This document shows, in pieces, positions 1-64,000 of a stretch of 64,000 nt of DNA (positions are counted from its first letter, which is position 1; each line of letters opens with the position of its first letter). Made by a program: the position numbers and the translations under genes. This DNA comes from Nitratireductor indicus C115. Lineage in GTDB: Bacteria > Pseudomonadota > Alphaproteobacteria > Rhizobiales > Rhizobiaceae. The DNA lies in contig NZ_AMSI01000001.1 of assembly GCF_000300515.1 (NCBI RefSeq), positions 372,001 to 436,000 on the forward strand, read 5' to 3'. A model generated the notes under the pieces. The model did no database searches and was not told the origin of the DNA. It saw only the letters and a list, made by a program, of their open reading frames with translations.

Positions 1-2172
1 GAAGGTCTCGCCCTTCTCCGCCATGTCGTGAAGAAGCGCCGGCGCCTTGAACTGCTTGCCGTATTTCTTCTGCAACTGCTTCGTCATGGCGAGGAACTCC
101 TTCACGCCCATCCCGTCGATATAGGACAAGGCGCCGCCCGTATAAGGGGCGAACCCGAAGGCAAGGATGGAACCCACATCCGCTTCGCGCGGGTCCGTCA
201 CGATGCCTTCCTCCATCACGCGGGCAGCCTCGAGTGCGATGGTGGCGAGCAGGCGCTGCTTGAGCTCCTCCACATCCACCTTCTCGGGCTTCTTCTGAGG
301 ATAGAGATCCTTCAGCCCGGCCCAGAGATGCTTCTTGGCGGGTCTTTCCGGATAGTCGTAAAACCCCTTGCCGTTCTTGCGGCCGAGCCGTCCGTATTTG
401 TCGACCAGCGTGTCGATCAGCTCCATGTGGCGTGGATCGACGGCCTTCGGGCCGAGATCTCGGATCGTCTGCTTCATGATCTTCTGGGCAAGGTCCACCG
501 CCGTCTCGTCGGTCAGGGCGAGGGGCCCGACCGGCATGCCGGCCATCTTGGCAGCGTTCTCGATCATTGGAGCGGGCACGCCCTCGATCACCATGGAGAA
601 GGCTTCCTGCATGTAGCGAAGCACGCAGCGATTGACGTAGAAACCGCGCGTGTCGTTGACCACGATGGGGGTCTTCTTGATGGCGCGGACATAGTCCATC
701 GCCGTCGCGAGCGCCTTGTCCTCGGTTTTCTTGCCGAGAATGATCTCCACCAGCATCATCTTGTCGACCGGCGAGAAGAAGTGAATGCCGATGAAATTCT
801 TCGGTCGCTTCGAATTACGGGCAAGGCTCGTGATCGGAATGGTCGAGGTGTTGGAGGCGAAAGTGGCGGAAGGTTTCAGAACGGCTTCGGCCTTCTCCGT
901 CACGCCTTTCTTGACTTCCGAATCCTCGAACACCGCCTCGATCACCAGTTCGCAACCATCGAGCGCGGCATAGTCGTCAGAAGGCGTGATGAGCGAAAGG
1001 AGCTTTTCCTTGTCCTCGGGCGTCGCACGGCCTTTCTTGATCAGCCCATCCATCAGCGAGGCGGAATGGGCCTTGCCCTTCTCGGCGGCGGGAACATCGC
1101 GGTCGACCAGCACCACGGGGATGCCGGCTTTCGCCGTCACAAAGGCAATGCCCGCGCCCATGAAGCCGGCACCGAGAACGCCGATCTTCTTGAACTTCCG
1201 CATGGGCACGTCCTGCGGTCGCCGGGCACCCTTGTTGAGCTCCTGAAGCGAGATGAACAGCGACCGGATCATCATCTTGGCTTCGGTCGTCTGCATGATC
1301 TCGGTGAAATAGCGCTGTTCGATGGTCAGCGCCGTCTCGAAGGGCACCAGCAGCCCTTCATAGACGCATTTCAGGATCGCGGTCGCAGCCGGATAGTTGC
1401 CATAGGTCTCGCGACGCAGAATGGCGATGGCCGGCGGCCAGAGGTTTGCACCAGCAGCCGAATAGACAGGCCCGCCCGGCAGCTTGAAACCCTTCTCGTC
1501 CCAAGGCTGAACGGGCTTCAGCCCGTCGAGGATCATCTTCTTCGCCGCCTCCACCAGCTTTTTGGGCGGAACGACCTGATGCACGAGGCCCATGGCCTTC
1601 GCCTTCTGCGGCGAAAGGGTCTGGCCCGTGGTCAGCATCTGCAGGGCTTCCTGCGTGTTGGCCAGGCGCGGAACGCGCTGGGTCCCGCCCGCGCCGGGGA
1701 AAATGCCCACCTTCACTTCCGGCAAGGCCATCTTCACTGCCGGGCTGTCGGCCACTACGCGGCCGTGGCAGGCGAGCGAAAGCTCGAAGGCGCCGCCCAT
1801 GCAGGTGCCGTTGATTGCCGAAACCCAGGGCTTGCCGCAGGTCTCCAGCTTGCGCCACAGCCAGCCCATGCGACCGGCATTGTCGAACAGCAGCTTGATG
1901 GCCTTCTTGCGGTCCTTGTTCTTCTCCTTCTCGAAAAGGCCGAGCATCTTCTGCAGCATGCCGAGATCGGCGCCGCCGGAGAAGGTTTCCTTGCCGGAGG
2001 TGAAGACTGCGCCCTTGATGGCTTCGGTTGTTGCCACATGGTCAATAATGGCTTCCAGCTCGTTCATCACCTCTTCGGTGAAGACGTTCATGGAGCGGTC
2101 GGGCATGTCCCATGTCACGAGCGCGATGCCATCCTTGTCCGCATCGACAGTGAAGTTCTTGTAGTCGGTCAT
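1..2172 (-). CDS. fadJ: 3-hydroxyacyl-CoA dehydrogenase / enoyl-CoA hydratase (FadJ/FadB-type), 3' end outside the window
   Basis: Multifunctional beta-oxidation enzyme that hydrates trans-2-enoyl-CoA and then oxidises L-3-hydroxyacyl-CoA with NAD. The visible 724 codons start at an ATG (MTDYKNFTVD) and are almost the whole of a family protein of about 735 residues. The N-terminal crotonase domain has the oxyanion-hole stretch GGADLG and two candidate catalytic glutamates, in GGAFELS (about residue 124) and LPEVKVGIFPGAGG (about 149). A Rossmann motif GVLGAGFMGAG lies at about 328, the HFFSPV motif of 3-hydroxyacyl-CoA dehydrogenases at about 462, and the C-terminal dimerisation domain follows. 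It is the last visible gene of a leftward run behind thiolase (84-nt gap), so the pair probably forms the trifunctional complex. I did not separate FadJ from FadB; the single-gene order with two acyl-CoA dehydrogenases suggests FadJ-like naming. Most of the opposite strand is also open, which is a shadow of codon bias. Confidence 0.93.
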   Translation of the reverse strand, partial: MTDYKNFTVDADKDGIALVTWDMPDRSMNVFTEEVMNELEAIIDHVATTEAIKGAVFTSGKETFSGGADLGMLQKMLGLFEKEKNKDRKKAIKLLFDNAGRMGWLWRKLETCGKPWVSAINGTCMGGAFELSLACHGRVVADSPAVKMALPEVKVGIFPGAGGTQRVPRLANTQEALQMLTTGQTLSPQKAKAMGLVHQVVPPKKLVEAAKKMILDGLKPVQPWDEKGFKLPGGPVYSAAGANLWPPAIAILRRETYGNYPAATAILKCVYEGLLVPFETALTIEQRYFTEIMQTTEAKMMIRSLFISLQELNKGARRPQDVPMRKFKKIGVLGAGFMGAGIAFVTAKAGIPVVLVDRDVPAAEKGKAHSASLMDGLIKKGRATPEDKEKLLSLITPSDDYAALDGCELVIEAVFEDSEVKKGVTEKAEAVLKPSATFASNTSTIPITSLARNSKRPKNFIGIHFFSPVDKMMLVEIILGKKTEDKALATAMDYVRAIKKTPIVVNDTRGFYVNRCVLRYMQEAFSMVIEGVPAPMIENAAKMAGMPVGPLALTDETAVDLAQKIMKQTIRDLGPKAVDPRHMELIDTLVDKYGRLGRKNGKGFYDYPERPAKKHLWAGLKDLYPQKKPEKVDVEELKQRLLATIALEAARVMEEGIVTDPREADVGSILAFGFAPYTGGALSYIDGMGVKEFLAMTKQLQKKYGKQFKAPALLHDMAEKGETF

Positions 2173-2256
2173 TGGAGGGTATCTCCCTGAAAAAATCCGT
2201 TCGCGCGGTTCTGGCCGTTTCCATCGTCTCCCCGCTGCCGGGGAGGCGGAAAGGCG

Positions 2257-3465
2257 CTAAACCCGTTCGATGATCGTTGCCGTGCCCATGCCTGCGCCGA
2301 TGCACAGCGTCACGAGCGCGGTGTTGAGATCACGTCGCTCCAACTCATCGAGCACTGTACCGAAGATCATGGCGCCGGTGGCGCCAAGCGGATGACCCAT
2401 GGCAATGGCGCCGCCATTCACGTTGATCTTGTTCGGGTCGATTTCGAAGGCCTGCATGTAGCGCAGCACGACGGAGGCAAAGGCTTCATTCAACTCGAAC
2501 AGATCGATGTCCGAAAGCTTCATCTTGGCCTTCTTCAGAAGCTTTTCCGTCACGTCCACCGGGCCGGTCAGCATGATGGCCGGCTCCGAACCGATATTGG
2601 TGAAGGAATGGATGCGCGCACGCGGCTTCAGGTCCATCGCCTTGCCGGCCTTGCGCGATCCCAGGAGGACGGCGGCCGCGCCATCGACGATACCGGATGA
2701 ATTGCCGGCATGATGCACGTGGTTGATGCCCTCGATCTCGGGATAGCGCTGCACCGCGACCGCATCGAAACCGCCCATCTCGCCCGGCATCACGAATGAA
2801 GGGTTGAGGGCGGCCAGCGACTGCATGTCGGTGCCGGGACGCATATGCTCGTCATGGTCGAGGATGGTCAGGCCGTTCTGATCCTCGACGGGGATGACGG
2901 AGTTCTTGAAATAGCCTTTGTCCCAGGCGTGTTTGGCGCGCTTCTGGCTCTCCACCGCATAGGCGTCCACATCGTCGCGCGAAAAGCCGTATTTCGTCGC
3001 GATCAGGTCGGCGGACACACCTTGCGGCATGAAATAGCCGGGCAGGCCCACGGATGGGTCCATGAACCAGGCACCGCCCGACATACCCATGCCAACGCGG
3101 GACATGGATTCCACCCCGCCCGCGATCACGATCTCGTCCGAGCCGCCGGCGATCTTGGCCGCGCCAAGATTGATGGCGTCGAGGCCCGACGCGCAGAAGC
3201 GCGAAATCTGTATGCCGGGGGCCTGATCCTCGTAGCGTGCTTCGAAGGCAGCGGACCGGGGGATCACCGAACCAGCCTCGCCGACCGGGTCCACACAGCC
3301 GAAGATGATGTCATCGACCTTTGCGGTGTCGAGCCCGTTGCGGTCGCGAACCGCCTCGAGCACCTTGGCACCGAGGCGCACGGCCGGTACCTCGTGCAGC
3401 GCGCCGTCCTTCTTGCCGCGTCCGCGCGGTGTGCGAACAGCGTCATAAACATAAGCGTCAGCCAT
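2257..3465 (-). CDS. fadA: acetyl-CoA C-acyltransferase (thiolase)
   Basis: Thiolase of 402 residues that cleaves 3-ketoacyl-CoA to acetyl-CoA and a shortened acyl-CoA. The start chosen is the ATG opening [15 protein letters not shown], preceded by AAGGAG; the frame stays open further upstream but that part has no family resemblance. The nucleophilic cysteine is in [12 protein letters not shown] (about residue 88). The catalytic histidine is in [15 protein letters not shown] (about 355), and the second cysteine is in CIGAGMGTA (about 388), so all three catalytic positions are present. It lies between acyl-CoA dehydrogenase and fadJ in the same direction, giving the dehydrogenation, hydration/oxidation and thiolysis steps in one transcription unit. 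Whether the natural substrate is fatty acyl-CoA or a branched or aromatic intermediate cannot be read from the sequence. Confidence 0.95.
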
Positions 3466-3578
3466 TTCGATCTCCTTGCCTTGCGGGCTTTTGGCCCGGC
3501 CTTGTCGCAATTTCGGTTGCCGTTGCGTCCTCCTGATTGCCGGGGCAGGGGAGGTGCGCGGACGGTCTGTCTCCGTTC

Positions 3579-4748
3579 TCAAAGTCCTCTGGCGATCACC
3601 AATTTCATGATCTCGTTGGTGCCGCCGTAAATGCGCTGCACGCGCGCGTCGCGATACATGCGCGCGATGGGATACTCGTTCATGTAGCCATAGCCGCCAT
3701 GAAGCTGGAGGCATTCGTCGACGACCTTGCATTGCAGGTCGGTCATCCAGTACTTGGCCATCGAGGCCGTGGCCGTATCGAGCCCGCCCGTGATGTGGCG
3801 CGAGACGCAATCATTATAGAAGACGCGGCCGATAGTGGCTTCGGTCTTAAGCTCCGCGAGCTTGAACTGCGTGTTCTGGAAGTCGATCACCTTCGCGCCG
3901 AAAGCCTTGCGCTCCTTCACGTAGTCGATGGTGACGGCAAGCGCGCGCTCGATCATTGCGATGGCCTGGCCGGCAATCAGCAGTCGTTCCTGCGGAAGCT
4001 GTTGCATGAGCTGGGCGAAGCCCTGGCCCTCATCCTCGCCGAGAAGGTTCGCCGTCGGCACCATCAGGTCGTTGAAGAAGAGTTCGGACGTGTCGTTCGA
4101 CTTGAGGCCGATCTTGTCGAGATTGCGTCCGCGTTCGAAGCCGTCCGCCCCATCGGTTTCGACGACGAGCAGCGAGGTGCCCTTGGCGCCTTTTTCCGGG
4201 TCGGTCTTCGCCACCACGATGATGAGATTGGCGAGTTGGCCATTGGTGATGAAGGTTTTCGAGCCGTTCAGCCGATACTGGTTGCCGGCCTTTTCCGCGC
4301 GGGTCTTCACCCCTTGCAGGTCAGAGCCGGCGCCAGGCTCCGTCATGGCAATGGCGCCGATCAGCTCGCCGCTGGCGAGTTTCGGCAACCAGCGCTTCTT
4401 CTGCTCGTCGGTCCCGTAATGAAGGATGTAGGGCGCGACGATGGCGTTGTGAAGCGCGATGCCGAAACCGTCCACCCCCACATGGCTGACCGCTTCCAGA
4501 ATGGCGCTTTCATGGGCGAACGTGCCCCCTGCGCCGCCATACTCTTCCGGCATGGATGCGCATAGAAGGCCGGCTGCCCCGGCCTTCTCCCAGCTTTCCC
4601 GGTCGAACATCTCCGCTTTCTCGAAGCGCTCGTAATGCGGAACGATCTCCTCGCTCAGAAAGCGGTTTGCCATGTCATAGAGCATGGCGACATCGTCCGC
4701 CGCCCAGGCGGGTTGCGGAAGGCCGAGTATGGATTGCGGGTCTGCCAC
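3579..4748 (-). CDS. acyl-CoA dehydrogenase (short/medium family)
   Basis: FAD-dependent acyl-CoA dehydrogenase of 389 residues, the usual family length. The first codon is GTG (MADPQSILGL), with GGAGACG a few bases upstream. Family signatures are visible: AMTEPGAGSD (about residue 135), FITNG, and the C-terminal RDARVQRIYGGTNEIMK. The position that holds the catalytic glutamate in medium-chain enzymes is glycine here (IYGGTNE). A glutamate is instead present in PQERLLIAG near residue 250, the arrangement known from isovaleryl-CoA and long-chain acyl-CoA dehydrogenases. This suggests branched-chain or long-chain acyl-CoA as substrate, and is inference from motif placement. It follows the larger dehydrogenase by 68 nt in the same direction and is followed by thiolase, consistent with one operon. 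Confidence 0.93.
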   Translation of the reverse strand: MADPQSILGLPQPAWAADDVAMLYDMANRFLSEEIVPHYERFEKAEMFDRESWEKAGAAGLLCASMPEEYGGAGGTFAHESAILEAVSHVGVDGFGIALHNAIVAPYILHYGTDEQKKRWLPKLASGELIGAIAMTEPGAGSDLQGVKTRAEKAGNQYRLNGSKTFITNGQLANLIIVVAKTDPEKGAKGTSLLVVETDGADGFERGRNLDKIGLKSNDTSELFFNDLMVPTANLLGEDEGQGFAQLMQQLPQERLLIAGQAIAMIERALAVTIDYVKERKAFGAKVIDFQNTQFKLAELKTEATIGRVFYNDCVSRHITGGLDTATASMAKYWMTDLQCKVVDECLQLHGGYGYMNEYPIARMYRDARVQRIYGGTNEIMKLVIARGL

Positions 4749-4816
4749 CTTACGTCTCCTCGCCGGCAGTCGGGATCAGATTTGTTCAAGCTAGAACAAG
4801 CCTGTTCCCATGCCAA

Positions 4817-6613
4817 TCAAAACGCGTCCTCGGGCATGGCCATCATGGTGTCGGAGCCGGAGGAAATGCGCGCGAGATGCGCCGCGGTTTCCGGCATGAC
4901 CCGTTCCATGAAATAGCGCCCGGTCATGATCTTCGCCTCCAGGAAGGCCTTGTCGGCATCGCCGCCTTCAGCCAGCCTGTCCTGGGCGGTCTTGACCATG
5001 CGGCCCCACATCAGGCCGAGCGCCACGAGGCCCATGAGATGCATATAGTCATAGGAGGCCGCGCCTGCATTGTCCGGCTTCTGCAAGGCGTTCTGCATGA
5101 GCCAAAGCGAAGCGGCCTGCAGGTCGTTCAGCCCCTTCTTCAAAGCCTTGGTCAAGGGCGCCATGGCCTCGTCCGAGCGATGCGCCTCGCAGAACTCGCC
5201 CACTTCCTTGAAGAAGGCCTGCACCGCGCGGCCACCGTTCTGCGGCAGCTTGCGGCCCACCAGATCGAGCGCCTGAATGCCGTTCGCACCTTCATAGATC
5301 ATGGCGATGCGTGCATCGCGCACGAACTGGCTCATGCCGTGCTCCTCGACATAACCGTGCCCGCCGAAGACCTGCTGCGCCATGACGGCGTGGTCGAAGC
5401 CCTTATCGGTCAGGACACCCTTGATGACCGGCGTCATGAGGGCGAGATGGTCGGACGCTGCTTCCTTTTCCTTGGCGTCATCGGAAAGATGCGCGATATC
5501 CGACTTGAGCGCGGTCCACAGGATCAAGGCCCGACCGCCCTCGTTGAAAGCCCGGATCGTCATGAGATTGCGGCGGATGTCGGGGTGAACGATAATCGGA
5601 TCGGCTTTCTTGTCGGGCGCTTTGGGACCGCTCAGCGCGCGCCCCTGCAGGCGTTCGCGCGCATAGTCGACCGCCGCCTGATAGGCGGCCTCGCCCATGG
5701 CGTGGCCCTGCAGCCCGACGCCGAGCCGCGCCTCGTTCATCATCGTGAACATGGCTTTCAGGCCGCCATTCTCCTCGCCGAGCAGATACCCGGTCGCCTC
5801 GTCGTAATTCATGACGCAGGTGGCGTTGCCGTGAATGCCCATCTTTTCCTCGATGGCGCCGCAGGAAACAGCATTGCGCTCGCCGAGTTCGCCTTCATCA
5901 TCCACCATCACCTTGGGCACGACGAAAAGCGAAATGCCCTTCACACCGGCCGGCGCACCCTCGATGCGGGCCAGAACGAGATGGATGATGTTTTCGGAAA
6001 GATCGTGTTCGCCGGCGGAAATGAAGATCTTCTGCCCGGAAATGCGGTAGCCGCCTTTGCCATCGGGTGCGGCCTTTGTCGTCAGCAGGCCGAGGTCCGT
6101 GCCGCAATGCGGCTCGGTCAGGTTCATCGTGCCGGTCCAGGTGCCTTCCACCATTTTCGGCAGCCACTTCTTTTTCTGTTCGTCGCTGCCATGGGCGAGG
6201 ATCGCCGCAACCGCGCCTTGCGTGAGGCCGGGATACATCATCAGCGCCATATTGGCCGAAACCAGATATTCGCTGACGGCCGAATGCACCGTATAGGGAA
6301 GGCCCTGACCACCGAACTCGGCCGGTGTGGCAAGGCCGAGCCAGCCGCCTTCGCAATATTGGCGATAAGCGTCGTCGAACCCTTTGGGTGTGGTCACGCT
6401 ACCGTCGTCATTGCGCACGCACCCTTCCATGTCGCCGACGCGGTTGAGCGGCTGCATGATGTTTTCGGCAAGCTTCGCACCCTCTGCGAGAATGGCTTCC
6501 ACCACGTCGGGCGAGGCGTCGGCAAAACCCGGCAGATTGTCGTGGTTGCCATAGCCAAGCACGTCGTTGAGCACGAAAAGCGTGTCGCGCACCGGTGCAC
6601 GGTAGGTCGGCAT
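4817..6613 (-). CDS. acyl-CoA dehydrogenase, long form with extra C-terminal domain
   Basis: Acyl-CoA dehydrogenase of 598 residues, the length of the FadE5-like family that carries an added C-terminal domain. The start is the ATG of MPTYRAPVRDTLFVL, preceded by GGAGGACCCTC; an in-frame ATG 60 nt upstream has no family sequence behind it. Motifs include MNLTEPHCGTDLGL (FAD-binding region, about residue 165), a KIFIS loop, and RDARIAMIYEGANGIQALDLVGRKL (about 430), whose IYEG glutamate is the expected catalytic base. It is the first gene behind the MerR-type regulator and its terminator. A perfect inverted repeat at 6787-6818 lies about 175 nt upstream of the start and is the likely operator for this unit. 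Confidence 0.94.
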   Translation of the reverse strand: MPTYRAPVRDTLFVLNDVLGYGNHDNLPGFADASPDVVEAILAEGAKLAENIMQPLNRVGDMEGCVRNDDGSVTTPKGFDDAYRQYCEGGWLGLATPAEFGGQGLPYTVHSAVSEYLVSANMALMMYPGLTQGAVAAILAHGSDEQKKKWLPKMVEGTWTGTMNLTEPHCGTDLGLLTTKAAPDGKGGYRISGQKIFISAGEHDLSENIIHLVLARIEGAPAGVKGISLFVVPKVMVDDEGELGERNAVSCGAIEEKMGIHGNATCVMNYDEATGYLLGEENGGLKAMFTMMNEARLGVGLQGHAMGEAAYQAAVDYARERLQGRALSGPKAPDKKADPIIVHPDIRRNLMTIRAFNEGGRALILWTALKSDIAHLSDDAKEKEAASDHLALMTPVIKGVLTDKGFDHAVMAQQVFGGHGYVEEHGMSQFVRDARIAMIYEGANGIQALDLVGRKLPQNGGRAVQAFFKEVGEFCEAHRSDEAMAPLTKALKKGLNDLQAASLWLMQNALQKPDNAGAASYDYMHLMGLVALGLMWGRMVKTAQDRLAEGGDADKAFLEAKIMTGRYFMERVMPETAAHLARISSGSDTMMAMPEDAF

Positions 6614-6786
6614 GAGGGTCCTCCAGCTCTCAACCGCGGAACACGTCGAATTCAGTCCGCGCGTCCGCATCATTCATGACTTCTGCCACATTCATGCAAC
6701 GTAGGATGAATTCATCCGACGGCAAAAGGCTCCATTAGGGGAATGCGATCCGGGCAGACCGCACGGCAGCGTCAAATAGCGCTATC

Positions 6787-6818
6787 AAATTTTGACGTGC
6801 GCGTAAACGTCAAAATTT
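6787..6818. promoter_or_regulatory. perfect 12-bp inverted repeat, probable operator of the acyl-CoA operon
   Basis: AAATTTTGACGT at 6787-6798 is repeated as its exact reverse complement at 6807-6818, with an 8-nt spacer. It lies between the end of the MerR-type gene and the start of the first acyl-CoA dehydrogenase. MerR-family regulators bind long inverted repeats with spaced arms, and LiuR-like members control acyl-CoA catabolism, so this is the natural target of the neighbouring regulator. The assignment is by position and symmetry only. Confidence 0.6.
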
Positions 6819-6835
6819 TCGCAGGCACGACAAAA

Positions 6836-6859
6836 CCCGGACCGTTAAGACGGTCCGGG
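6836..6859 (-). terminator. intrinsic terminator of the MerR-type gene
   Basis: A 10-bp perfect GC-rich stem (CCCGGACCGT / ACGGTCCGGG) with a 4-nt loop; read leftwards it is followed by TTTTG. It begins about 60 nt beyond the stop codon of the regulator gene. This separates the regulator transcript from the dehydrogenase operon, which then needs its own promoter near the inverted repeat. Confidence 0.7.
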
Positions 6860-6917
6860 GGAAGGCCGTGAGGCAAAACCGTTCTGGAAGCCTACCGCGG
6901 AAGGTTTCCGCGCCGGC

Positions 6918-7373
6918 TCAGCCGCGTGCCGGTGAGGAATTCAGCTGCGAGAGCCGGTCCGTCACGTCTGCGACGAGCTGTTTCAGGTCTGCGATGGCGT
7001 CTTCGATAGAATTCCGCTGGCGCTCCAGCCGGGCCATCTGGCGTTCCGACTTCTTCAGCACCAGGCGAAACTGCTTTTCGTTGGCTCCACGCGGGTCATG
7101 CAGATCGAGGACTTCCTTGATGTCCCTGAGCGAGAAGCCGATCCTGCGCCCAAGCAAAATCTGCTTGAGCCGCCTCTTGTCCTCGTCGGAATAGAGACGG
7201 GTGGTTCCCATGCGCTCGGGGCTGAGCAGCCCTTTGTCTTCATAGAAGCGAAGGGCACGCAGCGTAACTCCAAACTCGCGCGCCATGTCGCCGATGCGCG
7301 TGTAGTCGGAGACGACATCAGGAAAATCATTTTCCTCGGCTGCCTTTTGGGCAGCCATTGCAATGGTCATCAT
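6918..7373 (-). CDS. MerR-family transcriptional regulator
   Basis: Regulator of 151 residues. The N-terminal winged helix-turn-helix of the MerR family is clear: YTRIGDMAREFGVTLRALRFYEDKGLLSP (about residues 25-53), then TRLYSDEDKRRLKQILLGRRIGFSLRDIKEVLDL. A coiled-coil dimerisation helix (about 85-140) follows. There are no cysteines for metal sensing in the visible chain, so it is not a metal-type MerR. It resembles the group that controls acyl-CoA and branched-chain amino acid degradation (LiuR-like), which fits its position directly upstream of two acyl-CoA dehydrogenases. The start is uncertain between two adjacent ATG codons (7373 or 7370). Effector and target are inferred from context. 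Confidence 0.88.
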   Translation of the reverse strand: MMTIAMAAQKAAEENDFPDVVSDYTRIGDMAREFGVTLRALRFYEDKGLLSPERMGTTRLYSDEDKRRLKQILLGRRIGFSLRDIKEVLDLHDPRGANEKQFRLVLKKSERQMARLERQRNSIEDAIADLKQLVADVTDRLSQLNSSPARG

Positions 7374-7600
7374 GATCAGTTGTTCCGTATCGAATGGCTC
7401 ACTCCGGTATTGGCCGGAGCTGGCACCCGGTCGACCGCCGCCGGGCGCGGCAGGCCATAAGGTCGGGCTTATTCTCAAGGGCGCGCTTATGCTCTCCACA
7501 ATGCGGCATTACAAGGGCAAAATCGGTGAAAAATGCCGCTTGCGCCACTTCGACCCGCCGGTTTGGCCACCTTACGTAGCGTCCCGCACGGTATTAATCG

Positions 7601-7615
7601 TTAACCGCCTGTTTA
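7601..7615 (+). promoter_or_regulatory. possible CtrA binding site upstream of podJ
   Basis: TTAACCGCCTGTTTA matches the CtrA pattern TTAA-N7-TTAA at seven of eight fixed positions, about 185 nt before podJ. The rest of the 424-nt gap (7374-7797) holds no gene that I can support. CtrA control of polarity genes is known in alphaproteobacteria, but a single near-match is weak evidence. Confidence 0.35.
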
Positions 7616-7797
7616 CCATGATCGGTGAATTGTGATGCGGACAGCCCACCCTGTTCGTTTCGGCTTATTCGGATGGTGGCGGGGTGGCTCGTAGGTTCCA
7701 CGGTTTTGATGTGCCGCCAAGAAGCGTCCCGATCCGCATGTGCCTGCGAGGTATAGTTTAAAGGCCAACCGGAAGCGGTGAAAAGGCGGGCGTTCCG

Positions 7798-10700
7798 ATG
7801 AACAACAAGCGTTCCTATCTGGATAACATCAATGCAGGCCGCCGCCGCCGTCCCAGCCCGGACGAATCACTGGATCACATCAGCAGAACGCTCGATCAGC
7901 TCGAGAACAGGCTCGACCGTGCCCGCAGCCCACGCGATCCCTGGGAAGAGGAAAACGAGGTTGCCCGGCGCTTCCAGCGCCTTTCCGACAACATTGCCGA
8001 GCCTTATACTCGTCCGGTTGCCCGCCCCGCTCCATCCTCGCGCGCTTCGCTCGAACGTGCCGCTCGTGAACTGGAACGCAGTCGGCAGCAGGAATTCGAA
8101 GTCACATCTATCGGCAACATCGCCAGCGAGCTCAAGACACTTCGCCATGATCTGCGTGAGGTTATGCGGTCAGGCCTGTCAGGCGAGTTCGAAACCCTCC
8201 GCCGTGAGCTCGCCGGCATCATGGCAGCGGTACCCAACACGGCGCTCAGCAGCGAACTGGTGGTTGAATTCGAGCGCCTTTCCCAGGCAATCGCCCAGCT
8301 CTCCGAACGTGGTGACGACCGCAACGTCAAGATGCTGCGCCTCGAAATGGAGGAGCTCAAGTCTTCCATCGGAGCGCTGGCACGCGAGGAGACCTTGCAG
8401 GCTGTTGATCGCCGCTGGGACATGCTGGACGACCGCTGGAACGCGTTCGAAGGCCGTATTTCAGAGAGCCTGCGCAGCCCTGACGCAGCTTTCGACATGC
8501 TGCACCAGCGCCTGGAGGATATCGGCAACGCCATCAACAGCCTGCCGGATTCGCTTTCGCTTCACTCGCTTGAGGAGCGCGTCCGCACTCTTGCCGGCGC
8601 GCTTGACCAGCTCGTCAGCCGCAAGTCCGCCGGCAATGCCGAACTGTACGCGTCGCTGGACGAGCGCCTCGACGAGATCTCCCGGGCGATTGCCGCATCG
8701 GCGCGTCGCCCCGAGGTCGCCTCCATCGACCCGCAGCCCTTCGAGCGCATCGAGGCTCGCATTTCAACGTTGGCCAATCAGGTCGCAGAGGTTCTGGAAG
8801 ACCGTGCGGGCGGGCAGGCGGTTGATCGTCTGGGCAATCAGATGGCGGAGCTGTCGCGCCGGGTCGACGATATCGCTCAGCGCATAGATCTGCCTGAACA
8901 GATGGTTGAGCGGCTTGCGGGCAAGATTGCTGAACTGGCGGAGCGCCTGGACACGACCCCCCAGTCACAGGCAGCCGAAATGATGCTGCACGGCCTTGAA
9001 GGCCGGCTTGCGCATCTCTCGCAGCTGATCGAGCAGCGTCAGGACGACGCGAGCGAGTTGGGACGCAATCTGGCCCACGATCTGGAGCAGCGTCTGCAGG
9101 AAATCACTGCTCGTTTGGATGAGCGCGCCAGTTTTGTGCCCGACCAGTCCGGCATCATGGCGAGCATCGATGCCCGGTTCAACGAGCTAGCGGCCCATCT
9201 GGCTCATAGCATCAACGAGCCTCAGAGCTCGACTGCGCTGCGCAGCCTCGAAATGCGCCTGGAAGACATCTCGTCGCGTCTGCATGAATCCTCCGCATCG
9301 GCTTCCACCGTTGCGCCGGAGATGATCCAGAATCTGGAAGCTCAGGTGAAGAGCCTCTCTGAGCACCTTTCGCGCCCGAGTGCTGAAATGCCCGAGTTCG
9401 AGGATATCGGCCCGCGGCTGCAGAACATCGAGCGCTCGATCCATGAAAATCGCACGGCTGTGCTTGAGGCCGCACGCCAGGCTGCTGCGCAGGCTGTGAA
9501 CGCGCTCGGAAATTCGGCTTCCACAGGTGAAGTCGATGAGCGTCTGCGCGACGAATTGAAGGCGCTGGAAACGCTTACCCGTAAATCCGACGAGCGCAAT
9601 ACAAAGACGTTTGAAGCCATTCACGACACGCTTCTCAAGATCGTCGACCGCTTGGGGGCCGTCGAAGGCACTGCGCGTGCCGGTGCAGTCGCTACCTCCG
9701 CAGCCAAGATCGCCGTTCAAGAGGTGCCGTCCATAGAGCCTTCGGAAGAAGCCGCGGTGATGCTGCCCGTCGACAAGGGACCTGCTCCCATGCCGCGTTC
9801 ACCGGCAGAAGCCGCAGCTGCTGCCGCGCGTGCTGCGATGGACGAGGATGGGGAAATCGATGAGGTCGAGGTCGAAAAGCCCTCACTTCTGGGTGGCTTG
9901 TCGCGCAAGCTTGCCAGCCGTCGCGCTAAACCCGTTTCTGATGCCGTCGTTGTGGAGGAACGCGCCGAGCCAGAAGTTTCCGCGGCTACGGAAACTGTCG
10001 AGATCGATATGGACCGGATCAATGAGCCGCTTGAGCCGGGCACCGGAGCACCGGATCTCAATGCAATTATGCGCCGCGTTCGTGACGAGAAGAAGAGCCC
10101 CGCGCGCGAAGGCAACGACGCAGCAAAGTCGGATTTCATTGCCGCTGCGCGCCGTGCCGCGCAAGCTGCTGCTGCAGAGGCTGAAATTCTCAAGAAGCGC
10201 CAGGAAGAAAAGGCCGACACGTCTGGGCGTTTCGGTCTTGGCAAGTTGCTCAAGCGTTCGCGCAAGCCGCTGGTTGTGGCGTTGGGGGCGGGCATTGCCG
10301 TTACCGGCGGGTACGAGCTCAGCAAGGCATACCTGTCCGAGAGCACGGCGATTTCATCGCTCGCCTCTATCGAGAAGCCCGCAGCTCTTGAGCCTGCAGA
10401 ACTGGATCAGGTTGCTACTGGCAGCATTGCTAAACTCGCGCCAGAGCGCCAGGTGCGCGTTGTTGATGACGAGCCGGCTGAAGAGGCGGTGGTCGACACG
10501 TTGGCAACGATGCATGCGCAGGATGCAGAAGCGATCCTTGAGGCATCTACAGGTAAATTCGAAGAGCGCTTCGGTGAGCAGAATGGCGTGCAAAAGCCTC
10601 TTGCTTTCACGCCTGCTCAGGAGATGGCTGCAGAAAAGGTTGCAATCGAAACGATTGCACCGGATGCCGGCCCGGTTGCTTTGCGGGAGGCTGCTGCCGG

Positions 10701-11517
10701 TGGTGATCCCAAGGCATTCTTCGAGATCGCAAACCGATATATGGATGGCCAGGGCGGTGCCGTCGATCCGGCCAAGGCCATCGAATGGTACACCAAGGCC
10801 GCCGATGCCGGTTTCGCGCCTGCCCAATCTCGCCTCGGCGATATCTATCAGAAGGGAATCGGCATAGACCGCGATCCCGCCAAGGCAAAGATGTGGTTCC
10901 AGCTTGCGGCCGAACAGGGCAACGCCAGCGCCATGCACAATCTGGGCGTCCTGTTTGCCATGGGCGCCACCGGTGAAACGGATAACCAGTCAGCCGCCCG
11001 CTGGTTCCTGGAAGCTGCCGAGCACGGCGTCACGGACAGTCAGTTCAATCTGGGCATTCTTGCCGCCAAGGGTATGGGCACCAAGCAGGACCTGACGGAA
11101 GCCTATAAATGGTTCGATCTCGTGGCGCGCAGCGGTGACAAGGATGCTGCGGCAAAGCGTGACGAGGTGGCCGCGAACATGTCGCCGGAGCTTCTCAAGC
11201 AGGGCAAGGACAAGGCGCTTCTGTGGAAGCCTAAGCCGGTTGATCCGGCGGTCAACCTTGTCGACATCCCAGATGCCTGGCGCACTGCGCCCGAGGCGAC
11301 GGCCAGCGTCGACATGAGGAAGGCGATCACCAACATCCAGCTTATCCTCAACAAGGAAGGCTTTGATGCCGGAACGCCGGACGGGCTGATGGGCGCCAAG
11401 ACGAAGGCTGCTATCTCCGCATTTCAGAAAGCCAGTGGCATGAAGCCGACCGGCGAAGTGGATGAGGCTCTGGTGCGCGCGCTTCTGGAGCGCAACAAAG
11501 CGGCGACCGGAACGTAA
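7798..11517 (+). CDS. podJ: polar organelle development protein PodJ-like (coiled coil, one membrane span, Sel1 repeats, peptidoglycan-binding domain)
   Basis: Protein of 1239 residues with the architecture of PodJ, the polarity scaffold that marks the new pole in alphaproteobacteria. Residues 1-670 are mostly heptad-rich coiled coil with many ELA, LEERL and RLDE segments. Residues 670-815 are Ala/Glu/Pro-rich and charged. A single membrane span (KPLVVALGAGIAVTGGYELS, about 822-841) follows a basic KLLKRSRK stop. The C-terminal part has at least four Sel1/TPR-like repeats (about 965-1120: AFFEIANRYMDGQGG, AQSRLGDIYQKGIG, AMHNLGVLFAMGA, SQFNLGILAAKGMG). A PG_binding_1 domain ends the chain (about 1180-1235: LILNKEGFDAGTPDGLMGAKT). 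The ATG has AAGGCGGGCG ahead of it. The coiled-coil part should be cytoplasmic and the Sel1/peptidoglycan part periplasmic. It is monocistronic. Confidence 0.85.
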   Translation: MNNKRSYLDNINAGRRRRPSPDESLDHISRTLDQLENRLDRARSPRDPWEEENEVARRFQRLSDNIAEPYTRPVARPAPSSRASLERAARELERSRQQEFEVTSIGNIASELKTLRHDLREVMRSGLSGEFETLRRELAGIMAAVPNTALSSELVVEFERLSQAIAQLSERGDDRNVKMLRLEMEELKSSIGALAREETLQAVDRRWDMLDDRWNAFEGRISESLRSPDAAFDMLHQRLEDIGNAINSLPDSLSLHSLEERVRTLAGALDQLVSRKSAGNAELYASLDERLDEISRAIAASARRPEVASIDPQPFERIEARISTLANQVAEVLEDRAGGQAVDRLGNQMAELSRRVDDIAQRIDLPEQMVERLAGKIAELAERLDTTPQSQAAEMMLHGLEGRLAHLSQLIEQRQDDASELGRNLAHDLEQRLQEITARLDERASFVPDQSGIMASIDARFNELAAHLAHSINEPQSSTALRSLEMRLEDISSRLHESSASASTVAPEMIQNLEAQVKSLSEHLSRPSAEMPEFEDIGPRLQNIERSIHENRTAVLEAARQAAAQAVNALGNSASTGEVDERLRDELKALETLTRKSDERNTKTFEAIHDTLLKIVDRLGAVEGTARAGAVATSAAKIAVQEVPSIEPSEEAAVMLPVDKGPAPMPRSPAEAAAAAARAAMDEDGEIDEVEVEKPSLLGGLSRKLASRRAKPVSDAVVVEERAEPEVSAATETVEIDMDRINEPLEPGTGAPDLNAIMRRVRDEKKSPAREGNDAAKSDFIAAARRAAQAAAAEAEILKKRQEEKADTSGRFGLGKLLKRSRKPLVVALGAGIAVTGGYELSKAYLSESTAISSLASIEKPAALEPAELDQVATGSIAKLAPERQVRVVDDEPAEEAVVDTLATMHAQDAEAILEASTGKFEERFGEQNGVQKPLAFTPAQEMAAEKVAIETIAPDAGPVALREAAAGGDPKAFFEIANRYMDGQGGAVDPAKAIEWYTKAADAGFAPAQSRLGDIYQKGIGIDRDPAKAKMWFQLAAEQGNASAMHNLGVLFAMGATGETDNQSAARWFLEAAEHGVTDSQFNLGILAAKGMGTKQDLTEAYKWFDLVARSGDKDAAAKRDEVAANMSPELLKQGKDKALLWKPKPVDPAVNLVDIPDAWRTAPEATASVDMRKAITNIQLILNKEGFDAGTPDGLMGAKTKAAISAFQKASGMKPTGEVDEALVRALLERNKAATGT

Positions 11518-11708
11518 TTCTACCCGTTTTGCGAGCATTGCGGTGCAAATCCTGCCCGGTGGGAGCTTCGTCGGGCAAGTGCTTCAAACTTTTCCGCATT
11601 TTGTGGCCTGATGGTTTGACTTCGCCATGATCAGGGCGCAGAAGGGGAGGCAGTCTTAAGTCTTCCACAAGACCTGGCGCGCAAGGCGTCGGTCTCGCAA
11701 TCATTCGG

Positions 11709-12638
11709 GTGCCGCGGGTGGGTATCTATCTTCCCATCGCTGAAATGTCCGTCAATGTCTTCGTGCTGCTTGCCATGGGCGGCGCGGTGGGCTTTCTCTC
11801 CGGTATGTTCGGGGTCGGAGGCGGATTCCTGATCACACCCTTGCTGATTTTCTACAACATTCCACCCAGCATTGCGGTTGCCACCGGCGCCAATCAGGTG
11901 ATCGCCTCGTCCTTCTCGGGCGCGCTTGCGCATTTCAAGCGCAAGTCGCTCGACGTGAAGCTTGGAACGGTGCTTCTCGCCGGTGGCATCGTGGGGGCCT
12001 CTCTGGGTGCCGTCGTCTTTGCTTATCTGCGCCGGCTGGGCCAGCTCGACCTGATCGTCTCGCTGCTTTATGTCGCGTTTCTGGGCGTGGTCGGCGGGCT
12101 GATGCTGCTTGAGAGCGTGAATGCCATGCGCCGTTCGCGTAGCGGCGAGAGCATATCGCTGCGCAAGCCCGGCCAGCACAACTGGATTCACCGCCTTCCC
12201 CTGAAGATGCGCTTTCGCGCGTCGAAGCTCTTTGTCAGCGTCATACCCGTCCTGGCGCTCGGCGCCTTCATCGGCTTTCTGGCATCGATCATGGGTGTGG
12301 GCGGCGGTTTCATCATGGTCCCGGCGCTGATTTATCTGCTCAAGGTGCCCACCAACGTCGTTATCGGCACTTCGCTGTTCCAGATCATTTTTGTCGCCGC
12401 TTTCACCACGATCATCCATTCGACGGCCAACCAGACGGTGGATGTGGTCCTGGCGTTTTTGTTGATGGTCGGCGGCGTTGCCGGCGCCCAGTATGGTGCG
12501 CGGGTCGGCCAGCGGCTGCGCGGCGAGCAGTTGCGTGCATTGCTTGCAATGCTTGTGCTTGCCGTTGCGATCCGGCTCGCATTCGATCTCTTCGTGCGCC
12601 CCGAAAGCGTGTATTCCCTGTCGATGGGAGGGGCTTGA
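11709..12638 (+). CDS. sulfite exporter TauE/SafE family membrane protein
   Basis: Hydrophobic protein of 309 residues with about eight membrane segments and the duplicated TauE/SafE signature: GFLSGMFGVGGGFLITPLL in the first half and GFLASIMGVGGGFIMVPAL in the second. Members export organosulfur anions such as sulfite or sulfoacetate, but the substrate here is not shown by the sequence. The start is taken as GTG at 11709; a second in-frame GTG at 11718 would shorten the protein by three residues. Its stop codon lies just before the ATG of the next gene, so the two are translationally linked. Confidence 0.88.
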   Translation: MPRVGIYLPIAEMSVNVFVLLAMGGAVGFLSGMFGVGGGFLITPLLIFYNIPPSIAVATGANQVIASSFSGALAHFKRKSLDVKLGTVLLAGGIVGASLGAVVFAYLRRLGQLDLIVSLLYVAFLGVVGGLMLLESVNAMRRSRSGESISLRKPGQHNWIHRLPLKMRFRASKLFVSVIPVLALGAFIGFLASIMGVGGGFIMVPALIYLLKVPTNVVIGTSLFQIIFVAAFTTIIHSTANQTVDVVLAFLLMVGGVAGAQYGARVGQRLRGEQLRALLAMLVLAVAIRLAFDLFVRPESVYSLSMGGA

Positions 12639-12640
12639 GC

Positions 12641-13429
12641 ATGCGGGTGATGGCTCTTCTTCACGCAAGCGCGCTGCTCGCTCTGCTGCCTGTCGCTTTC
12701 GCCCGTGCGCAGGAGGGCAGCCCGGAGAATATCCAGATCGGTCTGTCGACCGACCGCGTTTCGATCACTTCGGATTTCTCAGGTGCCGAACTCACAATTT
12801 TCGGCGCGCTCGACAATGCCGATCCGTTGATCGCCCGGCAGGGGCGCTATGATGTGGTGGTGGTTCTGGAAGGCCCTTCGCGGCCGGTGATGGTGCGCAA
12901 GAAGACGCGCGTCCTGGGCGTCTGGGTCAACACCCAGTCGGAAATCTTCCGCGATGTCCCCGAATCCTATTCGATGGCCCTGACACGCGCGCCGCAGGAC
13001 ATCACGGATCCCGGCGGTTATCGTCAGCTTGCGCTCGGCCCCGCAAACATTCACCTGCAGCCGCTCGACCCTGAAGGCGACCCCAAGACGATTGAGGAGT
13101 TTTCGGCAGCTCTACGGGATCGCAAGGAGGCAACGGGCCTTTATTCGGTGCGGGTGGGGGGCGTTCAGTTCCTGTCGCAAAGCCTGTTTCGCGCCAAGCT
13201 CACGCTTGCGCCCAATGTCGCGGTTGGCACGCATCGCGCGCGCGCCTTTCTGTTTCGCAACGGCATGTTCCTGCGCGAAACTTCCGCGCAGCTGACCATC
13301 CGCAAGGCCGGCCTCGAACAGCGGCTTTACGAGTTCGCCCAGGACCATGGAACGATCTACGGCATTATCGCCGTGCTGATTGCCATCGTCACCGGCTGGC
13401 TTGGCCGGATGATTTTCCGCAAGGACTGA
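12641..13429 (+). CDS. TIGR02186 family (alphaproteobacterial transmembrane) protein
   Basis: Protein of 262 residues. An N-terminal signal peptide (hydrophobic LLHASALLALLPVAFARAQ) is followed by a periplasmic domain opening with IQIGLSTDRVSITSDFSGAELTIFGAL, the hallmark of the TIGR02186 / Alph_Pro_TM family. One C-terminal membrane span (TIYGIIAVLIAIVTGWLGRMIF) ends the chain. The ATG at 12641 is preferred over an in-frame TTG six bases upstream because GGGAGGGG precedes it at good spacing. The family is commonly encoded next to a TauE/SafE exporter, as here, so it is probably an exporter partner. No biochemical role is known to me. Confidence 0.82.
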   Translation: MRVMALLHASALLALLPVAFARAQEGSPENIQIGLSTDRVSITSDFSGAELTIFGALDNADPLIARQGRYDVVVVLEGPSRPVMVRKKTRVLGVWVNTQSEIFRDVPESYSMALTRAPQDITDPGGYRQLALGPANIHLQPLDPEGDPKTIEEFSAALRDRKEATGLYSVRVGGVQFLSQSLFRAKLTLAPNVAVGTHRARAFLFRNGMFLRETSAQLTIRKAGLEQRLYEFAQDHGTIYGIIAVLIAIVTGWLGRMIFRKD

Positions 13430-13441
13430 TCGCAGAGCCCG

Positions 13442-14149
13442 TTAACGAAGCACGCTGCCGGCAATGGCATAGATGCCCTGGCGTCCGAGCATATAGGCCG
13501 TCATCGTCTCGCGGCTGAAGAGGCCGGCAAAGGCCTTGTCGAGCACATTCAGTGTTCCGGTCAGGCTGCCGAAGGCGGGCATGATAAGCCTGTTGCCATC
13601 GCACACGAAACAGGCGCTGCGCACTGCGCGCCCACGCCGCACGATGCGCGCGCCCGGGTGCAGATGGCCGGCGATCTCGCCGGGGGCTTTCCCGGGTGTC
13701 GGCTCATGACGAAAGACCAGCCCATCGAGCCCGATCTCCTGAGCCGTGCGGCCGGGCAGGCCGGCTGGCGGTGCAGGATCGTGGTTGCCGGCGATCCAGT
13801 ACCATTCGCGTCCCGTCATCATGGCGCCAAGGCGCTCGCGAAAGGGTTCCGGCATTTCCGCTGCCCCGTCGCCGTCATGGAAACTGTCGCCGAGGCTAAT
13901 CACCATTCGCGGGTCGTACTCGGCGATCACGCCCCACAAGCGGTCGAGCGTCGCCGCGGTGTCGTAAGGGGGGATGAGACGGCCGCGCCGCGCGAAGGCT
14001 GCCCCTTTCTCAAGGTGCAGATCTGAGACCACAAGCAGGTCCATCGTCGGGAAAAACAACACGCCGCGCCGATCACAGACGGCTTGAGACCCGGCGAGCC
14101 GGATCGTCAGGGCGCTGCTCACATCGCTTACGGGCGCAAGGCTGTTCAT
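13442..14149 (-). CDS. pdeM: ligase-associated DNA damage response phosphoesterase PdeM
   Basis: Calcineurin-like metallophosphoesterase of 235 residues, read as the MPE member of the Lhr/MPE/Exo/ligase repair set. All metal-ligand motifs are present in order: LVVSDLHLEKG (SDxH), SLGDSFHDG (GD), IAGNHD (GNHD) and GHLHPGA (GHxH). In the studied Pseudomonas homologue the enzyme is a manganese-dependent DNA nuclease, and that activity is transferred by homology. It follows the Lhr helicase by 3 nt, so it is translated from the same message. It converges on the TIGR02186 gene with a 12-nt gap. Confidence 0.88.
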   Translation of the reverse strand: MNSLAPVSDVSSALTIRLAGSQAVCDRRGVLFFPTMDLLVVSDLHLEKGAAFARRGRLIPPYDTAATLDRLWGVIAEYDPRMVISLGDSFHDGDGAAEMPEPFRERLGAMMTGREWYWIAGNHDPAPPAGLPGRTAQEIGLDGLVFRHEPTPGKAPGEIAGHLHPGARIVRRGRAVRSACFVCDGNRLIMPAFGSLTGTLNVLDKAFAGLFSRETMTAYMLGRQGIYAIAGSVLR

Positions 14150-14152
14150 GCG

Positions 14153-16693
14153 TTACTGCTTTCCCGTATCAAGGGCTTCCTGCATCAGTTCTTCGCCGGA
14201 AAGCTTCGACATCTCGCCCAGAAGGGCTTCGTTGGCATCGCCGGCAACGGCTTCCCGTCCGATTTCCAGCATGATGGGCACGGCGAGCGGCGAGATGCGC
14301 GTCAGTGCTTTATGCACGATTCGTCCGCGTATGCGCGACAGCATCTCGCCCAGTCTCCTGACATCGAGCAGGCCCTGTGCGGCATCGGACCAGGTTGCTT
14401 GCATCAGAATATGATCCGGTTCGTGGGCGCGCAGCACGTCATAGATGAGATCGGCAGACACCGTCACCTGCCGGCCTGTCTTCTCCTGTCCGGGATGCCG
14501 TTTCTCGACCAGGCCCGAAATCAGGGCGCAATTGCGGAAAGTACGCTTGAGAAGCCAGCTGTCGGCGATCCAGGCTTCCAGATCGTCGCCAAGCATGTCC
14601 TCGTCCATCAGTGCGGCAAGGCTCAGCGATCCGTCGCGCAGCATCGCGCCCATGTCGTTCAGGCCCCAGACGGCGATGGCGTAGTCATTGGCAACGAAGC
14701 CGAGCGGGTGGGCGCCGGCCCGCTCCAGGCGGCGCGTCAGAAGCATGCCGAGTGTCTGGTGGGCGAGCCTGCCTTCAAAGGGATAGAGCACCATGTAATG
14801 GCGGTCGCCACGCGGAAAGGTCTCCACGAGCAGGTCTTCCCGGCGCGGCAGGATCGATTTGTCCCGCTGGATTTCAAGCCAGTCGGCCACCTGTTCTGGC
14901 AGCGCCTTCCAGCGCTTCGGGTCAGCGAGTATCGCCCGCACCTCCGCAGCCAGATAGGTTGAGAGCGGAAACTTGCCTCCCGCATAATAGGGCACTTTGG
15001 CATCGTCTCCGCCGCCGTTCGAGACATAGCATTCGTTTTCGCGAATACCCTCGAAACGCAGCACCCGCCCTGAAAATAGAAAGGTGTCGCCGGGCACCAG
15101 TGTTTCGAGGAAATATTCCTCCACCTTGCCCAGAACCTGGCCGCCGCGGGCTGCCCCGCCGCGTCCGCGCCGCACCATGCGGATGTTCAGCATGGGGGAT
15201 TCCACGATTGTGCCGACGTTGAGCCGGTACTGCTGGGCGAAGCGCGGGTGGGAAATTCGCCACAAGCCGTCCTTCGTCTGGCGGATGCGGGCATAGCGTT
15301 CATAGCTCTTCAGTGCATAGCCGCCCGTTGCCACGAAATCCACGATGCGGTCGAAAGTCGTCTGTTTAAGCCCGACATAAGGCGCCGCGCTGGTGACTTC
15401 GCCATAAAGCATGTCGGCGTTGAAGGGAGCGGCACATGCCGTGCCCAGAACATGCTGCGCAAGCACGTCGAGCGCGCCTTCCACCAATGGTGGCGTGTCC
15501 TGCGCGCCCAGATAATTCGCCTCCAGCGCGGCGCGGCACTCCATCACCTCGAAGCGGTTCGCGGGAACCAGGATCGCCCGGCTTGGCTCGTCCATGCGGT
15601 GGTTGGAGCGGCCGATGCGTTGGGCGAGGCGGCTTGCTCCCTTCGGTGCGCCCACATGCACAACCAGATCGACATCGCCCCAGTCGATGCCGAGATCGAG
15701 CGTCGAAGTGGCGACGATCGCGCGCAGGCTGTTCGTCTCCATCGCTTTTTCCACCTTGCGGCGCTGCCCGACATCGAGCGAGCCATGATGAAGAGCGATT
15801 GGCAGATTGTCTTCATTGGTGCGCCATAACTCGCGAAACAGCAATTCGGCCTGGCTGCGCGTGTTGACGAAGAGCAGGGTGGTGCGATGCGCCCTGATGG
15901 CTTCGTAGATCTTGGGGATCGCGTAGAGTGCGGAATGCCCGGCCCAGGGCACCCGATCCTCCGTTTCCAGAATGGTGATGTCGGGTTTTGCCCCCCCTGC
16001 CACAGTGACGATGTCGGCCATCGCGCCGGCTGACGTCTGGGGCACCAGCCAGCGGCGCAACTCATCCGGTTCCGCCACGGTTGCCGAAAGGCCTATCGTC
16101 TGTAGCTCGGGGCGCATGCGTCTCAGTCGGGCGAGCCCAAGCGAAAGAAGATGCCCGCGCTTGGAGATCACCAGCGAATGCAATTCATCGAGCACGACAT
16201 AGCGCAGATGCGAAAAGAACCGCTCTGCGTCCGGCGAGGCAATCAACAGGGCGAGTTGCTCCGGCGTGGTCAGCAGGATGTCGGGTGGTGCGTATTTCTG
16301 GCGCTGGCGTTTGTGCGTCGGCGTGTCGCCTGTGCGTGTCTCGATGCTGAGAGAAAGCCCCATCTCCGTAACGGGGATGTTGAGATTGCGCTCAATGTCG
16401 ACGGCAAGAGCCTTGAGTGGTGAGATGTAAAGCGTGTGCACTCCGCGCCGCGCCTCACCGGGTTTTGCTTTTGGCCGCTCTGCGATATCCGTCAGTGAAG
16501 GCAGAAAACCGGCGAGTGTCTTGCCCGCGCCCGTCGGTGCAATCAGAAGCGCGGAGCGCCCTGCCTGCGTTCTGGCCAGAAGCTCGAGTTGGTGTGCGCG
16601 CGGTTGCCAGCCGCGCGCGGCAAACCATTCGCTGAAGGGCGCTGGTAGGTATGGGGCGGCAATGCCGCCGGGAGCGTGTATCCGGTGTTCCAA
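14153..16693 (-). CDS. ligase-associated DNA damage response DEXH-box helicase (Lhr-core type)
   Basis: Superfamily 2 helicase of 846 residues with the Lhr-core layout. Motif I is IAPTGAGKTLAGF (about residue 52) and motif II is DELHS (about 168). Motif III-like GLSATVAEPDELRRWL, the NTRSQAE strand and the motif V-VI stretch TLDLGIDWGDVDL...RIGRSNHR follow, then the winged-helix and C-terminal domains of Lhr. The first codon is TTG: a stop codon lies two codons upstream and there is no ATG or GTG near the family N terminus (MEHRIHAPGG). It heads the leftward unit with pdeM. The matching exonuclease and ligase are encoded 1.6 kb away on the other strand, so the four-gene set is divided into two divergent parts. 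Confidence 0.92.
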   Translation of the reverse strand: MEHRIHAPGGIAAPYLPAPFSEWFAARGWQPRAHQLELLARTQAGRSALLIAPTGAGKTLAGFLPSLTDIAERPKAKPGEARRGVHTLYISPLKALAVDIERNLNIPVTEMGLSLSIETRTGDTPTHKRQRQKYAPPDILLTTPEQLALLIASPDAERFFSHLRYVVLDELHSLVISKRGHLLSLGLARLRRMRPELQTIGLSATVAEPDELRRWLVPQTSAGAMADIVTVAGGAKPDITILETEDRVPWAGHSALYAIPKIYEAIRAHRTTLLFVNTRSQAELLFRELWRTNEDNLPIALHHGSLDVGQRRKVEKAMETNSLRAIVATSTLDLGIDWGDVDLVVHVGAPKGASRLAQRIGRSNHRMDEPSRAILVPANRFEVMECRAALEANYLGAQDTPPLVEGALDVLAQHVLGTACAAPFNADMLYGEVTSAAPYVGLKQTTFDRIVDFVATGGYALKSYERYARIRQTKDGLWRISHPRFAQQYRLNVGTIVESPMLNIRMVRRGRGGAARGGQVLGKVEEYFLETLVPGDTFLFSGRVLRFEGIRENECYVSNGGGDDAKVPYYAGGKFPLSTYLAAEVRAILADPKRWKALPEQVADWLEIQRDKSILPRREDLLVETFPRGDRHYMVLYPFEGRLAHQTLGMLLTRRLERAGAHPLGFVANDYAIAVWGLNDMGAMLRDGSLSLAALMDEDMLGDDLEAWIADSWLLKRTFRNCALISGLVEKRHPGQEKTGRQVTVSADLIYDVLRAHEPDHILMQATWSDAAQGLLDVRRLGEMLSRIRGRIVHKALTRISPLAVPIMLEIGREAVAGDANEALLGEMSKLSGEELMQEALDTGKQ

Positions 16694-16721
16694 GATGGGT
16701 TAGAACTAAACCAGAACACAG

Positions 16722-16806
16722 CGCCCGCCAAGAGCCGTTTGCGATGGCGGGCGTAAGGAGATACGGCGTGAAAAAGCGATTGTTCAGCGGCTCACGGCGC
16801 GAGTGA
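16722..16806 (+). other. hairpin followed by a 12-codon ORF with a strong ribosome binding site
   Basis: A 9-bp perfect inverted repeat (CGCCCGCCA at 16722-16730, TGGCGGGCG at 16745-16753) is followed by AAGGAG, then GTG at 16768 opening a 12-codon frame that stops at 16806. The good ribosome site before so short a frame could mark the 5' remnant of a gene cut off by the adjoining AT-rich islet, or a small leader peptide. Nothing in the peptide (MKKRLFSGSRRE) identifies it. Confidence 0.3.
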
Positions 16807-16808
16807 AA

Positions 16809-17039
16809 TCAGTTTTTCTTGCACCTCTTGTAGGAAAACGTATGCACTCCGCGAAGTGTCCCTCGGAGTTTTACTCCAAACATGTTTTCGATGGCAGGTT
16901 TCTTTTGTTGGCCAAATCTGATCGCTTTGGTAACGCTCGGTTTTTGGCCAACGCAAAACTCACTTTTAGGTTTCGCATATGATGATTGAATGTTGATGAT
17001 GCTGACAAAAAAGATGGAAATAAATATGATATATCTCAT
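16809..17039 (-). CDS. small secreted basic protein, unknown family
   Basis: A 76-residue protein that I do not recognise. It has a clear signal peptide (MRYIIFISIFFVSIINIQSSYA) and a mature part of about 54 residues with roughly ten lysines, four arginines and only two acidic residues. The mature chain has two cysteines, one near its start (SEFCVG) and one at the end (YKRCKKN), which could pair in the periplasm. A near-perfect Shine-Dalgarno AGGAGGATATT stands right before the ATG, which supports real translation. The gene and the 130 nt upstream are AT-rich and use AT-ending codons, unlike every neighbour, which points to recent acquisition. It sits inside the DNA repair cluster, but no link is shown. 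Confidence 0.6.
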   Translation of the reverse strand: MRYIIFISIFFVSIINIQSSYAKPKSEFCVGQKPSVTKAIRFGQQKKPAIENMFGVKLRGTLRGVHTFSYKRCKKN

Positions 17040-17168
17040 AATATCCTCCTAAATCTGCAGGAGTTAAATCTCATAAATTTAATATAATGTCAAATATTCT
17101 TAAAATCGCCGGTATTATTATTTAAAATAAATAACGTATAAAATAACACTTATTATAAATTACATAAA

Positions 17169-18143
17169 TTAGTGAAATGGCGAACGGATATTGTGACATT
17201 CATTAAAAGTAGATTCGTCGATTTTGGCCTCCTCGCCTTTGCGCAAGGCCACGACGATAAGGCCTTCGATCGCTTCCCCCCGATCCATGCGGATGGCGGC
17301 TTTTTCCATGCTGACGAGCTCAAACCCTTTTGCAATGAGCATTTCGCGCAGATGCGCCTCCGAATGGGCATAGCGTCGCGAGGGTCTGAGGATCATGGTT
17401 TCGGGCCCGTCATGAAGCTCCACGGAAAAGGCAAACAGGGTGCCTGGGGCAAGCGTGGCCGCAACGAGGGCGAACAACCGCTCAAGCGACCCGATATACA
17501 TGAAGACATCGGCGGCGGTGATGAGGTCGGCTTCCCTTGGCAATTCCGCCAGGGTGGCAAGATCTGCGCGGGCGAGGCGGTCATAGATGCGCTTTGCTTC
17601 CGCGCGTTTGAGCATTTCCGAGGAAATGTCCATTCCCTCGAGAAAACTTACATCGCCGCGCAACCGCTCTCCCATCAGGCCCGTGCCGCAGCCAAGATCG
17701 ATGGCGTGGGCGAAGCCGGATTTGCCAAGTGAGGCGATGGCGCGCTGGAGCAAGGTGGGAACCTGATAGACGAGTTTGTCCACCAGGGCCTCATCGAATG
17801 TGTCGGCATACTGGTCGAACAGGGTTTCTACAAAGGCGGAAGGCATGGCGCGCATTCCGTCCATCGCACCGTGCAGTTCCAGTTTCAGGCTCGCGCCGAG
17901 TTGGTCCACAGGGTCGAGGCGCAGCACGTTACGCCAGGCATCCAGGGCTGCGGCGATCTCACCTGCTTCCGCAAGCATCTCTCCATGACGAAAGTGTCCG
18001 GCTATCCATTCGGGTGCAAGTTCCAGCGCATCGCCCATAAGGGCTGCGGCAGCTGAATGATCGCCCGAGGAGAAGAGCATTTCGGCATAGTCCGCCCGGC
18101 GATCGGCCAGCAGGTTGCCCGAAGAAAAGGAAAGCGGGGTCAT
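17169..18143 (-). CDS. TPR-containing class I SAM-dependent methyltransferase
   Basis: Protein of 324 residues. The N-terminal third (about 12-75) forms two TPR-like helical pairs (YAEMLFSSGDHSAAAALMGDALELAPEW, HGEMLAEAGEIAAALDAWRNVLRLDP). Then comes FDQYADTFDEALVDKLVYQVP, followed by a class I methyltransferase fold with the SAM-binding motif AIDLGCGTGLMGERL (about 145-160), an acidic strand end FLEGMDIS, and LITAADVFMYIG. This combination is common in alphaproteobacteria, and the substrate is unknown. The last codons run into AT-rich DNA, so the extreme C terminus (after VVALRKGEEA) may have been altered by the adjoining islet. It is divergent from the exonuclease gene with a 117-nt gap. 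Confidence 0.82.
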   Translation of the reverse strand: MTPLSFSSGNLLADRRADYAEMLFSSGDHSAAAALMGDALELAPEWIAGHFRHGEMLAEAGEIAAALDAWRNVLRLDPVDQLGASLKLELHGAMDGMRAMPSAFVETLFDQYADTFDEALVDKLVYQVPTLLQRAIASLGKSGFAHAIDLGCGTGLMGERLRGDVSFLEGMDISSEMLKRAEAKRIYDRLARADLATLAELPREADLITAADVFMYIGSLERLFALVAATLAPGTLFAFSVELHDGPETMILRPSRRYAHSEAHLREMLIAKGFELVSMEKAAIRMDRGEAIEGLIVVALRKGEEAKIDESTFNECHNIRSPFH

Positions 18144-18260
18144 CGAGGATCGGTTTTCCGGAAAAGCCCAACTTGGGGCAGCGAGGGCTTATGCGCGAGA
18201 AAAAGACTCCTGACAAGCACGCCTTTCGCCGCGGAAAAAAAAAGCCTATCTTCAAATGGA

Positions 18261-19271
18261 ATGAAGCCCGAAGCCCTGCTCCACTCCCGTCCTGAGGGAC
18301 TTTACTGTCCGCCAGGCAATTTCTTCATCGATCCCGTGCGTCCGGTCGAAAGGGCGTTGATTACGCACGCTCATGCAGATCATGCCCGTGCGGGCCACGC
18401 CGCGGTTTTGGCCACGCGAGAAACGCTCGACATCATGCGCCTGCGCTATGGTGGTGATTTCACGAAGAGCAAGCAGGTTGCCGAACTCGGTGAACGGATC
18501 GATCTGGGCGGAGTTGCCGTTTCCTTCCATCCGGCGGGGCATGTGCTTGGTTCCGCGCAGATAGCGGTGGAGGCGAAGGGTCTGCGGATCGTGGCCTCCG
18601 GTGACTACAAGCGACATCCCGATGCCACATGCACACCTTTCGAACCGGTGACCTGCGATGTTTTCATCACCGAGGCCACCTTCGGCCTGCCGGTCTTTGT
18701 TCACCCCGATCCTGAAAGCGAAGCGAGGCGGCTTGCCGAATCCCTGCGCCAGTTTCCCGAAAGGGCCCATATCGTCGGAGCCTATTCGCTCGGCAAGGCG
18801 CAGCGCTTGATCAGCCTCATGCGATCGGTCGGCCACGATGCGCCGATCCTCATTCACGGGGCACTGGCCAAAATCAGCCGCTATTATCAGGGGCGCGGCA
18901 TCAAGCTCGGCAAGCTGGAGCCGGCAACGGTGGAGGGCATCGCCGGCACGCGCGGTGCCGGCCAGATTATTGTGGCCCCACCTTCCGTTCTGGGGGACCG
19001 CTGGACGCGCCGTTTCGCCGATCCGTTGAGCGTATTTGCCTCCGGCTGGATGCGCATTCGCCAGCGTGCCCGGCAGCGCGGTGTGGAACTGCCGCTCATC
19101 CTGTCTGATCACGGCGACTGGAACGAACTCACCAGGACAATCCGGGAGACGGGCGCCAGCGAGGTGTGGGTGACCCATGGGCGCGAAGAGGCGATCGTGC
19201 GCTGGTGTGCCATCAACGGCATTGCCGCGCGCCCGCTCCACCTGGTCGGATATGAAGACGAGGCGGAGTGA
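18261..19271 (+). CDS. ligase-associated DNA damage response exonuclease (metallo-beta-lactamase fold)
   Basis: Protein of 336 residues of the metallo-beta-lactamase/beta-CASP-like nuclease group. The metal motif THAHADHARAG begins at about residue 35. PAGHVLGSAQI carries the next histidine, IVASGDYKRH the bridging aspartate, and LSDHGDW the last metal ligand. It is the Exo member of the four-gene Lhr/MPE/Exo/ligase repair set. The ATG of MKPEALLHSRPEGLYC is chosen; the frame remains open for 68 codons upstream but that stretch overlaps the divergent methyltransferase gene. Its TGA stop shares a base with the ATG of the ligase, indicating coupled translation. Confidence 0.9.
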   Translation: MKPEALLHSRPEGLYCPPGNFFIDPVRPVERALITHAHADHARAGHAAVLATRETLDIMRLRYGGDFTKSKQVAELGERIDLGGVAVSFHPAGHVLGSAQIAVEAKGLRIVASGDYKRHPDATCTPFEPVTCDVFITEATFGLPVFVHPDPESEARRLAESLRQFPERAHIVGAYSLGKAQRLISLMRSVGHDAPILIHGALAKISRYYQGRGIKLGKLEPATVEGIAGTRGAGQIIVAPPSVLGDRWTRRFADPLSVFASGWMRIRQRARQRGVELPLILSDHGDWNELTRTIRETGASEVWVTHGREEAIVRWCAINGIAARPLHLVGYEDEAE

Positions 19272-20869
19272 TGCGGCGCTTTTCCGAGTTGCTCGACCGT
19301 CTGGTGCTCACTCCCTCGCGCAACGCGAAGCTCACGCTTCTGGTCGATTACTTCGCCTCCGTGCCGGATCCCGACCGGGGCTATGCACTGGCCGCGTTGA
19401 CGGGCGGCCTCGATTTCCCCTCGGTCAAACCCGCCATGCTGCGGGCTCTGGTGACGGAGCGTATGGACGAGGTACTGTTTGCCTATTCCTATGATTACGT
19501 GGGCGATCTTGCCGAGACCATTTCCCTGGTCTGGCCGGTTGCCGATACCGGTTCCCAACCGGCTCCGGCACTGGGCGAGGTGGTGGAAACACTGTCGTCC
19601 TTGAGCCGGTCCGACGCGCCGGCCGTTATGGCTTCTCTCCTTGATCGCCTTGATCCCTCGGCACGCTTCGCGCTCATCAAGCTTGCCACCGGAGGCATGC
19701 GCATCGGGGTCTCGGCCCGCCTCGCCAAACAGGCGCTTGCCCAACTGGGAAGCCACGACGTGGCAGAGATCGAGGAATTGTGGCACGGGCTCGAAGCCCC
19801 CTATGAAAACCTGTTTGCGTGGTTGTTGGGCCAGGCGGAGAAGCCTGAAAGCGTTGCAAAAGCGCTCTTCCGGCCAGTCATGCTTGCCAATCCGCTGGGC
19901 GAGGGCGATTTCGAAAAGCTCGATCCGGCCGACTTCGCGGCTGAATGGAAATGGGACGGCATTCGGGTACAGGCCGTATCCGAAAGCGGCGTGAAGCGGC
20001 TTTACTCGCGCACGGGCGATGATGTTTCCCCGGCCTTTCCCGATCTCGTCGCAGCGTTGGGCGAGGACGTGTCGCTCGATGGCGAGTTGCTGGTGGGAGA
20101 CCCGAGCACGCGCACGGGCAGCTTTTCCGATCTCCAGCAGAGGCTGAACCGCAAGACGGTTTCAAGGAAGATGCTTGCCGATTACCCGGCGTTCCTGCGT
20201 TGCTACGATCTGCTTCAGACAGGGGGCGAGGACCTGCGCGCGCGCCCTTTCACGGAACGCCGTGCAAGGCTTGAGAGCCTTATGCCGTCGCTGGATCCGC
20301 ATCGCTTCGACCTGTCGCCATTGGTGGCCTTTGCGGGCTGGTCCGAGCTTGAGCGCCTGCGTTCCGACCCGCCGCACCCGGTGATCGAGGGCGTGATGCT
20401 GAAACGGCTGGATGCGCCCTATCTCGCAGGGCGGCCGAAGGGACCCTGGTTCAAGTGGAAGCGCGACCCCTTCACGGTCGATGCTGTGCTGATGTATGCG
20501 CAGCGCGGTCACGGCAAGCGGTCGAGCTATTATTCTGATTATACGTTCGGTGTTTGGAGCGGAGCGGAGGGCGATCTGCAGCTTGTCCCCGTTGGCAAGG
20601 CCTATTTCGGTTTCACCGACGAGGAGCTGAAGCAGATTGACAAATATGTGCGCGACAACACGATCGAGCGTTTCGGGCCCGTCCGTTCGGTGCGCGCCGA
20701 GCCGGATCATGGCCTTGTGATGGAAGTGGCTTTCGAGGGTTTGAACCGTTCGACGCGTCACAAATCGGGTGTTGCGATGCGGTTTCCCCGCATCGCGCGC
20801 CTGCGGTGGGACAAGCCCGCCGCCGAAGCCGACAGGATCGAGGCTTTGACGGCGCTGCTTGATGACTGA
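19271..20869 (+). CDS. cisplatin-type ATP-dependent DNA ligase of the ligase-associated repair set
   Basis: ATP-dependent DNA ligase of 532 residues. An N-terminal helical DNA-binding domain (about 1-190) precedes the nucleotidyltransferase domain. That domain has the adenylation motif AEWKWDGIRVQ (lysine about residue 226), then SRTGDD (motif Ia), DGELL (motif III) and EGVMLKR (motif IV). FKWKRDPFTVDAVLMYAQ is motif V, and an OB-fold domain completes the chain. It seals nicked DNA with ATP, unlike the NAD-dependent replicative LigA. It overlaps the exonuclease gene by one base. The 3' end converges with the next gene, with only 3 nt between the stop codons. Confidence 0.94.
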   Translation: MRRFSELLDRLVLTPSRNAKLTLLVDYFASVPDPDRGYALAALTGGLDFPSVKPAMLRALVTERMDEVLFAYSYDYVGDLAETISLVWPVADTGSQPAPALGEVVETLSSLSRSDAPAVMASLLDRLDPSARFALIKLATGGMRIGVSARLAKQALAQLGSHDVAEIEELWHGLEAPYENLFAWLLGQAEKPESVAKALFRPVMLANPLGEGDFEKLDPADFAAEWKWDGIRVQAVSESGVKRLYSRTGDDVSPAFPDLVAALGEDVSLDGELLVGDPSTRTGSFSDLQQRLNRKTVSRKMLADYPAFLRCYDLLQTGGEDLRARPFTERRARLESLMPSLDPHRFDLSPLVAFAGWSELERLRSDPPHPVIEGVMLKRLDAPYLAGRPKGPWFKWKRDPFTVDAVLMYAQRGHGKRSSYYSDYTFGVWSGAEGDLQLVPVGKAYFGFTDEELKQIDKYVRDNTIERFGPVRSVRAEPDHGLVMEVAFEGLNRSTRHKSGVAMRFPRIARLRWDKPAAEADRIEALTALLDD

Positions 20870-20872
20870 GGT

Positions 20873-22003
20873 CTACTCGGCAGTCGCTGTGCGAATTCCG
20901 TAGACATCGAGTGCGCGGCGCTTGCCCTCGACATCCGGAACGATGGCGATGGTGCCGCCGCTGCCGGGGTTGCCGCTGGGCATTTCCACCTCGAACAGGA
21001 ACTCCGTGCGCGATGGGCCGACCACATAGCGCTTGCGTCCGCAGCTTCCCAGCGAACCGAAATGGCACGATATGGAAATCTGCGTTTCCTGCCCATCCTG
21101 CGAAGCGACATCCAGGCTGAAGATGGCGTTTTTTCCCGCAAGCGCTTCAAGCACGCCCTGACCCACGTCGAACACGATTCCTGAATCGCGGTCGCTGGCA
21201 ATCCGCAGTGCGGGACGACCATCGTCCTGAACCACCTCGGCGCTGGCATTGCCGGGCGCAGCGACGGTGGTCGGATCGGTGGGCGTGAAGATCGCCAGCC
21301 ATTGTCCTGTCGCTCTGCTGCCGCTACCAGTCTGTCCATCGGTCTCGCCGGTCGAGTAATCCTCTTCCTGGAGCTGCATGGGTGGGTTACGCACACTGGT
21401 GTCGCGCTCAGCGTCCGAGAGGAATATGCCGCTCGAAAGGCTCCACCAGATGCCGACACCGATAAAAGCCGCCAGCGTTGCAATCAGATAGAGCATTGCG
21501 AAGGGGTGCCGACGCCGCTGGCGTGGGGCCTTCTCGCGGCGCCTTTTGCTCGTCTTTTGCTCCGGCGTCCGCGCCGCCGCCCGGCGCTCGTCGCGTTCCA
21601 CGCTGGGGGTGAAATCGCTGGAAGGGGACGCCTGCCTTGCGGCAGCCTGTGGCGTTGCCCGTCCTGCCTGTTCGGGTGCTTGCCGTGTGGGTGTTGCGGC
21701 GCGCTGTGGCGCTTGCGCGGCCGGAGCCCGGGCCGGCATGAATTCCGTTTCGATCTCGGTGATCTTGGCCTTCAGGGCGATGCGGCGCGTACGCTTTGCA
21801 TCTTCCGGTATTTCCGCATTGCTTTCGAGCGAACGCTCAAGCGCGGTGAATGCCGAACGATAGACCTTCTCCCGAAAGGTCCGATCTCGGGCATCACCCT
21901 TCTCGAACGCTTTTCTTATTGCATTTTCTATGGCGTCCAAGGCTCGTTGCTCTCTGTGCGCATTGCTTCCCCCATGGTTAACCGCAGGTGAGCATGCAAT
22001 CAA
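20873..22003 (-). CDS. hypothetical single-pass membrane protein, conserved in rhizobia
   Basis: Protein of up to 376 residues that I recognise only as a type common in Hyphomicrobiales. It has an N-terminal helical segment (ALDAIENAIRKAFEKGDARD...VYRSAFTALERSLES), then a long Ala/Pro/Gln/Arg-rich low-complexity linker (about 95-165). A very basic run (KRRREKAPRQRRRH) precedes one membrane span (FAMLYLIATLAAFIGVGIWWSL). A periplasmic domain of about 180 residues follows, with two cysteines in CHFGSLGSCGRK and a predicted beta-rich fold. The start is uncertain: the first in-frame initiator is TTG at 22003 and another TTG at 21940 has GAGAG ahead of it; no ATG exists in frame near the conserved region. 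No function is assigned. Confidence 0.65.
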   Translation of the reverse strand: MIACSPAVNHGGSNAHREQRALDAIENAIRKAFEKGDARDRTFREKVYRSAFTALERSLESNAEIPEDAKRTRRIALKAKITEIETEFMPARAPAAQAPQRAATPTRQAPEQAGRATPQAAARQASPSSDFTPSVERDERRAAARTPEQKTSKRRREKAPRQRRRHPFAMLYLIATLAAFIGVGIWWSLSSGIFLSDAERDTSVRNPPMQLQEEDYSTGETDGQTGSGSRATGQWLAIFTPTDPTTVAAPGNASAEVVQDDGRPALRIASDRDSGIVFDVGQGVLEALAGKNAIFSLDVASQDGQETQISISCHFGSLGSCGRKRYVVGPSRTEFLFEVEMPSGNPGSGGTIAIVPDVEGKRRALDVYGIRTATAE

Positions 22004-22354
22004 CGGTCATAACAAGCTGTGAACAGCGCGAGGCTGAAAGTCCAAAACCCGGATCAAGCGGCCCGGCACAGCGCCACAAAGGACGCGCCGATGCCCAGAG
22101 CGGCCTTGAAGGCGCAGTTTTCCGGCGTAAAAATCGCCAGAATGCGCCGTGTTCCGGCGATTATTGCTCTTGAGAGCCTGTGATTTGAGTCTGGCTATTG
22201 ATGCTGACCTCAGCTTCGATAAGCTGCAACTCCAAACGGAATGCGGTCATCTCCCGATAAGCGCTGTTGCCTGCAGCATGCCCTTTTATTTCCCTCGGCT
22301 TTGCCTTAGAAGCTTCTTACGCTTACGCGCACGTCAATAAAAGAAAGGGCCTTC
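22004..22354. other. 351-nt intergenic region with divergent promoters expected
   Basis: Lies between the divergently read membrane protein and nitronate monooxygenase genes. I see no supported coding frame, repeat or RNA. The last 15 nt hold the AAAGGG ribosome site of the monooxygenase. Confidence 0.4.
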
Positions 22355-23308
22355 ATGGCGCTTCCAGCCGTTTTTACCAAGCTGCGCCTGCCCGTGGTGG
22401 CGGCTCCTCTCTTTATCATCTCCAACCCGCTTCTGGCGCTGGCTCAATGCAAGGCGGGCATTGTCGGCTCCTTCCCCGCGCTCAACGCGCGGCCGAAGGA
22501 GCAGCTCGATGAATGGCTGGCCCAGATGAATGAGGGGATCGCGGCGCACGATGCGGCGAACCCGGATCGGTCGGCAGCCCCCTTCGCTGTGAATCAGATC
22601 GTGCACCGCTCCAACGATCGGCTGGAGCACGACCTGGCGGCATGCGTGAAATACAAGGTGCCTATCGTCATCACTTCGCTGGGAGCCGTGGAGGAGGTGA
22701 ACCAGGCAGTTCATTCCTATGGCGGCATCGTTCTGCACGATGTGATTCATGACCGCCATGCCCGAAAGGCGATTGAAAAGGGGGCCGATGGCCTGATCGC
22801 TGTCGCCGCCGGTGCGGGCGGCCATGCCGGCACGTTGTCGCCCTTTGCCCTTGTTCAGGAAATCCGCCAGTGGTTCGACGGGCCGCTTCTTCTGTCCGGC
22901 GCAATCGCCAATGGTGGTGCAATTCTCGCCGCCCGCGCCATGGGAGCGGACCTTGCCTATATCGGCTCTCCCTTCATCGCCACGCATGAGGCGCGTGCGA
23001 GCGATGACTACAAACAGATGATCGTGGAATCGCGCGCTGCCGATATCGTCTATTCGAACCTCTTCACCGGCGTTCACGGCAATTACCTGAAAGGCTCTAT
23101 CGTGCGGGCCGGAATGGATCCCGATCATCTGCCGGAAGCAGACCCCTCGAAGATGAACTTCGCAAGCGCCGACGCCAAGGCGTGGCGCGATATCTGGGGC
23201 AGCGGGCAGGGCATCGGTGCGGTAAGGGAGATCATGGGCGCTGCCGCTCTGGTCGACCGCCTTGCTGATGAATATGAAGCCGCCGGAAAACGGATCTGCG
23301 GAAGCTGA
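22355..23308 (+). CDS. nitronate monooxygenase (2-nitropropane dioxygenase family)
   Basis: FMN-dependent TIM-barrel enzyme of 317 residues. It opens with KLRLPVVAAPLFIISNP, the usual FMN-binding start of the family. Further signatures are GIVGSFPALNARP, the phosphate-binding stretches GADGLIAVAAGAGGHAGTLSPF (about 147-168) and LLSGAIANGGAILAARAMGADLAYIGSPFIAT (about 178-209). The GAGGHAG histidine is the expected catalytic residue. Family members oxidise alkyl nitronates such as propionate 3-nitronate. Many in soil bacteria act as detoxifying enzymes, and the physiological substrate here is not determined. It stands alone between divergent and unrelated genes. Confidence 0.9.
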   Translation: MALPAVFTKLRLPVVAAPLFIISNPLLALAQCKAGIVGSFPALNARPKEQLDEWLAQMNEGIAAHDAANPDRSAAPFAVNQIVHRSNDRLEHDLAACVKYKVPIVITSLGAVEEVNQAVHSYGGIVLHDVIHDRHARKAIEKGADGLIAVAAGAGGHAGTLSPFALVQEIRQWFDGPLLLSGAIANGGAILAARAMGADLAYIGSPFIATHEARASDDYKQMIVESRAADIVYSNLFTGVHGNYLKGSIVRAGMDPDHLPEADPSKMNFASADAKAWRDIWGSGQGIGAVREIMGAAALVDRLADEYEAAGKRICGS

Positions 23309-23398
23309 AGCCCGCGTTTTCCTGTTCCACGCGGCAAAACGGCGTTGCCGGCTGTTTCCACCTTTCCGTTGAAGGACGAAACGATCTAGTTTCGGGCG

Positions 23399-24937
23399 AT
23401 GATGGATTCTGCTGCACGATCTGCGGTTAGCCGGGCCCGGCCATTCCTGCTCTGGCTTCTGGCTGTGGCGCTGGCCTTGGGTGGGCTGGCGCTCTATCAG
23501 CGCATGGTTCTCGATGCCGAGTTGCAGCGCCAGAGCGCCACGCTTCATCGCCTCGCTTCGCAGCAGGCCGACCAGCACGATGCGCATATGACTGCGCTTT
23601 CAGCAATTGCGGTGGCGGGGGAGGGGCAGCGTTTCGATCTCTTTCTGGAAGTCGCGGCCACCATCATGCGCTTTTATCAGCGCATCGATGCAATCCAGCT
23701 TGTGCCTCTCGCACAAACCCGCGAGATCATCGGCACGGAACCGCTCGATCCGCAACTGGCGGAGGCGATACGCGCTGCGGCCCGCGCAAGCGATGGCCAT
23801 ATCGCGCTGTTGCCCGATCCCGCGCTTGCTGACCATTACCGCATGGTCAAGCGCAGCCCCAACACCGATGCGGCGCTTTATGCGCTCACTCTTCGGGTCA
23901 ATGCTGAAAAGCTGTTGTCGGATGCCGGGCCTTTCTGGTCGCGGCCGGGCGTGACGATGCGGCTTTCGCTGCCGGATGGCGAAATCCTGAGCGGACCGGA
24001 AGCGCTGCCCGCTTCGGCCCGCTATTCCAAGGCGTTGGGCAGCGCTTCGCAACCGCTTCTTCTGGAAACGGGAATGCGCATCGGCCTTCCCGACCTTTTC
24101 CCACCCATGCGGGTCCTGGCGCTTCTGGTGGCGGTCACCCTGCTTTTCATTGCGGGCCTTGCCATTATGCGCCAGCGGGCGCGCACGCGCGATGCCCTGC
24201 AGCAGGTGCGGCTGAGCGCGATTGAAGCGCGGCTCACCCACGCTTCGCGCATCAATGCGCTGGGCGAGATGGCAAGCGGCATGGCGCATGAGCTCACCCA
24301 GCCTCTGACCGCTATCCTCGCACAGGCGCAAGCTGGACGCCGGCTTCTGGAACAAAAGGACACGGACGCCGTCGCATCGGTGCTTGATGACACAGTCAAG
24401 CAGGCGCGCCGCGCCTCCGATATTTTGGAGCGGTTTCGCAACTGGTCGCGCCCCCAGCAGGCGCTCGTTGCCGGTTTCGACCTGCGTAATGCGGTCGCCA
24501 ATGTGCGTGCCTTGCTGGCGCAGGCAAGTGCGGCCGAAGGGATCGAACTGGATATTCGGCTTCCTGCGGACCCCGTGCGTGTGGCGGCCGATCCGGTGGA
24601 GATGGAGCAGGTGGTGTTCAACCTGATGCGCAACGCCATCGAGGCTCTGGAAGGAATGAAGCCGCCCCGCCGTATCGTGGTGGAACTGAAGCGCGGGGAC
24701 GGCGCGGTCACACTCGATATTTCCGACAACGGTCCCGGCCTTTCGCCTGCGGTTAGGGATCGCCTCTTCACGCCTTTCACAACGACACGACCGGAAGGAA
24801 CAGGCCTCGGTCTGGCGCTCAGCCAGCGGCTGGTGGAGCGCGCTCATGGCGAAATCTCTCTGAAGGACGGGGGATTGGGAACGACCTTCCGCATCGTCCT
24901 GCCGCCGGCGGACGAAATGCCGGGAGAAAAGGAATGA
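23399..24937 (+). CDS. sensor histidine kinase, DctB/FixL-like, with periplasmic sensor domain
   Basis: Kinase of 512 residues. A first membrane span (FLLWLLAVALALGGLALYQ) and a second (VLALLVAVTLLFIAGLAI, about 238-255) enclose a periplasmic domain of about 200 residues with no obvious cofactor motif. The cytoplasmic part has the H-box MASGMAHELTQPLTAIL (His about 297), N-box NLMRNAIEAL, G1 DNGPGLS and G2 GTGLGLALSQRL. The HELTQPL form is typical of the FixL/DctB group. Its stop overlaps the ATG of the response regulator gene, so the two are a cognate pair. The next gene encodes a secreted HbpS/GlcG-like protein, as in the Streptomyces SenS/SenR system where HbpS modulates the kinase; that parallel is inference. 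Confidence 0.9.
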   Translation: MMDSAARSAVSRARPFLLWLLAVALALGGLALYQRMVLDAELQRQSATLHRLASQQADQHDAHMTALSAIAVAGEGQRFDLFLEVAATIMRFYQRIDAIQLVPLAQTREIIGTEPLDPQLAEAIRAAARASDGHIALLPDPALADHYRMVKRSPNTDAALYALTLRVNAEKLLSDAGPFWSRPGVTMRLSLPDGEILSGPEALPASARYSKALGSASQPLLLETGMRIGLPDLFPPMRVLALLVAVTLLFIAGLAIMRQRARTRDALQQVRLSAIEARLTHASRINALGEMASGMAHELTQPLTAILAQAQAGRRLLEQKDTDAVASVLDDTVKQARRASDILERFRNWSRPQQALVAGFDLRNAVANVRALLAQASAAEGIELDIRLPADPVRVAADPVEMEQVVFNLMRNAIEALEGMKPPRRIVVELKRGDGAVTLDISDNGPGLSPAVRDRLFTPFTTTRPEGTGLGLALSQRLVERAHGEISLKDGGLGTTFRIVLPPADEMPGEKE

Positions 24938-25542
24938 GCCTGCCCGTCTATCTGGTCGACGATGACGAGGCGGTGCGCTCGGCGCTCAGCCTGCTTTTGT
25001 CCACGGTCGGTATGCAGGTAACGGCTTTTGCCGATCCGCAATCCTTCCTGGCCAGAATCGGGGCCCTTGGGCCGGGATGTCTGGTGCTCGACATCCGTAT
25101 GCCAGCAATTTCCGGATTGAAGCTGCAGGAACGGCTTGCGGAGCAGGGCATCGACTGGCCGGTCATCGTGATTTCAGGGCATGGCGATATCGAGGCCTGC
25201 CGGCGCGCATTTCGCAACGGCGCGCTCGACTTTCTGTCGAAGCCGGTCGATGAGCAGGATCTGATCGAGGCCATCCAGAAGGGGCAGGAGGTGCTTGGCA
25301 GGACGTTGCGCGCCCGCGCGGAGAAGGCGGAGACGCTCGATCTGCTCTCGGCCCTGACGAGCCGCGAAAGCGAGGTCCTCGCCCTTATCGCTAAGGGTTT
25401 TACCACAAGGCAGATCGCGGAAGGCCTGGGCCTTTCTCCCCGCACGGTCGAAAGTCATCGCTCGGCCATAGGAACCAAGCTCGGCACGACCTCCCAGGCC
25501 GAATTGACCCGCATCTGGCTCGAAGGGCGTGTCACTCCGTAG
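24934..25542 (+). CDS. response regulator, FixJ-type (receiver + LuxR helix-turn-helix)
   Basis: Regulator of 202 residues overlapping the kinase gene by four bases. The receiver domain has the acidic pocket VDDDEA, the phospho-acceptor aspartate in LVLDIRMPAISG (about residue 52), the threonine/serine switch position in VISGHGD and lysine in LSKPVD. A LuxR-type output domain follows: LTSRESEVLALIAKGFTTRQIAEGLGLSPRTVESH. These features place it in the FixJ/NarL-like group of transcription activators. Likely targets are the three genes that follow, by proximity only. Confidence 0.93.
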   Translation: MSLPVYLVDDDEAVRSALSLLLSTVGMQVTAFADPQSFLARIGALGPGCLVLDIRMPAISGLKLQERLAEQGIDWPVIVISGHGDIEACRRAFRNGALDFLSKPVDEQDLIEAIQKGQEVLGRTLRARAEKAETLDLLSALTSRESEVLALIAKGFTTRQIAEGLGLSPRTVESHRSAIGTKLGTTSQAELTRIWLEGRVTP

Positions 25543-25629
25543 AACTACGGAGGCAATCGAGACCGCTACGAATATTGCCGGCCGGGTTCAGGAAGTAGCT
25601 TTTCTTCATCGCAAGAAAGGAGACCCCTG

Positions 25630-26112
25630 ATGATCCGTGAACTTATTCTCGCAGCCGCCGTTTCAGCACCTTTCGCCGCTTCGGCGCAGGAGCTGCCAAC
25701 CACTCCCTATCTGCCGCTCGACATGGCGACGACAGCTGCAAAGGCCGCTCTCGATGCCTGTGCCGCCGAAGGTCACAACGTCAGCGTTGCCGTGGTGGCG
25801 CGCGACGGCGCGACAAAGGTTCTGCTTAAGGCCGACAAGTCCGGTCCGCACACGGCAGGCAGCGCCCAGGGTAAGGCTTTCACATCTGCGGCCATGGGCC
25901 GCGACACGGCAGGTCTGGCCGAATTTATCAGCGGCAACCCGCAGAATGCGGGCCTGCGCGATATGGATAGCCGTATGGTTATTCAGGCCGGCGGCCTGCC
26001 GGTAAAGCTCGGCGGTGCGCTGGTTGCCGGCATCGGCGTGGGTGGGGCGCCCTCCGGCGCCGTCGATGCCACCTGTGCCCGCGCCGGGCTGGATGCCATC
26101 GGCGCCGAATAA
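25630..26112 (+). CDS. secreted heme-binding protein of the HbpS/GlcG family
   Basis: Protein of 160 residues with a signal peptide (MIRELILAAAVSAPFAASAQE) and a complete HbpS/GlcG domain (PF03928-like). Typical stretches are ALDACAAEGHNVSVAVVARDGATKVLLKADKSGPHT, a conserved GKAFTSAAMGRDT, and the C-terminal PVKLGGALVAGIGVGGAPSG. AAGGAGA stands before the ATG. In Streptomyces, HbpS binds heme and controls the SenS sensor kinase. Some GlcG-family members are instead encoded with glycolate oxidase, which is not seen here. The location directly after a two-component system favours an accessory sensor role in the periplasm. A GC-rich imperfect hairpin at 26132-26155 separates it from the ankyrin gene. 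Confidence 0.86.
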   Translation: MIRELILAAAVSAPFAASAQELPTTPYLPLDMATTAAKAALDACAAEGHNVSVAVVARDGATKVLLKADKSGPHTAGSAQGKAFTSAAMGRDTAGLAEFISGNPQNAGLRDMDSRMVIQAGGLPVKLGGALVAGIGVGGAPSGAVDATCARAGLDAIGAE

Positions 26113-26187
26113 AATCCTGCAAGGGAAGCGTGCGGCGGGCAATGTGGCTCGCCGCGCGTGTGCCATTCACTGAGAAGGAGCGTAACG

Positions 26188-26853
26188 ATGCTCGCCAGAA
26201 TCCTTCTGCCGCTGCTTTTGGCTCTGCCCATTCCTGCCCAGGCTCAAACTCCTCCTTCGCCCGCCGAGGCTGCAGCCTATGAGGGATTGCACAAGGCTGC
26301 CCGCGAGGGCGATGTCGCCGCGATCCGTTCGCTTGCGAAAGCGGGAGCGGATATGAATGATCGGGACAGCCGGGGGCGGACGCCCGTCCACGTCGCAGCC
26401 TTTGCGTCCAATGATGATGCTCTTCGCGCCCTGGCCGATGCCGGGGCTGACATGAATGCGCTCGAGAGCCAGGCCTATGACGCGGTCACCATTGCAGCTG
26501 TGGCGGATGATCCCGAATTGATGTCTCTGGCGATAGCACTTGGCAATCGGGCAGACCTCACCACCAGCCCCTATGACGGTACGGCGCTGATCGCGGCCGC
26601 GCATCTGGGCCATGTGGAGATCGTGAAGCGTCTTGTCGAGGCCGGCGCTCCTCTCGACCACGTCAACAATCTGGGATGGACGGCGCTGATCGAAGCCGTG
26701 ATTCTGGGCGACGGTGGAAGTGATCACCAGCAGGTTGTGCGCCTTCTGGTTCAGGCAGGCGCCGACCGTTCGATCGGCGACCGCGATGGCGTCACACCGC
26801 TTCAGCATGCACGCTCCCGTGGCTATGTCGAAATGGTCGAAGTCCTCGAATGA
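26188..26853 (+). CDS. secreted ankyrin-repeat protein
   Basis: Protein of 221 residues with a signal peptide (MLARILLPLLLALPIPAQAQ) and about five ankyrin repeats. Repeat signatures include GLHKAAREGDVAAIRSLAKAGADMN, RGRTPVHVAAFASNDDALRALADAGADMNALE, TALIAAAHLGHVEIVKRLVEAGAPLD, WTALIEAVILGDGGSDHQQVVRLLVQAGAD and GVTPLQHARSRGYVEMVEVLE. The ATG at 26188 is chosen because AAGGAG precedes it; an in-frame ATG 30 nt upstream has no such site. Periplasmic ankyrin proteins are protein-protein adaptors, and some protect against peroxide stress. Its neighbours (HbpS-like protein, two-component system, DUF4405 protein) suggest a shared redox or heme-related task. Confidence 0.88.
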   Translation: MLARILLPLLLALPIPAQAQTPPSPAEAAAYEGLHKAAREGDVAAIRSLAKAGADMNDRDSRGRTPVHVAAFASNDDALRALADAGADMNALESQAYDAVTIAAVADDPELMSLAIALGNRADLTTSPYDGTALIAAAHLGHVEIVKRLVEAGAPLDHVNNLGWTALIEAVILGDGGSDHQQVVRLLVQAGADRSIGDRDGVTPLQHARSRGYVEMVEVLE

Positions 26854-26866
26854 GGCGATGGCTCGC

Positions 26867-27370
26867 CTAATCCCGCGCCAGCGCGGAAACCAGTTCGGCC
26901 TCGCTCTTTTGCGAGGCTGCCGCTATGTCGGTGAGCGTCTGTTCGCTACCCGCGACGGAGAAGCCGGCAGCTGCAAGCTTTGCCTGCAATGCCTCCGGCG
27001 TCATATCCAGCACGGGCGCCATTTCTGCCACCGAAGCCGTCAATGCCTTGTGCGCGAAGGCAAATTGCGGCGGCCCGCCCGCCCGGTCGCCTCGACTTGC
27101 AGAAGCCGGATAGAGAAAAACCAGCGCTGCTGCCAGAGAGGCGATGAGCGCAATCGCCATAGGCGCGTGCCGCAGATAGCTTGTCATCGGCTTCCAGTTT
27201 TTCCAGATATGGAACGCGAAGGGTAGGATCAGCACCATGCTGAGCCACTCGTGCATTCCATGGAAACCCGACGGCCCCACATGGAAGAAAAGAGCTATTC
27301 CCGAGACGAGGGAAACGAGAAACAGACCGGTGATGAAGGGGGTGGCGTAGCGCGACAAAAGCCGTGGCAT
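26867..27370 (-). CDS. DUF4405 membrane protein, cytochrome b-like
   Basis: Protein of 167 residues. Three membrane segments are visible: YATPFITGLFLVSLVSGIALFFHVG, GMHEWLSMVLILPFAFHIWKNW and MAIALIASLAAALVFLYP. Histidines in FFHVGPSGFHGMHEW and FAFHIWKNW are placed as in the heme-ligating DUF4405 proteins. The periplasmic C-terminal half (about 95-167) holds two similar helical units ending in LTASVAEMAPVLDMTPEALQAKLAAAGFSVAGSEQTLTDIAAASQKSEAELVSALARD. It converges on the ankyrin gene with a 13-nt gap. Heme binding and an electron-transfer role are family-based inference. Confidence 0.78.
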   Translation of the reverse strand: MPRLLSRYATPFITGLFLVSLVSGIALFFHVGPSGFHGMHEWLSMVLILPFAFHIWKNWKPMTSYLRHAPMAIALIASLAAALVFLYPASASRGDRAGGPPQFAFAHKALTASVAEMAPVLDMTPEALQAKLAAAGFSVAGSEQTLTDIAAASQKSEAELVSALARD

Positions 27371-27497
27371 GCTGGTCTCCGCATTTCATGTTGCGCTGCA
27401 TCATTCTCTCAACGCTCTGTTTTGTCACATTAAATATCGGTTATGTTTGCGCGCGGGAATTCCGTTGCCAATGCCCGTTAGACCCTCTCCCTGTGAA

Positions 27498-27515
27498 CTG
27501 TCAAAAAACCGTCAT
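27498..27515 (+). promoter_or_regulatory. Pho box upstream of phnC
   Basis: CTGTCAAAAAACCGTCAT matches the two 7-bp PhoB half sites (CTGTCAT, 11-nt spacing, AT-rich linker) at 12 of 14 positions. It lies about 90 nt before the phnC start, the right place to activate the phnCDE1E2-DUF1045-phnM-phnN unit under phosphate starvation. Confidence 0.75.
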
Positions 27516-27604
27516 CGCGACGACATGCCGGTTTCATGCGCGCCCGCTAGGCAAATTGCATGAATGGGCCGGAAAGGCCCTCGACCTATTCGCGGGAAAA
27601 CCTG

Positions 27605-28444
27605 ATGCTGGAAATTCGCCAAGTCACGCGCCGCTTTGGAGCCAACACGGCCGTGCGCGATGTGACGCTTGAAATCGAACAGGGCCAGATGGTCGGCGTT
27701 ATCGGCCGCTCCGGCGCCGGCAAATCCACCCTTCTGCGCATGATAAACCGTTTGATCGATCCCTCTTCGGGGTCGATCTTTTTTCATGGAGCAGAGGTTT
27801 CCACCTTGCGTGGCGCCGATTTGCGACGATGGCAGCGCGATTGCGCGATGATCTTTCAGCAGTTCAATCTGGTTCCCCGCCTCGATGTGCTGACCAATGT
27901 CCTGCTTGGCCGTCTCAATCACCGTTCCACGGTGCTCAACCTTTTGAACATGTTCACCCGTGAAGAGCGCATTCGCGCGATCGCAGCGCTGGAGCGTCTC
28001 GACATTGCACAGACCGCATTGCAGCGCGCGGGTACGCTTTCAGGCGGCCAGCAGCAGCGTGTGGCGATTGCTCGCGCCCTCATGCAGGAGCCGAAAGTCA
28101 TTCTCGCCGACGAGCCGATTGCCTCGCTCGACCCGCTGAATGCCAAGGTGGTGATGGATTCGCTTGCCGACATCAACGCCCGTGAAGGCATCACTGTCAT
28201 CACCAACCTTCACACGCTCGACACCGCCCGCGCCTATTGCAGCCGCATCGTCGGCATGGCCAAGGGCGCCGTTGTCTTCGATGGCCCGCCGGAGGCGCTG
28301 ACGCGCGATGCCGTCAGAATGATCTATGGCGGCGAGGAAGGCGCGGAGCTTTCCGAAGCCATCACCTCGACCAGCATCAGCCTGCCTGAAACGCGGGCCA
28401 GGAAATCTTCCGGCCACGCGGTGCCCGCACTCGCCACCGCCTGA
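27605..28444 (+). CDS. phnC: phosphonate ABC transporter ATP-binding protein PhnC
   Basis: ABC ATPase of 279 residues with Walker [10 protein letters not shown] (about residue 38), the Q-loop in [23 protein letters not shown], signature [15 protein letters not shown], Walker [14 protein letters not shown] and the switch histidine in NLHTLDTA. The [16 protein letters not shown] stretch is typical of PhnC. The start [12 protein letters not shown] is preferred: GGGAAAA precedes it and the in-frame ATG 45 nt upstream has no ribosome site. The C-terminal 30 residues ([12 protein letters not shown]...) are a non-conserved tail. It energises import of phosphonates bound by PhnD through PhnE1/PhnE2, and the Pho box upstream implies control by PhoB. 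Confidence 0.95.
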
Positions 28445-28526
28445 ACGCCGGGATCGCCTTGCCCGCGTAACGGGCCGCCATTCCATGAAACATTGCCGGC
28501 AAAACCGGTGTCAAAGGAGAGACGTC

Positions 28527-29435
28527 ATGTTCAAGAAAGTCCTGATGGGCGCTGTCGCCCTTACCGCAATGATGGTTGGAGCCGCCGCGGCGGAAGACCT
28601 GAAGGAATTCCGTATCGGCATCCTCGGCGGCGAAAACGAAGCCGACCGTCTGCGCAATTTCCAGTGCATGGTCGACCAGCTTCCGGAAGTCCTCGGCGTT
28701 GAAAAGGTCTCGCTTTTCCCGGCCGCCGATTATGACGGCGTGATCCAGGGGCTTCTGGGCGGCACGCTCGATTATGCCGAGCTCGGCGCGTCCGGTTATG
28801 CCAAGGTCTATCTCGAGAACCCGAATGCAGTCGAGCCGATCCTGACCACGGTCCAGACCGACGGCTCTACCGGCTATTATTCCGTCATGGTGGCGCGCAA
28901 GGATTCGGGCCTGGCCAAGCTGGAAGACATGAAGGGCAAGAAGCTCGGCTTTGCCGATCCCGACTCCACTTCCGGCTTCCTCATCCCCTCGGTGACGCTG
29001 CCCAAATCTGTTGGCGCTTCGGTTGAAGAGTTCTTCGGTTCCACCGGTTTCGGCGGCGGCCATGAGAATCTGGTTCTCGAAGTCATGAAGGGCACCTTCG
29101 ATGCCGGCACGACCTGGGCATCGGGCGTTGGCGAGTTCTCCGACGGCTATTCCTCAGGCAATCTCCGCAAGATGGTCGACAAGGGCATCCTCGACATGGA
29201 TGACCTCGTCGAGCTCTGGAAATCTCCGCTCATCCCGAACGGCCCAGTCGTCGTTCGCACGTCCATGAATGCGGACATGAAGGGCAAGTTCAAGCAGTTC
29301 ATGATGGAGATGCCGGAGAAGGACCCAGCCTGCTTCTCTGCCATTCAGGGCGGTGACTACAAGGGGTATGTCGAAGTGACCCCGGCCTTCTACGAGCCGA
29401 TTTTCGACGCCCGCCGCTCCAAGATCGGTTCGTAA
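28527..29435 (+). CDS. phnD: phosphonate ABC transporter substrate-binding protein PhnD
   Basis: Periplasmic binding protein of 302 residues with a signal peptide (MFKKVLMGAVALTAMMVGAAAAED). PhnD family markers are IGILGGENEADRLRNF, the phosphonate-contacting YDGVIQGLLGGTLDYAELGASGYAKVY, LGFADPDSTSGFLIP and FDAGTTWASGVGEF. AAAGGAGAG stands before the ATG, the strongest ribosome site of the operon. A long hairpin follows the gene (29458-29530), a common way to keep more of the binding-protein message than of the downstream permease message. Confidence 0.95.
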   Translation: MFKKVLMGAVALTAMMVGAAAAEDLKEFRIGILGGENEADRLRNFQCMVDQLPEVLGVEKVSLFPAADYDGVIQGLLGGTLDYAELGASGYAKVYLENPNAVEPILTTVQTDGSTGYYSVMVARKDSGLAKLEDMKGKKLGFADPDSTSGFLIPSVTLPKSVGASVEEFFGSTGFGGGHENLVLEVMKGTFDAGTTWASGVGEFSDGYSSGNLRKMVDKGILDMDDLVELWKSPLIPNGPVVVRTSMNADMKGKFKQFMMEMPEKDPACFSAIQGGDYKGYVEVTPAFYEPIFDARRSKIGS

Positions 29436-29457
29436 ACCGGTCTCGCGAAAAAGCAAG

Positions 29458-29530
29458 CAAACGCCTCTTGAGCCTTTCGGCTGCGCTGTCTTTCTCTCTT
29501 GCGGGAGAAGGGCAGCGAAAGGGGCGTTTG
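29458..29530 (+). other. long imperfect hairpin between phnD and phnE1
   Basis: Outer arms CAAACGCC (29458-29465) and GGCGTTTG (29523-29530) are perfect. Inner arms CCTTTCGGCTGC (29473-29484) and GCAGCGAAAGG (29512-29522) pair with one bulged G, and the centre CTTGCGGGAGAAG resembles rhizobial intergenic palindromes. There is no T-run, so it is not a typical intrinsic terminator. A role in stabilising the upstream phnCD message or reducing read-through is likely. Confidence 0.6.
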
Positions 29531-29627
29531 CCGCGTTGAAGAACCAGCGCTTTTTGCATTCAGGCTGAATGACCTGATGTCCGCCTGAATGCGGAAACAA
29601 GAAGATCGAGTACGCGGAAGCCCTTCC

Positions 29628-30596
29628 ATGACAGCAACCACTCACACGACGCTTCTTTCCGAAGCCGGACATGCGGTCGAGCGCCACTGGCGCGAGCTCG
29701 CCGGTCGCCGCCGCCTTTACACGATTGGCGGGCTTCTCTTCCTCATGCTTGCCATGGGTGGTTCGCTTTGGTTCGCAAATGAATCCAACGCCGGAAAGTT
29801 TTTCGACCGGCTTCCCTATTTTTTCGATTTCGTCGGCCAACTCGTACCGCGGGATGGTTGGGAAATCTGGCGCGCCCTGTTCGACCTGCCATCGCCCTAT
29901 GACGACGGCAGCCTGAAATACAATTATCCTGCCGGCCGGATTTATCTGACCGAAACGCTCTATCTGCCCGAATATTTCTACAAGATGCTGGAGACCATCA
30001 ATATCGCGCTGGTTGCCACGCTGATCGGTTTCGGCTGCGGGTTCGTTCTGTGTTTTCTCGCCGCCTCCAACATCACCACACGGCGCTGGCTGCGCTTCTT
30101 CGTACGCCGCTTCATGGAAATCCTGCGCGCCTTTCCTGAAATCGTGATTGCGGGCTTCTTCCTCGCTGTTCTGACGATCGGTGCCGTGCCGGCCATCATC
30201 GCTGTGTCGATCCACACCATTGGCGCCCTCGGCAAGATGTTCTTCGAAGTGGTGGAGAACGCCGACATGAAGGCGGAGGAGGGGCTTCGCGCTGCTGGCG
30301 CCAATTGGGTCGAGCGCGTGTGGTTTTCCATCGTTCCGCAGGTCATGCCGAATTTCCTGAGCTACGCGCTGCTGCGGCTTGAGATCAATGTGCGTGCCTC
30401 CACCATCATAGGCGCGGTGGGCGGTGGTGGCATTGGCGAGGCGTTGCGCCTGTCCATCAGCCGCACGCACGAGGCCAAGACGCTCGCCATCATCCTTCTC
30501 CTGTTCTGCACCATCGTCGCGGTGGACCAGCTTTCCGCCTGGCTGCGAGCGCGCATCGTGGGCAAGCAGGCATTCGAATTCGGCCGGGGGGCGTGA
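29628..30596 (+). CDS. phnE: phosphonate ABC transporter permease PhnE (first copy)
   Basis: Inner-membrane permease of 322 residues with about six membrane segments. The first is LYTIGGLLFLMLAMGGSLWF and the core spans TINIALVATLIGFGCGFVLCFLAA. The cytoplasmic coupling motif EEGLRAAGANWVERVWFSIVPQVMPNFLSYALLRLEINVRASTIIGAVGGGGIGEALR is the PhnE form of the EAA loop. The ATG of MTATTHTTLLSEAG is used; an in-frame ATG lies 39 nt upstream (29589). It overlaps the second permease start region by a few bases, and the two should form the heteromeric membrane pore for PhnC and PhnD. Confidence 0.94.
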   Translation: MTATTHTTLLSEAGHAVERHWRELAGRRRLYTIGGLLFLMLAMGGSLWFANESNAGKFFDRLPYFFDFVGQLVPRDGWEIWRALFDLPSPYDDGSLKYNYPAGRIYLTETLYLPEYFYKMLETINIALVATLIGFGCGFVLCFLAASNITTRRWLRFFVRRFMEILRAFPEIVIAGFFLAVLTIGAVPAIIAVSIHTIGALGKMFFEVVENADMKAEEGLRAAGANWVERVWFSIVPQVMPNFLSYALLRLEINVRASTIIGAVGGGGIGEALRLSISRTHEAKTLAIILLLFCTIVAVDQLSAWLRARIVGKQAFEFGRGA

Positions 30597-30598
30597 TC

Positions 30599-32149
30599 AT
30601 GACGGAAGCAGAAGAAACCGCGCTGATTGCGCGCCATACCGCCGTTTTCGAGCGACCGCTTCTGGAGCGTATACGGGCTGGCCTCATCTTTGCAGGCGTC
30701 AGCCTCTATCTCGTTTTCGCATGGTGGCTGTTCGGCATCGGGCAGGTTCTGTCCGATGGCAGATGGGACATTGCCGGTGCATATCTGGCCGATTGGGTTT
30801 CCTATGAGGTGCGCCCAGATGTCGATTTCCAGGGCGAGGCGCTGGAGGTTTCGTTCCCGCGGTTTTCCCCGCTTGGCGAGAACCCCGATCCGGACTGGCT
30901 GGTGACACAGAAGGCCATGGTTGAAAGCCGTGCCGAAACGCAGGCGGATGTCGCAGGGGCAGCCGGCGGATCGACCAGCGATGCGGGCTTCCTGGGGGCG
31001 CTCTCCGCTGAGCCCGCTCCGGCTCCGGCGGGCGATGCAGGCTTTCTGGGATCCCTGTCCGGCAGCGCGGCTTCGTCTTCCTCGACCGGCACTGCGGAGC
31101 CTGCCGCGACAGCGCCGGCCCGCAGTGAGGCTGTCGTTGCGGCAGATATTTCCTTTGGCGGCGACACGTCGGTTAGCATCGTTCCGGGGCTCGTCACCGT
31201 CACCCATGCGGGTGAGACGCTTCTGCTCGACATCGTTGAAGACAAATCCGTCACTGCGCGCGGCGATCTGCCCGAATGGGCAAGCCAGCGCGCGCCGGGG
31301 GCCAAGGTCATCGCCCGTTTCGGCTTTGCCGGCCGCGCCGAGATCGAAGATGACGAGGTAAAGCTGCGCCGTCGCTTCCTGGGGTGGGAGAATTTCGTTT
31401 TCGACACCCGCTCTCCCTTCTGGGGGCTGCCGGCCTCGCAGGTAATCGGACTGATCGTGTGGGGTGAGCGCATTCAGCCCGAACGTTCCAATTTTGCGCT
31501 TGCCTTCGAAAATGTCTGGAACAACGCCGACTGGCAGCACGGCGATGTCTGGACGAAGTTGCTTCAGACCATCGTCATGGCCTTTGCGGGAACGGTGCTT
31601 GCCTCGATGCTGGCGTTCCCGCTTGCCTTTGCAGCTGCGCGCAACATCACGCCCAACCGTTTCGTGAACCAGTTGATGAAACGCTTCTTCGATTTTCTGC
31701 GCTCGGTCGACATGCTGATATGGGCGTTGTTCTTCACGCGTGCTTTCGGACCCGGGCCGCTTGCGGGCATCTCGGCAATCTTCTTCACCGACACGGGCAC
31801 ATTCGGAAAGCTCTACGGTGAGGCGTTGGAGAACATCGACGACAAGCAACGCGAGGGGGTGCGTTCGGTTGGCGCCGCGCCGGCTTCGGTCCAGCGTTTT
31901 GGAGTGGTCCCGCAGGTTCTGCCCGTGTTTTTGAGCCAGTCGCTTTATTTCTGGGAGTCCAACACCCGCTCCGCCACAATCATCGGCGCGGTCGGTGCTG
32001 GCGGCATCGGTCTCAAATTATGGGAGGCGATGCGCACCAACCAGGACTGGGAGAACGTCGCCTATATGGTGATTTTGATCCTGATCGTTGTTTTCGTCTT
32101 CGACGCGATCTCAAGCGCGTTGCGTCATCGTCTCATCGGGATGCGCTGA
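30599..32149 (+). CDS. phnE: phosphonate ABC transporter permease PhnE (second copy) with large periplasmic insert
   Basis: Permease of 516 residues, much longer than the first copy. The membrane core is at the C terminus (about 320-515), with LLQTIVMAFAGTVLASMLAFPLAF and the coupling loop GVRSVGAAPASVQRFGVVPQVLPVFLSQSLYFWESNTRSATIIGAVGAGGIG. One membrane span stands near the N terminus (GLIFAGVSLYLVFAWWLFGIG). Between them is an insert of about 250 residues. It contains an Ala/Ser/Pro-rich stretch in which DAGFLGALS and DAGFLGSLS form a short tandem repeat (about 125-150), followed by a folded-looking segment. ATG at 30599 is preferred to GTG at 30593, which overlaps the previous stop. Long second PhnE proteins occur in rhizobia; the repeat-bearing linker is the odd part. 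Confidence 0.92.
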   Translation: MTEAEETALIARHTAVFERPLLERIRAGLIFAGVSLYLVFAWWLFGIGQVLSDGRWDIAGAYLADWVSYEVRPDVDFQGEALEVSFPRFSPLGENPDPDWLVTQKAMVESRAETQADVAGAAGGSTSDAGFLGALSAEPAPAPAGDAGFLGSLSGSAASSSSTGTAEPAATAPARSEAVVAADISFGGDTSVSIVPGLVTVTHAGETLLLDIVEDKSVTARGDLPEWASQRAPGAKVIARFGFAGRAEIEDDEVKLRRRFLGWENFVFDTRSPFWGLPASQVIGLIVWGERIQPERSNFALAFENVWNNADWQHGDVWTKLLQTIVMAFAGTVLASMLAFPLAFAAARNITPNRFVNQLMKRFFDFLRSVDMLIWALFFTRAFGPGPLAGISAIFFTDTGTFGKLYGEALENIDDKQREGVRSVGAAPASVQRFGVVPQVLPVFLSQSLYFWESNTRSATIIGAVGAGGIGLKLWEAMRTNQDWENVAYMVILILIVVFVFDAISSALRHRLIGMR

Positions 32150-32297
32150 AAACGGCAGATGCACTGAAAACGGAATGAGAGGGGTTCCGAATACCGTTCC
32201 GGTTTCCAGACCGATGCGCTAGGCTCGATACGCATACGGGATTCGTTATTTTGTCACGCAAATCGCCTATTGCATCGTGATCGGCGAGGAGAAGATC

Positions 32298-33005
32298 ATG
32301 CGTTATGCCATTTACTTCACCCCTGAACAGAACGATCCGCTGACACGGGCCGCTGCCCGCTGGCTCGGGCGCGATGCGTTTACGGGCGAGCAGAATCCAC
32401 CGGTCGAGACGGATGTATTCACGGCCGCCGAAATTGCCTTTCACACGGCTGCGGCGCGCCGATACGGTTTCCACGCGACGCTGAAGGCGCCTTTCAGCCT
32501 GGCCGAAGGGCAGACCGAGCAGGGGCTCATTGCCGCACTGGCGGATTTTGCGCAGCGCACGGACCCGCTTTTCCTGCCGCGCGGGGTGGTGCGCCGGCTG
32601 GATGGCTTTTATGCGCTGGTGCCCGAGGAACGCTCGGCGAGCCTCGACAGGTTTGCCGGAAGCGTCGTCGAATCCTTCGAGCCATTCCGGGCGCCTTTGA
32701 GCCCCGAAGACATCGAACGCCGTAATCCGGAGAATTTGAGCCCCGCTCAGCTAAAAAATCTCCACAAATGGGGTTATCCTTACGTCTTCGAGGAATTCCG
32801 CTTCCACATGACCCTCACGGGGCGCGTGCCGCAGAATGAAGCAGCACGCATGGAACGCGCCATCGACGGCTTTTTCGGTCCGCTTTTGTCGGAGCCGCTT
32901 GAAATTGCATCGCTTGCCCTCTTCGTGGAGCCGGAACCGGGAGCCCCTTTCCTGGTCAGGTCCTTCCACGAATTGGGCTGGGCCAAGACACGAAAGACCG
33001 CATGA
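32298..33005 (+). CDS. DUF1045 phosphonate-operon protein (2H phosphoesterase fold)
   Basis: Protein of 235 residues of the DUF1045 / TIGR03223 family found in phosphonate operons. Two HxT motifs stand at the expected spacing of the 2H phosphoesterase superfamily: YGFHATLKAPF (about residue 60) and FRFHMTLTGR (about 175). The start is the ATG after CGAGGAGAAG. Its TGA overlaps the ATG of phnM. No phnP is present in the cluster. PhnP hydrolyses the cyclic ribose phosphate made by C-P lyase, and a 2H phosphoesterase could do this job. That substitution is my inference, with support only from gene context and fold. Confidence 0.88.
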   Translation: MRYAIYFTPEQNDPLTRAAARWLGRDAFTGEQNPPVETDVFTAAEIAFHTAAARRYGFHATLKAPFSLAEGQTEQGLIAALADFAQRTDPLFLPRGVVRRLDGFYALVPEERSASLDRFAGSVVESFEPFRAPLSPEDIERRNPENLSPAQLKNLHKWGYPYVFEEFRFHMTLTGRVPQNEAARMERAIDGFFGPLLSEPLEIASLALFVEPEPGAPFLVRSFHELGWAKTRKTA

Positions 33006-34147
33006 GAATGACGACCGAACTGATATTGAAGAATGCCCGCATCATCCTGCCCGACGAGGTCGTGACGGGCAGTGTGGCGATCCGTGACGGACGCATCGTC
33101 GACGTTTCCACCGGACCGGCGAACGCCGGCGAGGACATGGAAGGCGATTACATCCTGCCTGGGCTCGTCGAGCTGCACACTGACCATCTGGAACGCCATT
33201 ACGCTCCGCGTCCGAAGGTGCGCTGGAACCCGATTGCCGCCGTGCTCGCCCACGATGCGCAGATCGCTGCCTCCGGTATCACGACGGTGTTCGATGCGTT
33301 GCGCATCGGCCTCGACGAGGATGCGGACCTGGAATCAAGCGAGATGCGCCAGCTTGCGGATGCCATCGAGGGCAGCCTTGCCGCAGGCCGTCTGCGCGCT
33401 GACCACTTCTTCCATCTCCGCTGCGAGGTTTCGGCGCCTGACTGCCTGGAGGGCTTCGCGCTTTTCGACGGCGACGACCGCGTCAAGCTTGCCTCGCTGA
33501 TGGACCATTCCCCGGGCCAGCGCCAGTTCACGCAGATCTCGACTTACGAGATGTACTACCGCGGCAAGACCGGCATGAGCGAGGAGGCGTTCAAGAGCTT
33601 CTGCGAAAAGCGCATGGAACAGTCGCGCCGCCATTCTTCGGTCAACCGCAAGGCGATTGCCGAGATGTGCCATGATCGCGGCATCGTGCTCGCCAGCCAC
33701 GATGACGCCACGCTCGACCATGTGGACGAGGCGGCGGAGCAGGGGGTTCGCGTTGCCGAGTTCCCGACAACCGCGGAAGCCGCGCGTGCCTCCCGCGAGG
33801 CGGGCATGCAGATTCTGATGGGTGCGCCCAATGTGGTGCGTGGTGGTTCCCACTCCGGCAATGTCTCCGCGCGCAGTCTCGCCGAAGACCGCACGCTCGA
33901 TATCCTCTCTTCGGATTACATCCCCTTCAGCCTTGTTCAGGCGGTGTTCTCGCTGGGCGAGACCGTGGACCACATATCGCTGCCGCAGGCTGTCGCCATG
34001 GTTACGAAGAACCCCGCCGAGGCCGTGGGGCTGGAAGATCGCGGTATCGTCGAGGAAGGCCGCCGCGCCGATCTCGTGCGTGTTCGCGTGGATGAGCATG
34101 TGCCGGTGGTCCGTTCTGTCTGGCGCGAGGGAGCGCGGGTGGCATGA
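33002..34147 (+). CDS. phnM: alpha-D-ribose 1-methylphosphonate 5-triphosphate diphosphatase PhnM
   Basis: Amidohydrolase-superfamily enzyme of 381 residues that removes pyrophosphate from ribose 1-phosphonate 5-triphosphate before C-P cleavage. Motifs include LPGLVELHTDHLERHYAPRP (metal-binding HxD form of PhnM, about residues 53-72), GITTVFDALRIG, and the later histidines in LASHDDATLDHVDEA and GGSHSGNVSA. The C terminus MVTKNPAEAVGLEDRGIVEEGRRADLVRV is the standard beta-sandwich closing of the superfamily. The start overlaps the DUF1045 stop, and an ATG six bases later is an alternative. The TGA overlaps the phnN ATG. Confidence 0.95.
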   Translation: MRMTTELILKNARIILPDEVVTGSVAIRDGRIVDVSTGPANAGEDMEGDYILPGLVELHTDHLERHYAPRPKVRWNPIAAVLAHDAQIAASGITTVFDALRIGLDEDADLESSEMRQLADAIEGSLAAGRLRADHFFHLRCEVSAPDCLEGFALFDGDDRVKLASLMDHSPGQRQFTQISTYEMYYRGKTGMSEEAFKSFCEKRMEQSRRHSSVNRKAIAEMCHDRGIVLASHDDATLDHVDEAAEQGVRVAEFPTTAEAARASREAGMQILMGAPNVVRGGSHSGNVSARSLAEDRTLDILSSDYIPFSLVQAVFSLGETVDHISLPQAVAMVTKNPAEAVGLEDRGIVEEGRRADLVRVRVDEHVPVVRSVWREGARVA

Positions 34148-34776
34148 GGTCGTCCGCCACGCTGGAGCGCGTCATCGACGAGCAGGAATTCCCGATCCGC
34201 AACGGCGTTTTCGTTGCCGTCGCAGGGCCCTCGGGTGCCGGTAAGGACTCGGTGATCAATTATGCGCGCCAGCGTCTCGGTCCGCTTGAAAACGAGGTGA
34301 CCTTTGTACGTAGGGTCATTACCCGCGCCATGGATGGCGCGGGCGAGGCGCATGACTGCCTTACCGATGCCGCCTTCGAGAAGGCGCGCCTCAACGGATG
34401 CTTTGCCGTCAGCTGGCAGGCAAATGGCCTGCGATACGGTCTTCCCGTCAGCGTCGACGAAGTGGTGCGCGGCGGGAATGTGGCGGTTGCAAATGTGTCG
34501 CGCAGCGTCATTCCCGCCTTGCGCGAGCGTTATGAGAACGTGATCGCCGTGCTGATCACCGCAGGGCGCGATGTTCTTGCCGACCGATTGTCGCGGCGCG
34601 GCCGTGAGACGCGTGAGGAAGTTCTGGAGCGGCTGGAGCGCGCCCACGCAAAGGAGCTTGTCGTTGAGAACGCGACGGTGATCGATAATTCTGGCGCATT
34701 GGAGGAGGCGGGTGAACGCTTCCAGGATATTTTGCGCCGCGCCGCGGCATGGAGCGCGGTGAGCGATTCCATCTGA
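34144..34776 (+). CDS. phnN: ribose 1,5-bisphosphokinase PhnN
   Basis: Kinase of 210 residues of the guanylate-kinase fold that converts ribose 1,5-bisphosphate to PRPP. It has the P-loop VAVAGPSGAGKDSVINYARQRL (about residues 25-46), FVRRVITRAMDGAGEAHDCLTDAAF, which is characteristic of PhnN, and the lid region VLADRLSRRGRETREEVLERLERA. It is the last gene of the rightward phosphonate unit and is followed by a strong palindrome (34792-34815). With PhnG-M it gives a full route from alkylphosphonate to PRPP, apart from the missing phnP step. Confidence 0.93.
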   Translation: MRSSATLERVIDEQEFPIRNGVFVAVAGPSGAGKDSVINYARQRLGPLENEVTFVRRVITRAMDGAGEAHDCLTDAAFEKARLNGCFAVSWQANGLRYGLPVSVDEVVRGGNVAVANVSRSVIPALRERYENVIAVLITAGRDVLADRLSRRGRETREEVLERLERAHAKELVVENATVIDNSGALEEAGERFQDILRRAAAWSAVSDSI

Positions 34777-34791
34777 ACATTGTGCGGTCTA

Positions 34792-34815
34792 CTTCTCCCC
34801 GCGAGCGGGGAGAAG
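34792..34815. terminator. palindrome between convergent phnN and bfr, probable bidirectional terminator
   Basis: CTTCTCCCCGC and GCGGGGAGAAG form an 11-bp perfect inverted repeat separated by GA, in the 60-nt gap between two converging genes. It has no long T-run. The CTTCTCCCC/GGGGAGAAG core is common in intergenic mosaic elements of rhizobia, so it may be both a repeat remnant and a transcription stop. Confidence 0.6.
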
Positions 34816-34836
34816 GACAATTGTGGCGCTGCGGGT

Positions 34837-35322
34837 TTACTCGGCCGCGTCGGCGGAAGCGGCGTTGAGCTGGCCGTATTTGGCCTCACCGATCTTCTCG
34901 AGCAATTCGAGCTGCGTTTCGAGAAAGTCGATATGGCCTTCCTCGTCGGCAAGCAGTTCCTCGAACAGCTTCATGGTCACATAGTCGCCAGCTTCGTGGC
35001 AGATGTCGCGTGACTTCTTGTAGGAGGTGCGGGCGTCATATTCTCCGGCGAGATCGGCCTCCAGCACTTCCTTGACGTTCTGGCCGATGCGCAGGGCGCC
35101 GACCGACTGGAGATTGGGGTGTCCTTCCAGGAAGATGATGCGCTCGACCAGCTTGTCGGCATGGTGCATCTCTTCGATGGATTCGGCCCGTTCCTTGGCT
35201 GCAAGTTTGGTGAACCCCCAGTCCTCGAGCAGGCGATAATGCAGCCAGTACTGGTTGACCGCGCCGAGTTCGAGGAAGAGCGCCTCGTTAAGCCGCTCGA
35301 TGACCTTTTTGTCGCCTTTCAT
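34837..35322 (-). CDS. bfr: bacterioferritin
   Basis: Four-helix ferritin subunit of 161 residues that stores iron in a heme-containing 24-mer. Ferroxidase ligands are in place: [22 protein letters not shown] (glutamate near 18), [18 protein letters not shown] (E and H near 51-54) and [20 protein letters not shown] (E and H near 127-130). The heme-ligating methionine is in EEMHHADKL. The C terminus is a short AASADAAE tail. Its 5' end overlaps the bfd gene by 35 nt, so the two are co-translated. The pair sits between the two converging halves of the phosphonate locus. Confidence 0.95.
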
Positions 35323-35602
35323 GCATTCTGCTCCCGTACCGCTCGCGCAGCGCGCGAACCTGATCTAGATAGGTCACGATCTCGGCGCCTTCGGCACCGC
35401 TGTGACGGTGGTGGTACTCTTCGGTTACCCGGATGATCGTTTCCACCACATTTGGGAAGCAGCCGCAACAGCGACCACGCTTGGAAAGTGTGTGATAGAC
35501 CTTGGCCGGAACGATGAGCTGCCAGGCATCCTCGTCGAGAAGCGAGATGATCGTCTCCTCGATCTCTTTCTGGGTAATCAGGTTGCATTGGCAGACAAGC
35601 AT
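35288..35602 (-). CDS. bfd: (2Fe-2S)-binding bacterioferritin-associated ferredoxin-like protein
   Basis: Protein of 104 residues. The N-terminal part is a BFD-like domain with the cysteine pair LVCQCN (about residues 4 and 6) and RGRCCGCFP (about 38-41), and KEIEETI between them. Bfd reduces bacterioferritin to release stored iron. The family form is C-x-C with C-x2-C, here satisfied by the C-C-G-C run. The start is the ATG of [11 protein letters not shown]; the frame stays open for 68 more codons upstream without family sequence. The C-terminal 45 residues after HRHSGAE are an extension beyond the usual short Bfd. It precedes and overlaps bfr. Confidence 0.85.
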
Positions 35603-35859
35603 GGCGTGTCGGTCTCTCTGGTCGATACGAAAAACGTCCCGACCTGAAGCCGATTCCCACTCTACTGGAAGCTTGCGCCAAAACCCTTCAAACCCTGCCT
35701 GGCCAGAAATGCGGCTCATAAATGCAGCATGTCGCGTGGCAGAAAGGCTGGCGACGAGGCGTCCGGTGATCGAATGGGTTAAAGGCCCAGGCATCTGTGG
35801 ACGCATCCCGTGGATGCGCAGGCATTCAAACAGCGAGTCCGGGCGCCTGTCAATAAAAA

Positions 35860-35878
35860 CCTGACAATTATGTTCAGG
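35860..35878. promoter_or_regulatory. inverted repeat matching the rhizobial iron box (TGA-N9-TCA)
   Basis: CCTGA and TCAGG flank a 9-nt AT-rich centre; TGACAATTATGTTCA fits the RirA iron-rhodo-box pattern. It lies about 260 nt upstream of the bfd start in a 303-nt gap (35603-35905) that otherwise shows no supported gene. Iron control of bfd-bfr is plausible, but the distance is long and the pattern is short. Confidence 0.4.
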
Positions 35879-35905
35879 GTAAGCTGCGGCGCGATGGCGC
35901 GGGGC

Positions 35906-36520
35906 TCACGCCCCATGCTTGTCCAGAAATTCCTCCGCGCCAAGCGAACGGAAATCATCCAGCGTCTGGCGCAGTTTCCCGTGGTCCCAGTCCCACCAGC
36001 ACAGCGCCTGATAGCGTTCGGCGGTGCGCCGGTCGAAGCGTTCACGGATCGGGCGTGCGGGCACACCGCCCACGATGGTGTAGGGCGCCACGTCTTTCGA
36101 GACGACAGCACCTGCTCCGACCACTGCGCCATCGCCGATGCTCACGCCGGGCAGAATGGTGGAGCCGTGCCCAAGCCAGGTGTCATGGCCGATCCGCACC
36201 ATGTTGTCCCGCCGCCAGCCGAAGAAGTCCGCATCGTGCTGTGCGTCCGGCCAGTAATCGGCGGAGCGATAGGTGAAGTGATGCAGCGTCGGCCGCCAGG
36301 TGGGGTGATTGGTGGCGTTGATGCGCACCGCAGCCGCGATGTTGGAGAATTTCCCGATCTCCGCACACCAGACGCTGCAATCCTGGGTCATGTACGAATA
36401 GTCGCCGAGACTGGCTTCATGAACGCGCGAACGCTCACCGATTTCAGTGTAGCGCCCGAGTGTGGAATCGACGATCTCGGCGGTCGGGTGAACCGAGGGC
36501 TTTTCGGAAAGCTGTTTCAT
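35906..36520 (-). CDS. phosphonate metabolism hexapeptide-repeat acyltransferase
   Basis: Protein of 204 residues of the TIGR03308 group (transferase hexapeptide family found in C-P lyase operons). The left-handed beta-helix repeats are visible as [41 protein letters not shown] and [49 protein letters not shown]. The catalytic-type histidine of xenobiotic acetyltransferases is likely in [12 protein letters not shown] (about residue 73). The acceptor is unknown; acetylation of an aminophosphonate, in place of PhnO, is a reasonable guess. Its ATG overlaps the phnL stop. Confidence 0.88.
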
Positions 36521-37224
36521 GCCGCTTTCCTTTCCGGCGCGAAGCCCGTCACGTCGATCACCCGGTCGGCGACGATGTCACGCACGTCCTGATCGTGAAA
36601 AATGCCGAGAAGCGCCACGCCAGCTTCCTTTTTCCGGGCGATCATATCGATCACGATCTCGCGGTTCGCCTTGTCGAGCGAGGCGGTCGGCTCGTCGAGC
36701 AGAAGCACCGGATGGTCGGTGATGAAGCCGCGTGCAATATTGACGCGCTGCTGCTCGCCGCCGGAGAATGTCGCGGGAGGGAGGGACCAAAGCCTTTCGG
36801 GAAGGTTGAGTTGTGCAAGCAGTGTTTCGGCTTTCTGACGTGCAGTTTCCGCCGCTTCACCGCGTGCGATCAGGGGCTCGGCCACGACGTCGCGGGCCGA
36901 TACGCGAGGCACGGCCCGCAGGAACTGGCTGACATAGCCGATCGTGTCGCGCCGGATGGCTATGATGGTGCGTGGATCGGCGTTGGCGAGGTTCACAAGC
37001 GCTTCGCCATGGCTCACGATGATCTGGCCGCTGTCGACGGCATAGCTGCCATAGATCATCTTGAGGATCGAGCTCTTGCCCGCGCCCGATGGGCCGCCGA
37101 GCACCGCGCATTCGCCCGCGCGCAGCGCGAATGCCACATTCTCGACCACCGGGAGCTTGATGCCGCCGCGCAGATGCATGGTGAAGCTCTTGCAGACTTC
37201 TGAAACGACGAGGGGGGTCGACAT
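36517..37224 (-). CDS. phnL: phosphonate C-P lyase system protein PhnL (ABC-type ATPase)
   Basis: ABC-type ATPase of 235 residues with Walker [11 protein letters not shown] (about residue 44), the signature [15 protein letters not shown], Walker [13 protein letters not shown] and the switch region [10 protein letters not shown]. PhnL binds the C-P lyase core (PhnGHIJ) together with PhnK rather than driving transport. The ATG of [10 protein letters not shown] is chosen; a GTG six bases upstream overlaps the phnK stop. It belongs to the leftward phnG-phnL unit. Confidence 0.93.
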
Positions 37225-37226
37225 GA

Positions 37227-38003
37227 TCACACCTGCAGGATGGAGGAAACGAGAAGCTGCGTATAGGGCGCCTGAGGGTCGTCCAGCACCCGGTCGGTGA
37301 GCCCGCTTTCCACCACATGGCCGTCCTTCATCACGATCATGCGGTGGGAGAGCAGGCGGGCGACGGCCAGGTCATGGGTCACGACGATGGCCGACAGGCC
37401 GAGTTCGTGCACCAGCCCGCGCAGGAGGTCGAGCAGGCGCGCCTGCACCGAAACGTCGAGCCCGCCGGTCGGTTCGTCCATGAAGACGAGGCGCGGCCCG
37501 GTCACGAGATTGCGCGCGATCTGCAGGCGCTGGCGCATGCCGCCGGAGAAGGCGCGCGGCTGGTCGTCGATCCGGTCGGCGGAAATCTCCACCCGGCCAA
37601 GCCAGTCGGTGGCCGTGGCGCGGATGTCGCCATAATGGCGCTGGCCGACCGCCATCAGGCGCTCGCCCACATTGGCGCCGGCCGAAACAGTCATGCGCAG
37701 CCCGTCGGAAGGGTTCTGGTGCACGAAGCCCCAGTCCGTTCGCATCAGGAAGCGCCGTTCCGCCTCGCTCATGCGGTACAGGTCGTGAAACAGCCCGTCC
37801 CGCATCCTGTAGGAGACGGAGCCGGATGTCGGCAGCAGCCGGGTCGAAAGGCAGTTGAGCAGGGTGGTTTTGCCGGAGCCGGATTCGCCCACGACCGCCA
37901 GCACCTCGCCGGGGTAGAGATCGAAGGAAATGTCGCTGCAGCCGATCCGGTTGCCATAGAATTTCGAGATGGAGCGAACGCGAAGCAACGGTTCGTCAGT
38001 CAT
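37227..38003 (-). CDS. phnK: phosphonate C-P lyase system protein PhnK (ABC-type ATPase)
   Basis: ABC-type ATPase of 258 residues with Walker A GESGSGKTTLLNCLS (about residue 38), Q-loop region FVHQNPSDGLRMTVSAGANVGERLMAVGQRHYGDIR typical of PhnK, signature FSGGMRQRLQIARNL and Walker B VFMDEPTGGLDVSVQARLLDLLRGL. In E. coli, PhnK docks on the PhnGHIJ core and is needed for activity in vivo. It resembles oligopeptide-transporter ATPases in sequence but lacks any nearby permease of that type. A 118-nt gap with a repeat-like palindrome separates it from phnJ. Confidence 0.94.
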   Translation of the reverse strand: MTDEPLLRVRSISKFYGNRIGCSDISFDLYPGEVLAVVGESGSGKTTLLNCLSTRLLPTSGSVSYRMRDGLFHDLYRMSEAERRFLMRTDWGFVHQNPSDGLRMTVSAGANVGERLMAVGQRHYGDIRATATDWLGRVEISADRIDDQPRAFSGGMRQRLQIARNLVTGPRLVFMDEPTGGLDVSVQARLLDLLRGLVHELGLSAIVVTHDLAVARLLSHRMIVMKDGHVVESGLTDRVLDDPQAPYTQLLVSSILQV

Positions 38004-38036
38004 TGGATTTCTCCACGAATATTCAGAAGTTTGCGC

Positions 38037-38096
38037 AGCCCCTTATCCGCCTGCCGACGCCTTCTCTCCTTCTTCGAGGGAGAAATGGAGGATGAC
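38037..38096. repeat. RIME-like intergenic palindrome between phnJ and phnK
   Basis: The stretch CCTTATCCGCCTGCCGACGC, followed by CTTCTCTCC and GGGAGAA arms, resembles the intergenic mosaic elements of rhizobia (CCTCATCCGCCTGCCG...CTTCTCCCC...GGGGAGAAG). The copy is degenerate. It fills most of the 118-nt gap and interrupts an operon whose other genes overlap or nearly touch. Confidence 0.4.
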
Positions 38097-38121
38097 CGCA
38101 ACGCTGACGCGCTGTCGTTTC

Positions 38122-39009
38122 TCACGTTGCAGCCTCCTCGCCAGACAGATGCCCGCGATGGCCTTCGGCGCGGCGTTCCTCGCAATGATCCGTGTCGGAG
38201 CAGACAAACATGCGCCCGCCGCGATCGTCGAGCACGACTTCGTCGAGATAGACCCCATGCGCCCCACAAAGAGCGCAAGGTTCCTCGAAGCGCTGCACTT
38301 CGAAGGGATGGTCGTCGAAATCGAGGCTTTCGACATGTGTATAGGGCGGGATGGCATAGATTCGCTTTTCGCGCCCCGCCCCGAAAAGCTGCAGTGCCTT
38401 CGACATATGCATCTTCGGATTGTCGAATTTCGGTGTCGGCGAAGGATCCATCACATAGCGCCCCTCGACCTTCACCGGATAGGCGAAGGTGGTGGCGATA
38501 TGTCCGTGCTGAGCGATGTCCTCATAGAGCTTCACATGCATGAGCCCGTATTCTTCGAGCGCGTGCATCTTGCGGGTTTCGGTCTCACGCGGTTCCAGAA
38601 AACGCAACGGCTCGGGGATCGGCACCTGGTAGACGAGCACCTGGCCTTCCTTCAGCGGTTCCTCGGGGATGCGGTGGCGCGTCTGGATGATGGTGGCCTC
38701 ACCTGTATGCGTGGTCACCGAAACCTGCGCCACCTTCTGGAAGAAGGCGCGGATGGAAACGGCGTTGGTGGTGTCGTCGGCCCCCTGGTCAATGACCTTG
38801 AGCACATCCTGCGGCCCTATCACCGACGCGGTGACCTGCACGCCGCCCGTGCCCCAGCCATAAGGCATAGGCATTTCGCGGCTGGCGAAGGGCACCTGAT
38901 ATCCGGGAATGGCAATGGCCTTCAGGATCGCCCTGCGGATCATGCGTTTGGTCTGCTCGTCCAGATAGGCGAAGTTGTACTGCGCGATGGCTTCGGCGTG
39001 AGCATTCAT
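38122..39009 (-). CDS. phnJ: alpha-D-ribose 1-methylphosphonate 5-phosphate C-P lyase PhnJ
   Basis: Radical SAM C-P lyase of 295 residues that cleaves the carbon-phosphorus bond. The four conserved cysteines are all present near the C terminus, as CALC then CSDTDHC, with spacing C-x2-C-x21-C-x5-C, the same as in E. coli PhnJ. The glycine-rich YGWGTGGVQVTASVIG and VTTHTGEATIIQTRHRIPEEPL are strongly conserved. It overlaps the phnI stop by four bases. The enzyme needs a [4Fe-4S] cluster, so iron supply matters for it; an iron-storage pair is encoded in the same locus. Confidence 0.97.
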   Translation of the reverse strand: MNAHAEAIAQYNFAYLDEQTKRMIRRAILKAIAIPGYQVPFASREMPMPYGWGTGGVQVTASVIGPQDVLKVIDQGADDTTNAVSIRAFFQKVAQVSVTTHTGEATIIQTRHRIPEEPLKEGQVLVYQVPIPEPLRFLEPRETETRKMHALEEYGLMHVKLYEDIAQHGHIATTFAYPVKVEGRYVMDPSPTPKFDNPKMHMSKALQLFGAGREKRIYAIPPYTHVESLDFDDHPFEVQRFEEPCALCGAHGVYLDEVVLDDRGGRMFVCSDTDHCEERRAEGHRGHLSGEEAAT

Positions 39010-40121
39010 TCGGCGGCCTCCCGGCGCTGCGGTTTTTCGGCGTCCGCCTGGCGGCGCTCCTCATATTCGCGGCGCATCTGGCGCACGAGACCGAGTTCGG
39101 CCTGGAAATCCACATAGTGGGGCAGTTTCAGATGTTCGACGAAGCCTGTCGCCTGCACATTGTCGGCATGCGAGATCACGAATTCCTCGTCCTGCGCCGG
39201 CGCGGTGATGTCCTCGCCGAGTTCGGAGGCCCGCAAGGCCCGGTCGCACAGGGCCATGGCCATCGCCTTGCGTTCCGACTGGCCGAACACCAGCCCGTAG
39301 CCGCGGGTGAACTGCGGTGGCACCTTCATGGAACCCTTGAACTGGTTGACCATCTGGCATTCGGTGACGCGGATGCGTCCGAGCGTCAGCGGAAAGTCGA
39401 GCTCAGGCACGTCGATCTCTACATCCACCTCACCGATGCGGATTTCACCGGCGAAAGGGTGGTTGCGGCCGAAGCCGCGCTGGGTCGAATAACCGAGGGC
39501 GAGGAGAAAGCCTTCATCGCCGCGCGACAGCGCCTGCAGGCGCAGGTCGCGGTCCATGGGAAACTCGGGCGCTTCGCGGGTAATGTCGCCGGGCTCGCGG
39601 TTTTCCGGCAGCGAGCCGTCCTCCTCGATCAGCCCCTCATGAGCAAGAATGTCGGATACGCGAGGCATGGCCTCGCTCTCCCGCTCGCGCGTCTCGGGCG
39701 TTGCCGGATCGCTGTCGCCGGCCAGTTCGGGGTCTAGCAACCGGTGCGTATAGTCGAAGGTGGGACCGAGAAGCTGACCGCCCGGCAAGTCCTTGTAGGT
39801 GGCTGAAACGCGTCGCTCGACCAGCATTGCCGCCGTTTCGATGGGGCGCGTATAGCCGAAGCGCGGCAGTGTGGTGCGGTAGGCGCGAAGAAGGAAGATC
39901 GCTTCAATCATGTCCCCACGCGCTTGCTTGACGGCAAGCGCTGCAAGTCCGCAATCGTAGAGCGAGCCCTCCGCCATCACGCGGTCGACCGCCAGCGCAA
40001 GCTGTCCGGTGATCTGCTCCAGCGTCAGCGCCGGCACGGAGCGGTCGCCCCGCCGGCGATCGGCAAGTAGCTTATGCGCATTGCGGATGGCAGCTTCCCC
40101 GCCTTTCACGGCAACATACAT
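39006..40121 (-). CDS. phnI: phosphonate C-P lyase core subunit PhnI
   Basis: Protein of 371 residues that opens with MYVAVKGGEAAIRNAHKLLADRRRGD, the usual PhnI start. PhnI with PhnG, PhnH and PhnL transfers the ribose-triphosphate part of ATP to the phosphonate. Conserved stretches include AVKQARGDMIEAIFLLRAYRTTLPRFGYT, LALGYSTQRGFGRNHPFAGEIR and TRGYGLVFGQSERKAMAMALCDRAL. AGGAGGG stands ahead of the ATG. It follows phnH by 3 nt. The C terminus carries a non-conserved charged tail (RRQADAEKPQRREAAE). Confidence 0.96.
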   Translation of the reverse strand: MYVAVKGGEAAIRNAHKLLADRRRGDRSVPALTLEQITGQLALAVDRVMAEGSLYDCGLAALAVKQARGDMIEAIFLLRAYRTTLPRFGYTRPIETAAMLVERRVSATYKDLPGGQLLGPTFDYTHRLLDPELAGDSDPATPETRERESEAMPRVSDILAHEGLIEEDGSLPENREPGDITREAPEFPMDRDLRLQALSRGDEGFLLALGYSTQRGFGRNHPFAGEIRIGEVDVEIDVPELDFPLTLGRIRVTECQMVNQFKGSMKVPPQFTRGYGLVFGQSERKAMAMALCDRALRASELGEDITAPAQDEEFVISHADNVQATGFVEHLKLPHYVDFQAELGLVRQMRREYEERRQADAEKPQRREAAE

Positions 40122-40124
40122 GGC

Positions 40125-40736
40125 TCAACCCTCCTGATTGACGATACGGGTGGTACGGGGCAGGGCGGCCATGCCCTCGCGGCTGACCAGGACAAGGTCG
40201 ATCCCGCGCGGGAAACGCGCGCGGTTCTGTGCCCATTGGCGCGTGAAGTGGCGGGGCATGGGATGTGGCGCAAGCGTGCGCTGCGTCTCGATGCCTGGCC
40301 CTTCAAGAAGAAGTTCGGGGCCCCCAGAAAGGCTCTTCACCTGCAAGATGAGCGTCGCCGAACGGTCCGGATATTCCTGCGAACCCTGTGCGAAGTTCTC
40401 CAGCCCGATGAGGTTTTCAGGTTCCGCGCAAAAGGCGAAATGCGCCTCGGACGGCGTTGCGGTCAGTGGCGCGCCCGTGTGAAACGCAAGCCAGGCGCGC
40501 ACGGCTTCTTCCGCTGCGAGCGGCGCGTCGAGCCAGATCGGCGTGTCCTGATCGCAGGATGTCAGCGCCACTGCCGCAGCTTCTGGCGTCAAGGGAGCGG
40601 GCGGGCGCGTGAGGCCGAGATCCCGGGCGACGGTGCCGGGTTCGGCCATCGCCTGCATGAGTGCGCGAAAGACACTCTGCGCGTCGAACACCGGGTTGCG
40701 AAAACCGCCTTCGATGGCGATGGAGGCAAGTGACAT
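40125..40736 (-). CDS. phnH: phosphonate C-P lyase core subunit PhnH
   Basis: Protein of 203 residues, the PhnH dimer subunit of the C-P lyase core. It opens with GGFRNPVFDAQSVFRALMQAMAEPG, the family hallmark, and has LLEGPGIETQRTLAPHPMP followed by NRARFPRGIDLVLV near the end. Its ATG overlaps the phnG stop (TGA/ATG). No catalytic residues are known for this subunit; it is structural in the PhnGHIJ complex. Confidence 0.94.
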   Translation of the reverse strand: MSLASIAIEGGFRNPVFDAQSVFRALMQAMAEPGTVARDLGLTRPPAPLTPEAAAVALTSCDQDTPIWLDAPLAAEEAVRAWLAFHTGAPLTATPSEAHFAFCAEPENLIGLENFAQGSQEYPDRSATLILQVKSLSGGPELLLEGPGIETQRTLAPHPMPRHFTRQWAQNRARFPRGIDLVLVSREGMAALPRTTRIVNQEG

Positions 40737-41203
40737 CAGTCTTCTCCCCGGACCATGGTGAAGAAATCGACCCGGGTCGCCGCGGTCTCGCTACGCCGTT
40801 CCGCATCGCCTTCCGCGAGCTTGTCGCGTAGCGGCGCGAGGATCTTTTCTTCGATGAGGGTTTCGAATTCGGGCTTTTGGCGCAGCGCGTCGACGAGGGC
40901 CGCAACCTTTGCCTTGGTCTTCTCGCGGCCCAGCATATAGGCATGGCCGACTTCGCCGGTGGCGAGCTTGACGGTGGCGCGTGTGACGGTGGCTTCGCCG
41001 AAATTGAAGGCGGCTCCGCCGCCGCCCATGCGCCCGCGAACGGTCACGAGACCTGTTTCCGGCCCGCGAAGCGTCTCAGCCTCCTCCGGCAATGCGGCAG
41101 AGGACCAGAGCTGCATCAGTGTCTCGCCGGGTGCCGCCGCCATGACGGCCATGGCCTCGCGGCGGCGCTCCAGTGTGGCCTGTCTTTCCTGGCGTGAGAC
41201 CAT
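40736..41203 (-). CDS. phnG: phosphonate C-P lyase core subunit PhnG
   Basis: Protein of 155 residues and first gene of the leftward C-P lyase unit. It shows the PhnG pattern RREAMAVMAAAPGETLMQLW, ETGLVTVRGRMGGGGAAFNFGEATVTRATVKL and GEVGHAYMLGREKTKAKVAALVDAL. The promoter region upstream holds a Pho box (41287-41304) and a palindrome (41231-41250), so transcription should need phosphate starvation and release from PhnF. It is divergent from phnF with a 125-nt gap. Confidence 0.95.
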   Translation of the reverse strand: MVSRQERQATLERRREAMAVMAAAPGETLMQLWSSAALPEEAETLRGPETGLVTVRGRMGGGGAAFNFGEATVTRATVKLATGEVGHAYMLGREKTKAKVAALVDALRQKPEFETLIEEKILAPLRDKLAEGDAERRSETAATRVDFFTMVRGED

Positions 41204-41230
41204 GATGACTCCTTTCGGTAGGACTAATAT

Positions 41231-41250
41231 TTGTCTATTGTTCTAGACAA
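41231..41250. promoter_or_regulatory. palindrome upstream of phnG, probable PhnF operator
   Basis: TTGTCTATTGTTCTAGACAA has 7-bp perfect arms (TTGTCTA, TAGACAA) around a 6-nt centre. HutC-type GntR regulators, to which PhnF belongs, bind palindromes containing TCTAGAC-like half sites. It sits between the Pho box and the phnG start, where a bound repressor would block the leftward promoter. Confidence 0.65.
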
Positions 41251-41286
41251 CTAAACATATTATGCTTCCTCCAATAGGGCTTGTCC

Positions 41287-41304
41287 ATGACGTGCTTATG
41301 ACAG
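41287..41304 (-). promoter_or_regulatory. Pho box upstream of phnG
   Basis: Read leftwards the site is CTGTCATAAGCACGTCAT. The first half is a perfect CTGTCAT and the second matches at five of seven, with the right 11-nt spacing. It lies about 85 nt before phnG and mirrors the Pho box ahead of phnC, so both halves of the locus appear to answer to PhoB. Confidence 0.7.
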
Positions 41305-41328
41305 GCGTGCGGTGTTGGAGAATTGCCA

Positions 41329-42072
41329 ATGGCGGAAGCTGAAACCATCGAAAGGCGCAGTGGCGTGGCCCTGTGGCGGCAGATCGCCGACCGGATGCGG
41401 CGTGAGATCGCGGCAGGGCTTGCCGATGAAGCCGGCCGCATGCCGCCGGAGATCGTGCTGGCGGCGCGTTTCGGCGTTAATCGCCACACGGTGCGCACGG
41501 CCATCGCCTCGCTGGTACAGGAAGGTGTCTTGCGTGCCGAGCAGGGGCGGGGCACCTTCGTCGAGCGGCGTCAGCGTCTGTCCTATCCCATTCGTGCCCG
41601 CACGCGTTTCTCCGAAGGTCTTGCCGGCCAGACAACCGGGCTTAAGGCGGTTTTGCTCGAACATGTGGTGGAGAGTGCCTCGGTGGAAGTGGCGGCGGCG
41701 CTTGATCTGGTGTCCGGCGCACCCGTCCTCCGTCTGGAGACGCTGTCGCAGGCCGATGGCCGCCCCATTTCGCGCGCGAGAAGCTGGTTCGATGCCAAGC
41801 GGTTTGACGGCATCGTGGAAGCGTTCCGCAAGACGGGTTCCATTACCGCATCCTTCAAGATGCTGGGGCTTGCCGATTATCTGCGCCATTCCACGGTGGT
41901 GACGGCCTTGCATGCGGATGCGTCCGATCTTGCCGATCTGCGCCTTTCGCCGGGTGCGATCGTGCTTGTCACCGCAGCCATAAATGTCGATCCCGATTGC
42001 CGCCCTGTTCAGTATTCGCAGACGCGCTTTGCCGCTGATCGCATCGAACTCCAGATCGCCGGCGAGAGCTGA
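41329..42072 (+). CDS. phnF: phosphonate operon transcriptional regulator PhnF (GntR/HutC family)
   Basis: Regulator of 247 residues. The N-terminal winged helix of the GntR family is WRQIADRMRREIAAGL...MPPEIVLAARFGVNRHTVRTAIASLVQEGVLRAEQGRGTFV (about residues 12-78). A UTRA effector domain follows (about 90-240: LETLSQADGRPISRARSWFDAKRFDGI, VQYSQTRFAADRIELQI). PhnF proteins repress C-P lyase genes and respond to a phosphorus compound. The gene is divergent from phnG, and the palindrome at 41231-41250 is its likely site. TTGGAG precedes the ATG at 41329; an in-frame TTG lies six bases upstream. Confidence 0.92.
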   Translation: MAEAETIERRSGVALWRQIADRMRREIAAGLADEAGRMPPEIVLAARFGVNRHTVRTAIASLVQEGVLRAEQGRGTFVERRQRLSYPIRARTRFSEGLAGQTTGLKAVLLEHVVESASVEVAAALDLVSGAPVLRLETLSQADGRPISRARSWFDAKRFDGIVEAFRKTGSITASFKMLGLADYLRHSTVVTALHADASDLADLRLSPGAIVLVTAAINVDPDCRPVQYSQTRFAADRIELQIAGES

Positions 42073-42196
42073 TTTCACTGCGCCTTCACCGTGAAGTGAC
42101 CTGATGCGAGGTAACGGTGCATTGATCTTGCCGGCGCGGCCATGCTCTATCGAACGACCCAGATGACGGGGCGCAAGGTCCACCCGGGAGGTTCGA

Positions 42197-43423
42197 TTGA
42201 GAAAACTGGCTATTTCCATGGCGCTTCTGGCGCTCGGCAGCATGTCGGCCTTTGCCGGAGGTTCCGCCCCCGATCCTTCCGACTGGGACGCTGTGGTCGA
42301 GAAGGCGCGTGGCGAAACGGTCTATTTCAACGCATGGGGCGGTTCGCAGAACATCAATGCCTATATCGAATGGGCTGGCGAGAAGCTGAAAGAGCGTTAT
42401 GGCGTCATGCTCAGGCACGTGAAGCTCGACGATACGGCCAATGCCGTCGCCAGCGTCGTTGCGGAAAAGGCAGCGGGACGCAATGAAGGCGGCACCATCG
42501 ACCTGATCTGGATCAACGGCGAGAACTTCGCCGCGATGAAGCGGCAGGGCCTCCTGATGACGCCAGGCTGGGCGGAAAAACTGCCGAACTTCGCCTATGC
42601 CGATGTTGAGAACAAGCCGACCATCCGCACGGATTTCACCATCCCTGTCGAAGGGCTGGAAAGCCCCTGGGGGATGGCGAAGCTGGTTTTCTTCTACGAT
42701 TCCGCCCGCACGCAAGCGGCGGCCTTGCCGAAGGACGCCGACGGACTGCTTGATTGGGCGCGCCAGAACCCTGGCCGTTTCTCCTATCCGCAACCGCCGG
42801 ATTTCATCGGTTCGTCCTTCCTGAAACAGGTTCTGGCCGAAAAGATCGCCGATCCCGCGCTGCTCCAGAAGCCGGTGGAGGAGGCTGATTTCGAAGAGGT
42901 TACGAAACCGCTCTTTGCGTATCTCGACGAGTTGAACCCGCTGATGTGGCGCTCGGGCCGCGCCTTCCCGCAGAACTATCCGGCCATGAAGCAGCTTCTG
43001 GCGGATTCGGAGGTCGACATCATTTTTGCCTTCAATCCGGCGGAGGCATCGAGCGCCATCGCCAATGGCGAGCTTCCTGGCACGGTACGGTCCTTCACCT
43101 TTCCGGGCGGAACGCTGGCCAACACCCACTTTCTGACCATTCCATACAATGCGCCGGCCAAGGCGGGTGCGCTGGTCACCGCTAATTTCCTCCTGTCGCC
43201 GGAAGCGCAGGCGCGCAAGGAAGATCCGGCCATCTGGGGAGATCCGACGGTGCTGGCGCTCGACAAGCTCGACCCGGGTGATCGCGCGCGGTTCGATGTG
43301 ATCGATCTCGGTGTGGCGACGCTGCGCCCCGATGAATTGGGCCCGGCGCTGGATGAACCACATCCAAGCTGGATGGAGCGCATCGAAACGGAATGGAAAC
43401 GTCGTTACGGAGTGGCGAACTAG
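42197..43423 (+). CDS. ynjB: ABC transporter substrate-binding protein, YnjB type
   Basis: Periplasmic binding protein of 408 residues with a signal peptide (MRKLAISMALLALGSMSAFAGG). It belongs to the YnjB group of class II binding proteins: ETVYFNAWGGSQNINAYIEWAGEKLKERYGV, GTIDLIWINGENFAAMKRQGLL and FAFNPAEASSAIANGELP are characteristic. The first codon is TTG, supported by GGGAGG at good spacing. It is followed by the permease and ATPase of the same system. The substrate of YnjBCD importers is not settled; the neighbouring phosphonate genes do not by themselves imply a phosphonate substrate. Confidence 0.9.
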   Translation: MRKLAISMALLALGSMSAFAGGSAPDPSDWDAVVEKARGETVYFNAWGGSQNINAYIEWAGEKLKERYGVMLRHVKLDDTANAVASVVAEKAAGRNEGGTIDLIWINGENFAAMKRQGLLMTPGWAEKLPNFAYADVENKPTIRTDFTIPVEGLESPWGMAKLVFFYDSARTQAAALPKDADGLLDWARQNPGRFSYPQPPDFIGSSFLKQVLAEKIADPALLQKPVEEADFEEVTKPLFAYLDELNPLMWRSGRAFPQNYPAMKQLLADSEVDIIFAFNPAEASSAIANGELPGTVRSFTFPGGTLANTHFLTIPYNAPAKAGALVTANFLLSPEAQARKEDPAIWGDPTVLALDKLDPGDRARFDVIDLGVATLRPDELGPALDEPHPSWMERIETEWKRRYGVAN

Positions 43424-43543
43424 ACAGGATGATGGGAGCGTCATGCGGCCGGCGCATGAGGGGCGGGCATCGAGACAGAACTGGAAAAGCGCCCGCATGA
43501 CATTCCCGCTCCCGCATCCCGTCCCGACCGGAACCGCAGCCCC

Positions 43544-45223
43544 ATGCTGACCCGCCTCGGCCCCGTGCTCGCAATAGGTCTCCTGACCCTGCCGGTCGCC
43601 TTCGGCCTCGCAGGCACCGTGTTGCCGGCCTTCGGCTATCTCCCGGCTCTGGGAGGAAAGCATTTCAGCCTCGATCCCTTCGCGGTGCTTGCCACCGAGC
43701 CGGCGCTGTTCGCATCGGCGGGTATGAGCCTGGTTGCCGGGCTGGGCACGGCACTGGTTTCGCTCACCGTCGTCATGCTGTTCACCGCCGCCTGGGTCGG
43801 AACGCCGGCCTTCCGGCGGATGGAACGATTGCTTTCGCCTCTTCTGTCGGTGCCGCATGCGGCTGCGGCCTTCGCGCTCGCCTTCCTGATTGCGCCCTCG
43901 GGACTGGTCGCCCGCATCGTCTCGCCGGAATTGACCGGTTGGCAGCGTCCGCCCGACATTCTGATCGTCAACGACCCGATGGGGCTGTCGATGATGGCAG
44001 GGCTGGTGGTGAAGGAAATCCCCTTCCTGCTCCTGATGACGCTCGCAGCCCTGCCGCAGGCAAGGCCCGTGCGCACGCGCGCGCTTGTCGCCTCCATGGG
44101 CTATGGGCGTGTGGCGGGCTTCGTCTTCGGCCTGTGGCCGGTTATCTATCCGCAAATCCGCCTGCCGGTTTTCGCTGTGATCGCCTTCGCCTCCTCGGTG
44201 GTGGATGTCGCCGCCATCCTTGGCCCAACGGCACCGGCACCGCTTGCCGTCCGACTGGTCGGATGGATGAGCGACCCCGATCTTTCCATGCGCTTTCTGG
44301 CATCCGCCGGAGCGCTGCTTCAACTCGTCGTCACAGCGCTTGCGATCGCCATCTGGATCGGGCTCGAAAAGGCGGCGACCGGCTTGCGGGATCGGTTCGC
44401 CTTCGCAGGTGTCCGCTTGCGGTGCGATGGCATGGTGAGGGCCGGCGCGCTGGCAATGATGCTGACTTCGGCAGCGATCATCTTTGCAGGCCTTGCCGCA
44501 CTCGCGCTGTGGTCGGTTGCAGGTCTCTGGCCGTTTCCCGATGCGATGCCTGCCTCTTACAGCCTCAGGACCTGGATGCGTGCCCTGCCGCAATTGCGCG
44601 ATCCCATGCTGACGACGCTTGCCGCCGCTTTTGCATCGAGCGCCGTGGCGGTCGTCATCGCAATCCTGTGCCTCGCGCACGAGGATCGCATGGGGCATGC
44701 GCCGGGACGGTGGGCCTTCTCGCTGATCTACCTGCCGTTGCTGGTGCCGCAGGTGGCATTTTTGTTCGGCCTTCAGCTTCTGTTCGTGCTGGCAGGCGTG
44801 GAGGCGACCATGCCGGCATTGATGCTCGCTCATCTCGTCTTCGTGCTGCCCTATGCCTATCTCGGCCTGAAAGACCCATGGCGCGCCTTCGACCGGCGCT
44901 ACGATCAGCTTGCGGCGGGTCTTGGCAAACGCGCCTGGCTGCGTTTTCTTCACATTCGCCTGCCCATGCTGGCGCGCCCGATTTTGGCTGTCATGGCGGT
45001 CGGCTTCGCTGTGTCGGTCGGGCTATATCTGCCCACGGTCCTGATCGGGGCGGGGCGCCTCACCACTGTCACAACCGAGGCCGTGGCGCTTGCCTCAGGC
45101 GGCAATCGCAGGGTCATCGGCGTCTACGCCTTCATGCAGATGTTTTTGCCGGTACTCGGCTTTGCCGTTGCCACGCTCGTGCCGGCACTGATATTCCGGC
45201 GCTTCCGCGACATGCAGTATTGA
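43544..45223 (+). CDS. ynjC: ABC transporter permease, YnjC type (two fused halves)
   Basis: Permease of 559 residues with about twelve membrane segments made of two homologous halves. The first half has LLSVPHAAAAFALAFLIAPSG and the coupling loop ALVASMGYGRVAGFVFGLWPVIYPQIRLPV. The second has VVPQVAFLFGLQLL-like LLVPQVAFLFGLQLLFVL and the coupling loop QLAAGLGKRAWLRFLHIRLPMLARPILAV. The fusion means one polypeptide forms the whole channel, as in ThiP and other putrescine/thiamine-like systems. Its TGA overlaps a TTG of the ATPase gene. Confidence 0.88.
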   Translation: MLTRLGPVLAIGLLTLPVAFGLAGTVLPAFGYLPALGGKHFSLDPFAVLATEPALFASAGMSLVAGLGTALVSLTVVMLFTAAWVGTPAFRRMERLLSPLLSVPHAAAAFALAFLIAPSGLVARIVSPELTGWQRPPDILIVNDPMGLSMMAGLVVKEIPFLLLMTLAALPQARPVRTRALVASMGYGRVAGFVFGLWPVIYPQIRLPVFAVIAFASSVVDVAAILGPTAPAPLAVRLVGWMSDPDLSMRFLASAGALLQLVVTALAIAIWIGLEKAATGLRDRFAFAGVRLRCDGMVRAGALAMMLTSAAIIFAGLAALALWSVAGLWPFPDAMPASYSLRTWMRALPQLRDPMLTTLAAAFASSAVAVVIAILCLAHEDRMGHAPGRWAFSLIYLPLLVPQVAFLFGLQLLFVLAGVEATMPALMLAHLVFVLPYAYLGLKDPWRAFDRRYDQLAAGLGKRAWLRFLHIRLPMLARPILAVMAVGFAVSVGLYLPTVLIGAGRLTTVTTEAVALASGGNRRVIGVYAFMQMFLPVLGFAVATLVPALIFRRFRDMQY

Positions 45224-45234
45224 TCGGACGAAAT

Positions 45235-45882
45235 GTGAAGGATGCCGGCCTTTTCATCGACGGGGTAAGGATCGCGCTTGCGGGCCGCGAGATCGTGTCG
45301 CTCACGCGCCATGTGGCGCCGGGCGCGGTGCTGACCGTCATGGGACCGTCGGGCGCGGGGAAGTCGACGCTGCTTGCCTTCATCGGCGGGTTTCTCGATC
45401 CGGTGTTCAGCGCCTCTGGCCGGTTCTTTATCGACGGGCAAGATATCTCCGCCCTGCCGGCCGAGGAGCGCCATATGGGCATTCTGTTCCAGGACCCGTT
45501 GCTCTTTCCGCATATGAGCGTCGGGGGCAATCTTCTCTTCGCCCTGCCGGCGGCAATTCGCGGGCGCACCGCGCGCAAACGTCAGGTGGAGGAGGCGCTG
45601 CAAGGCGTCGACCTCGAAGGTATGGAAGCGCGCGATCCCGCGACGCTTTCGGGAGGGCAGAAGGCGCGTGTCGCGCTCGCCCGTGTTCTCGCTGCTCATC
45701 CGCGCGCTCTGCTTCTGGACGAGCCGTTCTCAAAGCTCGACGCTGCGCTGCGCCAGCAGATGCGCGAGCTGGTTTTTGCCAAGGCCCGTGAAAGAGGCCT
45801 GCCGGTACTCCTCGTCACCCATGATGAGGCGGATGCGGCAGCCGCGGGCGGCGACATCGTGACCATTGGCGGGACGGAATGA
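45235..45882 (+). CDS. ynjD: ABC transporter ATP-binding protein, YnjD type
   Basis: ABC ATPase of 215 residues with Walker [18 protein letters not shown] (about residue 40), Q-loop MGILFQDPLLFPHMSVGGNL, signature LSGGQKARVALARVL, Walker B LLLDEPFSKLDAALRQQMR and switch histidine LVTHDEADAA. The start is uncertain: GTG at 45235 gives MKDAGLFIDGVRIAL, which fits the family length; TTG at 45220 overlaps the permease stop and would add five residues. It completes the YnjBCD importer. Its stop overlaps the hrpB ATG, although hrpB is functionally unrelated. Confidence 0.88.
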   Translation: MKDAGLFIDGVRIALAGREIVSLTRHVAPGAVLTVMGPSGAGKSTLLAFIGGFLDPVFSASGRFFIDGQDISALPAEERHMGILFQDPLLFPHMSVGGNLLFALPAAIRGRTARKRQVEEALQGVDLEGMEARDPATLSGGQKARVALARVLAAHPRALLLDEPFSKLDAALRQQMRELVFAKARERGLPVLLVTHDEADAAAAGGDIVTIGGTE

Positions 45883-48335
45883 GCAGGGAACTGCCGCACC
45901 TTCCTGTCACGGAGGTCCTGCCGGTCCTGCAACGGGCGCTGGAGGAAAGGGGCAAGGCTGTCCTTGTGGCGCCGCCCGGCGCGGGCAAGACGACGCTTGT
46001 GCCGCTGGCCTTGCTCGATGCGGACTGGGCATCCACCGGGCGCATCGTGCTTCTGGAGCCGCGTCGGCTTGCCGCGCGCGCGGCTGCACGCCGCATGGCG
46101 GCTCTTCTCGGCGAGGAGCCGGGCGAGACGGTGGGCTACGCCATGCGCATGGAGCGCCGCCTGTCGCCGCGAACGCGCATCCTCGTCGTCACCGAGGGCG
46201 TTCTCGCCCGCATGATCGTCGAGGACCCGGAGCTTTCGGGCATCTCGGCGGTGCTGTTCGACGAGTTCCACGAGCGTTCGCTGGACGGCGATTTCGCGCT
46301 GGCGCTGGCGCTCGATGCACAGGCCGCGCTGCGACCCGATCTCAGGCTTCTTGTCATGTCGGCAACACTTGATGGCGCTCGGGTCGCGTCGCTTCTGGGT
46401 GATGCACCGGTGATAGAAAGCGAAGGCCGCAGTTTCCCCGTCGAGACGCGCTATCGGGAGCGCCCGGCGCAGGAACCCATCGAGGATGCGATGGCGCGCG
46501 CCATCCGCGAGGTTCTCGCCGAGGAAGAGGGCAGTGTGCTTGCTTTCCTGCCCGGCCAGCGCGAGATCGAACGCACCGCCGAGCGCCTTGCAGATCGCCT
46601 GCCGAAGGACGTCGACATCACGCCGCTCTATGGCGGTCTCGAGGGCAAGGCGCAGGATGCTGCCATCCGTCCGCCGGCTACGGGACGGCGCAAGGTGGTT
46701 CTCGCGACGGCCATTGCCGAAACGTCCGTCACCATTGATGGGGTGCGCGTCGTGATCGACAGCGGTCTGTCGCGCCTGCCGAAGTTCGAGCCGGCGACGG
46801 GTCTGACGCGGCTGGAGACGGTGCGCGTCTCGCGCGCTTCAGCCGATCAGCGCGCCGGCCGCGCGGGGCGCACAGCGCCCGGCATCGCTTTGCGTCTGTG
46901 GCGGGCCGAGCAGACGGCGGCCTTGCCTGCTTTCACTCCGCCGGAAATTCTCGATGCGGACCTTTCCGGCCTGCTTCTCGATTGCGCAGCCTTCGGTGTC
47001 GCCGATCCGGCAAGCCTTGCCTTTCTCGACCCGCCGCCGCCTGCGGCCCTTGCCGAAGCGCGGGCACTTCTGGCACGGCTTGGCGCGCTCGACGGAACGG
47101 GCCGCCTGACGCCGGAGGGGGCTGCCATGCGCAAGCTCGCTCTGCCGGTACGGCTTGCGCATATGGTGTCGGTAGCGGCACGGCGCGGCCATGGCCAGGC
47201 GGCCGCCGATCTGGCGGTTCTCCTCTCCGAGCGTGGCCTGGGTGGGAATGCCGTTGATCTGGACGAGCGCCTGCAACGCTTTCGCAGGGAGCGTGGCACG
47301 CGTGCCGAGCAGGCGCGCTCATTGGCGATCCGTCTGGCGAAATCCGCCGGCGGCGACAGGGGCGCATCCGTCCCGCAGGCCGGAGCGCTTTTGATCCATG
47401 CGTGGCCCGATCGCGTTGCCAAGGCGCGGGGGGCATTCGGTCGTTTTGTGCTTGCCAACGGGCGCGGCGGTGTTCTGGCAGCGGAGGAGCGCCTTGCCGG
47501 TGCAGCCTATCTCGTGGTGGCCGATTTGCAGGGCCGGGCGGAGAACGCCCGCATCGCGTCGGCTGCGGCAATCGCTGAAGAAGAGATATTCGGCGCATTG
47601 GGCGACGATATCGAGGAGAGTATCGAAAGCGGATTCGACCGTGAGCGCGGTTCGTTGCGCCAGCGTAAGGTGCGTCGGCTGGGCGCCATCGTTTTTTCCA
47701 CGCAGGCCATGCCGTCCCCGTCCGGCGTGGAGGCCGACCGGGCGCTTGTCGAGGCGGTGCGCGCTAACGGGCTCTCGCTTTTGCCTTGGGACAAGGAGAC
47801 GGAGGCTTTGCGCGGTCGCCTCGGCTGGCTGCACCATGCCAAGGGCAAACCCTGGCCCGATATGAGCGACGAGGCGCTGACTGCGCATCTGGAAGACTGG
47901 CTGCAACCGTTCCTCACTGGTGAAAGCAGCCTTGCGAAGCTGAAACCGACATCCCTGCGCGAAGGGCTGGTTTCGCTGGTGCCGCATGAATATCAGCGCC
48001 GGCTGAAGACATTCGCGCCCACTCATTACGACGCCCCCTCGGGAAGCCATGTGCCGATCCGCTACGAGGCGGAGGGGCCTGTTCTCGCCATCCGCGTGCA
48101 GGAGCTTTTTGGCTTGAAGACACATCCCTCCATCGCCGAGGGCATTCCGCTGAAGCTTGAGCTGTTGTCGCCTGCACACCGTCCCATCCAGACGACGCTC
48201 GACCTGCCGGGCTTCTGGGCGGGCTCATGGGCCGATGTGCGCGCCGACATGCGCGGCCGCTATCCCAAGCATGTCTGGCCGGACGATCCGGCCAACGCTG
48301 CCGCCACGCACCGCGCCAAACCGCGAGGCACTTGA
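45879..48335 (+). CDS. hrpB: ATP-dependent helicase HrpB
   Basis: DEAH-box helicase of 818 residues. It has motif I APPGAGKTTLVPLALL (about 31-46), motif Ia LEPRRLAARAAARRMA, motif II DEFHERSLDGD (about 128; DEFH rather than DEAH, normal for HrpB), motif III MSATLDG, motif V TAIAETSVTIDGVRVVIDSG and motif VI QRAGRAGRTAPG. The C-terminal HrpB domain ends near PKHVWPDDPANA. Its cellular role in bacteria is not well defined and is probably in RNA metabolism. In rhizobia it often lies just before actS/actR, as here. Confidence 0.95.
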   Translation: MSRELPHLPVTEVLPVLQRALEERGKAVLVAPPGAGKTTLVPLALLDADWASTGRIVLLEPRRLAARAAARRMAALLGEEPGETVGYAMRMERRLSPRTRILVVTEGVLARMIVEDPELSGISAVLFDEFHERSLDGDFALALALDAQAALRPDLRLLVMSATLDGARVASLLGDAPVIESEGRSFPVETRYRERPAQEPIEDAMARAIREVLAEEEGSVLAFLPGQREIERTAERLADRLPKDVDITPLYGGLEGKAQDAAIRPPATGRRKVVLATAIAETSVTIDGVRVVIDSGLSRLPKFEPATGLTRLETVRVSRASADQRAGRAGRTAPGIALRLWRAEQTAALPAFTPPEILDADLSGLLLDCAAFGVADPASLAFLDPPPPAALAEARALLARLGALDGTGRLTPEGAAMRKLALPVRLAHMVSVAARRGHGQAAADLAVLLSERGLGGNAVDLDERLQRFRRERGTRAEQARSLAIRLAKSAGGDRGASVPQAGALLIHAWPDRVAKARGAFGRFVLANGRGGVLAAEERLAGAAYLVVADLQGRAENARIASAAAIAEEEIFGALGDDIEESIESGFDRERGSLRQRKVRRLGAIVFSTQAMPSPSGVEADRALVEAVRANGLSLLPWDKETEALRGRLGWLHHAKGKPWPDMSDEALTAHLEDWLQPFLTGESSLAKLKPTSLREGLVSLVPHEYQRRLKTFAPTHYDAPSGSHVPIRYEAEGPVLAIRVQELFGLKTHPSIAEGIPLKLELLSPAHRPIQTTLDLPGFWAGSWADVRADMRGRYPKHVWPDDPANAAATHRAKPRGT

Positions 48336-48439
48336 AGAGCTCAACGCTCTTGCCGACAGACTATTGAGCCATGATGATCGCTCAAAACATGCGGCAAATA
48401 AATTCTTGGAGGAACGGGAGACTTCCCGCATAAGGCGGC

Positions 48440-49789
48440 ATGCTTGAAGATATCAGGGCCCATGACACGAGCCACGGCCTCAGGCTCAATACGCTGATCA
48501 AGCTGCGCTGGCTCGCCATTATCGGGCAGAGCGCCGCAGTGATCGTCGTCGCCTACGGGCTCGATTTTCCACTCCCGGTCGGCCTGTGCTTTGCGCTGAT
48601 CGCGGCATCGGCCTGGCTCAACGTGCATCTTGCATTGCGGTTTTCCGCAGCCCACCGTCTGCCACCGCTGGCAGCTCTGGGCATTCTGACCTTCGATGCT
48701 TTCCAGCTTTCGGGCCTGCTTTACATGACCGGCGGGCTGACCAACCCCTTCGCTCTTTTGATGACGGTGCCCGTGGTCATTTCGGCTACCTCCCTGCCAT
48801 TGCGATGGACTGCGCTTCTGGGGTTTCTGGTCGTCGCGCTGGCGACGGCGCTCGCCGTCTTCCACCGCCCGCTCCCATGGTTCCCGGGAACGGAGCTCGT
48901 CATGCCGCTCATCTATGTGATCGGCATGTGGCTCGCCATCGTTTCGAGCATCGCCTTTACCGGCGTCTATGCCTATCGCGTCGCAGAGGAGGCAAGGCTT
49001 CTGGCGAACGCGCTCGCCGCGACCGAGCTCGTCCTGCAACGCGAGCAGCATATTTCCGCGCTTGATGGACTTGCCGCCGCCGCCGCGCATGAACTCGGCA
49101 CGCCGCTGGCGACAATTGCGCTGGTGGCACGCGAGATGGAGCGCGCCCTCGGCAATGACGAACGCTTCCGCGAAGACGTCACGCTGCTGCGCACGCAAAG
49201 CGAGCGCTGCCGTGAAATCCTGCGTCAGCTCACGAGCCTGTCGACAGAAGGCGAAGCGCATATGGCGCGGTTGCCCTTCACCTCGCTGATTGAGGAAACA
49301 GTGGCGCCGCATCGCGATTTCGGCATCGATATCCGTTTCGAGCCAGGCATCACGCAGGGGTCGGAGCCAGTCGGGCGTCGCAATCCCGGCGTGCTTTACG
49401 GGCTTGGCAATTTGGTCGAGAACGCGGTCGACTTCGCGCGCGAGACGGTCACCATCAGATGGCATTGGAATGATGACGAAATCGGACTTCTGGTGATCGA
49501 CGACGGTCTGGGCTTCCCTGTCGAAATTCTCGACCGGATCGGTGAACCCTACATGTCGAAGCGCGGTGCCGCAGCCAGCAGTGGCGGCGGATTGGGGCTT
49601 GGCCTCTTCATCGCCAAAACGCTTCTGGAGCGGTCCGGCGCGACGATCCGCTTCGGCAATCTCGCCGAAAAGGGCAAGGGCGCTTTTGCCGAGGTCACAT
49701 GGCCGAGATCGGTATTCGTTGTGCAGGGGCCCGCCCTGGAAGATGAGATCAAAACTCCTAAATTGGAAAAGCCGACGAATATAGGTTAG
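48440..49789 (+). CDS. actS: redox sensor histidine kinase ActS (RegB/PrrB family)
   Basis: Kinase of 449 residues with six N-terminal membrane segments (about 20-180). The quinone-sensing loop motif GGLTNPF stands at about residues 97-103, as in RegB. The H-box AAAAHELGTPLATIAL holds the phosphorylated histidine (about 217). A cysteine in SERCREILRQL (about 256) matches the redox-active cysteine of RegB. The ATPase domain has NLVENAVDFA, DDGLGFP and GGGLGLGLFIAKTLLER. ActS controls carbon, nitrogen and redox genes and acid tolerance through ActR. AAGGCGGC stands before the ATG. The response regulator follows in the same direction with a 38-nt gap. Confidence 0.94.
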   Translation: MLEDIRAHDTSHGLRLNTLIKLRWLAIIGQSAAVIVVAYGLDFPLPVGLCFALIAASAWLNVHLALRFSAAHRLPPLAALGILTFDAFQLSGLLYMTGGLTNPFALLMTVPVVISATSLPLRWTALLGFLVVALATALAVFHRPLPWFPGTELVMPLIYVIGMWLAIVSSIAFTGVYAYRVAEEARLLANALAATELVLQREQHISALDGLAAAAAHELGTPLATIALVAREMERALGNDERFREDVTLLRTQSERCREILRQLTSLSTEGEAHMARLPFTSLIEETVAPHRDFGIDIRFEPGITQGSEPVGRRNPGVLYGLGNLVENAVDFARETVTIRWHWNDDEIGLLVIDDGLGFPVEILDRIGEPYMSKRGAAASSGGGLGLGLFIAKTLLERSGATIRFGNLAEKGKGAFAEVTWPRSVFVVQGPALEDEIKTPKLEKPTNIG

Positions 49790-49827
49790 AAACATTCCAG
49801 GATGACAACGTGCTGAACGTGCTCGAT

Positions 49828-50394
49828 ATGACGAATGATACCGTGGAAGACCCCGAGACCCTTCTGGGTGAAGATCGCTCGCTTCTGATCGTCGATGATG
49901 ACAAGCCTTTCCTGACCCGTCTCGCGCGCGCCATGGAAAGCCGCGGGTTCACGGTCGGCACGGCTGAATCCGTCGAGGAGGCCGTAGCCAGCGTCAAGTC
50001 GGCGCCGCCCGCCTTTGCCGTGATCGACATGCGCCTTGCCGATGGTAATGGTCTGGATGTGGTCGCAGTCATCCGCGAAAAGCGCAAGGATGCGCGCACG
50101 GTCATTCTGACGGGTTACGGTAATATCGCCACTGCCGTGACGGCAGTGAAGCTCGGCGCTGTCGATTATCTGGCCAAGCCTGCCGATGCCGACGATATCT
50201 TTTCCGCGCTCACCCGCCAGGCAGGCGAGAAGGTGGCGCCGCCCGAAAATCCCATGTCTGCCGACAGGGTTCGGTGGGAACACATCCAGCGTGTTTACGA
50301 GATGTGCGACCGCAATGTCTCGGAGACCGCCCGCCGCCTCAACATGCATCGCAGGACCCTGCAACGCATTCTTGCCAAGCGCGCACCCCGTTAA
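49828..50394 (+). CDS. actR: response regulator ActR (RegA/PrrA family)
   Basis: Regulator of 188 residues. The receiver domain has LLIVDDDKPF, the phospho-acceptor aspartate in AVIDMRLADGNGLD (about residue 67), the switch threonine in VILTGYGNIATAV and lysine in LAKPADADD. A proline-containing linker (APPENPM) leads to a Fis-type helix-turn-helix (RVRWEHIQRVYEMCDRNVSETARRLNMHRRTLQRILAKRAPR) that is nearly invariant in RegA/ActR. The ATG at 49828 gives the usual length; GTG at 49810 is an alternative with AGGA upstream. Partner of ActS. Confidence 0.95.
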   Translation: MTNDTVEDPETLLGEDRSLLIVDDDKPFLTRLARAMESRGFTVGTAESVEEAVASVKSAPPAFAVIDMRLADGNGLDVVAVIREKRKDARTVILTGYGNIATAVTAVKLGAVDYLAKPADADDIFSALTRQAGEKVAPPENPMSADRVRWEHIQRVYEMCDRNVSETARRLNMHRRTLQRILAKRAPR

Positions 50395-50440
50395 AGCATT
50401 TTGCGGCCAGATGGTAACATCTGAGGTCTGCATGAATGGG
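50395..50440 (+). repeat. intergenic palindromic repeat, copy A
   Basis: Begins directly after the actR stop. It contains the hairpin CAGATG-GTAA-CATCTG and is alignable over 43 nt with the element at 61880-61922 (33 identical positions). The A-T pair in the stem here is a G-C pair there, a compensating change that keeps the stem. The remaining 200 nt to the next gene show nothing else that I can support. Confidence 0.6.
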
Positions 50441-50643
50441 GAGAGCAAGGAGCTGGAGCGGTTGCAGGCAGGTGAAATCGCCTGACGTCCGCCAGCGGCT
50501 CCGGCGCGTTTTCGGAAATTAAAGGACCGGCATTTTCTGATCGTGCTTCCGGCACGCATCAGTTTATGGACAAGCGCGAATGAGGGCGTTAAAAGTGCGG
50601 AACAGGTATTTTTTCCTGTTTCAACTCCGGAAGGAAACCCGCC

Positions 50644-51291
50644 GTGCTTTCGCACCAGAAGGTCTGGGCAGCCATAGACGCGCTGGCTGAGCGTCATTCG
50701 CTTTCGGCCTCTGGTCTGGCTCGGAAGGCGGGGTTGGATTCGACCGCGTTCAACAAGTCCAAGCGGCGTTCCGCCGATGGGCGTCCGCGCTGGCCTTCAA
50801 CGGAATCGATCTCCAAGATCATGGACGCGACCGGCACGTCGCTCGCCGATTTCATCGGCCTTGTGCAGAGGCTGGGTCGCCCGTCGGATGCCTATCCGCA
50901 ACCACCGTCAAGCGTGCCCTTGATCGGTTTTGCACAGGCCGGCGCGGGTGGCTTCTTCGACGATGCCGGGTTTCCCGCAGGGCAGGGCTGGGAACATGTC
51001 GATCTGCCCGCCGCTGCGGCCGATGGAACCTATGCATTGCAGGTTCAGGGCGAATCCATGATGCCGCTCTATCGCAATGGCGACACGCTGATTGTCGATC
51101 CGTCCGCCCGGTTGCGGCAAGGGGATCGTGTGGTGGTGAAGACAGCCGATGGCGAGGTGATGGCAAAGGTGCTCCAGCGTCAAAGCCGCGAAGAGGTGGA
51201 GCTTCTTTCGCTCAATCCCGAACACCCGAACCGTGTTTTTACCAGGCAGGAGGTCGAATGGATCGCGCGCATCGTCTGGGCGAGCCAGTAG
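50644..51291 (+). CDS. S24-family (LexA/CI-like) helix-turn-helix repressor
   Basis: Protein of 215 residues starting at GTG with GGAAGGAAA ahead of it. The N-terminal helix-turn-helix (VWAAIDALAERHSLSASGLARKAGLDSTAFNKSKRR...WPSTESISKIMDATGTSLADFIGL, about 1-75) is of the XRE type. The C-terminal peptidase S24 domain has a candidate Ala-Gly cleavage site in GFAQAGAGG (about 98-103), the nucleophilic serine in LQVQGESMMPLYRNGD (about 138) and the general-base lysine in GEVMAKVL (about 175). The complete serine-lysine pair makes RecA-independent or RecA-stimulated self-cleavage possible. It is chromosomal in style, with no phage genes around. Targets are unknown. Confidence 0.86.
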   Translation: MLSHQKVWAAIDALAERHSLSASGLARKAGLDSTAFNKSKRRSADGRPRWPSTESISKIMDATGTSLADFIGLVQRLGRPSDAYPQPPSSVPLIGFAQAGAGGFFDDAGFPAGQGWEHVDLPAAAADGTYALQVQGESMMPLYRNGDTLIVDPSARLRQGDRVVVKTADGEVMAKVLQRQSREEVELLSLNPEHPNRVFTRQEVEWIARIVWASQ

Positions 51292-51932
51292 GCGGGCGCA
51301 GTGCCCCTTTCCATATCTGCGCATTTGGCATGGCGGCCGCGGTATTTGCAGGATTCGCGTTTCCATTGACCGCGAGCGCTCAGGATGGAGGAGGGACTGG
51401 GCAAGCGCGCGGTCCACGCGTGATAGCGCCTGAACTGGTCGCTCCTTTGCCGGTCGATCCTTCCATGCTGGAGCGCATCGAGCCGCGCCAGCCGTTGAGC
51501 GGGCTCGCCGGGCCCGCGCCCGAACCGAAGCTTCGTAAGGAAGATGCGTTGTTCTTCCGTCCGGTAGCTGTTGCCGCCGGCATGTTTGAATCCGAGGGAC
51601 GCACGGTTACCATTGCCGGCATTCGCGTCATACCGCCAGACCGGACCTGCGAAGCGCGTGATGGCGGTGCATGGCCTTGCGGAGTGCAGGCGCGCACTGC
51701 ATTCCGCTACTGGCTGCGCGGGCGCGCCATCGCTTGCGAAAGCGGACCCGGCGGCGAACCGCCGGACACGGACAAGCCGCTGACCTGTTCACTTGCCGGC
51801 TACGATATTGGCAAGTGGCTGATCGAAAATGGCTGGGCGATGCCCGAACCGGGCGGTCCCTATGAGCAGGATGGCGAAAATGCCCGCCGTGCAGGCAAGG
51901 GCATTTTCAGTGGCGGCCCTTCCAGTTCCTGA
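51258..51932 (+). CDS. secreted thermonuclease-like (SNase fold) protein
   Basis: Protein of 224 residues. The ATG at 51258 is inside the end of the previous gene but has an excellent AGGAGG site; a second ATG at 51330 would give a more compact signal peptide. The hydrophobic MAAAVFAGFAFPLTASAQ segment directs export. A proline-rich linker precedes a region resembling the SNase/thermonuclease fold of rhizobial proteins: VTIAGIRVIPPDRTCEARDGGAWPCGVQARTAFRYWLRGRAIACE and YDIGKWLIENGWAMPEPGGPYEQDGENARRAGKGIF. Classical SNase catalytic residues (R35, E43, R87) are not clearly all present, so it may be inactive as a nuclease. Four cysteines could form disulfides. Confidence 0.75.
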   Translation: MDRAHRLGEPVGGRSAPFHICAFGMAAAVFAGFAFPLTASAQDGGGTGQARGPRVIAPELVAPLPVDPSMLERIEPRQPLSGLAGPAPEPKLRKEDALFFRPVAVAAGMFESEGRTVTIAGIRVIPPDRTCEARDGGAWPCGVQARTAFRYWLRGRAIACESGPGGEPPDTDKPLTCSLAGYDIGKWLIENGWAMPEPGGPYEQDGENARRAGKGIFSGGPSSS

Positions 51933-51955
51933 CGGCCCAGTTCCTGACTGCTGCG

Positions 51956-53617
51956 TCAGCCTGCCAGCGTGCCGTCGAGTGCGGCCTCGATGAGGGCCCG
52001 CGTTTCCTTAACGCCATAAAGGGCTGCAAACGAACCGAACCTGGGCCCGCGTTCCTGGCCGAGAAGCACCTGATAGAGCATCTGGAAGAAGGCCCCGGAA
52101 ACGCCGGGGCCGCCCGTCGGGCTCTTGCGCTGGAGATCCTGATAGCGCTCGATGCCGCGCGCCACGTCGAGGATCGCATCCTGGATCGCTTCGCCGTCGG
52201 CATCTTCCGGCAGGGTGGCCAGCGAATCCGAGATGGCGCGCAGTGCCGCGCGTTCCACGTCGTCGGGGGCACGGAAGGTTTTTGCCGGTCTGACGAAATC
52301 CTCGAAATAGCGCAGCGCATAACCGGTGAGCCGGTCGAGTTCGGGATGGGTCTGTGCCGTGACGCCCGGCGCATACCGCGTGATGAAGCCCCACAACACG
52401 TCCGTGTTTTCCGCATTCGAGGCGCTGACCAGATTGAGCAGCAGCGCGAAGGGAACCGGCAGCTCTGTCCTGGGCGGCTCACCGTCGTGGATATGCCAGA
52501 CGGGGTTGTTCATCCGGTTCTTCCAGTCCTGCCGCCCATAAGCCGACAGGAAAGTGTAGTACTCGTCGACGGTGCGCGGGATGACGTCGAAATAAAGCTT
52601 CTTCGCCGTCTTCGGCTTCTGGAACATGTAGAGCGAAAGGCTCTCCGTGGGCGCATAGGCCAGCCAATCGTCGATGGTCAGACCATTGCCCTTCGACTTC
52701 GAGATCTTCTGCCCCTTCTCGTCCAGGAACAGTTCGTAATTGAAGCCTTCTGGTGGCGTGCCGTCGAGTGCGGAACAGATCTGCGCGGCAAGCTTCACGC
52801 TGTCGATCAGATCCTTGCCGGACATTTCGTAATCGACCTTGAGGGCGGCCCAGCGCATGGCCCAGTCGGGCTTCCATTGCAGCTTGCAATGGCCGCCGGT
52901 GACCGGCGTCTCGAAGAGTTCGCCGCTGTCGGGGTCGCGCCACACGATCGTGCCGGCATCGAGCTTGCGTTCCTCCAGAGCCACCTGCATCACCACCCCC
53001 GTCCTGGGGTGGATCGGCAGGAACGGCGAATAGGTCTGAGCGCGTTCCGCGCGCAGCGACGGCAGCATGATCTCCATCACCGCATCGAAGCGCTCGAGCA
53101 TGGCCAGAAGTGTCGCATCGAAGCGCCCCGACGCGTAATATTCCGTCGAGGAGGCGAACTCGTAATCGAAGCCGAACCGGTCGAGGAAAGCCCTGAGCCG
53201 CGCATTGTTGGCCGCTCCGAAGGAGGGATACTCGTTGGAGAACGGATCGGGCACTTGCGTGAGCGGCTTGCCGAGATGTTGGCGCAGCATCTCCTTGTTG
53301 GGCACGTTGTCGGGCACCTTGCGCAGGCCGTCCATGTCATCGGAGAAGCACAGGATCTTGGTCTTCACCTTGTCTTCGGTGAGAATGCGGAACGCATGGC
53401 GCACCATGGAGGTTCGCGCCACCTCGCCGAACGTGCCGATATGCGGCAGGCCGGAAGGGCCGTAGCCTGTCTCGAAAAGCACCGTTTCCGGGAATGCGCC
53501 GGCCTCATAGCGTTTGACGATTTTACGCGCTTCTTCGAAGGGCCAGGCCTTGCATTCGGCCGCGGTCTCCAGAATTTCGGGCGAAAGTTCTAGCGCGTCT
53601 TGGCGTGCCGTCGTCAT
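51956..53617 (-). CDS. lysK: lysine--tRNA ligase, class I
   Basis: Class I lysyl-tRNA synthetase of 553 residues, the form used by archaea and most alphaproteobacteria. The HIGH-type motif is [13 protein letters not shown] (about residues 53-65) and the KMSKS-type motif is [16 protein letters not shown] (about 303-318). A conserved [14 protein letters not shown] lies between. The C-terminal helical anticodon-binding part (about 370-553) is present. The [17 protein letters not shown] is used. It charges tRNA-Lys; no class II lysS is visible in the window. It is convergent with the SNase-like gene. Confidence 0.96.
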
Positions 53618-53763
53618 GTCGCTTTCCAGGAATTGGTTTCACTTAAGGGCCTTGCGTGTAGGACGGCCATGGCGGTGCGTCAATCGACACGACAGTTTTT
53701 CATTGCGGCGGGGGCTCCGGCTCCCTAACTTTCCGGCAAATCATACCCCTAGCGGAGCGTTAA

Positions 53764-54171
53764 ATGGCACAGCCGACAGCCCACGAAGCCCTTATTTATC
53801 TGATGGTCGTCATGTCAGCGGCCGACCGCGACATGACCGATGCGGAACTTGCCATCATTGGCGAGACCATCCGCAACTGGCCGGTTTTCGAGGGCTTCGA
53901 CGACGACATCATAGCCGTCGCGCGTCAATGCCAGCAGATTTTGCAGGAAGACGACGGGCTGGAGCGCATCCTCAATGCTGTCCGCGACGTGGTTCCTGCG
54001 AAGCTGCACGACACGGCCTACGCGATTGCTGTCGAGGTGGCCGCCGCCGACCGGCACGTGGAACCTGAAGAGGCGCGCATGCTGCATATCGTGCGCAGCC
54101 GTCTGCATCTGGAGCCTCTGGTCGCCGCCGCCATCGAGCGCACCGCGCAGGCCCGCCGCCGGCGGCTTTAG
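53764..54171 (+). CDS. TerB-like tellurite resistance family protein
   Basis: Protein of 135 residues, all alpha-helical, with the TerB pattern of two acidic metal-binding loops: MVVMSAADRDMTDAELAIIGE (about 14-34) and EVAAADRHVEPEEARMLHIVRSRL (about 90-113). TerB domains bind calcium through such loops. Stand-alone copies like this occur widely in alphaproteobacteria without the ter operon, so tellurite resistance should not be assumed. Monocistronic. Confidence 0.82.
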   Translation: MAQPTAHEALIYLMVVMSAADRDMTDAELAIIGETIRNWPVFEGFDDDIIAVARQCQQILQEDDGLERILNAVRDVVPAKLHDTAYAIAVEVAAADRHVEPEEARMLHIVRSRLHLEPLVAAAIERTAQARRRRL

Positions 54172-54389
54172 GCGCAGCACACCGCGGTCCCTCCCCTGGC
54201 TGTTTGATCTTGGGCAGATGCGTTGTGCGTGTCGAACCACGCACGGGATCGGTGTGAGGAATGCGGATCATGGCGTTCGGAGGGGCACGCCTCCGCGTGA
54301 GGGCAGCGTTTTCACACGGTGAGGGACAGGCAAGGGTAGATCAACGTCATTTGACTGGCGCCTGATCACACCCATCGGGATAATGCGGC

Positions 54390-55220
54390 ATGAGCTCTTT
54401 TCTTTATTCGGAAGCCGCAGTCCGGCTTGCTGCTTTCCTTGGCATTTTCACGACCATGGCCGTCTATGAACTATGGTCCCCGCGTCTGGAGCGCGCCGAG
54501 ATGGTGGGGGCGCTGAAGTCGCGGCGCTGGTTTGCCAATCTGTCGATGGTGCTTTTGTCTTCAATCGTACTGCGCATCGTCTTTCCGGCGGCTGCGGTCG
54601 GTGCGGCCTTGTGGGCGCAGGACATGGGGATCGGCCTTTTCAATGTCCTTGCGCTGCCGCAGGCAATTGCAGGCATCCTCGCCTTCATCCTGCTCGATTT
54701 CGCAGTTTGGCTGGAGCATGTTGCGAGCCACAAGATACCGCTGTTGTGGCGCATCCACCGCATGCACCATGCCGACAACGGCTTCGATGTCACGACGGGG
54801 CTACGCTTTCACCCGTTGGAAATCCTCCTTTCCATGGTGTGGAAGGCGGGTATCGTGGTTGCACTTGGCGCACCGGTCCTGTGGGTGCTGATCTTCGAGA
54901 TTGTGCTCAACGGCACGTCGATGTTCAATCATTCAAATGTGCGCTTGCCGCTTGGGCTGGATCGCGTTCTGCGTCGCTTCCTGGTGACGCCCGACATGCA
55001 TCGCGTTCATCACTCCTCGATCCCCGACGAGACGGATTCCAATTACGGTTTTAATTTCCCGTTCTGGGATCGCCTGTTCGGCACCTATGTGGCACAGCCA
55101 CGTCGTGGGCACGAGGCGATGGAAATAGGGCTTTCCGAATATCGCGGCGGGCTCACCGCGAAGCTTGGCTGGATGCTTGCCTTGCCCTTTCGCCCAGGGC
55201 GTTCAAGACGCGGTCAGTAG
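54390..55220 (+). CDS. sterol desaturase / fatty acid hydroxylase family membrane protein
   Basis: Membrane protein of 276 residues with four or five membrane segments in the first 150 residues. The di-iron histidine clusters of the family are complete: EHVASHKIPLLWRIHRMHHADNGFD (HxxxH and HxxHH, about 109-133), NGTSMFNHSN, and TPDMHRVHHSSIPDETDSNYGF (HxxHH, about 198). The enzymes hydroxylate or desaturate lipids at a non-heme di-iron centre. The substrate here is unknown; ornithine-lipid or hopanoid-type lipids are possible in this group. The last 7 nt overlap the convergent binding-protein gene. Confidence 0.88.
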   Translation: MSSFLYSEAAVRLAAFLGIFTTMAVYELWSPRLERAEMVGALKSRRWFANLSMVLLSSIVLRIVFPAAAVGAALWAQDMGIGLFNVLALPQAIAGILAFILLDFAVWLEHVASHKIPLLWRIHRMHHADNGFDVTTGLRFHPLEILLSMVWKAGIVVALGAPVLWVLIFEIVLNGTSMFNHSNVRLPLGLDRVLRRFLVTPDMHRVHHSSIPDETDSNYGFNFPFWDRLFGTYVAQPRRGHEAMEIGLSEYRGGLTAKLGWMLALPFRPGRSRRGQ

Positions 55221-56077
55221 AAGCTCACCGGGAAATAGCGCTGGTAGAGTTCGGTAAAGGCGCCGCTCGCCTCGATCTCGTGCAGGGCGAAATTGATGGC
55301 CTCCGCAAGCATGGGGTTGTCTGTGGGAACCGCGATGGCAAGCCCCTGTCCCAGATAATCCTGCGCCATATAGGGGCCACCGGCAAAGGTGCAGCAGTTT
55401 TTCGCCTCAGGGCTTGCCAGCCAGAAACTCAAACGCATTCCATCGCCGAAAACGGTGTCGATCTTGCCCGACTGCAAATCTTCGTAGAGCCATTGAGCCT
55501 TGCTGTAGGTTGTCGCACGGGCATCAGGGAAGAGGTCGCGCAGGAGCCGCTCATGTGTGGTCCGGCCGAGCACGCCGACGCGTTTTCCCGAAAGGCTTTG
55601 AGCGATCGGCTCTTCCGGCAGGGAGGAGCGCTTTGCAATCAGCCTTGCAGGAAAACGCATATATGGCTGCGAAAAGAGATAGTGCTTCCGATTTTCCGGA
55701 GTGACAGCGAGCCCGGCCACGATTGCCTCTGCGCGTCCATCTTCAAGTGCGGGCCGTAACTCTTTCCAGGGCAAAGCCTGGATCTGACAACGGTCGGTTA
55801 TCGAAAGCTCGGCGCAGATGCGGCGCACCAGATCGACGTGAAAACCGGTGAGAATGCCTGCGCCATCGATATAGTTGAACGGGAAGAAATCCACCGTGGT
55901 CACAAAACGAAGCCGCGTGATGGGGGAAAGGTCCGGCTTCGCGATGCGCTGGCTGGGGCCCCAGAAACCCGGCGTATTTTTCTGCTGGGCATTGGCATCG
56001 GACAGAAACGCAAGAAGGACAGCGGCGGCCATGGCGACCGCGAGGCCGCGGATGCGGTTTCCCTGTGCGCTTTTCAT
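55214..56077 (-). CDS. periplasmic solute-binding protein, family 3 (amino-acid type)
   Basis: Protein of 287 residues with a signal peptide (RGLAVAMAAAVLLAFLSDANAQ). The mature chain is an extracellular solute-binding protein family 3 domain: LRFVTTVDFFPFNYIDGAGILTGFHVDLVRRICAELSI, then ALEDGRAEAIVAGLAVTPENRKHYLFSQPYMRFPARLI and a C-terminal GQGLAIAVPTDNPMLAEAINFALHEIEASGAFTELYQRYF. No permease or ATPase gene is adjacent, so it is an orphan that may serve a distant transporter or a sensor. The ATG with GGAAGAC upstream is chosen (MKSAQGNRIRG); the open frame extends 91 codons further without family sequence. Confidence 0.85.
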   Translation of the reverse strand: MKSAQGNRIRGLAVAMAAAVLLAFLSDANAQQKNTPGFWGPSQRIAKPDLSPITRLRFVTTVDFFPFNYIDGAGILTGFHVDLVRRICAELSITDRCQIQALPWKELRPALEDGRAEAIVAGLAVTPENRKHYLFSQPYMRFPARLIAKRSSLPEEPIAQSLSGKRVGVLGRTTHERLLRDLFPDARATTYSKAQWLYEDLQSGKIDTVFGDGMRLSFWLASPEAKNCCTFAGGPYMAQDYLGQGLAIAVPTDNPMLAEAINFALHEIEASGAFTELYQRYFPVSFY

Positions 56078-56722
56078 GAAGTGTCTTCCGTCCGTGCCCG
56101 AACTGTTTTCCCTGTAACGGACTAGTTGGCACGTCGATAGTGGTTTGGCAAATCCCCGATACGGGAAGCAACGAACGGATTTCATCAAAAAAATGCCTGC
56201 CTGCATCGGAACGGACTGCAACCATCGATGGCAGCGCTTTTCTTGAAGCCTTATACCCTCGGCTAGTTTCACGTTTCTGTTTTCGATGCCCGGTTGCCTG
56301 CGGACGCCGATTTCGAGGCGGAAAGCATCGAATTCCGGATGAGTGGGCAATCGGGCATACTCGAAACGATCACGGGAGTTGCCGGTCAGGCATGTTTTAT
56401 TGCAATTTAAAATTGCATATAATTTTTAATTCCCGAAAAAATTGAATAGTCAATATGAAATTTTGCGTTGACTCGGAATGTCCCAAAATTGATAATTTTT
56501 TTACGAAAACTGTGGATTTCAAAAATATATCTGGAAATTGTCATGCGTTGTGGGGGTGTGTGATGGGTTTCTATTCTGAAATTTTCGATTCCTTCAAAGG
56601 AAATTATTTCTTATATACCGATACTAAGCATTTAGAGGGGTTGGTTGGGGCTCAGATAATAACTTTTATATTTAAGGGGAAGCTCTTTCTTCGTTCTAAG
56701 GCAGAGGGATCTGCTTCCTGCC
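56078..56722. other. 645-nt AT-rich intergenic region ahead of the glycosyltransferase
   Basis: From about 56395 to 56700 the base composition shifts sharply to AT. A 17-bp palindrome TGCAATTTAAAATTGCA lies at 56401-56417. A 91-codon frame (56455-56730) exists but has no ribosome site, low-complexity AT-driven codons and no recognisable domain, so I do not call it a gene. Such AT-rich leaders are typical landing sites for silencers such as MucR in rhizobia. Confidence 0.45.
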
Positions 56723-58858
56723 ATGATTGAAGGTGGTGGGGGAGCAGAACGGAAAAGCTTTCATCAGTCATTCTCGGCTTCGTTGCCGAAGGCGGTGCAG
56801 CCTTCTCCCGTCGGCGATTGGCAGGTGCTGTTGAAACGGCTGAATGTGCCCGTTTTCGAGATCGAGCGTATTGCCCAGCGAGCGGAGATCTGCGGTGTTT
56901 CCTTCCAGACGGAATTGCTTGCCTCGGGTGCGGTGTCCGAGCGCGAACTCTTTCGCGCGCTCGCCGATGATCTGGGGCTTGCTTATCTAGACAGGCCGGA
57001 TCCTTCCGACTTGGTAATGCGTGAGTGGCAGGGGTTTGCTGCGCTGGCGAACCGGGGCGGGGTGCGCATGGCGCTTACCCTTGATCGCGACGGTCGTTCC
57101 ATTGTTCTGATCGCGCCGGACCGTCTCAATATTCCTGCTTTGCGTTCCTTCGTCAGGCGCTATCCGCGCGCGGCCCGCCGGTTGCGGGTGGTTCCTCCGT
57201 CACACTTGCGCGAGACGGTCAGAAAGCGCTTTCGCCCCGAGCTTATGCGCGCCGCGACGGATGGGCTGTTTTCTTCCCACCCGAAACAATCTTCGCGTTT
57301 CGTGGTCAATGCCTGGCAGGGGGCCGCACTTGGGGCGCTGCTCGTCACGCTCGCCTTTTTTTCCTGGACGAGGCCGGCCGCAGCTCTGCTTTCTGTTCAT
57401 GGGGTGCTGTCGGTGGCCTTCCTGGCCTGCGTGGTTTTACGCATTGCAATCGGCCTGTCGCGCGAGCCGGAGAAGAAGCCAAATTTCACCGACATGGATC
57501 AGGCCGAGGCCCCTGTCTATTCGGTGCTGATTGCCCTCTACAAGGAAGCCGATGTCATACCCGACCTGCTTTCTGCGCTCGGTCGTCTGGTGTGGCCGCG
57601 TTCCAAACTGGAGATCAAGCTGGTTTGCGAGAGCGACGATCGTGAAACTCTGGAAGCCATTCGCTCCCATGAATTACGGCCTTATATCGAAGTGATCGAG
57701 GTACCCGCCGGAGGGCCACGCACCAAGCCCAAGGCGCTTTCCTACGCATTGCCGATGACCTCGGGAGAGTTCGTGGCTCTTTACGATGCGGAGGATCGTC
57801 CGCAATCCTTCCAGCTCGTCGAGGCCTGGCAGGCTTTTCGCGATGGCGACGAGAAGCTTGCCTGCGTGCAGGCCCCGCTCACCATCTCTAACAGTGGGGA
57901 AAGCTGGATTTCCTCCATGTTTGCGCTGGAATATGCGGCCCTTTTCCGCGTGGTGCTGCCCTGGCTGGCGCGCCGCCGCCTGATGCTCCCCCTCGGCGGC
58001 ACCTCGAACCATTTTCGCCGCTCTGCCCTGAATGCGGTCGGAGGGTGGGACCCTTACAATGTTACCGAGGACGCGGATCTGGGATTGAGGCTATGCCGCT
58101 TCGGATACCGGACGTCGATGATCGCCAATGCGACCTATGAAGACGCACCCACCCAGGCGCGGGTCTGGGTGCCCCAGCGCACGCGCTGGTTCAAGGGTTG
58201 GGCGCAGACATGGCTGGTTCACATGCGCGATCCCGGCGCTGCCGTGCGTGAACTTGGCTTGCCTTCCTTCGTCATCATGCAGGTTTTGTTTGCGGGCATG
58301 GTTCTTTCCGCGCTCGCTTACTCGATCTTTTGGGCAACGGTTCTGGGGCTCGGGGTCTATGTCGCGCTTGATGGCGAGTTCCGCCCCGGTCATTTCTGGC
58401 TGCTCATGCTCGACGGGGCAAACGTGGTCTTGGGCCATGCGGCTTTTCTGTATATCGGATGGCTTTCCTTGAACCGGACGGAACGGGCAGGTTTCTGGAA
58501 AAAACTCCTCTGGACGCCGGCCTATTGGTGCCTGATGTCGCTGGCGGCCTGGCGATGCCTCTGGCAGCTCTACTGGAACCCGCATCATTGGGAAAAGACA
58601 CCGCACAAGCCGTATCGAGGTCCCTATATCGGTACTGGAGCGTCTTCGTCGAAAAGCCTCCAGCCAGAAGCCGCAGCAATGCGTGTCGGCAGGAGCAGGA
58701 AAGAGCCCGGCCGTCACGTGGGGCCAGGGTGGCAGGCCGTGCCGCCCTTTGCCCGCTCGGTTCGCTTGCGCGCGACGCGTCAGACCAGGAAACCCGGGCC
58801 CGAACCGATGATGAGCTGGTCCTCGGCGCCGATTGCATCCAGGTCCCTTCCGTCATAG
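56723..58858 (+). CDS. membrane glycosyltransferase family 2 with N-terminal GspE-N (MshEN) domain
   Basis: Protein of 711 residues. Residues about 30-150 form a type II secretion GspE N-terminal-like domain ([26 protein letters not shown]). Two membrane spans (about 198-245) come next, then a GT2 domain with [22 protein letters not shown], the acidic motif LYDAEDRPQ, the acceptor motif [17 protein letters not shown] and [13 protein letters not shown] (QxxRW of processive synthases). Several C-terminal spans follow (about 515-620). The layout is like NfrB-type and cellulose-synthase-like enzymes that make surface polysaccharide. The last 70 residues ([13 protein letters not shown]...) are low-complexity and overlap the convergent ppk2 gene by 79 nt, so the C terminus may be an extension by loss of an earlier stop. 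Confidence 0.87.
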
Positions 58859-59679
58859 GCGACGGAGAGAAGAATGCGGCGGATGACGGCAAGCCGTGCG
58901 CGCCGCTTGTCGTTTGCGCGCACGACTGTCCACGGCGCATGGGCGCTGTGGGTCCGCTCGAGCATGAGGTCGCGCATTTTGGTGTAGTCTTTCCACTTCT
59001 TGATGCCCGCGACATCCATCGGAGAGAATTTCCAATGCTTCAGTTCGCTGTGCCGGCGGTCGTGGAAGCGTTCGAGTTGGGTTTCCTGCCCGATATTGAG
59101 CCAGAACTTGAAGAGATGGATGCCGTCATTGACGATGGCGCGTTCGAAATCGGGAACTTCGTCCAGAAACTGCTCATGCTGTGACGGAGTGCAGAAGCCC
59201 ATGACCGGCTCGACGCCACCCCGATTGTACCAGGAGCGGTCGAAGGTGACGAATTCGCCCGACGTGGGGAAATGCGTCACATATCGCTGGAAGTACCACT
59301 GGCCGCGCTCCGTTTCGCTGGGCTTCGGCAGCGCCACGTTGCGCGCCATGCGCGGGTTCATGTACATTCGGATCCGGGCAATCGTGCCGCCTTTTCCGGC
59401 TGCGTCCCGCCCCTCGAAAAGGGCCATCACCCGCTCGCCGGAAGCCTGCATCCAGCTCTGGAGCTTGACGAGCTCGATCTGGAGCCGCTCCAGCTCCTTT
59501 TCATAGGTGTCCTTGTCGTATTCCTTGTCATATGGAAAGCCGCCTGCCGCAAGCGCGTTGTCCTTTACCCAGCTTGGCAGTTTCGGATCGTCGATGTCGA
59601 AGGTCCGCTTCTTGCCGTCGACCTTGATTTCGATGGGGTCGATCTTGTCTTGCGAGGGGTTTTCCAAAGGCTTGTTCAT
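58780..59679 (-). CDS. ppk2: polyphosphate kinase 2
   Basis: PPK2-family kinase of 299 residues that transfers phosphate between polyphosphate and nucleotides. The Walker A motif is [25 protein letters not shown] (about residues 87-111), Walker B is [19 protein letters not shown], and the lid region is [37 protein letters not shown]. The single-domain length places it in the class I group, which favours making nucleoside triphosphates or polyphosphate. It is divergent from phoR with about a 100-nt gap in which I find no convincing Pho box. The phosphate context fits phoR and phoU next door. Confidence 0.95.
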
Positions 59680-59780
59680 ATTTCTCGTTCCTGAACCGTG
59701 GGAGAATGCATGCTATTTGCTGCCCGGCATCAGGTCTAGCAGCGATCAAATGACGTGGCTGTGTCGAGCCGCGCGGTGGT

Positions 59781-61052
59781 ATGGAGTTCTGGGGCGCGCT
59801 GCTCCCCGATGGAGCCGATTGGCATATGAAGACGAATAATGGAAAATCCGGATCAAAGGCGCCGGAAGTCCTGCAGCCCTCTGGTCCGGACCAGCGGGGG
59901 GGCGGCAGTTTGCGGGAGCGCCTGCAAAACAGGCTGGCGGGCTTCTTTCCGCCGGATCGTCAGGAGGATGATTTGCCCGTCGCAACAAAGGGGCCGGTGA
60001 GTATAGATACGCTGCCTGCTGTCTCTCTCGCAGCCGCTGTTCCCGATCCACTTTATATTTTCGATCGCAATGCCGAAATCCTGTTTGCCAACGAAGCTGC
60101 CAACAGGGCTTTCGGCCCCATATCCTCTGGAACCTCCCTGCGCTTGAAGTTCCGCGCCCCGGAAATGCATGAACTGATCGCTGACGCGATTGCGAGCGAT
60201 GGCAGTTCGCGCGCCATCAATTATTCAGAACGCGTACCTGTGGAGCGAGCATATCGCGTTTCGGCAAGCAGCATTGGCGACGGCACGGAACTGTTTGTGC
60301 TGTTGTTCAAGGACCAGAGCGAGGCGCGCCGCATCGACCGCATGCGGGCCGATTTCATCGCCAATGCCAGCCATGAGCTGCGCACGCCGCTCGCCTCGGT
60401 GTCAGGCTTTATAGAAACGCTGCGTGGCCCTGCACGCGACGACCCGGTGGCGCGTGAGAATTTTCTTCAGATCATGCACAACCAGACCCAGCGCATGGCG
60501 CGCCTGATCGATGATCTGCTTTCGCTGTCGCGTCTGGAGATGAAGCCTTATCTGAAGCCCAGCGGTCGCGTGGACCTCGTGCAGCTTCTGGATGGGGTGG
60601 TTGAATCCATGCGCCATCTTGCCGGCGAAAGTGGCGTGACCATCGAAAAGGCATTTCCCTCCACGCCGATCTTTGTCGCGGGAAACCACGATGAATTGGT
60701 TCAGGTGTTCGAAAATCTGATGGAAAATGCTTGCAAATATGGTGGTGCGGGCGGCCGGATCCTTGTTTCTGCGGAGCAGGCGGGGCCGCTCGAAGAGGTG
60801 CGCGCGACGGTGCGCGACTTCGGGCCCGGCATTCCGGAGGAGCACATTCCGCGTGTCACCGAGCGCTTCTATCGTGTGGATGTGGAAACGAGCCGCGCCC
60901 AGAAAGGCACGGGGCTTGGGCTCTCAATCGTCAAGCATATCCTCACCCGCCATGACGCGCGCCTGTCCATCCGCTCGAAAGTCGGCAAGGGTGCTGCGTT
61001 CACGGTGCACTTTCCGCCGTTGCCGCCGGGCGCGGCCAGTCGCCCCGCTTAG
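59781..61052 (+). CDS. phoR: phosphate regulon sensor histidine kinase PhoR, without N-terminal membrane span
   Basis: Kinase of up to 423 residues (ATG at 59781; ATG at 59826 is an alternative). It has a PAS domain (about 80-185: VPDPLYIFDRNAEILFANEAANRAFG), the H-box FIANASHELRTPLASVSGFIETL (His about 208), N-box ENLMENACKYG, DFGPGIPEEH and GTGLGLSIVKHIL. Sequence and neighbouring phoU support PhoR. No hydrophobic segment is visible before the PAS domain; the N-terminal 75 residues are polar and low-complexity. PhoR normally anchors in the membrane and contacts the Pst transporter. Here neither an anchor nor pstSCAB genes are present. Confidence 0.88.
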   Translation: MEFWGALLPDGADWHMKTNNGKSGSKAPEVLQPSGPDQRGGGSLRERLQNRLAGFFPPDRQEDDLPVATKGPVSIDTLPAVSLAAAVPDPLYIFDRNAEILFANEAANRAFGPISSGTSLRLKFRAPEMHELIADAIASDGSSRAINYSERVPVERAYRVSASSIGDGTELFVLLFKDQSEARRIDRMRADFIANASHELRTPLASVSGFIETLRGPARDDPVARENFLQIMHNQTQRMARLIDDLLSLSRLEMKPYLKPSGRVDLVQLLDGVVESMRHLAGESGVTIEKAFPSTPIFVAGNHDELVQVFENLMENACKYGGAGGRILVSAEQAGPLEEVRATVRDFGPGIPEEHIPRVTERFYRVDVETSRAQKGTGLGLSIVKHILTRHDARLSIRSKVGKGAAFTVHFPPLPPGAASRPA

Positions 61053-61083
61053 ACGGTCAGCTACGCAACTATTTTTCTTTGCT

Positions 61084-61101
61084 CTTTCATTTTCCTGCAA
61101 T
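61084..61101 (+). promoter_or_regulatory. Pho-box-like site upstream of phoU
   Basis: CTTTCATTTTCCTGCAAT matches the two PhoB half sites at 11 of 14 positions with correct spacing, 53 nt before the phoU start. It would give phoU its own phosphate-controlled promoter in the 100-nt gap after phoR. Confidence 0.42.
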
Positions 61102-61153
61102 CGCAATAGCTTAGTCATGGACGCGATTGCCAGAAAACAACGGAAAACTTATC

Positions 61154-61873
61154 ATGCAAACCCATCATACGATGCGATCTTTCGACGACGAGCTGAAGTA
61201 TCTCGTGGACCAGATCGCAGCGATGGGTGGGTATGCCGAGCGCATGGTGGCCGAGGCCATGGAAGCGCTCATCCAGTCGGATGCGGGGCTCGCCCGCAAG
61301 GTCGTGGCGGATGACGTTTTCCTGGACGAGAAGGAGCGCGAGATCGGTGAACGCGCGGTCATCATCATCGGCCGCCGTCAGCCCGTGGCCGGCGATCTCC
61401 GGGAAATCGTCGGCGCCATCCGCATATCCTCGGATCTCGAGCGCATCGGCGACCTTGGCAAGAACATTGCCAAGCGCGTCGTGGCCGTGACCGAGAGCAA
61501 GCAGCCCGTTCGTCTTTTCCGGGGGCTCGATGCGCTTGCAGGGCTTGCCCTGACCCAGCTTAAGGAGGTGCTCGATGTCTATGCCTCGCGCTCCATCGAG
61601 CGCATCGGCTTCGTGCGCGATCGCGACGAGGAAATCGACGCGATGTATACGTCCCTGTTTCGCGAACTCCTGACTTACATGATGGAGGATCCGCGCAACA
61701 TCACGCCCTGCACGCATCTTCTCTTCTGTGCGAAGAACATCGAGCGCATCGGCGATCACGCCACCAATATCGCCGAGACGGTGCATCATATCGTCACGGG
61801 TATGCAGCTTCCGCTCGAACGCCCGAAGGAAGACAAGAGCCATCGGATCATTGCGGGTCCCGGAGCTTCCTGA
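61154..61873 (+). CDS. phoU: phosphate signalling protein PhoU
   Basis: Protein of 239 residues made of two three-helix PhoU domains. The metal-cluster motifs E/DxxxD are present twice: ISSDLERIGDLGKNIAKRV (about 98-116) and CAKNIERIGDHATNIAETVHHIV (about 200-222). PhoU links the Pst transporter to PhoR and holds the kinase in its off state when phosphate is plentiful. The ATG of MQTHHTMRSFDDELKYL is chosen; an in-frame TTG is 27 nt upstream. In most rhizobia it is preceded by pstSCAB and followed by phoB; here it directly follows phoR and is followed by repeats, a terminator and gcrA on the other strand. Confidence 0.95.
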   Translation: MQTHHTMRSFDDELKYLVDQIAAMGGYAERMVAEAMEALIQSDAGLARKVVADDVFLDEKEREIGERAVIIIGRRQPVAGDLREIVGAIRISSDLERIGDLGKNIAKRVVAVTESKQPVRLFRGLDALAGLALTQLKEVLDVYASRSIERIGFVRDRDEEIDAMYTSLFRELLTYMMEDPRNITPCTHLLFCAKNIERIGDHATNIAETVHHIVTGMQLPLERPKEDKSHRIIAGPGAS

Positions 61874-61879
61874 GCCCGG

Positions 61880-61967
61880 AGTATTTTGCAGTCAGGTGGT
61901 ATCACCTGACACCTGCATAAATAGAGCATATTCCAGTCAAGTCGTTCTGCCTGACTGCGAGGGTGTT
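61880..61967. repeat. two adjacent intergenic palindromic repeats, copies B and C
   Basis: Copy B (61880-61922) contains the perfect stem GTCAGGTG-GTAT-CACCTGAC at 61891-61910 and aligns with the element after actR. Copy C (61925-61967) starts with a related AGCATATTCCAGTCA stretch and closes with TGACTG pairing with CAGTCA. Such hairpin-forming elements are scattered in rhizobial intergenic regions. Confidence 0.6.
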
Positions 61968-61975
61968 CGGAAAAC

Positions 61976-62006
61976 AAAAAAGCGGAACCTTGCGATCCCG
62001 CTTTTT
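61976..62006. terminator. bidirectional intrinsic terminator between phoU and gcrA
   Basis: AAAAAAGCGG and CCGCTTTTT form a stem with an 11-nt loop; the A-run on one side and T-run on the other make it work in both directions. It stands between converging phoU and gcrA. Confidence 0.75.
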
Positions 62007-62017
62007 CGTGCCCCTGC

Positions 62018-62053
62018 CCAGAGCCCCTTACCTTGCCAGAGCCCCTTACCTTG
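62018..62053. repeat. exact 18-bp tandem duplication
   Basis: CCAGAGCCCCTTACCTTG occurs twice head to tail with no mismatch, ending 7 nt before the gcrA stop codon. Exactness suggests a recent slippage event. Confidence 0.9.
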
Positions 62054-62060
62054 TAAGAGA

Positions 62061-62579
62061 TCAGCGCGCCCGACGGCGCTCCGAAACCGGTTGATAGGCA
62101 ATGCGCGAATGATAGTTGCAGTAGGGGCCGGATTCACCGGCCTCATTGCCGCAAAAGCTGAATTCCTCCGAAAGCGGATCGCCATTCGGCCATTTGCAGG
62201 TGACCTCGGTGAGCTGCACGAGGGAGAGTTTGCGCGAGATCGGCACCACGACGTCGCTCACGGGGCGAAGATAGGTGCGTGCCACCGGCTCTTCTTCGAA
62301 CTGTGCCTGAAGAGCGGTCGCGCCGATGGTCGCGGTTACCGGGCGGGTGTTGCGCGGCCGGCGGGCTGTGCTCGGAGCGTTTGTAGTGGCCTGCGGCGCC
62401 TTCTTCTGACGCGTGCGCGGGCTTGCGGCGCGGCCGCGGCTGGAGAGCTTCAGGCGGTGCACCTTGCCGATCACGGCATTGCGGCTCACGCCGCCCAGCT
62501 GCGCGGCGATCTGGCTTGCGCTAAGGCCTTCGGCCCATAGCTTCTTCAAGGTTTCAACCCGCTCGTCAGTCCAGTTCAT
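62061..62579 (-). CDS. gcrA: cell cycle regulator GcrA
   Basis: Protein of 172 residues. The N terminus MNWTDERVETLKKLWAEGLSASQIAAQLGGVSRNAVIGKVHRLKL is the near-invariant GcrA DNA-binding helix-turn-helix. A variable basic linker with RGRAASPRTRQKK follows. The C-terminal sigma-70-interacting domain has TCKWPNGDPLSEEFSFCGNEAGESGPYCNYHSRIAYQP with its conserved cysteines. GcrA activates promoters that carry methylated GANTC sites together with sigma-70 and the CcrM methylase. The start is the ATG of MNWTDE; the open frame runs 22 codons further upstream without conservation. Two GANTC sites lie within 35 nt upstream of the start. Confidence 0.95.
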   Translation of the reverse strand: MNWTDERVETLKKLWAEGLSASQIAAQLGGVSRNAVIGKVHRLKLSSRGRAASPRTRQKKAPQATTNAPSTARRPRNTRPVTATIGATALQAQFEEEPVARTYLRPVSDVVVPISRKLSLVQLTEVTCKWPNGDPLSEEFSFCGNEAGESGPYCNYHSRIAYQPVSERRRAR

Positions 62580-62603
62580 CTGGCTGCTCCTGTCCAGCGT
62601 GCG

Positions 62604-62755
62604 GAATCCGAATCCTTCAACGCTCGACGAGAGCCGAGCGAGCACCGTATAAAGCTGCTAGGTATGGGTTGCCGCACAAAATGTAGTTTTTGCTGGGTCA
62701 GAAGCTACCTTATCGGCTGACTCCGTGACAAGAGTCCTTACCGTAAGCTGATTCG
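62604..62755. promoter_or_regulatory. cluster of five GANTC (CcrM) methylation sites in the gcrA-argD intergenic region
   Basis: GAATC at 62604 and 62610, GACTC at 62720, GAGTC at 62733 and GATTC at 62751 give five sites in about 150 nt, against roughly one per few hundred expected by chance. CcrM methylates these sites, and GcrA reads their methylation state. This suggests that gcrA, and perhaps argD, is under methylation-dependent control. The whole intergenic stretch is 62580-62952 and contains no gene I can support. Confidence 0.65.
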
Positions 62756-62816
62756 CTTTTTGCGGTTTTCCCCAGTTTGCTTTTTTTGCTGTCATCTTCC
62801 CGTTGCGCCGTTTGAA

Positions 62817-62952
62817 TTGACAGGCATCGGGAAAAGACAGATAAAACACAGGCTCTGCCGCCCCTTGGGCGGCATTTTGATTTCCTCATCCTCGCGCGGG
62901 GCACACGACGTGGCGTGAGGACTAACCCTCAGGCTCAGCGGAGACCGTCTGG
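62817..62952 (+). promoter_or_regulatory. argD promoter and structured leader
   Basis: TTGACA at 62817-62822 and GATAAA at 62840-62845 with a 17-nt spacer form a good sigma-70 promoter. The transcript should start near 62852. It would then hold a 7-bp GC hairpin (GCCGCCC/GGGCGGC, 62857-62873) followed by ATTTTGATTT. Further down, TGAGG at 62916-62920 can pair with either CCTCA at 62884-62888 or CCTCA at 62927-62931. A 100-nt leader with alternative pairings could regulate argD, but no known riboswitch is recognised. Confidence 0.45.
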
Positions 62953-64000
62953 ATGCGTGAATCTGCGCTTTATGAAACCTTCGCCCGTCAACCCCTCGCC
63001 TTTGAAAAAGGCGAAGGCTGCTGGCTGGAGACGATCGACGGTGAGCGCTATCTGGATTTTGCGGCGGGCATTGCCGTGAATTCCCTGGGGCACGCCCATC
63101 CGCATCTCGTCGCGGCATTGACCGAGCAGGCGGGAAAGCTCTGGCATGTCTCCAATCTCTATGACATCCCCAATCAGCGCACGCTTGGGGAGCGTCTGGT
63201 TGCCCATACCTTTGCCGACAAGGTGTTCTTCACCAATTCCGGTGCCGAAGCGCTTGAATGCGCCATCAAGACGGCGCGCCGCTATCACTATGTGAACGGC
63301 CAGCCGGAGCGCTATCACGTCATCACGTTTGAAGGCGCGTTCCATGGCCGTACGCTGGCGACCATCGCCGCCGGTGGCCAGGCAAAATATCTGGAAGGCT
63401 TCGGCCCCAAGGTGGAAGGCTTCGATCAGGTTCCTTTCGACGATATTGAGGCCCTTCAGAAAGCCATCGGGCCGCAGACCGCCGCCATTCTCGTGGAGCC
63501 CCTTCAGGGCGAGGGCGGCGTGCGCCGCCTGCCGAACGCATCCCTGCGTCGCCTGCGTGAAATCTGCGACAAGAACGGCCTTCTGCTCATGTTCGATGAG
63601 GTGCAGACGGGCGTTGGCCGCACAGGAAAGCTGTTCGCCCATGAATGGGCTGAAGTCACGCCTGACATCATGGCGGTTGCCAAGGGTATTGGCGGCGGGT
63701 TCCCGCTCGGTGCCTGTCTTGCCACCGATGAGGCGGCCAAGGGTATGAAGCCTGGAAGCCACGGCACCACTTTCGGCGGCAATCCGCTGGCGATGGCCGT
63801 CGGCAATGCCGTGCTGGACGTTGTGCTGGAAGAGGGGTTCCTGGACGCCGTGGTCCAGAAAGGTTTACTCCTGAAACAGAGCCTCGCCGCCATTGCCGAC
63901 GAATTTCCGGACGTCATCGAGACCGTGCGAGGCGAAGGTTTGCTGATCGGTATCAAGTGCAAGGTGCCGAACGCGCTTCTGCAGCAGGCCATGGCCGATC
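62953..64000 (+). CDS. argD: acetylornithine/succinyldiaminopimelate aminotransferase, 3' end outside the window
   Basis: Pyridoxal-phosphate aminotransferase of arginine synthesis; about 349 of roughly 400 residues are visible. It opens with [39 protein letters not shown] contacts are in [17 protein letters not shown] (about residue 96), [13 protein letters not shown] and [16 protein letters not shown] (aspartate about 215). The Schiff-base lysine is in [15 protein letters not shown] (about 243). It transfers the amino group of glutamate to N-acetylglutamate semialdehyde, and in some bacteria also acts in lysine synthesis. It is divergent from gcrA; in rhizobia it is normally followed by argF, which would be beyond the window. 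No in-frame stop occurs before the end. Confidence 0.95.

Follow-up and report, generated by a model that had tools for sequence, protein, structure and literature searches.

A candidate portable signalling cassette of sensor kinase, FixJ-like regulator and exported HbpS-like protein in Nitratireductor indicus and other Proteobacteria

The 64,000-nucleotide stretch of the Nitratireductor indicus C115 genome analyzed here (the window) carries genes for a sensor kinase, a FixJ-like regulator and an exported HbpS-like protein that, with the promoter of the last, would make up a portable and self-contained signalling cassette with HbpS as its output; we give this reading a probability of about 60%. 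All five open reading frames that the initial annotation had grouped into one unit are found where it had placed them (Table 1 lists those that belong to the cassette, with its regulatory elements). Three of them (kinase, regulator, hbpS) form the core and the ankyrin gene is an optional addition, but the DUF4405-like gene lies outside. The end of the kinase gene and the start of the regulator gene share 4 nt (24934-24937), the HbpS-like protein scores 89.8 bits against its Pfam family (cut-off 25), and putative Sec signal peptides, assigned by eye at the N-termini of HbpS and Ank, end in ASA-QE and AQA-QT, respectively. No RNA family reaches its gathering score in the window. A search of open-licence papers found no description of the cassette.

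Table 1. Genes and regulatory elements of the cassette, in window coordinates
Feature	Position	Strand	Basis
Sensor histidine kinase gene	23399..24937	+	ORF; Pfam HisKA + HATPase_c
FixJ/LuxR-type response regulator gene	24934..25542	+	Pfam Response_reg + GerE
Predicted regulator operator	25536..25573	+	dyad TCCGTAGAACTACGGA, 14-nt spacer, half-site CTACGAAT
-10-like element TAGCTT of the inferred hbpS promoter	25596..25601	+	TA identical in all 69 distinct promoters of the alignment
Exported HbpS-like gene, hbpS	25630..26112	+	PF03928
Exported ankyrin-repeat gene, ank (optional member)	26188..26853	+	ankyrin repeats, 103.2 bits; 75 nt 3' of hbpS

Conservation of the triad

The kinase sensor domain was the sole query by which relatives were fetched; regulator and HbpS nevertheless follow the kinase in 78 of these 80 loci (the best 80 of 214), the two exceptions being a contig end and an insertion, and it is because of this manner of retrieval that the adjacency goes beyond chance. 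Triads are found in Hyphomicrobiales, Rhodobacterales, Burkholderiales and one Halomonas. The co-occurrence check that had been proposed thus finds the neighbourhood kept beyond close relatives, and the notion of a conserved sensory cassette of a two-component pair and an HbpS-like exported protein, with ankyrin optional, is upheld. Kinase and regulator are absent at 13 of 38 mapped HbpS-homologue loci. The presence of HbpS at loci L033-L070 was scored by tblastn rather than from called genes, because the codon-usage gene caller missed hbpS at some loci (those to which it gave no HbpS label are L042, L045, L047, L051, L054, L062, L063 and L075). The commonest further neighbour clusters at the 80 loci are LysR (9), dCMP-type deaminase (8) and MFS (7), in overlapping subsets and named from one or two identified members each; the block of LysR, deaminase and MFS at L112 was identified by Pfam. 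The Nitratireductor copies differ, and the clade test, on a quick tree, was made after that difference was known.

The kinase and its regulator

Two hydrophobic transmembrane segments of the kinase, recognized by eye, enclose a periplasmic domain of approximately residues 35-236, which is followed by the HisKA and HATPase_c domains. Foldseek comparison of the predicted structure assigns the periplasmic domain a two-module Cache fold between two transmembrane helices (predicted dCache), and its invariant residues are Q59, H60, H63, F92, Y93, R95, Y147 and K151. The sequence is less readily placed: no Pfam model matches the window kinase's sensor domain at E 1, the corresponding domain of a relative (L067) reaches 11.7 bits against the Pfam dCache_1 cut-off of 45, and a sequence search of the PDB returns only capsid proteins (E 0.32 and 0.35). 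A dCache-predicted domain of its own, matched by no Pfam model, makes it probable that a small ligand of its own acts on the kinase and that HbpS is the output of the cassette. A preprint on haem-bearing Cache domains concerns, in its accessible part, DUF3365 (PMC12889525).

The regulator resembles FixJ in that FixJ is its best-scoring NCBIfam model (NF006900), although at 173.1 bits it stays under the cut-off of 255 set for an equivalog; the kinase likewise differs from FixL, scoring 141 bits against a cut-off of 850, and in the kinase core only.

The inferred hbpS promoter

A conserved activator-type promoter lies 5' of hbpS, consisting of the dyad TCCGTAGaaCTACGGA, N14, the half-site CTACGaAT and an invariant -10-like TA. 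The predicted operator overlaps the regulator stop codon; from the sequence, we infer that hbpS transcription would start near 25608. The operator pattern matches once in the 5-Mb genome, and each of the 24 genomes of the family in which the match lies at hbpS likewise has just one; the position of the operator 5' of hbpS is fixed in relatives. The single-target statement covers this pattern, and divergent sites would escape the search. FixJ-type regulators often have several promoters under their control, and the possibility that this is an ordinary two-component system with many targets at a distance, among which hbpS is simply the nearest, draws on that general habit and on the restriction of the pattern search to one motif. 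With one match per genome at hbpS, in a fixed position, on the other side of the balance, we regard this alternative as distinctly improbable.

The operator case rests on matches with 0-1 mismatches and on position, because at ≤3 mismatches the pattern and a backwards control are about equal (29 and 28 matches, respectively). The dyad alone is not rare at ≤3 mismatches, occurring at least twice in 39 of 100 window shuffles; for the dyad alone, solely the exact match counts. No operator was found at several HbpS loci that have no kinase and regulator (e.g., L043 and L054). The distant triad L060 shows no clear dyad, and L061, L065 and L066 have only a dyad of a kind that 13 to 18 of 500 shuffles match.

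The HbpS-like protein: output or input

The exported protein was rightly likened to HbpS, as its nearest solved relative in a PDB search is HbpS of Streptomyces reticuli (91.7 bits). Across the cassette family, C44, H74, K82, D146 and C149 are invariant. The haem residue Thr113 and the main iron motif E78xxE81 of Streptomyces HbpS are not kept, the window residues at T113, E78 and E81 being R115, G77 and Q80: the T113 position is R in 17, F in 9 and L in 3 of 29 triads, and glutamate occupies the E78 position in 2 and the E81 position in 1 of the 29, but in 4 of 6 orphans. The suggestion of haem sensing is weakened by this lack of conservation; K83 and D143, further iron-related residues of Streptomyces HbpS, are kept, however, as K82 and D146.

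As is reported for Streptomyces SenS, HbpS might instead be the input, binding the kinase sensor domain and setting its activity by haem, iron or redox state, with induction of hbpS as feedback. Its strict pairing with this type of kinase speaks for such a role; the divergence of kinase and HbpS is correlated (r 0.81), but shared descent too raises distance correlations. The S. reticuli protein as nearest solved relative, the retention of two residues that affect or flank iron binding there, and a conserved cysteine pair that could be a redox switch also favour it. Opposed to it are the missing haem and main iron residues, the kinase's own dCache-like domain, the occurrence of hbpS-ank pairs without an adjacent kinase, and the presence of HbpS beside other kinase types, the last being what one would sooner expect of an output than of a protein dedicated to one kinase. 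We consider HbpS as input unlikely; the initial proposal that HbpS tunes the window kinase also loses ground to a dedicated hbpS promoter with a likely regulator operator.

With HbpS as output, the preferred reading, the dCache-type domain would bind a small periplasmic molecule, as its predicted fold and conserved residues suggest; the kinase would phosphorylate the FixJ-like regulator, as its family leads one to expect; and the regulator would bind in tandem, at two sites near -64 and -43, and activate the hbpS promoter, a step suggested by conserved sequence architecture. Exported HbpS would be the product, and in roughly half of the cases the gene directly after its own is an ankyrin gene. 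As a periplasmic protein, HbpS may have for its target a small molecule, either reactive or redox-active, or else a tetrapyrrole; it probably has a C44-C149 disulfide and could feed back on the kinase.

The ankyrin and DUF4405-like genes

An exported ankyrin gene does accompany hbpS in the window, as noted at the outset, but it is an optional partner, lying directly 3' of HbpS in 40 of 78 relatives. Among 299 genomes of the phylum, 24 carry its family (E up to 1e-40), at 26 places in all, with HbpS within 700 nt at 5 of the 26; on these two counts an obligatory or HbpS-specific partnership is rejected. Several other ankyrin copies adjoin, by eye, apparent LysR regulators, deaminases, MFS transporters or amidohydrolases. 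Periplasmic AnkB is an ankyrin protein linked to haem or peroxide enzymes. So is Cj1386, an ankyrin haem-trafficking protein according to the accessible part of PMC11442138.

Convergent and tail to tail with ank, the DUF4405-like gene is read from the minus strand and for that reason cannot share the cassette transcript. Its product scores 26.1 bits against PF14358, just under the Pfam cut-off of 26.7. The gene was not found by tblastn in 38 HbpS-fetched loci, nor in the 80 sensor-domain loci (the best 80 of 214), its label is absent among called genes near HbpS at 10 plasmid loci, and among 11 genomes of the genus it occurs only in its own. Strand, Pfam score and distribution lead us to reject it as a cassette member; the five-part haem or oxidant module that had been envisaged around a DUF4405 cytochrome-like protein, which has physical adjacency and nothing else in its favour, becomes very improbable.

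Relation to known systems

In the HbpS-SenS-SenR system of Streptomyces, as in the window, an exported PF03928 protein is encoded in one cluster with a kinase and a regulator of the LuxR type (accessible parts of PMC4991794 and PMC3754957); SenS/SenR are reported, in the title of a paper cited there, to modulate HbpS production. Besides the haem and iron residues, the kinases differ: at three actinobacterial loci (SenS itself being outside this sample) the HbpS-linked kinase is of the HisKA_3 kind and divergent from hbpS, whereas the window kinase is HisKA (PF00512), not HisKA_3, has a dCache-like domain and is co-directional. Two-component pairs of other kinds are likewise found next to HbpS genes in Actinomycetota, Deinococcota and Vibrionaceae.

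EfgA, the DUF336 formaldehyde sensor, is of the same domain family, but it is cytoplasmic and has no kinase, whereas the window protein is exported and in a cassette with one (accessible part of PMC8153426). In the PDB search the two match at only E 0.005. Of the EfgA pocket residues K57, S114 and D121, the lysine and aspartate seem to correspond to the invariant K82 and D146, and S114 to S142 (present in 18 of 29 triads), a correspondence to the EfgA numbering that is assumed.

Significance

HbpS-type exported proteins may, we suggest tentatively, be a plug-in output that has been coupled separately, in at least three phyla, to two-component systems of different types (dCache HisKA with FixJ-like, HisKA_3 with LuxR-type, PAS-HisKA with LuxR-type, and HisKA-like with OmpR-type regulators), in many cases along with a single recognisable ankyrin family; the kinase would be exchanged while HbpS stays, and an undescribed subfamily of dCache would, in the version of the Proteobacteria, control essentially a single promoter. 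In print, hbpS-like genes were clustered with senS and senR only in some actinobacteria (accessible part of PMC4991794); the combination of HbpS with a two-component pair now extends to Proteobacteria, with a different kind of kinase. HbpS-like proteins are usually annotated as haem-binding after the Streptomyces protein, whose haem residue and main iron motif are not conserved here. The cassette would be a compact sensor with one input and one output, of which plasmid-borne copies also exist. Its own kinase, regulator and one defined promoter make the function of the HbpS family directly testable, and the hbpS promoter is a ready reporter for finding the inducing molecule.

Conservation of the neighbourhood

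The cassette (see table) is flanked upstream by a nitronate monooxygenase-like gene and downstream by a phosphonate uptake cluster. The window itself is G000:C1:372001-436000 of the 4.99-Mb assembly. The phosphonate genes (27560-34776) follow directly; phnC and phnD score above their NCBIfam cut-offs, and further phn-like genes were recognized after them by eye.

Genes of the cassette and the DUF4405-like gene after it, in window coordinates
Gene	Coordinates	Strand
Kinase	23399-24937	+
Regulator	24934-25542	+
HbpS-like	25630-26112	+
Ankyrin	26188-26853	+
DUF4405-like, after ankyrin gene	26867-27370	-

A search of 247 family genomes with HbpS matched 100 at E 0.001, remote relatives counted in; 38 loci from matching genomes were mapped by tblastn, and ten plasmid loci were added later. 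HbpS is accompanied by kinase and regulator at 25 of the 38 (identity falling to about 33, 50 and 40 percent for kinase, regulator and HbpS, respectively) and stands without them at 13. HbpS-ankyrin pairs without adjoining kinase or regulator also occur (loci L044 = L076, L054, L073 and L080). No kinase, regulator or operator was found beside a second HbpS homologue of the window's own genome (L062, G000:C3:313460-313900; 57% identical).

Loci were then retrieved with nothing but the kinase sensor domain as query, which gave 284 pattern matches and 214 relatives. In the best 80 of the 214, the regulator is present at 78 loci, HbpS at 78, the operator upstream of HbpS at 77, an ankyrin match at any place in the locus at 45, and DUF4405 at none. 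The co-occurrence count that the initial annotation suggested finds kinase, regulator and HbpS together at 25 of 38 and 78 of 80 loci. That part of its proposed five-gene unit is kept, but the DUF4405 cytochrome-like member, encoded on the minus strand and missing from all 80, drops out. At L153 the contig ends inside the regulator gene, and at L158 an insertion of ~2.5 kb splits that gene, with operator, hbpS and ank intact beyond; the insertion (L158:7715-9929, Sulfitobacter brevis) carries two genes resembling an IS pair. At L122 the dyad is altered and the spacer is 15-nt.

The predicted hbpS promoter and operator

A perfect dyad, TCCGTAGAACTACGGA (25536-25551), overlies the regulator stop codon, and a half-site, CTACGAAT, lies 14 nt beyond it. 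A gapless alignment anchored on this operator comprises 73 promoters in 69 distinct rows: the window's own and those of 72 among the 80 loci, with L153, L158 and six loci with >3 mismatches left out. The dyad and, at 30-37, the half-site recur across the 69, in which the G at position 23 and the TA at 60-61 never vary; TAnnnT from position 60 is complete in 35, and no -35 element is conserved. If the TA opens a -10 element, the predicted regulator sites would centre near -64 and -43, a layout as for an activator touching polymerase.

The full pattern occurs once in its own genome at <=3 mismatches, and the backwards control pattern gives 0 matches there. The 395 family genomes hold 29 matches in 28 genomes; since the backwards control yields 28 (own count), the number of matches shows nothing at 3 mismatches, and the weight of the case rests on mismatch level and place. 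Directly upstream of hbpS are 24 of the 29, one per genome, with no mismatch in 15, one in 6 and two or three in 3; the five away from hbpS (L083, L094, L105, L108, L109) each have 2-3. A slightly wider pattern at <=1 mismatch finds one match in each of three among 387 class genomes (the site itself, one lying ~60 nt 5' of hbpS in G475, a triad-bearing genome, and L235), with no control match among the matches listed. Against a somewhat wider pattern, 12 distant triads have a dyad at <=2 mismatches in eight cases and at 3 in three (equalled by 13 to 18 of 500 shuffles); none was found in L060.

Residues of the HbpS-like protein

The best solved relative is Streptomyces reticuli HbpS (3fpv, E 4.7e-25), for which excerpts of PMC3754957 name T113 as haem residue and E78xxE81 as main iron motif. 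In the window protein T113, E78 and E81 are replaced by R115, G77 and Q80, and relatives do not conserve them either; these residues lend no support to the proposed haem sensing, and they do not refute it. The same excerpts also name D143 and K83, with K83A reducing iron binding; both are kept (K82, D146), so the protein may still bind some metal. Among 29 triads and 6 orphans with signal-like N-termini, C44, H74, K82, D146 and C149 never vary; the same holds at 78 of 78 sensor-domain loci, the genomes of the two sets overlapping in part. The S. reticuli protein lacks both cysteines. Because the first and last helices of the family are described as antiparallel (PMC4923194), we infer that C44 and C149 may pair. 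Outside Proteobacteria, alignment shows both in all five Deinococcus proteins compared and in that of Arthrobacter, and not in those of Embleya, Streptomyces and Nonomuraea.

Ankyrin partners and other two-component pairs

In Actinomycetota and Deinococcota, the ankyrin proteins that adjoin HbpS show 40 to 42 percent identity to that of the window and carry the same motif, HVN-x-LGWT; some, as called, have no signal peptide. The family mostly lies away from HbpS, which adjoins it at 5 of 26 places. Genes for a LysR regulator, a dCMP-type deaminase and an MFS transporter recur as a block (L112, L118, L121, L122, L127, L143, L210, L217, L218; identified by Pfam mainly in L112), which often comes with an ankyrin protein of this family and sometimes adjoins the cassette.

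By tblastn, HbpS matched 51 plasmid records, and 25 were inspected, picked for variety among the 40 matches listed. A two-component pair adjoins HbpS in 21 (in H31 with one gene intervening), and none was seen in the inspected stretches of H10, H16, H17 and H25; an ankyrin gene lies directly 3' of HbpS in 13. The pair is window-like in nine alphaproteobacterial records (eight via kinase similarity, H15 via the regulator). Three actinobacterial records have a HisKA_3 kinase, divergent from hbpS, with a LuxR-type regulator, and six from Deinococcus a HisKA kinase (called by Pfam, with PAS, for L197 and L201, and via 48 to 71 percent identity to L197 for the other four). One Vibrio record has an OmpR-type regulator and a kinase scoring under the HisKA cut-off, one Photobacterium record a kinase similar to it, and one Salmonella enterica plasmid a pair of HisKA and LuxR type. 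On plasmid L203 (S. enterica subsp. houtenae), with kinase, LuxR-type regulator and HbpS-like gene, an outer-membrane beta-barrel protein stands where the ankyrin protein would be.

Inheritance and transfer

Pairwise distances of kinase, regulator and HbpS correlate at 0.91, 0.81 and 0.79 (n=78), and those with ankyrin at 0.68 to 0.73 (n=40). A concatenated quick tree has 9 order-label changes against a minimum possible 3. A single clade of the five Nitratireductor cassettes is rejected (AU p 7.8e-5), and the window's cassette falls together with the Nitratireductor pacificus and Nitratireductor sp. ZSWI3 ones. Cassette copies also occur on plasmids, some typed conjugative, and one plasmid record has hbpS-ank alone. 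This distribution is most simply explained by transfer of the cassette as one unit, though paralogy or wrong bins may also account for it. Plasmid L076, labelled Roseateles (Betaproteobacteria), is at 733869 the same size as contig G219:C3 of an own-family genome; the label is therefore probably wrong.

Output or input

HbpS may be an input through feedback, a role reported for it with SenS in excerpts of PMC4991794. Because the kinase has a predicted ligand domain of its own, hbpS sits behind a separate conserved promoter and the kinases that accompany it vary, we interpret HbpS as the output of a circuit with one input and one promoter.
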